From the IMG/VR virus record IMGVR_UViG_3300025769_000684, positions 1-26,949 of that record: a stretch of 26,949 nt of DNA; one strand, written 5' to 3'. Shown in pieces: positions 1 through 26,949 of the stretch. Origin of the DNA: a virus. The notes below the pieces were generated by a model, which worked only from the letters and a program-made list of their open reading frames with translations, did not search any database and was not told the DNA's origin. How positions within the stretch are numbered: the stretch's first letter is position 1; each line of letters begins with the position of its first letter. The position numbers were made by a program, and so were the translations under genes.

Positions 1-660
1 TTTGATGTTTTCTGGTGTAAATGCATAGGCGATTATACCTGCGGCATCTTCAAATTTAGCATTGAATTCTTGTGAGAAAGTTCTTTCGTCTAAATCTCTT
101 TTGGCGGCTTCTATTTCTTCTGGTGGCACATGTCCGCCTTGTATGGTTGTGTATTGATGACTGCTCCAATCCTTCAACTTACCACCATTGCTGTACAGAT
201 CCCAAAAATGATTTCTACCATATGGTGTGCCTATGAATAGTGCATGTCCACCTGTGTCTGCTAATGTAGGACGCAACACACTATTGAATGTTTCATAATC
301 CATACTTGCAAACTCATCAAACACTATAAAATGCCACTTTGTACCACGCAATGCTTCTTTGTTGTCACTACTGCGTAATGCTATTATGCTGTTGTTTACT
401 AATGTTATTTCTAAGTCAGAATGATTGATCTTCTTTATCCAGTTCTTTTCTTGGAGAAATTGTATTAAGTCATTTAAGATAACGTTCTTTGCTTGGCGGT
501 ATGTGGTTGCTATGTACAAACACTTTTGATTGGGATGTCTGGCAAACTTGGCTAATTCATTGATTGCAAGGAATGTTTTACCAAAACGTCTACCTGCAAC
601 TACCACACGAAATCTTGCGGAATCATTTGAGATAGTTTTTTGTGGATTGGTTAACTTCAT
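1..660 (-). CDS. terL: Terminase large subunit (N-terminal 220 residues, cut by window edge)
   Basis: ATPase subunit of the DNA packaging motor, which pumps phage DNA into the prohead through the portal. The frame stays open from an ATG at 660 to base 1, so only the N-terminal ATPase part is present. Residues 22-29 read AGRRFGKT, a Walker A motif with the Arg-rich form usual in terminases. Residues 112-118 read IVFDEFA, giving the Walker B Asp115 and catalytic Glu116. The C-terminal nuclease domain must lie beyond the left edge. The start overlaps the methyltransferase stop as ATGA (4 nt), so translation is probably coupled, and no strong Shine-Dalgarno sequence is visible. The small subunit lies one gene upstream, which supports the call. 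Confidence 0.95.
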   Translation of the reverse strand, partial: MKLTNPQKTISNDSARFRVVVAGRRFGKTFLAINELAKFARHPNQKCLYIATTYRQAKNVILNDLIQFLQEKNWIKKINHSDLEITLVNNSIIALRSSDNKEALRGTKWHFIVFDEFASMDYETFNSVLRPTLADTGGHALFIGTPYGRNHFWDLYSNGGKLKDWSSHQYTTIQGGHVPPEEIEAAKRDLDERTFSQEFNAKFEDAAGIIAYAFTPENIK

Positions 661-1946
661 TTTTCTTCAAATATCTCGTCGAATGTGGTATCTGGTTGTG
701 TATGCTCATACCATGCTTCTATTCTGGTTTCTGCTATGTTTACATAATCTTCATCTAACTCGCAACCTGTGAAGTCATAGTCTAACTCCACAGCCGCCAT
801 ACCTGTTGATCCTGATCCACAGAAAGGATCTAATACCTTACCACCTGGTGGTGTAACTAATTTAACCAAATACTTCATTAGTTCTACTGGCTTTACAGTA
901 GGGTGGTTGTTTCCTGCGTTTTGTTTAGTATCTTGGTACATACCTACTTGCATACCACTTTCATATCTATCTTGTAACATACCATTTGGATTTGTGGGTA
1001 TATGAGCAAGAGGGTCTGCTTTTTTCTTACTATTACCTTGATACTCTTGATGCTTTACTGCCATTCTTTCACCATCAACATACGCACCTTTGACATCACC
1101 AAACAGTGCTGGTATTTCTTTTTCTTCAAATCCACAATGCCTTTCTTTACGGCTTACTTTAGGACAATAGAAGAACTTTTGATAGCCTTCAACTTCACCT
1201 AACACATTTGAGGGGAATCTTCCTTGAACTGTTTCATCTGCAAAAGCACTCTTTTTATTGCTGTCGAATAAGGAACGTGTTTGTTCGTGTGCACCTATAG
1301 GCATTTCTTCTGCCCCTACCCTGGTAGCATCTATATTAAGAGCACCTACACCGTGAGTTAATACATTGTCTATGGCACTGCCCTTAAATGGCTTACGGGC
1401 CATCACTATAGGTTCATGTGCTGGCTTGAGTGCTGTTTTCCAGCCACTCCATTGTTTTGCTTCTGGTGATGTGGGTATTATTTCATCTTTCTTATCTGGA
1501 TAATCTTCTGCTGTAATATTACCTGGATTGACACCTCTATTGCCACCATTCTTAACATCTTCTGGATAAGCATTCATACCTTTTGAGGGTTTACTCTTTT
1601 CAACCCCTTGTCTTCTCTGTATGGCCTTGCCAATGTCCTGTGCTTTGGGGAATCCTGAAGCATACAACCACATTAGTTGATCTCTTATTTCAAACCCTAC
1701 ACCTTCTATGTTAGTGGCTAAGTGATGATATGTTCTTGCGGCTGAGAACGCCAATAAATATCCACCTGGCTTTAACACTCTGAAGCATTCTTGCCAAGTT
1801 TCCACTGCACCAGTATTTGAGTCCCAGTCTTTGCCTAAGAACTCTATGCCATATGGTGGATCTGTGACTATGCTGTCGAAATGGTTATCAGGATATGTTT
1901 TGAGGGTGTCTATGTTATTACCCTGCTTTATGGTGAATTGCTTCAT
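657..1946 (-). CDS. DNA methyltransferase, beta class (N6-adenine or N4-cytosine)
   Basis: Transfers methyl from S-adenosylmethionine to the exocyclic amine of A or C in DNA. The catalytic motif DPPY is at residues 29-32. The SAM-binding motif FCGSGSTG starts near residue 375. This order (motif IV first, motif I last) defines the beta class. Between them is a long target-recognition region; the stretch VMARKPF (about residues 180-190) and the following NVL.HG.GALNID segment are typical of phage and plasmid adenine methylases. It is 429 residues long and looks intact. The ATG at 1946 has AGGA about 8 nt upstream. No cognate restriction enzyme is visible, so protection of phage DNA from host restriction is the simplest role, but this is inferred. 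It sits between the two terminase subunits. Confidence 0.93.
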   Translation of the reverse strand: MKQFTIKQGNNIDTLKTYPDNHFDSIVTDPPYGIEFLGKDWDSNTGAVETWQECFRVLKPGGYLLAFSAARTYHHLATNIEGVGFEIRDQLMWLYASGFPKAQDIGKAIQRRQGVEKSKPSKGMNAYPEDVKNGGNRGVNPGNITAEDYPDKKDEIIPTSPEAKQWSGWKTALKPAHEPIVMARKPFKGSAIDNVLTHGVGALNIDATRVGAEEMPIGAHEQTRSLFDSNKKSAFADETVQGRFPSNVLGEVEGYQKFFYCPKVSRKERHCGFEEKEIPALFGDVKGAYVDGERMAVKHQEYQGNSKKKADPLAHIPTNPNGMLQDRYESGMQVGMYQDTKQNAGNNHPTVKPVELMKYLVKLVTPPGGKVLDPFCGSGSTGMAAVELDYDFTGCELDEDYVNIAETRIEAWYEHTQPDTTFDEIFEEK

Positions 1947-1955
1947 ATCTTTTTC

Positions 1956-1997
1956 CTATAAATCGTTAGTGTGTTGAACGACTATATTGACACACAT
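1956..1997 (-). other. Leader micro-ORF (13 codons), in frame with the methyltransferase behind an amber stop
   Basis: The strongest Shine-Dalgarno in this gap (GGAGG, 2008-2012) does not serve the methyltransferase ATG at 1946. It precedes an ATG at 1997 by 10 nt. That frame runs 13 codons (MCVNIVVQHTNDL) to TAG at 1956-1958 and then continues in the same frame into the methyltransferase. It may be a leader peptide controlling the methylase, a decayed N-terminus, or chance. The amber is probably a true stop, because other genes here end in TAG. Confidence 0.35.
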
Positions 1998-2050
1998 ATA
2001 ACAGTTTCCTCCTTTTGAAGTTAAAGTTAATTGATTATGTCGTTCAACAC
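1971..2050. repeat. 12-bp perfect inverted repeat around the leader of the methyltransferase
   Basis: GTGTTGAACGAC at 1971-1982 and its exact complement GTCGTTCAACAC at 2039-2050 are separated by 56 bp. The arms enclose the strong ribosome binding site and the start of the 13-codon leader ORF, and one arm ends just past the terS stop. The pair could fold as a stem in mRNA, be a dimeric protein site, or relate to terminase recognition of DNA. The sequence does not decide between these. Confidence 0.8.
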
Positions 2051-2052
2051 AG

Positions 2053-2526
2053 TTATTTATCTGACTCAGAATCAAGCCATGGTAACACTTGATTACTTTC
2101 ACTGCTTACTGGTGAGTCACTTTGTCCAAGTAAATTTTTACCTAACCAAATCAACATAACACGATCTTTACCATTTAGTGCTAGGTCTAATTGTGCTTTA
2201 CGCAATCTCTGTTTAGTGATCAGTCTATTTTTGTCTATGATATCACGAAAGTTGTCCATAAAGGTCTGTAATGGCACCCCATAAAAGTCTGCCATTTCTT
2301 TGTTTGTGCAGTGATATTGACTTAGTTGTGCTACTTCTTCTTCTGGTATAACGGTTTTGTTACGGCCTATAACACGACCTACCACTGTTTTTTCGCCATA
2401 TTTAATCTTCTTTACACGATAATGTTTATCTTGTTCTGTGGCTTCTTGGTGTGCTTTTGAACCTTCACTCTGGTTCTCTGGTGTTAGTGGTTTGCTATCT
2501 GAAAAGTCTTCATGTTCAGTTGACAT
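2053..2526 (-). CDS. terS: Terminase small subunit
   Basis: DNA-recognition subunit of the packaging machine; it forms a ring that selects phage DNA and hands it to the large subunit. The 157-residue protein has a charged, disordered N-terminus (about 1-55). A helix-turn-helix-like region follows, reading VAQLSQYHCTNKEMADFYGV (about 65-85). Next comes a helical oligomerisation segment rich in Leu, Lys and Arg (about 95-130), and then the KDRVMLIWLGKNLLGQSD motif seen in many phage small-terminase proteins. The length is normal for the family. The ATG at 2526 has an AGGAG site. It precedes the methyltransferase and the large terminase in the same direction, the expected order apart from the inserted methylase. 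The specific DNA site it binds is not identifiable here. Confidence 0.85.
   Translation of the reverse strand: MSTEHEDFSDSKPLTPENQSEGSKAHQEATEQDKHYRVKKIKYGEKTVVGRVIGRNKTVIPEEEVAQLSQYHCTNKEMADFYGVPLQTFMDNFRDIIDKNRLITKQRLRKAQLDLALNGKDRVMLIWLGKNLLGQSDSPVSSESNQVLPWLDSESDK
2054..2061 (-). promoter_or_regulatory. NATAAATA motif (GATAAATA) upstream of the methyltransferase leader
   Basis: GATAAATA read on the minus strand, at the very end of terS and next to the right arm of the inverted repeat. It matches the T4-type late promoter form NATAAATA reported for T4-like cyanophages. It is also simply the coding sequence Asp-Lys-stop, so it may be coincidence. Confidence 0.25.
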
Positions 2527-2575
2527 TGCGTTCTCCTGTAATCAGTGTTTTTCGCCACTGTATGCGTTGTGCTAA

Positions 2576-2583
2576 TATTTATC
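2576..2583 (-). promoter_or_regulatory. NATAAATA motif upstream of terS
   Basis: GATAAATA on the minus strand, overlapping the HNH stop codon and about 50 nt upstream of the terS start. It is a possible late promoter element. The AT-rich context makes chance matches likely. Confidence 0.25.
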
Positions 2584-3043
2584 TTTTTGTGGGATTGTAG
2601 TAGGGATTTCCCCATTTCTTTAGCCTATTACTGAGTGTTGCTGGTGCTATACCCAGTTCTAGTGCAAATTCACCACGTGTTTTACCATATGTTTTTATGT
2701 AATCCACACCACGTAATCTACCACGACTCCTTGCATCATGACTGTTCTGCAGATGTGTACCTGCAGTTAAATGTTGGGGATTACAACACCGCCTACAATC
2801 ACAATTGTGCATGATTAAGCAATCTTTGGGCAATCTCCCATGATGATACAGATAACTGAGTTTGTGTACAGTGACATGATAACTGTTTTGTGGTAAATCT
2901 GTCATGTTTTCACATATCACCATGCCATAACCACTGCTGTTAACATAACCATTCCAAATCCAACAGCCATCATTATTCACTGAAATTTTGTGCTGTATAC
3001 TATGCCATTTTTGTGAGATGTTGCTGTGTAGACGTCTACCCAT
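2579..3043 (-). CDS. HNH endonuclease with C-terminal HTH domain
   Basis: Metal-dependent DNA nuclease of the HNH_3 type, probably a free-standing homing endonuclease. The opening motif GCWIWNGYVNSSGYG (residues 26-40) is typical of this family. The core has H60, then H79-N80, a Cys cluster (81-87), N88, H91 and N100. Residues 118-150 form an HTH unit (YGKTRGEFALELGI, then RLKKWGNPYY) that recurs in the gene at the right edge of the window. The length of 154 is normal. It lies directly before terS. HNH proteins beside terminases can help cos cleavage, but the C-terminal HTH fits homing enzymes better. A TATAAATA motif lies 23 nt upstream of its ATG. Confidence 0.9.
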   Translation of the reverse strand: MGRRLHSNISQKWHSIQHKISVNNDGCWIWNGYVNSSGYGMVICENMTDLPQNSYHVTVHKLSYLYHHGRLPKDCLIMHNCDCRRCCNPQHLTAGTHLQNSHDARSRGRLRGVDYIKTYGKTRGEFALELGIAPATLSNRLKKWGNPYYNPTKR

Positions 3044-3527
3044 TATATAAACTCCCTGTGTATATTATTTATAAGAGGTAACTTGAACCAAGTGATTAAT
3101 AGGTGAATTATATTAGGTCTAGAGACCTTTTCATTTCACAACCACTTCGTGAGTTGTTTCATGAAACTTTCTTCTTACACATTCTGTTTTAGAAGTTTCA
3201 GTCAGAAGGAACCACTCTTGGTTCCCTCCTCATTCTGTATTCATTGTGTACAGCCATATAAGGGAGCAGGTATTTTATTATACACAATGTCCAATGGATC
3301 TCTTACTCACTCCACACCTGCTAAGGCCTTGTATATGCTTCGTTCTCTACACATATATTGTTTATGAACTTGTTTGTGTTTTCGACATAACAGAATAATG
3401 TCTTACCTTAATTCTTACAGTGGTATGCTGTGAATCTCAGTTTTAAGAGTCTATACAAGTTATCTTGGTCTCATATAGCCTTGATCTCTGGTCTTTATAT
3501 CCGGTGACTAACCTTATGTTCTGTTTG
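3044..3527. ncRNA. Non-coding, hairpin-rich region, candidate structured RNA (strand uncertain)
   Basis: 484 bp with no convincing gene on either strand; the one frame listed here (3149-3367, plus) has no ribosome binding site. Perfect or near-perfect stems follow one another: GGTC/GACC at 3117-3128, ACAAC/GTTGT at 3139-3157, GAAACTT/AAGTTTC, GGAACCA/TGGTTCC at 3208-3225, TATATG/CATATA at 3332-3357, GACAT/ATGTC at 3384-3402, and a nested CTATA-CAAG/CTTG-TATAG at 3451-3478. Stems at 3242-3250/3281-3289 (9 bp) and 3265-3271/3316-3322 (7 bp) cross, giving a pseudoknot topology. Two imperfect direct repeats starting TGGTCT lie at 3466-3480 and 3489-3504. Read on the minus strand it would be transcribed between the 66-residue gene and the HNH gene. 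I could not find group I intron P7 motifs or a tRNA in it. Confidence 0.5.
3066..3073 (-). promoter_or_regulatory. TATAAATA late-promoter-like motif upstream of the HNH gene
   Basis: Exact TATAAATA on the minus strand, 23 nt upstream of the HNH ATG at 3043. This is the T4 late promoter -10 consensus and is well placed to start a leader of about 10-15 nt. Whether this phage encodes a matching late sigma factor cannot be seen here. Confidence 0.4.
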
Positions 3528-3728
3528 TTAAATGCCTAATCTACGACTTAGTTCCATTTGTATTATTGTGTGTTGTGGACCATTTGTTCTATATTCGTCC
3601 AAACCCCATTTTAAGTAATGCAACGGTAGATCTTTTAATTTTTTGCCTTGATGTTTGCCTGGGAATTGCCATGTTTCGTTCTCAATGAAACGTGAGAATT
3701 GTTTTGTCTTTTTTTGTGTTTTTGCCAT
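3528..3728 (-). CDS. Small protein resembling DUF3820 / QSregVF family
   Basis: 66 residues. A basic, Gln- and Lys-rich N-terminus (1-20) is followed by FPGKHQGKKLKDLPLHYLKW (about 23-42). This fits the F-GK-x-KG-x-x-L-x-x-LP-x-x-YL-x-W signature of the short DUF3820 / putative quorum-sensing-regulated virulence factor fold, which is also found attached to DNA-processing enzymes in phages. The molecular role of the family is unclear. The ATG at 3728 has only a weak AAAGA-type ribosome binding site. A TATAAATA motif lies about 42 nt upstream (3770-3777). It is the first minus-strand gene left of the rightward island and is followed by the structured non-coding region. Confidence 0.65.
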   Translation of the reverse strand: MAKTQKKTKQFSRFIENETWQFPGKHQGKKLKDLPLHYLKWGLDEYRTNGPQHTIIQMELSRRLGI

Positions 3729-3769
3729 AATGTTCTTTGTTATTAATATTTATGTTTATTTTGTAATAA

Positions 3770-3777
3770 TATTTATA
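3770..3777 (-). promoter_or_regulatory. TATAAATA late-promoter-like motif upstream of the 66-residue gene
   Basis: Exact TATAAATA on the minus strand, 41 nt before the start codon at 3728, within a very AT-rich stretch. A role as a promoter is inferred from placement only. Confidence 0.35.
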
Positions 3778-3811
3778 TATAGGTGATTTTGAGCCACTTA
3801 TAAATTGGTTT

Positions 3812-3890
3812 TTGCTTATTGTAAATAAATATTATTGTATAAGCAATTCCCTTAAGTATTGCCATATTTTCGATGTTATATTGCTTATAC
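3812..3890 (+). promoter_or_regulatory. Three alternating complementary repeats: possible RNA switch or small RNA
   Basis: TTGCTTAT occurs at 3812-3819 and again inside ATTGCTTATAC at 3880-3890. Its complement lies between them inside GTATAAGCAAT at 3837-3847. The middle copy can pair with the left copy (8 bp, 19-nt loop) or perfectly with the right copy (11 bp, 32-nt loop), but not both. A terminator hairpin follows 28 nt downstream. This arrangement fits an attenuator, a small RNA ending at 3958, or a set of protein sites. No clear promoter for such an RNA was found, so function is open. Confidence 0.45.
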
Positions 3891-3918
3891 TCCCTGCACA
3901 GGAACCGGAATAGTGTTT

Positions 3919-3958
3919 AAACCCCCTTTTAGTACTCATCTTTTAGGGGGTTTTTTTT
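3919..3958 (+). terminator. Rho-independent terminator (plus strand)
   Basis: Perfect 9-bp stem AAACCCCCT (3919-3927) and AGGGGGTTT (3945-3953), with the T run continuing to 3958. It lies just upstream of the rightward promoter. It would either end an RNA made from the 3812-3890 element or insulate the island from upstream transcription. Confidence 0.85.
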
Positions 3959-3968
3959 GACAAAAAGG

Positions 3969-3997
3969 TTGACCTGTACTGATAAATGTACTATAAT
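3969..3997 (+). promoter_or_regulatory. Sigma70-like promoter with dyad over the -10 box
   Basis: TTGACC at 3969-3974, a 17-bp spacer and a perfect TATAAT at 3992-3997, followed 33 nt later by the first gene of the island. ATGTAC (3986-3991) and GTACAT (4000-4005) form an inverted repeat exactly bracketing the -10 box. TGTAC also occurs at 3975-3979. The dyad is a plausible repressor operator. Confidence 0.85.
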
Positions 3998-4029
3998 ATG
4001 TACATATTAAACAAAAAGGAGGTGGCGTA

Positions 4030-4311
4030 ATGGATACTATAACTTTAGAAGGACAATTTTGTGGTATAGACCATGATCTAGAATGTGGTATCAAATTAGG
4101 TGTATATGGCAAATTAGATTTTAATATTATAGATGGTGAATATTCACCAGTTAGTAATTGGCTAAACATATTAGACAAACAATTTGGCAGTAATGCATGG
4201 AATTGCTTTGAGGTTAGTGGCATCATTGATCATATGAATGCTTTTCACTATACAGGTGACTACGGTAGAAGCAATATCTTAATTGAATTAGACCGTGAGA
4301 GGGTGGCGTAA
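4030..4311 (+). CDS. Unknown small protein, first gene of the rightward island
   Basis: 93 residues, not recognised. The sequence is acidic to neutral, with Gly, Asn and aromatic residues and no membrane segment or Cys-rich motif. The N-terminal part (about 1-45) alternates hydrophobic and polar residues and looks beta-rich. The start is well supported: AAGGAGG at 4016-4022 lies 7 nt before the ATG and 33 nt after a strong promoter. An overlapping minus-strand frame (3936-4226) has no such signals and crosses the promoter and terminator. The stop overlaps the next ATG. The gene's own promoter and terminator suggest expression independent of the late genes. Confidence 0.85.
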   Translation: MDTITLEGQFCGIDHDLECGIKLGVYGKLDFNIIDGEYSPVSNWLNILDKQFGSNAWNCFEVSGIIDHMNAFHYTGDYGRSNILIELDRERVA

Positions 4312-4460
4312 TGTGGCAAATAATCACAGAACCTACAAAAGAATGGATTATTACAAAACCATACTGGAATGACTATGAGTGTGCTGTTGCATACTGTGAA
4401 AGTCTAAACCGTGCATTACCCAATGTTTTCTTTGGAATTAAGTGTATTAATGATAAATAA
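4311..4460 (+). CDS. Unknown 49-residue protein
   Basis: Short gene starting inside the previous stop (TAATG, ATG at 4311-4313) and ending TAA at 4458-4460. The product starts MWQIITEPTKEWIITKPYW; it has three Trp in the first 19 residues and two Cys in the middle, with no membrane segment. Its start region repeats the 12 bases GGTGGCGTAATG found at the start of the gene before it. Coupled translation from the upstream gene is likely. Function is not recognisable. Confidence 0.75.
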   Translation: MWQIITEPTKEWIITKPYWNDYECAVAYCESLNRALPNVFFGIKCINDK

Positions 4461-4482
4461 ATATATACGATAAGGAGATATA

Positions 4483-4896
4483 ATGCACACTATATATTAC
4501 AAAAAACTATCTACTAATGCAACTACTATATATGTCAGAGTAAACAAAACTGACCTCAGTATTATAAAAGAATGGTTAACACACTCACTAAATGTATTAG
4601 GAGAAGCCAGTTACGAACACTATCAGATTAGAAACTGGTTATATGAACCACTGAAAGAACTAGGCAAAGGCAAAAGATACAAAAAACAAAAGTTTAACAG
4701 CATAATGAGTGTTATGTGCGGTATACTAGAACAACACAACAGGACCAAGCCTAAAGATTTATCCATTTATCAGATAAGAAACTGTGAAAGATTGCTTAAA
4801 TGCTTTCAAGTTATGCATTTGTATCTCAAAAAACAAGGTTGGCCATCACAATTAATTGTGCCTTCTTTAAATTTTGTAGATATTGAGGATAAATGA
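4483..4896 (+). CDS. Unknown 137-residue basic protein, last gene of the island
   Basis: Not recognised. The product is Lys- and Tyr-rich and mostly helical by composition, with a basic patch KGKRYKKQKF near residues 62-71 and a helical C-terminal half. A nucleic-acid-binding role is possible but not shown by any motif. The ATG at 4483 has AAGGAG 6 nt upstream. A 22-nt gap separates it from the previous gene. It is followed by two hairpins, the second a strong terminator, so it closes the transcription unit. Confidence 0.8.
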   Translation: MHTIYYKKLSTNATTIYVRVNKTDLSIIKEWLTHSLNVLGEASYEHYQIRNWLYEPLKELGKGKRYKKQKFNSIMSVMCGILEQHNRTKPKDLSIYQIRNCERLLKCFQVMHLYLKKQGWPSQLIVPSLNFVDIEDK

Positions 4897-4906
4897 TAAA
4901 TATAAT

Positions 4907-4929
4907 TGTAATCAATTTCTTTGATTACA
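4907..4929 (+). other. Hairpin in the 3' region of the island
   Basis: TGTAATCAA (4907-4915) and TTGATTACA (4921-4929) form a perfect 9-bp stem with a 5-nt loop. It is followed by a weaker hairpin around CCTATGCTCATAGG (about 4942-4955). Neither has a T run, so they are more likely 3'-UTR structure or mRNA-stabilising elements than terminators. Confidence 0.6.
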
Positions 4930-4987
4930 TGATAACTAATGCCTATGCTCATAGGTATGACATTATCTCCTAAAATATCGTAAAATT

Positions 4988-5013
4988 ATGCCCTCTTCGG
5001 AGGGCATTTTTTT
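4988..5013 (+). terminator. Rho-independent terminator at the end of the island
   Basis: ATGCCCTC (4988-4995), TTCG loop, GAGGGCAT (5000-5007), then six T. This is the classic UUCG-loop terminator form. It touches the stop codon of the convergent minus-strand gene and may also slow transcription from that side, although the reverse strand lacks a good U run. Confidence 0.92.
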
Positions 5014-5335
5014 ATTCATCATATTTAGATTTTTTATTACGCCATTTCATTAGATTCCATTTTTTATCTTTTTTATTATATGTGTATAATTTACTTTTGA
5101 TATTGTTAGCATCGCATATGACTCCTTCAAAATAATAAACTTTGTTAATGGTCTTTTTACCATGCCTGTATTTGCGTCTAAATTTTAAGAAGTGCTCTAA
5201 TACCTCTTTGCCTTCTCCCGTTGCACACAGACGGTCTATGTGCGTCCTAACCTGCCATACTAAATGCTTTGCAGTCTTAATTTGATTGACTTCTTTTTTT
5301 GCTTGTTTGATTAATTGTTTTATTTCTTGGTCCAT
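5012..5335 (-). CDS. Unknown basic protein (107 residues)
   Basis: Lys-rich protein with a helical, probably coiled-coil N-terminal third and a C-terminal half rich in Tyr, Lys and Asn with a beta-like pattern (KKTINKVYYFEGVICDA). Its function is not recognised. I place the start at the ATG at 5335. The frame is open to a TTG at 5356 (114 residues), but neither start has a good ribosome binding site. It is the last minus-strand gene before the convergent terminator and follows the XhlA-like gene, so a link to lysis is possible but unproven. Confidence 0.6.
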   Translation of the reverse strand: MDQEIKQLIKQAKKEVNQIKTAKHLVWQVRTHIDRLCATGEGKEVLEHFLKFRRKYRHGKKTINKVYYFEGVICDANNIKSKLYTYNKKDKKWNLMKWRNKKSKYDE

Positions 5336-5365
5336 ACTTTTATTTAAGTATGCCAAAAATTGTGG

Positions 5366-5599
5366 CTACATATTGCTGGATATGATTGTTGCTACTAGTG
5401 TGACTAATGTACTGAGTACCATCCCAAGAATCCAAAATATTCTATTGTCTAGGCGATCTAACCTACCTTGAAAGAAGTCTCTGTTGTCTTTAACAGCATC
5501 TTTAAGTTCATCTATATCCTCAGCCATGTGGGCAAGATGATTGTTTTTGATCTGCTCAATTTCCTTATGTAATTCTTGGGTGGTAATTCTTTTACTCAT
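5366..5599 (-). CDS. XhlA-like membrane protein, probable holin or holin partner
   Basis: 77 residues with an N-terminal helical, coiled-coil region (about 1-48, heptads with Ile and Leu) and one C-terminal membrane segment (IFWILGMVLSTLVTLVATII, about 54-73). This architecture matches the haemolysin XhlA family, whose members are small phage proteins that act with holins in host lysis. The ATG at 5599 overlaps no gene and lies 1 nt after the micropeptide stop. No endolysin is visible in the window. A structural membrane-anchoring role cannot be excluded. Confidence 0.7.
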   Translation of the reverse strand: MSKRITTQELHKEIEQIKNNHLAHMAEDIDELKDAVKDNRDFFQGRLDRLDNRIFWILGMVLSTLVTLVATIISSNM

Positions 5600-5600
5600 G

Positions 5601-5669
5601 TTACATTCCTAACATATCTTTGATCTTTTGCCATACTTTTTTACAGCATTCTTTAATTTTCTTCCACAT
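5601..5669 (-). CDS. 22-residue cationic amphipathic micropeptide
   Basis: ATG at 5669 to TAA at 5601-5603, 1 nt before the XhlA-like start. The peptide begins MWKKIKECCKKVWQKIK and carries seven Lys against one Glu and one Asp. Hydrophobic residues at 2, 5, 8, 9, 12, 13, 16, 19 and 20 fall on one face of a helix, the pattern of membrane-active peptides. It overlaps the end of the preceding gene by 17 nt in another frame. The ribosome binding site is weak (TAGG). Position beside a lysis-type gene suggests a disruptin-like or lysis-helper peptide. This is inference; it could be a chance ORF. Confidence 0.45.
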   Translation of the reverse strand: MWKKIKECCKKVWQKIKDMLGM

Positions 5670-6036
5670 AACCTAGGTTCTCCCTTAATGTTGTTAATTT
5701 GTCCCGGTCTTGTTGTATAAGACAAGGTACATGTGTTGAATCACCACCTTCTGCAGGGTGACTCCATAAGAATTCACTATGTGTGTATTTTTTGTTCATT
5801 GTGTCTGCTAATTGTTCTAATTGTTTTGCTGACTTGTTTTTGTATACGAATACAAAGGCTTCAAATTTGGTTGCAGGAAATGTACATGCAATAGTGCTTA
5901 AACACTTTTCATCATTTTCCCAAACCAGTATTGAATCCATTAATCTATAACTCCAAGGACATACATTGCGTATTCTCGCAAAGTATTTGACCCATTCACT
6001 ATCCTCTTTTGCTACCTTTCCTTTTAGGTCCACCAC
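5653..6036 (-). CDS. Unknown conserved-looking phage protein (127 residues, GTG start)
   Basis: Soluble protein with CPWSYRL near residues 26-32 and FLWSHPAEGGDSTHVPCLIQQDRDKL in the C-terminal third. The combination of an N-terminal CPWS and a later W-S-P...LIQQDR is one I associate with unassigned proteins of marine phages, but I cannot name a function. No membrane segment is seen. Start: a GTG at 6036 preceded by AAAGGA at a good distance; the next GTG is one codon later. It begins inside the small basic gene (5999-6079) in another frame, so the two may be translationally coupled. Confidence 0.75.
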   Translation of the reverse strand: MVDLKGKVAKEDSEWVKYFARIRNVCPWSYRLMDSILVWENDEKCLSTIACTFPATKFEAFVFVYKNKSAKQLEQLADTMNKKYTHSEFLWSHPAEGGDSTHVPCLIQQDRDKLTTLRENLGYVEEN

Positions 6037-6079
6037 GTTGTCCTTTCTTTTTCTTCATTCCGCCTCTTTGTCCTGGCAT
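5999..6079 (-). CDS. 26-residue Lys/Arg/Gly-rich peptide
   Basis: Strong AAAGGAG ribosome binding site 6 nt before an ATG at 6079, 1 nt after the previous stop; TAG at 5999-6001. The peptide is almost wholly Gly, Lys, Arg and Gln and contains GQRGG twice (residues 3-7 and 13-17). It is likely to bind nucleic acid or be a tiny virion-associated peptide. The strong initiation site supports real translation. Alternatively it drives coupled translation, or a +1 frameshift, into the 127-residue frame that overlaps it by 38 nt. Confidence 0.55.
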   Translation of the reverse strand: MPGQRGGMKKKKGQRGGPKRKGSKRG

Positions 6080-6080
6080 G

Positions 6081-6425
6081 TTATTCTCCTTTTTCTAGTT
6101 TACTGATTTGTTGGTCTACCCAACTTTTTATTCCTGGATAACCCCATAGTGCCATTGCTAAAATAACACCACCGTCTTCAATTGTTTTACCTTGCCGTCT
6201 GGCCCTTTTATAATTAGGTTCGTGTCTTGCTATAAAACTTTTTATTCTTTTTAGTGTGCTTAGGCTCATGTTTTCGCCTTTGGCAATTTGATTTGCTCTT
6301 GCTAAGCCTACACCTGTGCCTGCTCTTTTACTCAAAGGCAACTTTTTGCGTGTTTCTAATGCTTTTCTGGCTGTTTGTTTTGCTGAACTAGGTGCTACTG
6401 GCATTATTCTTCTCTTACTTCCCAT
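6081..6425 (-). CDS. Unknown basic phage protein with GTGVGLARANQIAKGE motif
   Basis: 114 residues from ATG at 6425 (AGG 6 nt upstream); the frame extends to a TTG at 6440, which I consider less likely. A basic N-terminus is followed by ARKALETRKKLPLSKRAGTG, then GLARANQIAKGENMSLSTLK and RIKSFIARHE. A C-terminal GGVILAMALWGYPGIKSWV follows. The order (small helical motif, FxARHE, then a LWG...W segment) recurs in phage proteins that are often annotated only as hypothetical or found next to prohead proteases. I do not assign a function. It overlaps the upstream 70-residue gene by 22 nt. Confidence 0.75.
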   Translation of the reverse strand: MGSKRRIMPVAPSSAKQTARKALETRKKLPLSKRAGTGVGLARANQIAKGENMSLSTLKRIKSFIARHEPNYKRARRQGKTIEDGGVILAMALWGYPGIKSWVDQQISKLEKGE

Positions 6426-6616
6426 TCTGAACCTGTCCAATAAACAGGTTTAGGTATATTCATATTTAAAGAAACACCTTCGTTACTGATTTCCCATGGT
6501 GGTTCTAAGTCTGTTGTTAAACTTTCTAGATGTGTCTCTACTGACAAATCTATATCAGTATCGTTACCTTCTCCCATGTAACGTTTTGTGCTTTTTTCTA
6601 ACCAAAATACTCTCAT
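6404..6616 (-). CDS. Unknown acidic protein (70 residues)
   Basis: Acidic, no membrane segment, with a C-terminal PVYWTGSEWEVREE that resembles the end of small fibre-accessory proteins, but no family is recognised. It starts in the stop of the beta-propeller gene (TAATG) and its end overlaps the next gene, so it belongs to the same translational chain. Its small size and location after the adhesion genes suggest a fibre-related or assembly role; this is inference. Confidence 0.7.
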   Translation of the reverse strand: MRVFWLEKSTKRYMGEGNDTDIDLSVETHLESLTTDLEPPWEISNEGVSLNMNIPKPVYWTGSEWEVREE

Positions 6617-7752
6617 TATGAACTCATTGATCCTACTGGTGTTAATGAGTATGTAAATTGTACATTAGCATCATTAATAGATGTGTTAGCATTACAGTCA
6701 AATCTAAATGCTTTATCTGAGAATTGACTTTGTGCATACACACTACCACTATGTCCTGGGTTAATGGCAAACAATTTTGGTTGGCTTACTGAACTAGTAT
6801 ATTTTGTTCCTGTTTCAGCACTACCATCAATTTCATAAAAGTATTCTTCGTTGAATGCGGCAAAGAACACATTGCCATTTGGTCCTGTACAGGCACCATT
6901 TGTAATTGGTGTACTTCCTGTGGTTACAGTTAAGCCAAATGTTTTTGTTGTAACAGTATCTGTGCTGGTATCTATGTGTAAGAAGTTACTCACATTGTGT
7001 GGACCACCTATCACATTTCCTGTGTTATCTACTGCGGCACTGGTATATTTGCCAGTTATGCCTGTTGCTATTGTACTCATTGAGTCTGCTACAGGATCAT
7101 ATTTGTGTACAGTACTGCCACCTTCTGGTACTATATAAACATTACCATTAGGTGCTAAACAAAAGCCTCCCCAAGTAAAACTACCACCACTGGCATCTCC
7201 TACTTGTGTTACAGTTGTGTTACCAGGTGTGTATCTAATCATTTTGTGATTGTCTTTTGGTAAAAATAAATGATCACCGTCTGGTAATGTTAGTGCTTCA
7301 TAATAACTAGGACTACCTGGTCCACCTGTTGTGGTCACCGTTGTTAGTGTATCTGTTGCTGGATCATATTCACCTGGATTATTTGAACCAAATGGGGCAC
7401 ACACAATGTTACCATGTAATCCTAAACTAGCACCTTGGAACTGATTACTACCTGCTGTAGCAGTCATATCTGAATATGTGTTAGTAGAGGTATCTAATTT
7501 GACAAAATTACCACTTTCACGTGGTACTATGTACATATCTTGATCAGTAAACGATACTATGGTACTACCATGTACAGTTACATCTGGTGTTATGTTATCA
7601 TTGAATACTGTTGCTGATGTGGCTGTGGCATTTGCTAGATAATTTATGTATTGTGCTTCTGTAGGCACATTAGGATAATCAGGCAACACATTACCAGCAG
7701 GTGCTGGTGCTGCCGCAGTATGAAAGAATCCTTGTCTAGCACTAAATGGCAT
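6616..7752 (-). CDS. Probable seven-bladed beta-propeller tail protein (receptor binding)
   Basis: 378 residues. After an N-terminal linker (about 1-60) the sequence repeats a unit of about 40-50 residues: G/D-N-V-Y-I-x-P, a short turn, then (K/R)-(Y/F/L)-D-(P/T)-x-(T/A)-(D/N)-(T/S). I count seven copies, with cores such as MYIVPRESGNFVKLDTST, VYIVPEGGSTVHKYDPVADS and VFFAAFNEEYFYEIDGSA, which points to a seven-bladed propeller like NHL or Vgb folds. No signal peptide or membrane segment is seen. It lies downstream of the collagen fibre and a 46-residue gene, with an AGGAG site, so it is probably a virion adhesin that contacts the host surface. Confidence 0.7.
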   Translation of the reverse strand: MPFSARQGFFHTAAAPAPAGNVLPDYPNVPTEAQYINYLANATATSATVFNDNITPDVTVHGSTIVSFTDQDMYIVPRESGNFVKLDTSTNTYSDMTATAGSNQFQGASLGLHGNIVCAPFGSNNPGEYDPATDTLTTVTTTGGPGSPSYYEALTLPDGDHLFLPKDNHKMIRYTPGNTTVTQVGDASGGSFTWGGFCLAPNGNVYIVPEGGSTVHKYDPVADSMSTIATGITGKYTSAAVDNTGNVIGGPHNVSNFLHIDTSTDTVTTKTFGLTVTTGSTPITNGACTGPNGNVFFAAFNEEYFYEIDGSAETGTKYTSSVSQPKLFAINPGHSGSVYAQSQFSDKAFRFDCNANTSINDANVQFTYSLTPVGSMSS

Positions 7753-7760
7753 TTAGGCTC

Positions 7761-7901
7761 CTATAGAAATTCTTGTATTGATGCAAGGAATTCGTCAGCA
7801 CTTGCTTTATCTGTTATTATACCATTGCCAACCATACCATTTGCTCTTATTTCTGGTACGCCTGCGTCAATTAAATATTGTATTAGTTGTTCTGTTGTCA
7901 T
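7761..7901 (-). CDS. Unknown 46-residue protein between fibre and propeller genes
   Basis: ATG at 7901 with AGGAG overlapping the fibre stop, ending TAG at 7761-7763 just before the next ribosome binding site. The product starts MTTEQLIQYLIDAGVPE and ends DEFLASIQEFL. Two short amphipathic helices flank a Gly/Asn turn, like a tiny helical adaptor. The tight spacing on both sides and good ribosome binding site make it a real gene. Function unknown; a fibre assembly or capping role is a guess. Confidence 0.75.
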   Translation of the reverse strand: MTTEQLIQYLIDAGVPEIRANGMVGNGIITDKASADEFLASIQEFL

Positions 7902-7910
7902 TAATTACTC

Positions 7911-10900
7911 CTATGCGTATGCTTTGGTTAAACTTGCGTAATATGTAGTACCATCATAGAACACACTTATGACATCTATGCTGTTAGGTGCTGTACTTAG
8001 TGTTTTATCACCACCTGCAAACTTCATACTACTTGTTAATGCGTGTGAACCTGTGCCATCTTGTGTTATAATAATAGTCATTGATGTACCTGCTACAGCA
8101 TTTGCTATATTGTTAATTGTAATACCGCCTGTTGCTGTTAGTGTGTATATACTACCATTATCAGCATTTAAGGCAATACTTTGATCTCCACTAACACTAC
8201 CTAAGTCTACCTTTGTTTCATTAAACTTCTTGAGTACTGTGTTGTCACCTTGTATAGTACCACCTGTTTGAATACCTGTGCTACTGATATTTGCCCATTC
8301 TACGCCAGACTTGATAGCATTATAACCACCTACTATGTTACCAGCACTAAAGGCGTTTGCTGATTGATAGAAACTGACTTTGTTTGTTCCTAATAATGTG
8401 GTTTCACCATTATTACTTGCCAAGAATAAATGTGCTTCATTGGCATCTGTATCAGTACCTACTTTGCCTTGTGGTGTGCTTACGAAGTATGCATCAGTAC
8501 CTGTGTTTGCAGTCCAGTTTTCACTGGCTGTAAAGTATATACCGCCTGGCAACTGACTTCTTGTTCTTGGGAATGGATTTGTTTGTGTACTACCATACAC
8601 ACCAAATACACCTAAGCCTTGATATTCTCTAGGATAGTATTCTGCAGGATTTAATGATATATTACCTTGGCTACTGTTTAACAGTATTCTTGGTCCACCT
8701 GTACTGACTTCTTCTAGGTTAGCACTATCAGTGCCTTGGATTGTTTTGTCTGTGAACTGAATAAATCTCAATCCTGGTGTTATACTTGGATTTTGTGCGG
8801 CACCTGTGTCATTACCTGGTGAATCAGTACCATTCCATAATGTGGTCATACCAAATGTTGGCCAATAGTTATATCCAAATCCACTGTCATCATATCCAGC
8901 ATCATTACCAATTAATACTACATTGGCAAAACTGGTTGAACCTTTAGTGCTTCTTAAACTTGTTTTTTTGTATTGTCTTCTTGCACTAGAGTAGTAGAAA
9001 TCACTAAATCCTGTCATGGACACATTTGCGCCTGTGAAGTTTGGTACACTACTTGTATCAAATTCTGCTGTACTGTTAGTACCTGTGTCATTGACAAAAT
9101 AATCATTTCTGTCAATTGGTGTTAAATGAGTTACTTCTTGTGGATCTAGAGAAGCAGTACCAGCCATTACCATTTTTCTACCAGTAGTACTGTTTTTTAA
9201 TATATGGAATAATCCTCTATCCCAAGTCCAGTTACCATCCCATGTCCAATCAAATGGTGCTGTTTCACTCATAATAACATTGGCTGTTCTTGTGGTAGAA
9301 TTTGCCAGTGATGTTGTTACAGCATCTATACTTAAAGGATATGTTACTGGTCTGTTTTTGTTACCTTCGCCACCTGTTACTAAACCAAAATTCACAAGTG
9401 CCATGCCATCTTGATAAACATCTGCTACAGGTATTGCACTACCGCCATTGCCTTCTACTTCAGTATAGATACCTGTGATTTGAACTACATTACTGCCTGC
9501 TTTAAAGGTGACTGTGCCACCTGCTGTACATATTAAACCTGTTACATTTGCTACTGGTTGTGTAGATGTACTTGCACTCATGGCATTGAACATTGTCAAA
9601 CTCTTCATTGCATAACCTTGTGAGTCTGCTTCTAATCCAACAGTTTCTACACCATCAATTTCTCTATTTAATTCTGTAAAACCAGTAGTGCCTTTGGTTA
9701 TTAGACTTGCACTCTGATTGTTTTCACTGGTTATGTTGTTTACATCTGTTAATGTATTGCTTAATGAGAATGCATTACTGCCAGTGTCAAAATTGCTGTC
9801 TGGAGTTACAGTTATACCTGTACCATCTGTGGCACCAAGTATAATCTCACCTGTGTTTACATTGTAGATATCATTTGTTCTACCTGCGCCTTGTACACTG
9901 ATCTTACCACTTGAAGCATTTTGTTTGATAACTTTACCAATCTTTTGTACAAGATTTGCTTCTGTTTTAGGTCTACTGCTTGTTAAAGCACCTGCTGTTG
10001 TGGCACTGACAAATAAACTTGTTCCTGGTGTGTCACTAGTGTTCACACTACCTATGTCACCATAAATTATAGCATTACCTGTGTTTGTTGCTGTAACAGG
10101 CTCGTCCATTATACCAAATGCTGGCATTAGACTGGCACTTGAAGCCAATGCTTTGCTGACTTCTGGATTATCTCCTGTGCCACCTGTAATTGCTACAGCA
10201 TCACCTTTTGCTACATCTTCTGCGGCGATAACTACTCTTCTAACTGTAGATACTGTGTCTACAGTACCTGCAGGTCCTTGTGGTCCAGTTGGTCCTGTTG
10301 CACCTTGTGGTCCTGTTGGACCTGGTACTGTACTTGCTGGTCCTGTTGGGCCAGTGACACCAAGTTCTCCTTTTTGTCCTTTGTCTCCAGTTGGTCCAGT
10401 TGTTCCTTGAGCACCCTGTGGTCCTGTTGGGCCAATTGCTCCTTGTGGTCCTTGTGGTCCTGTTGGTCCTGTTGTTCCCTGTGGTCCCTGTGGTCCAGTT
10501 GGTCCAGTAGCACCAAGTTCTCCTTTCTGACCCTTGTCTCCTGCTACACCCTGAGCACCCTGTGGACCTTGTGGTCCAGTTGCACCAGTTGGTCCTGTTG
10601 TACCAGTAGGTCCTTGATCACCTTGTGGTCCTTGTGGTCCAACTTCTCCTTTTGTTCCTTGTGGTCCAGTTGGGCCAGTTGCACCAGTTGTTCCTTGTGG
10701 TCCTACTTCTCCTTTTGTTCCTTGTGGTCCAGTTGGGCCAGTTGGTCCTTGTGGTCCAGTTGCTCCAACTTCTCCTTTTGTTCCTTGTGGTCCTGCGGGT
10801 CCTGTTGGTCCAGTTGGTCCAGTTGGTCCAGCACCTGCATTACTAAATGATAGTACACCTGAACCATCTGTAATTATAACTTGACCGTTAGTACCGTCTG

Positions 10901-12578
10901 TTTTGGGTAGATTATATTTGTCATTTATTCTGACATTACCATAACTTACAAGAATATTTGCATTACCTGGTGAGAGATTAGGGGAACCTTGTCGATATGG
11001 TGTATGTGATAAGAATAATCCTAGTGTTTTATCACTGTCTTTTGTTACAACATCTGAATCACTGTACACTATATCTGTTCTTACTCTTGCAAAACCGTCA
11101 CCACCATCATGATCACTGTATATATCACCGTTCCACCTTGCTGATTGAATTTTATGTGTGGTGATATTTGAAACATTAGCAGTTATACCTGAATTGACAA
11201 ATATTGCACCTGCTGAATCACTCATGCCTTTATGACGACCTTTGCCATCTACTGCTAGTGCTTCACCTTTTCTTGTGGTTAATATGATATCATTTTTATT
11301 TGATACTATACTGGCATTTGCTACAACACCTAATACAGGATTTGAAGTTGCTGTAAAAGATTCTGTACCATCGAATGGTTCATCGAAGTTAGCACCATCT
11401 ATGTGATCAGAGATCCATTGAGATTGAATTCGAATCATACCACTACTTCGTTTACTTTTTTCATGTTGTATACCCATACCTGCTTCTATAGATACATGTG
11501 TATTACCCCAGTAGTTATATGAATTTGCACTATCTTGAAGATTTATTGCATGAGCATTTATTTGAGCAGGTTGATATCTATAACCATTTTCTCTATCATC
11601 GTGACCAGTTATTGATGTAAAGAATCTGTTTAAAGTTAATCCTCCACCATGGTATCTATCACCAGCCGTAAATGCATCACCAATTCCAGCATGTGCTATT
11701 TGTTGGTTGCCCTGTTGATTGGGATTATTACCTTGATTAAAGACACCATTTACATTGCTTCCTGCTGGCGAAGAATATGGGCTTGTAGGCAAACCTGCTA
11801 AAGGTCCTGTTGCACTTCTTTCCTCACCGTTAGGTAAATTTGCTGTATCATTTACAGTTATATTACCTGCATAACCTGTTCGTGTTAAGAAATATCCTTT
11901 ATCTGGTGATTCTAGGTTCATTGGTAGGTGATCACCTATAGAAACAATTGCACTCGAGTGTCTTTTACCTTTATAATATGAATTATTAACACCACTGGCA
12001 TTATCTACTAAGAAATCTTGGTTATCTTTTAATTTAAATTGTGTTTGATAGACATTTGCTGGTTCTCCGCCTTGATAAAATAGCACATTGGCAAAATAAT
12101 TTGTATTGAGATCTGCATGAGATATTCTTTTAACATTTGCATTACCAAATGGAATATCGTCAGGATGGAGTGGCGTTGTTTTATCTACAACTGTGATGTT
12201 TAAGAAACTGGCATTAACATTACCTGTAAATGCTTCATTTGTTACATTTGCTGTGATACTGTCAGCACTGATGTTACCACTGGTACTTCTGATATCATTA
12301 CTGGTTAATATTTTTGTGCTTACAGTATTATCTGATAATTTAGGTAAAACTATATCACTCATTGTGGTAACAGCATCTAATCCTATTACGCCACTGCTAC
12401 TGTTATATGTCACAGGTAGTGTGTTGCTTATTGCAGATCTAATTACACTATTTGAAACTGTGGATGTTTGACCTACTACAATGTTACTGATTGTGCTGGA
12501 TACACTTACATTGGTTAAATCTTCACTGACTGTTACATTACTTGCACTAGTTGTTACTGTTATATTTGAGAATGCCAT
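7911..12578 (-). CDS. Giant tail fibre with collagen-like domain
   Basis: 1555 residues, the largest gene in the window. Residues 1-580 are Ser/Thr/Asn/Val-rich and beta-structured. Residues 582-771 are about 63 Gly-X-Y triplets ([28 protein letters not shown]) interrupted once by STVP; they would form a collagen triple helix and so a trimeric rod. Residues 772-1555 are again beta-rich, with segments such as [15 protein letters not shown] followed by FGIMDEPV, the usual module after collagen rods in marine phage fibres. It ends in TAG. Host adsorption is the likely role. The next genes downstream are probable fibre partners. It shares an operon with the 169-residue virion protein upstream. 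Confidence 0.9.
10266..10835 (-). repeat. Collagen-like Gly-X-Y coding repeat
   Basis: 570 bp of degenerate 9-bp repeats (GGTCC-A/T-GTT-type on the plus strand) encoding Gly-Pro-Thr, Gly-Pro-Gln and Gly-Thr-Lys triplets. Longer cassettes also recur: GTKGEVG four times and [10 protein letters not shown] twice. Such DNA is prone to slippage and recombination, so repeat number may vary among relatives. It creates spurious open frames on the other strand. Confidence 0.95.
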
Positions 12579-12586
12579 TTAATCTC

Positions 12587-13096
12587 CTATAATGATACGA
12601 AATCTGATTCGTTGCTAGGATCACCTGGATTCTTACCTACTTGTGGGTCAAACCTTTCTAAAATTGCCCATCTATGTCTATCTTTTTGAGGCGGTGTGTC
12701 ATCTGTTTCCCACTGAAAACTCATTACTGTACACACTACATTGGCTCTGGCATCAGGTAACACATTACCTGTGTATCTGTTTTCTGGTATTGTGAATGTT
12801 ACTGTTCCACTTGAAGCAAGGCTCTCATCGATATATGTGGCCGCATTTACATTTGCGGCATTTGTGAAATAACCATTTACTGTGGTATCTGTGAAATTTG
12901 GATCACCAGTTATTCTATCATAAGCCAAACTTGATAATAAAATTGATTGATAATCTGCGGTGAATGTGTAACCACTTACATCATCTGTGCCGTATTGATA
13001 CGTGAAACTTTTTTGATCTCCTGGGAATAATTCTAGTACTTTGACATTGTCTGCGCCACCTAAGTACTGGGAGAATGATAATAATCTACCTGCCAT
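12587..13096 (-). CDS. Unknown virion protein upstream of the tail fibre
   Basis: 169 residues, with beta-like composition. It has a segment YQYGTDDVSGYTFTADYQSI near the N-terminus and an acidic, Pro-containing C-terminal region. No family is recognised. It is the first gene after a 68-bp gap that carries a hairpin and a promoter-like motif, and it is followed 8 bp later by the fibre, so it probably attaches the fibre to the tail or forms part of the baseplate. The ATG at 13096 has AGGAGG upstream. Confidence 0.8.
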   Translation of the reverse strand: MAGRLLSFSQYLGGADNVKVLELFPGDQKSFTYQYGTDDVSGYTFTADYQSILLSSLAYDRITGDPNFTDTTVNGYFTNAANVNAATYIDESLASSGTVTFTIPENRYTGNVLPDARANVVCTVMSFQWETDDTPPQKDRHRWAILERFDPQVGKNPGDPSNESDFVSL

Positions 13097-13117
13097 TTTT
13101 GCCTCCTAAGGGTACTT

Positions 13118-13141
13118 CTTGCAACACTAAGGTGCTACAAG
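13118..13141 (-). other. Hairpin in the leader of the fibre operon
   Basis: On the minus strand CTTGTAGCAC and GTGTTGCAAG form a 10-bp stem, two pairs being G-U wobbles, with a 4-nt loop. It sits between a TATAAT-like box (13143-13148) and the ribosome binding site, so it would be at the 5' end of an operon mRNA, where such stems often protect transcripts. No T run follows. Confidence 0.6.
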
Positions 13142-13142
13142 C

Positions 13143-13163
13143 ATTATAACACAACTATTTATC
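13143..13163 (-). promoter_or_regulatory. Promoter-like region for the fibre operon
   Basis: GATAAATA (13156-13163) and TATAAT (13143-13148) on the minus strand, just after the stop of the fibre-assembly gene and 47-67 nt before the next start. There is no good -35 box. The gap is one of few in the structural cluster, which supports a regulatory role, but activity is unproven. Confidence 0.4.
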
Positions 13164-13164
13164 T

Positions 13165-13560
13165 TTAATTTGGAATAGTTGGCCAAATTACATCATCTTT
13201 TGATTCCAAAGACGAATATGTTGTGGTTATGTCTCTCAATGCTTGTCTATATGTTTGCCATTCTGCTTTTTTGCTATCTGATAATGGAGAATCAGGTGCC
13301 TGTGTCCAATCACATGCTTTTAACATCAATGTGCGTCTTTGTCTTAACCAAGCCATAACGTTGTCAGTGTTAACATGTATAACTTGTGGTGTATCACCAC
13401 TTAAATCTACTTTGCAACCATCTGGATGACATTTACCTAGCATGTATGTTAAACCAGGATTGACTCTGCACAATTTAATAACCTGTGCTTCAGTGGCATG
13501 ATATTGATGAAATTTAATTTGACCAGTGGTTTCATGATATATTATATAATCTTTTTGCAT
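13165..13560 (-). CDS. Tail fibre assembly chaperone-like protein (Phage_tail_APC)
   Basis: 131 residues. The C-terminal half carries WLRQRRTLMLKACDWTQAPD, then SPLSDSKKAEWQTYRQALRD, ending with a W-P pair. This is the hallmark of the phage tail assembly chaperone / XkdW-like family (R-x-x-R-x-x-L-L...DWTQ-x-PD-x-PLS...W-x-x-YRQALRD). Such proteins help fibres fold or attach. It starts within the stop of the tail-tip gene (TAATG), so translation is coupled, and it precedes the fibre operon, which fits its role. The N-terminal half is variable and may bind the fibre. Confidence 0.85.
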   Translation of the reverse strand: MQKDYIIYHETTGQIKFHQYHATEAQVIKLCRVNPGLTYMLGKCHPDGCKVDLSGDTPQVIHVNTDNVMAWLRQRRTLMLKACDWTQAPDSPLSDSKKAEWQTYRQALRDITTTYSSLESKDDVIWPTIPN

Positions 13561-15947
13561 TACTTGATATCTCCTCTGTTAACCTTAAACATATCATATT
13601 TTAAGTTTTTAAATCCTACGGTGTTTGCATTACCACCTATATTTGCCAATGTGTTATAACCTTCCATTTTGATTGTGGCATCTAGCATTTCATCTGTTAC
13701 TGCAAACTCGCCTTGTGCATTTACCACAGTTGGTATGGTATCAAAATTCTCATATGTTTGACCAGTGCTTACAAAATTTTCTATGGTTTGACCATTTGCA
13801 AAATTAACATCTATACCAAAACGGAAGCCAAAATCTGCAAAACCACTGGCAGGTGTTTGTCCTAGTGGTGAACTGTTTGTGAGTACAGTATATGTACCAT
13901 TTTCAATGTTTGCTAAATCAACTGGTACTCTAGGTGCTATTTCTCTAAATACTGCTGTATTACTGGTTAAATTTACATTAGTAGCAGGTGCAAAGTCTAC
14001 TTGTCCGCCTGCACTATATTGTGCTAAATTAAATCTAGTGACTGAACCACTGTATGCCTCTTGATTAACTACCACAGCATTACCTGTGATATTTTGTATG
14101 CCATTAAGTGTTTTTGACAATTCTCCACCTGCACCAACACCTGCAACTTGAAAACTTAAATTGTGGTCAGGCTCCCAACCACCTAAATACTTTCCTGATA
14201 TTGTAACAGTATCTGCATTTGCATAACCACTACCTGGCTGATCTGGATTTATAGTGACATTTGCGTATACTCCAGATGCTATGTCTTTTCTGATAATGAA
14301 TTTTGCACCTGTACCACTACCTGATGTGGTTGTTTGAGGTATACCAAACATTTTGTTTTCTAAACCATTAGCCGGCAAGTATAATGGATGTTCTCTGATA
14401 TCTAAAATATCTGTGGGATCATCTTCTGGTGTTCTTTTTGTTGATTCTGTGATTGTTGGTGCTACATAATTGGTATCTGTGTATTCTAACAGAGTCATTT
14501 CACAAGTTATCATTGCATTTTCAGTTAATTTTTCTTTTGACCTCATTACTTTGAATAATTTGTTATTGAAACCAAAATCTGTGTTGTTTACTTTTACCAC
14601 ATCACCAGCATCTATTTGTAATGTGCTATAATCACCAGTCAATTGACACACCATACCATTTCTACTTTGATTTAATTCTATATTTCCTAATAATTCTGCA
14701 TGTATATTGTTGTTAACTAATTCTGCACGGAATTCTAATGGATTATCTGGCTCATTGGGATTACGATCACCACTGGGTGTTTCTAAGAATACAGTATTTG
14801 TTTGATCTTTTCTGTTTCTATCTGCAAAACTGACTTCAACTTGGTTGAACATGTTGTATAATTCTGTGCTACTTACTGATATTTTACTTACTATGTTATC
14901 ATCATCGAGTACAAAACAGTTTGCTAATTCATTTGTAGTCAATTCTCTATTTGGTATTGTTTTAAATTTGCCTTGCTTACCATCGAATGCAAAGAAAGTA
15001 CCTGAATTTTGACAAATCTTGTCAATGTTGTCCATATTGGTATCAAAAGTACTCAAATAACCATTGATTTCATAACGTGCAATGTTGGCTGTTACATTTG
15101 CAATGTTTGTGTATGATACAAGTTCATTACAGAATCCTTTCATTGAGGTATTTGCTGTTCCTGTTATGCTGGTTACATCGATTAAACTGTTTGATAATCC
15201 ACAACCCCATCTATCATTGTTTAAATATCTTATTAGTGCATCACCTGGATTGGTTATATCATTTTCCATTTCAAAAGTCATTTGACCTAAACCTGTTAAG
15301 CCATTTTCTGCATCATAATCCACTTCAACCATGGCAAATACCAATCCTTCCATGCTGTAATTTGTGATATCTGTCCAGTGTGGCATCATTGTGATTGCAC
15401 TTTGCTTAAATCCAACTGAAGGGAATATTTGATCACCACTATTTGTACTACCTGCATATACTCTTATGCGTATTTTATTGTTCCAATCTTGGTTAGCAGT
15501 AGCATTAGGATCTGAGTAACCTGTAACTATGTGTTGATTAAATTGTAATATTGCATCACCCCAGTATATATCGTCAACAGAGTACGTGGCACCATCTATG
15601 TATTCACTTAACAGTATACAGTAGTGCATAGTTTGGTTTTCATTAGATATTGCTACATCAGTTATAGGTCCACTCATGAAGTTTTTACCAAAAGCAATTC
15701 CTATTTTATTATCTGTGCTTGGTGCTACTTGTACTTTACTGCCATTAACAGGTGTAGTACCTATGCCTGGCGTAGGTACATCAAATACACCTAATAATTT
15801 ACTTGTTGCAAAACCTAAACCTGCGGCTACAACACCTGCTACAAGTGTACCTGCAAAACTAAGTCCTATACCTGCTATAGTGGCAAATGTACCTGTTAAA
15901 CTTAAGGCACTTGCTACTGCGGCTCCTATTGCTGTAAATACTGCCAT
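13560..15947 (-). CDS. Tail tip / central fibre protein, gpJ-like
   Basis: 795 residues. The N-terminus (about 5-55) is very hydrophobic and Gly/Ala-rich (GTFATIAGIGLSFAGTLVAG), as in lambda-like tail tip proteins where gpI- and gpJ-type segments meet. The middle contains YLNNDRWGCGL followed by an I-D-x-I-C-QNSGTFFAFDGKQGKFK region, matching the conserved tip-attachment (phage-tail_3) core of gpJ. The C-terminal 250 residues are beta-rich and likely exposed. It would form the baseplate hub that seals the tail tube and first senses the host. The ATG at 15947 has AGGAG. It follows the GNAT gene by 3 nt. Confidence 0.85.
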   Translation of the reverse strand: MAVFTAIGAAVASALSLTGTFATIAGIGLSFAGTLVAGVVAAGLGFATSKLLGVFDVPTPGIGTTPVNGSKVQVAPSTDNKIGIAFGKNFMSGPITDVAISNENQTMHYCILLSEYIDGATYSVDDIYWGDAILQFNQHIVTGYSDPNATANQDWNNKIRIRVYAGSTNSGDQIFPSVGFKQSAITMMPHWTDITNYSMEGLVFAMVEVDYDAENGLTGLGQMTFEMENDITNPGDALIRYLNNDRWGCGLSNSLIDVTSITGTANTSMKGFCNELVSYTNIANVTANIARYEINGYLSTFDTNMDNIDKICQNSGTFFAFDGKQGKFKTIPNRELTTNELANCFVLDDDNIVSKISVSSTELYNMFNQVEVSFADRNRKDQTNTVFLETPSGDRNPNEPDNPLEFRAELVNNNIHAELLGNIELNQSRNGMVCQLTGDYSTLQIDAGDVVKVNNTDFGFNNKLFKVMRSKEKLTENAMITCEMTLLEYTDTNYVAPTITESTKRTPEDDPTDILDIREHPLYLPANGLENKMFGIPQTTTSGSGTGAKFIIRKDIASGVYANVTINPDQPGSGYANADTVTISGKYLGGWEPDHNLSFQVAGVGAGGELSKTLNGIQNITGNAVVVNQEAYSGSVTRFNLAQYSAGGQVDFAPATNVNLTSNTAVFREIAPRVPVDLANIENGTYTVLTNSSPLGQTPASGFADFGFRFGIDVNFANGQTIENFVSTGQTYENFDTIPTVVNAQGEFAVTDEMLDATIKMEGYNTLANIGGNANTVGFKNLKYDMFKVNRGDIK

Positions 15948-15950
15948 TAA

Positions 15951-16409
15951 TTACTCCTGTTCTGCATAATATACTGTTTCAATTGGCTTGAATCCCCATT
16001 TGTCTAATTTGATATCGGGTGATTGGTCCATCAATGTCATTGTGTATCCTGATATTTCACCTTGAGATTTTTGTTTTTTTGCTATTTCTAGATACTTGAG
16101 AAACAATTTGCCACCTGTTGTACCTGCTCTATGCTCTGGTTCAACCCACCAAGCCATTTCTCTCAACACTGGTTTTACTTTGGGTAACCAGATATCTGGT
16201 GCTGGCATGGCTATAAAGAATCCTACGCCTACATCTTTGTGAGTTGCTATCAACAGCACACCTACTTTTTTTATACTATATAATAATGTATCTATATAGT
16301 TATTGTCATATTCTGGGTTGTGCAAAAATTCCACAGGTGAACTGTTTGCAAAATTTATAAACATTCTTTTGATTTCTGCAAAATCACTTTCTTGTGCTAT
16401 CTTGATCAT
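15951..16409 (-). CDS. GNAT-family N-acetyltransferase
   Basis: 152 residues, the usual size of a single GNAT domain. The N-terminus IAQESDFAEIKRMFINFA matches the opening strand and helix of the fold. Strand 4 reads LREMAWWVEPEHRAGTTGGK, with the acetyl-CoA pyrophosphate loop at EHRAGTTGGKL (R/Q-x-x-G-x-G/A form). A helix and C-terminal strand GYTMTLMDQSP with the terminal KWGFKPIETVYY follow. It acetylates an unknown amine. It lies between tail-tip genes and starts in the stop of the upstream gene (TAATG), so it is made with the tail proteins; modification of a tail or host protein is inferred. Confidence 0.88.
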   Translation of the reverse strand: MIKIAQESDFAEIKRMFINFANSSPVEFLHNPEYDNNYIDTLLYSIKKVGVLLIATHKDVGVGFFIAMPAPDIWLPKVKPVLREMAWWVEPEHRAGTTGGKLFLKYLEIAKKQKSQGEISGYTMTLMDQSPDIKLDKWGFKPIETVYYAEQE

Positions 16410-17107
16410 TATCTTTCCCGTGCGTCTCTAAATCGTCCACGGTTACCTCCACCGCCTCCACCTGAAGAACCACCGCCACCAGATCCACCACCATTATAAC
16501 CGCCAGTAGTGCCTGGTGCATATTCTTTACCAAAGTCAAAACTGGTGTTATACAGTATAGGTATTCTGTCAAAACTTTTATCATTGGGATAAATTCTTTT
16601 GCGTTCGTCTGGATTTGTTCTTTGTCCTGTTATTTTGTTTTTCAAAACAGTGGTTAAACTGGCTACTGTTATCGTAACTGTATAATCATTTTGTTTGCTT
16701 AGATAATTGAAACTTTCATTGATATTATAATTTGATATAACACCACTGAATCTTGTGTAAACATTGCTGGTTAATTGTAAACTTTCTGTGTCTACAAATG
16801 CTCTTTTGACTACAACATTACTGCCTTTTACAGGATTTGCAAGTATAAGACCAACATAGTCTTGATTGCTTGGTATACCACTTAGTGTTACTTGTAAATC
16901 ACCTGTGTTATATTTCAAATCATCTACTATTTCATTTACATTTAAGAAATTACCTAATTCATTATATGTGATTGCACTAGGTCCTGTGCCTATAGTGACA
17001 GGTATATAATGACTGCTTATGTGATATGTTGTGGTATCAATTGTGAGATCAATCAGTGTGATAGGTGCAATGTTAGTGCCTTGTACTTCTGTGATAACAG
17101 TACTCAT
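16409..17107 (-). CDS. Minor tail / tail-tip assembly protein with Gly-rich C-terminus
   Basis: 232 residues. The first 165 residues are beta-rich (APITLIDLTIDTTTYHISSH and similar) and contain DYTVTITVASLTTVLKNK, then ITGQRTNPDERKRIYPNDKS. The R-T-N...R-x-YPxDK-x-F element recurs in tail-tip proteins of siphoviruses that lie between the tape measure and gpJ. The last 35 residues are almost pure Gly/Ser and then Arg-rich, so flexible and basic. Start and stop overlap neighbours as TAATG. Position (gpL/gpK-like slot) supports a baseplate role; the exact family is not certain. Confidence 0.7.
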   Translation of the reverse strand: MSTVITEVQGTNIAPITLIDLTIDTTTYHISSHYIPVTIGTGPSAITYNELGNFLNVNEIVDDLKYNTGDLQVTLSGIPSNQDYVGLILANPVKGSNVVVKRAFVDTESLQLTSNVYTRFSGVISNYNINESFNYLSKQNDYTVTITVASLTTVLKNKITGQRTNPDERKRIYPNDKSFDRIPILYNTSFDFGKEYAPGTTGGYNGGGSGGGGSSGGGGGGNRGRFRDARER

Positions 17108-17787
17108 TACTCAATTATCTCCACGAATTCAAAATCACCACTAAATTCTATAAGATTGTGTGGTACTACACTATATGTTGGCGAAGTTAAGGCTTTTACT
17201 TGAAATGTTACATCTTTACCAAATTTAGGAGTTATGTTTACTCCCACAGGTGTATCTGCTGTATAAGGCAATAGACCTCTGTGTACAGGTACTCTCAAAC
17301 TTGCACTACTGCTCCATGCTATATCTTCTGTGATTGTATACGGATAAGGATATGTACCTACAGTACCTTTTGGTTGTATGTAATCACCTTTCTTGAATAA
17401 TGTACCACTTGGTGAACCTGTGACATTTACGGTATTGAGATATATGTTTGCTTCGCCTACTGTTAAATCGTTGCCGGCAGTGATAATTTGATCTAATTGA
17501 GGTTGAGATAAATTGCCTTGATATTCTGTGATATAAGCCATATTTGCATTTGTGCTACCTATATCAATAGTTTCCATTGTGGTTCTACTTGCATTATCTA
17601 AATCTTCTAATAAATTTCTATTTGTGCTATACTTTAGACCTTGTGGAGAACCCACACTAAATCTGTATATGCCTTGGCCTCTTTCTGCTGTTTTTACTCT
17701 GCCACTTCTACTCACTGTGAAACTGGTGACTTTTTGTCTATCTATGGTGATGTATGTTGCATTGTCTATGATTGTTTGAAATGACAT
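17107..17787 (-). CDS. Minor tail protein (distal-tail-like position)
   Basis: 226 residues with mostly beta-strand composition, opening FQTIIDNATYITIDRQKVTS and then GQGIYRFSVGSPQGLKYS. Directly downstream of the tape measure gene, the place of the distal tail or gpM-type protein that begins the baseplate. No membrane or catalytic motif. It is 2 nt from the tape measure stop and overlaps the next gene by TAATG, so it belongs to the tail operon. Family assignment rests on position more than motif. Confidence 0.7.
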   Translation of the reverse strand: MSFQTIIDNATYITIDRQKVTSFTVSRSGRVKTAERGQGIYRFSVGSPQGLKYSTNRNLLEDLDNASRTTMETIDIGSTNANMAYITEYQGNLSQPQLDQIITAGNDLTVGEANIYLNTVNVTGSPSGTLFKKGDYIQPKGTVGTYPYPYTITEDIAWSSSASLRVPVHRGLLPYTADTPVGVNITPKFGKDVTFQVKALTSPTYSVVPHNLIEFSGDFEFVEIIE

Positions 17788-17789
17788 GT

Positions 17790-19943
17790 TTATCCTCCTG
17801 GTAACCTTCTAGCACCTGCTTGTGTTACTGCAAATATAAATTCTGGATCACTTGCTACTAACTGTTGAAAACTTGGTGCATCTACGGCGTTTATGTTGTA
17901 TGTGACATTTGTGCCACCCATTGCATGATTAGGCACTATACCTCCCATTGAATTAGGTACAAATATTTCTGGTCCTTTTTCGCCAACCAAATAAGGTCTG
18001 TTTCTCATAACAGGACCACCATTTGCTTTACCACCACCAAATATACCACCTAGGAATGAACCACCAAAGTCCATACCTGTTACACTACCACCTGAACCAA
18101 ATTGTAAACCAAATATACTGGTCAGTATAGGTTGTATGATCATTAATCTCAATGCATCTGCTATAATTTGTGTGGTTAATGTTTTAAAGAATGTTCTAAA
18201 TGATTCACCAGCACTTTTTCCTTCTAATAATGCTGTTGCTAGATCTGTACTTAAACTTTTTTGTGCTTGTCCAATTGTATCTAAGAAGTTTCTTAAACCT
18301 TCTTGATTTTTAAATTCTTCATCTAATTTGTTAATTAATGATGTTATTTCAGGTAAACTAAATTTTAAGTCTTCAAAATTATCTAATAAAAATTTTATAG
18401 CAGTATTATATTCTTGAGTAGTCGGAATTGTGTTTCTAAATACACCTTCGATACTGCCCATTGCTATTTTTACCCTTCCAGCAGATGTTGCCATGGCATC
18501 CATTATCTTAGTATCTTTTGCAAATGCGTCTGCTATTTGTTTGCCTATTTCTTCAACTGTAAGACCACCTGGATTTGCACCACCTAATAAATTGTATAAT
18601 GATGCGGCTAATTCTCCGGAATCTTTGCTTAACTGTGATATTGCGGCGGAGGCATCTATTGCACCACTACCTAAGTTAATTGCTAAATCATCACCTAGGC
18701 CTTTTGCGGCATCGGCTGTTTTTTGTGCATCTGCACGAATCTTGGCCCCACCTGTTGTGAAGTCATCTACCAATTGGTCGACAGCATCTCTGGCAGTTGA
18801 TACAGGTATAAATGTGCTTAATTCTGTTGATACATCATCAATTGCATCTAAGCCTTCTGTTCTTAATTTATTTGCGGCCTTTGTAATATTTTCAAAGAAA
18901 TTGCTTACACTATCGACACCTGTGGTTATTTCTATGAGTTTGCCTATGCCTTGTCCTACATAGCCTATGCCTTCATATATGAGACCAAATGCTTTTACTA
19001 CCACATTTGCCACAGTTCTTATTTGTTCACCAAAATTCTGTCTTATGCTTTGACCAACTCTACGCAAGAATTGACCCATACTTGCTACTATGTCTATGAC
19101 TGTTGCTACTGCTCTTGCAAGTCTTATAACACCACTTACTACATTTTCACCTATGGTTTTTGCAAATTCTAATGCTTGTTTTTCATTGTCTCTGAATGTT
19201 TTTGTGATGTTTTCCAAGAATGATTGAAACTCTGGTTTGATTGCATCACCTAATGCGGCTTGAAAGTCTGTTACAGCATCGCCTGCCTGGTTAACAGCAC
19301 CACTGTATGTTTTGTTTAGTTTTTCTGCACTACCGTCAACTTCTACACCAAATTCTCGGAATTTTGCAATAGTTTCATCTATACTATAAGTTACACCTGC
19401 TTCGAATCCTGCGGCTGCTAGTACACCTTTTTCTCTGAATACATCTGCCGCACCTGCACCAGCACTGAATGATCTCTGTATTTGTCCTGCGGCTGTTTCA
19501 AAAGGTATACCAAAGAGGCCGGCTATATCTGCGGCCAGTCTTATGTTTTCATCAAGTTCGCCTATGGTTCCACTTACTGTGGCTATACCAGGAGCACTTG
19601 CGGCTAATTCTTCAAATGCAACAGGTAAATCTCTCGCCACATCACGAATTTTGTTTAGTGCGGCTGCTCCACCTTCTGCACTACCTACAATGTTGCCTAA
19701 TGTAACTTGTACATCTTCGAATTGTGCGGCAACACCTAAACTTTTACCTACTTGGTTAACTGCGGAACTAACTGCTACAAAACCTGCGGCTAATGGCGCC
19801 AATCTTGCGGCTAATCCTATTATACTGCCTTTTGTTACATTACCTTGACTGCTAAATCCTTTCATTGAGGATTTGGCTTGATTCATTCCCCTGTTAAATT
19901 GTTTTGAATTAAGGGTTAAGGTTACTTCTATGTTCTTTGCCAT
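17790..19943 (-). CDS. Tape measure protein
   Basis: 717 residues, helical and Ala-rich, which sets tail length and is threaded inside the tail tube. The opening VTLTLNSKQFNRGMNQAKSS is the usual start of phage minor tail/tape measure proteins. Residues 50-250 match the tape-measure core (AAQFEDVQVTLGNIVGSAEG, then LPVAFEELAASAPGIATVSG). Several hydrophobic helices lie in the middle. Near residues 640-677 the C-terminus has GGPVMRNRPYLVGEKGPEIF then VPNSMGGIVP, a lambda-type motif. It follows the gp10-like gene by 1 nt. The chaperones upstream (G/GT) would coat it during assembly. The length predicts a tail of roughly 100 nm if the usual ratio holds. Confidence 0.95.
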   Translation of the reverse strand: MAKNIEVTLTLNSKQFNRGMNQAKSSMKGFSSQGNVTKGSIIGLAARLAPLAAGFVAVSSAVNQVGKSLGVAAQFEDVQVTLGNIVGSAEGGAAALNKIRDVARDLPVAFEELAASAPGIATVSGTIGELDENIRLAADIAGLFGIPFETAAGQIQRSFSAGAGAADVFREKGVLAAAGFEAGVTYSIDETIAKFREFGVEVDGSAEKLNKTYSGAVNQAGDAVTDFQAALGDAIKPEFQSFLENITKTFRDNEKQALEFAKTIGENVVSGVIRLARAVATVIDIVASMGQFLRRVGQSIRQNFGEQIRTVANVVVKAFGLIYEGIGYVGQGIGKLIEITTGVDSVSNFFENITKAANKLRTEGLDAIDDVSTELSTFIPVSTARDAVDQLVDDFTTGGAKIRADAQKTADAAKGLGDDLAINLGSGAIDASAAISQLSKDSGELAASLYNLLGGANPGGLTVEEIGKQIADAFAKDTKIMDAMATSAGRVKIAMGSIEGVFRNTIPTTQEYNTAIKFLLDNFEDLKFSLPEITSLINKLDEEFKNQEGLRNFLDTIGQAQKSLSTDLATALLEGKSAGESFRTFFKTLTTQIIADALRLMIIQPILTSIFGLQFGSGGSVTGMDFGGSFLGGIFGGGKANGGPVMRNRPYLVGEKGPEIFVPNSMGGIVPNHAMGGTNVTYNINAVDAPSFQQLVASDPEFIFAVTQAGARRLPGG

Positions 19944-19944
19944 C

Positions 19945-20244
19945 TTATGATCCTATCTTTCTAATTTGATCTGTTACCAAATTATCTATTTCTTTAGTTG
20001 CTGGCTCAGTGAAACCTTGTGGAGATTGTTTGCTCCACCCTGTGTCTAATCTGTCTGCATATGGATATCTTGAACCTATTACTGATTTGTCTTTTTCTAA
20101 TCTTGTTCTGTTTCTAGCATTGCCTGATTTTATAGGAGTACGACTTTTGAGATATGGATATGTTTTTTCCATAACGAATTGAGGCATATCTTTCAATTCC
20201 TTGAACATGTCTACAACTTCTCTATCGTTTACTTTTATTCCCAT
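19945..20244 (-). CDS. HK97 gp10-like neck / tail completion protein
   Basis: 99 residues with TPIKSGNARNRTRLEKD and SRYPYADRLDTGWSKQSPQG, the signature of HK97 gp10-like proteins (T-P-x-x-x-G-x-x-R/A ... YA-x-x-x-x-x-G...). These stop and connect the head and tail, or complete the tail. The gene overlaps the T frame of the chaperone by 23 nt. Its place after the chaperones rather than between connector and tail terminator is unusual. ATG at 20244, weak ribosome binding site, probably coupled. Confidence 0.8.
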   Translation of the reverse strand: MGIKVNDREVVDMFKELKDMPQFVMEKTYPYLKSRTPIKSGNARNRTRLEKDKSVIGSRYPYADRLDTGWSKQSPQGFTEPATKEIDNLVTDQIRKIGS

Positions 20245-20784
20245 AATATTGTTCTGCTAGTTTGTCTACCTGAGTTTTATTATATAATTCAGGTGGTAAT
20301 GGCTTGTTTGCCTCTTTGTAACTATTTACTACTTCTGTGGTAACTGCTACATCGAATACCATTAAATCAAATGTATCGCCTTTGGCTAATATATTTGTTG
20401 GTAAAACGCCATACCTCTTTGCCATTGCATCAAGTAATAGTATGTAATTTGTACTAGGCGAATTTTCTTCTATACTATGGGACGTTATTTTCCCAATTTT
20501 TCGCCTGCAACTTTCATACATGCACCAATCACATCCATAGGTAACTGTAATCCATCTTTCATGATTTTTTCACCTTTTTCGTTTAGGATTATTTCTTGAA
20601 TCATATTAACCATGCTTTCTGTGGTTTCACCCTCTTTAGCACTTGCTAACTTGGCAAAAACATCTAGAGGTTGTCTATCATACATGTAGAACTCTAATTC
20701 ATCTCCGTATGTTTTTACAATTTCTTCGTCTTTTATGGTCAACTTGATTAGTTGAGGTTTTTGTGCGAGTTTACTTAACTCCAT
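20222..20784 (-). CDS. Tail assembly chaperone GT fusion, made by -1 frameshift
   Basis: Frameshift product of about 187 residues: G (99 residues) is followed by 88 residues read in the -1 frame, entering at ITSHSIEENSPS and ending YYGNKSKR at a TAG (20222). The T-frame contains NYILLLDAMAKRYGVLPTNI and later TFDLMVFDVAVTTEVVNSYK, a pattern of T-domain partners of tape measure proteins. The slippery heptamer GGGAAAA at 20488-20494 lies directly before the G stop. As in lambda, G would coat the tape measure and GT recruit the tail tube subunit. The independent T-frame start (20521) is not needed, which supports frameshifting. Confidence 0.85.
20485..20784 (-). CDS. Tail assembly chaperone G-like protein
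   Basis: 99 residues, acidic and helical, ending KVAGEKLGK at TAA (20485-20487). Sequence reads as a typical G-type chaperone: strand-rich start (LIKLTIKDEEIVKTYG), then a helical body around MVNMIQEIILNEKGEKIM. The ATG at 20784 has AAGGAG. It lies between the tail tube and the tape measure genes, where the chaperone pair is expected. Most ribosomes end here; a minority shift to make the fusion with the T frame. Confidence 0.85.
   Translation of the reverse strand: MELSKLAQKPQLIKLTIKDEEIVKTYGDELEFYMYDRQPLDVFAKLASAKEGETTESMVNMIQEIILNEKGEKIMKDGLQLPMDVIGACMKVAGEKLGK
20488..20494 (-). promoter_or_regulatory. -1 ribosomal slippery heptamer GGGAAAA
   Basis: On the minus strand the G frame reads TTG GGA AAA TAA. 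G GGA AAA fits the X XXY YYZ rule, the same class as lambda's GGGAAAG. It sits right at the zero-frame stop, so slippage competes with termination, and the -1 frame is open for 88 codons. Confidence 0.9.
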
Positions 20785-20787
20785 ATC

Positions 20788-20964
20788 TTACTCCTTTATA
20801 TCTCTATCTTTTAAATTGTGTATAGCACTTAAACAAAATGCTATTCTATTTTGTGCTTTGCGGATATCTCCTTCAGCACATCTAACTTCATTCTGAGCCT
20901 TTGCTATCTCCGACTCCATCGATTTCAGTATCTCCTGAATCGAGTGTTTGTTCCATATCTGCAT
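20788..20964 (-). CDS. Small helical protein overlapping its neighbour (58 residues, or 43)
   Basis: Open frame in the gap between the 83-residue gene and the G chaperone. It ends TAA at 20788-20790, close to the G ribosome binding site. It is open from ATG at 20964 (AAGG upstream) or ATG at 20919 (AGGAG, but 12 nt away). The product is helical with a repeated unit: IAKAQNEV and IRKAQNRI, likely a short coiled coil. It overlaps the end of the 83-residue gene by 77 or 32 nt in another frame. No other explanation exists for the gap. It is a modest call, since no homologue is recognised. Confidence 0.5.
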   Translation of the reverse strand: MQIWNKHSIQEILKSMESEIAKAQNEVRCAEGDIRKAQNRIAFCLSAIHNLKDRDIKE

Positions 20965-21139
20965 AACTATTTACCTTTTCTTTCTTGGGTTTTTTGTGTG
21001 AACTATCTGGTAATTCTATGCCATGTTCTTTGGCATATTCATCTAGATCATGCTCTACACCATCAACAGTGATTACACGATCACTTCTACCGTGCCATAC
21101 ACCATCTTTATATAATCTCAAAAACATGTGTTTCTTCAT
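20888..21139 (-). CDS. Unknown acidic protein (83 residues) after the tail tube gene
   Basis: ATG at 21139 with AGGAG. The N-terminal half is a small beta-like domain (MFLRLYKDGVWHGRSDRVIT, then VDGVEHDLDEYA). The C-terminal half is Lys- then Asp/Glu-rich and likely disordered. Family not recognised. It lies between the tail tube gene and the chaperones. A minor tail or chaperone-accessory role is possible. Confidence 0.75.
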   Translation of the reverse strand: MKKHMFLRLYKDGVWHGRSDRVITVDGVEHDLDEYAKEHGIELPDSSHKKPKKEKVNSYADMEQTLDSGDTEIDGVGDSKGSE

Positions 21140-21156
21140 AATATTCTCCTATAAAA

Positions 21157-21188
21157 TAATCTCCCCCAAATGAGGGAGACTATTATTG
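21157..21188 (-). terminator. Hairpin after the tail tube gene, possible attenuator
   Basis: CTCCC/GGGAG stem (21161-21165, 21174-21178), extended by AATAAT/ATTATT with a small bulge. On the minus strand a T-rich run (TTATTTTA) follows the stem. It would lower transcription past the highly expressed tail tube gene, as expected for a structural operon, without fully ending it. Confidence 0.6.
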
Positions 21189-21216
21189 TTTTGCATTCAA
21201 CGATTGTTTACCTTAA

Positions 21217-21696
21217 TTAAGGTGTAACATCCGTGCTTAGATCGCCATCCACTTCAATTGTGATCGGAGTAATAAATACTGCGCCATCTTGAGATGCGGT
21301 TGGAGCCAATCCACTCAAGAAACCTTCTCCTTGAATGTATCTAGCACCTGAACCTTGTCCCTCAAAAGCAACACTAAAATGAACATTTGATTTATTATTC
21401 TGAGTACCAAATAATCCATTATTTGCAACACTATTTGTTGCGTTTGCTCCATCACCAAAGAAAACATCTTCGTCTACTAACACATTCAATGTGATCTGGT
21501 TAGTAGAAGGTGTTGTAAATGCTTTTTCACTTGCGGAGTCTAGAGTTTTATATCTGACTACACCAGTTGAAGCATTAACAGTGATGTCTTGCATGAAAGG
21601 CACGACTAAACCTCCTGCGGCACCTGGTACTGATTGTGCTTGTGTACCTAGCCTTAGGATTGCTTTGTTTCCTGCTGTTACGTTCATTACTGCCAT
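21217..21696 (-). CDS. Major tail (tube) protein
   Basis: 159 residues. Beta-rich with the phage tail tube pattern: NKAILRLGTQAQSVPGAAGG at the start, VVRYKTLDSASEKAF near 45-60, and a C-terminal TPITIEVDGDLST strand. Subunits stack as hexamers to make the tail tube through which DNA passes. Expected position: after the tail terminator and before the chaperones. The ATG at 21696 has AAGGAG. It is followed by a hairpin, consistent with a very abundant product. A 14-bp palindrome covers its stop codon. Confidence 0.88.
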   Translation of the reverse strand: MAVMNVTAGNKAILRLGTQAQSVPGAAGGLVVPFMQDITVNASTGVVRYKTLDSASEKAFTTPSTNQITLNVLVDEDVFFGDGANATNSVANNGLFGTQNNKSNVHFSVAFEGQGSGARYIQGEGFLSGLAPTASQDGAVFITPITIEVDGDLSTDVTP

Positions 21697-21712
21697 TGGT
21701 TTCTCCTTTTTG

Positions 21713-22105
21713 TTATACAGTTACAAACCGATAATCGAACTCATACGTTATGTAATCTGCTACGATTTCGGTACTTACCTCACATTCTTTGATATGAGGT
21801 CCACTTATGTCTAATCTTTCTGCTACAATGCTATCGATGACATTATCGATATCACTGGGTTGATTTTTGGCATCAACAGTTAAGTATGCTGTCACAGTAG
21901 TTTCTTTTTCATATATATCATTACCATCAAGACTGTTATATAATTCACTAACACTGAGGTTATCTTGATCTACATACACATTCTTTTTGTTTTTGATATC
22001 TAATCTTTCTCCACCACTATTCCATGGTAGTTCACTACTAACACTAACACTACTAGATGCTAGTGCAGTAGTTAAACCTGTGATTAAAGTGTCTCTAATC
22101 GCCAT
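21713..22105 (-). CDS. Tail terminator protein
   Basis: 130 residues. It begins MAIRDTLITGLTTALASSSV, a helix typical of gpU-like terminators. A beta-sheet follows (ETTVTAYLTVDAKNQPSDID), then an amphipathic helix DNVIDSIVAERL and a C-terminal beta pair (YITYEFDYRFVTV). This protein caps the finished tail tube and joins it to the head. It lies between the connector and the tail tube gene, the conserved order. It begins 1 nt after the connector stop. Confidence 0.82.
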   Translation of the reverse strand: MAIRDTLITGLTTALASSSVSVSSELPWNSGGERLDIKNKKNVYVDQDNLSVSELYNSLDGNDIYEKETTVTAYLTVDAKNQPSDIDNVIDSIVAERLDISGPHIKECEVSTEIVADYITYEFDYRFVTV

Positions 22106-22106
22106 A

Positions 22107-22667
22107 CTATCTTACTCTTGCCAAGTTACTTCGACCCCTGGTACGTCTAGTTTGACGGAATCTCACCATTTTTTCATCTGAATCAACGACTGAGTCACCA
22201 TCTGAACTATACCAATCCATTATGTCAAGTAGTTCTCTGAATAAATCATCAAACTTACCTTCATAATATTGGATCTTTTGAACTTCTGCACTTTCTGGAT
22301 TACCAAAGTCTGCTACTTTAGGCAAAATGTATTCTTTTAATGTATAATAACAGCACATGTCTGTGAAGTCACTTTTACGATTAACTATGTTATTTGGGTT
22401 AAATGCTGGTAAATCGTTTATGCTGTCATAACCTTGACCTGCATAACCCAAATATTCTCTCCATCTTGCACTTGCACGAATCTTTTCATTGATTCGATTA
22501 GTAGACTTTGTTGTTAAATCCTCAATGTAGTTGTCCAAACTACCTGGAGTATCAGGCACATCTGTAAAGTTAATCTCATTGGCTTCAAAAATCCTTTGAT
22601 CTTTATCCTTTACGTCTAATGCTTCTGCGTAACTTAGTACGTTTCCTCCTGATACTATAAATGCCAT
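22107..22667 (-). CDS. Head-tail connector / adaptor protein
   Basis: 186 residues, acidic. A helical region holds RINEKIRASARWREYLGYAG and MCCYYTLKEYILPKVADFG, as in adaptor proteins that stack beneath the portal. The C-terminus is Arg-rich (RFRQTRRTRGRS). It directly follows the capsid gene and precedes the tail terminator, the slot of the Ad1 adaptor. The exact family is not certain. AGGAG at the start. Confidence 0.75.
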   Translation of the reverse strand: MAFIVSGGNVLSYAEALDVKDKDQRIFEANEINFTDVPDTPGSLDNYIEDLTTKSTNRINEKIRASARWREYLGYAGQGYDSINDLPAFNPNNIVNRKSDFTDMCCYYTLKEYILPKVADFGNPESAEVQKIQYYEGKFDDLFRELLDIMDWYSSDGDSVVDSDEKMVRFRQTRRTRGRSNLARVR

Positions 22668-22680
22668 AATCTAACTCCTA

Positions 22681-23902
22681 TTAACCAGCAGATGCTAAAC
22701 CTTGTGGTAAATTGTTACTTCTTACAAATTGGCAACCAATTGCCTGAGTAATTAGACCTTGCAACAAGGCATCATTTGCTAAATCTTGAGCAACTGAACC
22801 AATTGATCCACTTGAGATTCCGCCAATACCATTAAGTTCTTTAGCCAATGCTAATTCTTGTGCTGGTGTTACGAATGCCCAGTAGTAGCCTCCTAGTGTC
22901 GGAGAGTTACTTGCTCTTAGTTCTGCCACAGACGTAGAAAATTGGTCTAATGATGCACCGTTTGATCCACCAATTACTCCGTTAGTTGCAATACTTCTAA
23001 TGAAGTCTGTTCTTAACTGAGCAAACCCATTACGTACTGTTGCAACTATGTCATGATCGTCTGACGAAACGTCGTTGAACATTTTAACTGTAGGTTGTCT
23101 TTTTACTGCGTATGCAACTGCTTCTGGTGACATAACTACTGCTAAGTCACAGTCATTGCCTAATGTGCCTGAGGCGACACCATCAGCACCAACGTTGACG
23201 TTTGCAATGTCTGTCAATGCAGTTTCTGAACCACTTAATGCGACTCTGAAACCTGCTACGTCTGTTGCTTTTGCAATAGCACCACTCAATCTTGTTACGA
23301 TTGCGTTAGATACTGTTGCTAACCCACCATCTTCTAGTGCTTCTTCTGAGATTGTGCTACCTGCACCTCTTTTGTTCACTGTTAATGAAGCAGTTGTAGG
23401 GTTGAAGTTGAATCCGTCATTGATAAGACTAGTGCTTTCTGAAACACTTGAGTTACCTACGGGCCAACTGTTTGTTAGTGGAATCTGCATTTGATTGCCG
23501 ATTGCACCTTCTAATGAATAGTTATTCAAAAGGACTGCTGGATTTGGTAATAATACTGCGTTATCGTAGTCATTGTATATTCACACAAGGTCGTTAATCT
23601 TGTATCGGCATCTTGCCTGCTAACAGTTTCCTGCTAGATTAGACTATATCATCATCCCTTAAGGATGTGTGGCACTTCGGACTACTTAGTCCTACTCCCT
23701 CTCGGGATAGTCGTTGCACCTTCCTAACTATTGCTAGGCTTGGCTCAGGATTGTCTTCAACATTACTTGCTAAGAGGTTCCCTGAATTCACCACATTCTT
23801 CGATAAGGATTTCTCCTTAAAGCCGCCCTACTATATTAACGGTATCAAATCTGCAACCACATTTGAATATAAATCACTAATATCACTTGTTGTAATTGCC
23901 AT
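22681..23902 (-). CDS. Major capsid protein, split by a group I intron (join 23902-23838, 23581-22681)
   Basis: Exon 1 has 65 nt (23902-23838) and exon 2 901 nt (23581-22681). Spliced, they give an uninterrupted 321-residue protein; the junction codon TT+A restores P-L-I-Y-N-D in frame. It starts MAITTSDISDLYSNVVADLI and runs into GAIGNQMQIPLTNSW, then a beta-rich, Ala/Ser/Gly-rich body. Segments such as DLAVVMSPEAVAYAVKRQPT and a WAFVTPAQELALAKEL element are typical of HK97-fold capsid proteins. Without splicing, exon 2 would have to start at a TTG (23529) and lack 39 N-terminal residues. The neighbours (scaffold before, connector after) fit. Shell assembly depends on intron removal. Confidence 0.93.
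23582..23837 (-). other. Group I intron, subgroup IA-like, in the capsid gene
   Basis: 256 nt, no reading frame inside. Core elements in order: P2 AAGGA-GAAA-TCCTT; P3 TGTGGTG with TGCCACA (two wobbles); P4 TTCAGG with CCTGAG; the sequence GGGAACCTCTTAGC, close to the T4 td intron; P6 around CCTA/TAGG; and P7 GACTAT (23712-23707) with ATAGTC (23647-23642). Between P7 and P3' are two extra hairpins, CCC-GAGA-GGG and GGACTAAGTAGTCC, the P7.1/P7.2 that define subgroup IA. P8 is CATCC/GGATG and P9 CTAGCAG-GAAA-CTGTTAG. P1 pairs exon CCGUU with intron GGCGG with a G-U at the splice site, and the intron ends in G. No homing gene inside, so spread would need an enzyme made elsewhere. Confidence 0.93.
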
Positions 23903-23931
23903 TTTATGGTCTCCTATTATAATTTATATTA

Positions 23932-24783
23932 CTAGATAGATCTTATTTTACGAGTTCTATCCATGTGTTTTTTAATCATACCATCTGTGATTTGTTCACG
24001 TGGTATGTTTTTATTTGCATTTCGCACTTGAACGTATGCTGAACTGTATTCTCTATCAGTTTGCAGTCTCTTTGCATCGACTCCTCTACTGTTTGATTGT
24101 ACGTCTGCAGGCGTTCTATCTGCGTCGAATGTATCTACACCTTTTTTGGCAAATGGTAAGCCTAGACTTTTACCAACTACTTCTACAGCAGTCTTGTAGT
24201 CTGGTTTTTCACCATCTACTGTTAAGTAATCATCACCGTTTTTGATTGCGAACGTCTCGCCTTCCATTAACAGCATGTTTCTGGCTTTCATCAAGTCTAC
24301 CACAGCATCTTTTTGCTCTGTTTTCCAAGTAGTAGGCATATTATCCTTTAAACTGGACACATGCTCCTTTACTGCATAGTCTGTTTTGACTCTGCTGAGT
24401 TCTGCTTTCAGTTCTTCAACTGTGGCTTCTCTTTTCTGTACAGCATTTCTCAATGCTTCCACATCTAATGATGTGTTTTCTGGAGTAGCACTTCGCAGTT
24501 CTGTTACTACCTTTTTAACTTGATCAATGCTATCAACATCTAGATCACTTAGTATTCTACTTTCAACTTGTTTTTGTGCATTGGCGGCAATTCTGTTTGT
24601 GTCGTCTCTAGAGTAAACTCTAACTCCGTCTACATACATTTTACCATCCTTTTGCTCAACTACTGGCGTTGAAGGTGTATTTACTTTTTCTTCTGATTCT
24701 TGGTTTACGACCTCAGTATCAGTACTAACTGGTTGCACGGTTTCGCCTGCAACGGGCGTATTTACATCTAGTCCTTCTGACAT
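23932..24783 (-). CDS. Scaffold-like protein
   Basis: 283 residues, acidic and almost free of aromatic residues in the first half. An N-terminal disordered part (1-50, rich in Val, Thr, Glu) is followed by a coiled coil of Lys/Glu heptads (about 100-145: SLDVEALRNAVQKREATVEE and following). The C-terminus is basic (KKHMDRTRKIRSI), typical of scaffolds that bind the capsid shell by electrostatic contact. It lies between portal and capsid, the canonical place. No protease motif was found in it or next to it. ATG at 24783 with AGGAG. Confidence 0.82.
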   Translation of the reverse strand: MSEGLDVNTPVAGETVQPVSTDTEVVNQESEEKVNTPSTPVVEQKDGKMYVDGVRVYSRDDTNRIAANAQKQVESRILSDLDVDSIDQVKKVVTELRSATPENTSLDVEALRNAVQKREATVEELKAELSRVKTDYAVKEHVSSLKDNMPTTWKTEQKDAVVDLMKARNMLLMEGETFAIKNGDDYLTVDGEKPDYKTAVEVVGKSLGLPFAKKGVDTFDADRTPADVQSNSRGVDAKRLQTDREYSSAYVQVRNANKNIPREQITDGMIKKHMDRTRKIRSI

Positions 24784-24827
24784 AGTTATTCTCCTGTTAT
24801 CCCTGAGTGGGGGTTATATCAAGATTT

Positions 24828-26531
24828 CTAAAGACCTCTATCAGTACTGGTACTATCCAGTAGTTCTTCAAGTCTTATGCGAATCTTGTCACGCATTTGT
24901 TCTTTAAATCCTGTGTCTTCTTCGAAGTCTACACCTGGATTTGCTCTTTCTAAGTTCTGTTCATATTCTGCATGAGTATTAAATGGCATATAAACTGTTA
25001 CTCCATTTACTTCATGACTGTGTACGCCAGTTCCTCCTAACCTACTTGCTTCTGCTTCTGCTTGTTCTGGTGTTTCAAATGTTGCGGCACGGAATGGTGT
25101 TGTGCCTACAAACACTTCATCATATTTGTTTACCACTCTCATGAGTGTGTCAATTTCTGTTAATTCGTGTTCTAATGCACGTTTGTTATACTGTCTGTTA
25201 TAACTTATGCGGAAGTCTTCTGGTACTTGTTGATTTGTCCAATCGAAATATATATCGAATAATTTACTTTCTGCATTTTCTATGTTAGTGGCTTTCTTTC
25301 TTATTAGTGCGGCCAGTTTATCATCAAATACTTCTATTTGTTCACCACTTCTGGCACTCTTAATTAAATCTTCACTACGCAACATTGCTATTTGCGTCAT
25401 TTTGTCTATTTTGCTGTCTATGAGTTCACGTATTTCTGTGATGGCATCTAGACTAGGTGATTTGTACTCATACACATAATTTTGTTGATCACCTGTTAAA
25501 CCACCCTGTACACGAACTATAGATCCAGGCTCGGCTCCCACTTGTCCATCATTTAGTGCATCTGTGGTTTCATCTAGTATCAGTGTAGGGTGTGCTGAAT
25601 ATGTTATTGCACTATATATTTCTGCACTATCACCGTATATGCTACGTTGTATTTGTGCTACATCAAATATAATAGTACTGCCTACATTGTTGTATACTTT
25701 TACATTTTGATATACTGTGACAATAGGTATATAACCTAATTCATTTTCCTGACGTACTCTATAGGTGCTACCGTCTAACTGTTCTAATAGGTCACTTTCT
25801 ATAGGTGGGACATAATCGTCATCGTCTTCATGTCCTACAAATATAGTGTCTATGAATTCATCTGTTATTACTCGATAGACATTGTGATGATCTGAATCTT
25901 CTACTTTTATCACTATACTGTCCATTCGCAAGTTGCCATCTAAGTCATACTTGTAACTCCAGTTTGTAACGTCATCTGGTGTGTGAATTTTAAACTTGGG
26001 TATGTCACTGCCAATTGGCTTGTAACAGCCTATGTGTATAACACCATACACAGTTGTGAGTACATCTACTTGACTCATGAATTCATTTAGATCGTTGCCT
26101 TCACCGTCTACGTCTTGCATAAACTGTTGCATATCTTGGCTGTCGCCTAAATTTCTCTGTGGTGGGTTGCGGAACAGTATAGAATTATATTCTGAAGCAA
26201 TTAATTTAACATAATTGTATATGGGAGTGTTTTGTATCTTTTCATTGTAGAAACTACCAGCCATGCTGTCTAGGCCTTTTTCAGTACCAACTCTACTGGT
26301 GCCATGTTCTATTTTGGCTTTTTGCTTGTATACTATACTGCCGTCATCTGCTTTTTCGTATGTGTTGACAGTTTCACTAGGCGTGTTTATGTCAATTTGA
26401 TATGCTCTCAAATATTGAGCATCTTTGTATTCAGGGCCTGAATGGTAAGAATTTATGGCTAAACGCCAATCTCTAATATACTTATCGTATAGAGAATGCG
26501 TGCCAGTGATATAATCTAGATAGTCCTGCAA
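24828..26531 (-). CDS. Portal protein
   Basis: 567 residues, a normal portal length. Forms the dodecameric ring through which DNA enters and exits the head. The segment NYVKLIASEYNSILFRNPPQ (about 110-128) and the later LGYIPIVTVYQNV, DVAQIQRSIYGDSAEIYSA are portal-like. A long helical part follows (LDAITEIRELIDSKIDKMTQ to IRKKATNIENAESKLFDIYF), as in the stem and wing. C-terminus near 480-520 has HSHEVNGVTVYMPFNTHAEY, an appended motif of unclear role. The start is a TTG at 26531 with AGGAG 6 nt upstream; no ATG is near. First gene of the leftward cluster. Confidence 0.9.
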   Translation of the reverse strand: MQDYLDYITGTHSLYDKYIRDWRLAINSYHSGPEYKDAQYLRAYQIDINTPSETVNTYEKADDGSIVYKQKAKIEHGTSRVGTEKGLDSMAGSFYNEKIQNTPIYNYVKLIASEYNSILFRNPPQRNLGDSQDMQQFMQDVDGEGNDLNEFMSQVDVLTTVYGVIHIGCYKPIGSDIPKFKIHTPDDVTNWSYKYDLDGNLRMDSIVIKVEDSDHHNVYRVITDEFIDTIFVGHEDDDDYVPPIESDLLEQLDGSTYRVRQENELGYIPIVTVYQNVKVYNNVGSTIIFDVAQIQRSIYGDSAEIYSAITYSAHPTLILDETTDALNDGQVGAEPGSIVRVQGGLTGDQQNYVYEYKSPSLDAITEIRELIDSKIDKMTQIAMLRSEDLIKSARSGEQIEVFDDKLAALIRKKATNIENAESKLFDIYFDWTNQQVPEDFRISYNRQYNKRALEHELTEIDTLMRVVNKYDEVFVGTTPFRAATFETPEQAEAEASRLGGTGVHSHEVNGVTVYMPFNTHAEYEQNLERANPGVDFEEDTGFKEQMRDKIRIRLEELLDSTSTDRGL

Positions 26532-26669
26532 GATATCTCCTGGTTAAATTTACTGTTATTGATCAACAGCATTATTTATCTATATTTATAGAAATAGGTT
26601 GACATACCCTTATATTTCTGTATAATACAGTTATAGAGATAAATAAATTATTATATAAAGGAGAATATT
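26532..26669. promoter_or_regulatory. Divergent promoter region between portal and right-edge HTH gene
   Basis: Rightward: TTGACA (26599-26604), 16-bp spacer and TATAAT (26621-26626), then AAAGGAG (26657-26663) before ATG 26670. CTGTAT-A-ATACAG (26618-26630) is a perfect dyad covering the -10 box, so a repressor site is likely; the HTH protein it drives is a natural candidate. Leftward: GATAAATA (26573-26580) and TATAAATA (26583-26590) on the minus strand, about 42-59 nt before the portal start, fit T4-type late promoter boxes. No TTGACA-type leftward promoter was seen. Confidence 0.75.
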
Positions 26670-26949
26670 ATGGCTAAAAGAACTGATTTCAAAGAGAAAT
26701 GGGGCATCAGTTGTAAAGAACTTGCAGAATTAGAAGGTGTCACATGTGAAGCAATTCGTATGCGTGTGCGTAACTTTGGTACACCATTTCAAAGGCGTGG
26801 TAAACCAACCAAGTTTGAAATTAAGTATGGTAAAACATTAGGTGAACTTGCACTAGACTTAGGCATACATCCTATCACAGTTGCACGCCGTGAATACTTA
26901 TATGGTGACGTATATTACAGCACATTTGAAAAACCAGAACTACAAGGTA
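26670..26949 (+). CDS. DNA-binding protein with two HTH units (partial, runs off right edge)
   Basis: 93 codons visible, no stop. Residues 10-40 (KWGISCKELAELEGVTCEAI then RNFGTP) and 52-83 (KYGKTLGELALDLGIHPITV then YLYGDVYY) are two copies of one HTH-like unit. The second copy shares YGKT-x-GE-x-AL-x-LGI-x-P-x-T and the final G-x-x-YY with the C-terminus of the HNH protein at 2579. It may be a regulator, or the N-terminus of a homing-type endonuclease whose catalytic part lies beyond the edge. Driven by its own promoter with a dyad over the -10. Confidence 0.85.
   Translation, partial: MAKRTDFKEKWGISCKELAELEGVTCEAIRMRVRNFGTPFQRRGKPTKFEIKYGKTLGELALDLGIHPITVARREYLYGDVYYSTFEKPELQG

Follow-up and report, generated by a model that had tools for sequence, protein, structure and literature searches.

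A probable td-like self-splicing group IA intron, free of any nuclease gene, in the major capsid gene of tailed phages and its apparent horizontal spread at a single site

The interrupted capsid gene

The window analysed here, positions 1 to 26,949 of the IMG/VR virus record IMGVR_UViG_3300025769_000684, carries on its minus strand a capsid gene in two exons. Exon 1 (23839..23902), placed by the spliced frame and by homologues, comprises 64 nt from the ATG to the first base of codon 22 and ends with U23839, whereas exon 2 (22681..23570) runs to the stop, the spliced protein having 317 amino acids. Between them lies a group IA intron of 268 nt (23571..23838, minus strand) with G23571 as its omega-G, delimited by the match to RF00028, relatives with an empty site, an enumeration of splice-site pairs and the 3' end of the T4 td intron. 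In the unspliced RNA, the frame starting from the ATG at 23902 is read for 23 codons and then meets a double stop; downstream of the intron, the frame in the program-made list begins no earlier than an internal TTG (23529). Overlooked introns can lead to mis-called capsid genes in metagenomic phages; here, exon 1 was lost and the frame was called from that TTG.

The identification of the interrupted gene as the major capsid gene is well supported by its family, gene order and modelled fold. It comes after a portal gene (PHROG 145) and an unassigned gene of 283 aa in the usual scaffold position, and 15 of the 16 family members match the major head protein PHROG 544. Exon 2, modelled with AlphaFold at modest confidence (pLDDT 66.8), finds its top structural match in the capsid of Bordetella phage BPP-1, which has an HK97-like fold; this match is weak (probability 0.90, E 0.027). 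The capsid protein, searched in a 321-aa version against a collection of named phages, gave no match, and relatives were therefore drawn from IMG/VR; bacterial and archaeal genomes contributed a single relative, on a gammaproteobacterial MAG contig, which is intron-free. Two capsid genes of the family, differing from each other, stand in a single 47.9-kb record (IMGVR_UViG_3300037635_000677; L003 and L006), in which the assembly may have fused two phages. Elsewhere in the window, the tail-fibre protein encoded at 7911-12578 (1,555 aa) includes a long G-x-y stretch resembling collagen.

Fold and catalytic core

The insertion in capsid codon 22 matches the Rfam group I model RF00028 on the minus strand over its full length (model positions 1-253) with 102.1 bits and an E value of 1e-25, the gathering cut-off being 50 bits, and RF00028 is the only Rfam family above threshold in the whole window. 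An original prediction, made from the letters of the window, had placed a group I intron with an IA-type core including P7.1 and P7.2 in this codon and had proposed the Rfam model as a check; the end-to-end match well over the gathering score confirms the intron, and both hairpins were found. The folding energy of the intron strand beats that of all 200 dinucleotide shuffles (200/200, z -3.8), and the helices P1, P2, P3, P4, P5, P6, P7, P7.1, P7.2, P8, P9 and P9.1 can be recognised.

Two other introns at the same base, L083 and L120 (described below), permit a comparison of the helices, all of which lie on the minus strand. P1 (23823..23842) pairs the exon bases CCGU (23842-23839) with the guide GCGG (23826-23823), with a U.G pair at the splice site; this pair (U22.G35) is kept in all three introns, and the terminal G corresponds to G23571. 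In L120, P1 reads CCUU/GAGG, a compensatory change relative to the CCGU/GCGG of the window; guide and exon are thereby linked. The P2 hairpin (23804..23819) shows three compensated pairs. P3 (23668..23795; 23795-23791 with 23672-23668) encloses P4, P5, P6, the 5' strand of P7, P7.1 and P7.2, while the guanosine-binding helix P7 (23642..23712; 23712-23708 with 23646-23642) is identical in the three introns. Hairpins P7.1 and P7.2 between P7 and P3 are the hallmark of subgroup IA, and it is because of this insertion (23679..23707; P7.1 23707-23696, P7.2 23692-23679, the latter with two compensated pairs) that the intron is assigned to it. The P8 hairpin (23653..23667) is followed by the P9 region (23583..23637), consisting of P9 (23637-23620), P9.1 (23617-23607) and P9.2 (23605-23599 with 23589-23583). 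P9.2 (AUACAAG/CUUGUGU) was read straight off the sequence and is kept in L120 with altered bases; an alternative P9.2 pairing (23588-23583 with 23578-23573) breaks down in L120 and was rejected.

Altogether, 63 of the 63 helix pairs are standard in each of the three introns, and 15 pairs are changed on both sides, against a mean of 5.0 in shuffled sequences (none of 500 shuffles reaches 15) and 0-2 in slid structures. The structure was drawn on the window sequence, so the pairing itself is favoured over that of the slid versions, but the count of compensated pairs is independent of that. A P10 pairing is suggested by CUAC/GUAG in the window and CUAU/AUAG in L083, but is not evident in L120; P9.0 could not be made out.

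Introns at the same site in divergent phages

Two contigs 99.8% identical to the window (L001 and L002) bear an identical intron, giving three contigs of one species. The contig 3300044512_000396 (L083/L136) belongs to a divergent phage with an intron at the same base, and a more diverged intron occupies that base in a third lineage, contig 3300018036_000300 (L120), where it scores 110.4 bits with RF00028. Sequence comparison establishes the family of the intron, its insertion site, the conservation of its structure and its scattered distribution. A tree of 51 capsid proteins puts the carriers at three separate points, where their nearest relatives are free of the intron, and the supported branches force three changes, which by themselves could also reflect an old presence followed by losses. 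The introns of L083 and the window, however, are identical at 253 of 270 aligned positions (93.7%), whereas the capsid proteins are 55% and their coding DNA 62.5% identical; in the rest of the two phages, identity over the stretches that can be aligned is mostly 72-83%, and 73% in the longest. The best explanation of this gap between intron and capsid coding sequence is that the intron recently entered the same site by horizontal transfer, although no extended co-conversion tract was seen in the flanking exons of the two.

The pattern is that of a mobile intron: the intron is more alike than its flanks, the same site is filled in divergent genomes and close relatives have empty sites. Site-specific horizontal passage between divergent phages is strongly implied, and it is very probable that we are dealing with a self-splicing, td-like group IA intron of a tailed-phage capsid gene which acts as a site-specific mobile element among such phages. 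A further-reaching reading, in which the intron has specialised on one conserved capsid site and is still spreading among divergent phages by a trans-acting or purely recombinational route, retuning P1 and P10 to the codon usage of each recipient, is rather doubtful. The locus offers a natural case of a nuclease-free intron that appears to have crossed between divergent phages at one and the same capsid site. Close relatives free of the intron serve as controls, and the way in which such introns move can thereby be put to the test.

The search for a nuclease

The 268-nt intron contains no nuclease ORF and no room for a homing enzyme, as had been predicted, and none adjoins the capsid gene. For an intron without a nuclease of its own, three routes of movement can be envisaged: recombination after the cut of a trans-acting nuclease, descent from an earlier nuclease-bearing copy, or plain recombination during co-infection. 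We infer both the splicing and the means of movement from the sequences compared.

In collaborative homing, a free-standing nuclease, the gene of which usually adjoins the interrupted gene, cuts the insertion site of an intron. The original prediction had named two potential partners, an HNH gene at 2579 and the gene at the right edge, and neither gains support. No nuclease-like gene other than the HNH gene (2579-3043, HNH_3) turned up in what probably is, taking the window and L001 together, a nearly complete phage genome, and free-standing HNH-type enzymes do act in this way for T4 nrdB and are known beside other phage introns (PMC2988022, PMC10448857). That this gene drives homing here is nevertheless improbable: an intron-free phage (L004) has a 59% identical homologue at the equivalent position, with the same gene following downstream; HNH_3 profile hits exceeding the cut-off came from the window and from five contigs that lack the intron, and none from the other carriers, L083 and L120, both incomplete contigs; and on the joined map the gene would lie some 8-9 kb from the capsid gene. 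The window breaks off at its left end inside a terminase gene and L001 (3-356) begins further along a terminase gene, and for this reason the phage genome, which we estimate at about 30 kb in total, is probably circular or circularly permuted.

As to the right-edge gene (26670-26948; 129 aa in L001), it has neither a Pfam nor a PHROG match, hence no nuclease domain, and counterparts occur in intron-free relatives; it resembles the HNH protein only at the C-terminal part of the latter. A C-terminal segment GKTxGExALxLGIxPxTxxxR is common to both gene products and is found in many relatives, suggesting a shared DNA-binding module. A search for GIY-YIG nucleases in 41 contigs gave nothing above the cut-off, and in the carrier contigs, all of them incomplete, no nuclease to drive homing was found, with HNH_3 and GIY-YIG as the nuclease families searched for across the contigs.

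Proposed splicing and its consequences

In the proposed course of splicing, the end of exon 1 (CCGU) would pair with the guide GCGG in P1 after transcription, a guanosine bound in P7 would attack after U23839, and the freed exon 1 would in turn attack after G23571, joining CCG-U to AC-UAC in a frame of 317 codons. Since unspliced RNA reaches a stop after codon 23, the capsid would be made from spliced RNA only. An essential virion gene with an in-frame intron stop 23 codons past its start might suggest a regulatory switch, in which splicing times head assembly according to, for example, translation or the GTP level; this seems quite unlikely to us, as the intron-free relatives manage without such a control, the scattered distribution fits a mobile passenger, and splicing of the capsid-gene intron of phage LittleE was reported to be efficient (PMC3706429).

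The ends of the intron differ from those first predicted, namely 23837..23582 (256 nt) with an exact capsid frame of 321 codons. Those ends also leave the frame open, with a U before the 5' site and a G at the end of the intron, and they put the 3' site directly after the P9.2 helix. The two versions differ at the RNA junction, where CCGU would be joined to ACUACGAU by the corrected ends and CCGUU to AAUAUACAAUGAC by the 256-nt version (in DNA, ...ATACCGT to ACTACGATAACG and CCGTT to AATATACAATG). When pairs of a U preceding the 5' site and a G ending the intron were enumerated around the intron, 23838..23571 was the only tested pair to yield the motif of the family (product LIPYYDNAV), giving LIP-YYDNAVLLPNP in a capsid frame of 317 codons. 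An alignment with intron-free relatives, likewise suggested at the outset, speaks for the presence of the intron and against the 256-nt boundaries: 81 intron-free capsid loci, from viral contigs and from one bacterial MAG, have the uninterrupted sequence ...ADLIPYYDNAVLLPNP or one close to it, and fit an intron of 268 nt. Their junction motif is LIP-[YF][YF]-DN or a near variant, into which the four residues added in the 321-codon product (LIPLIYNDYDNAV) do not fit, these being present in none of the 81. In L120, moreover, the site homologous to the 256-nt version shifts the frame into stops.

The T4 td intron points to the same 3' end. Its aligned 3' splice site comes after ...ACATAATG, equivalent to G23571, and its last bases, AAGATTAACGACCTTATCTGAACATAATG, align with AAGATTAACGACCTTGTGTGAATATACAATG in the window, each immediately before the splice site; the td junction is fixed by thymidylate synthase homology, between FLG and LPFNIAS. 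Both td and the compensatory changes thus support the corrected ends, and the 256-nt intron, the 3' site of which lies elsewhere, can be considered very unlikely. A degenerate, non-splicing intron in a dead capsid gene is hardly credible, as the intron is identical in three contigs of one species, its core pairs are all intact and covarying, and a phage without a capsid would not persist.

Comparison with known introns

Introns in virion genes have been described in the major capsid gene of LittleE, a tail gene of BAKA and the capsid gene of the lactococcal phage Tuc2009 (PMC3706429). For LittleE and BAKA, splicing was demonstrated by RT-PCR and protein sequencing (PMC3706429), while the intron of the window is known from its sequence. 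As in the window, a virion gene is interrupted in these two phages, removal of the intron restores the frame, the exon ends with U and the intron with G; both phages infect mycobacterial hosts. The LittleE intron is much larger, 819 bp with a LAGLIDADG-like frame as opposed to 268 nt free of a nuclease, whereas the 265-bp BAKA insertion has no nuclease gene and is of similar size (PMC3706429). ORF-less introns moved by free-standing nucleases have been reviewed (PMC3984707, PMC2988022), and nuclease-rich phage loci have been described (PMC10448857).

Kinship with T4 td, which had been proposed from two shared elements, holds for the 3' half, where the local alignment score of 40 exceeds the highest value from 100 shuffles (27), but not for the 5' part with GGGAACCTCT, where a score of 21 falls inside the shuffle range. 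Both are group IA introns with a related 3' domain and a near-identical 3' end (AAGATTAACGACCTT...AATG before the splice site), yet td carries I-TevI, sits in thymidylate synthase, and in its 5' half the alignment does not rise above chance. The tail-tube gene of phage Twort, another virion gene, is annotated as four pieces, and its intron core is similar, with a local score of 87 (shuffles: 27). Of the named phage introns found, that of the pYD6-A DNA polymerase is the closest in sequence (80.8% identity over 65% of the window intron), but, in contrast to the window intron, it carries an HNH_3+NUMOD1 gene; Twort and pYD6-A both differ from the window in host gene and site. With LittleE, BAKA, Tuc2009 and Twort as precedents, the window intron is of a known type, and introns in capsid or other virion genes, ORF-less ones included, are no novelty; it offers an unusually clear case of horizontal spread.

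Further group I introns were encountered among the contigs searched. In L074 (IMGVR_UViG_3300030104_006230), an SU10-type capsid gene at 1648-3167 (PF17236, E 8.8e-14) is apparently split by two of them (1797-2051 and 2668-2886); the intron at 2668-2886 shares about 77% identity with the core of the window intron. The phage contig L061 harbours three RF00028 introns inside 5.5 kb (2445-7970).
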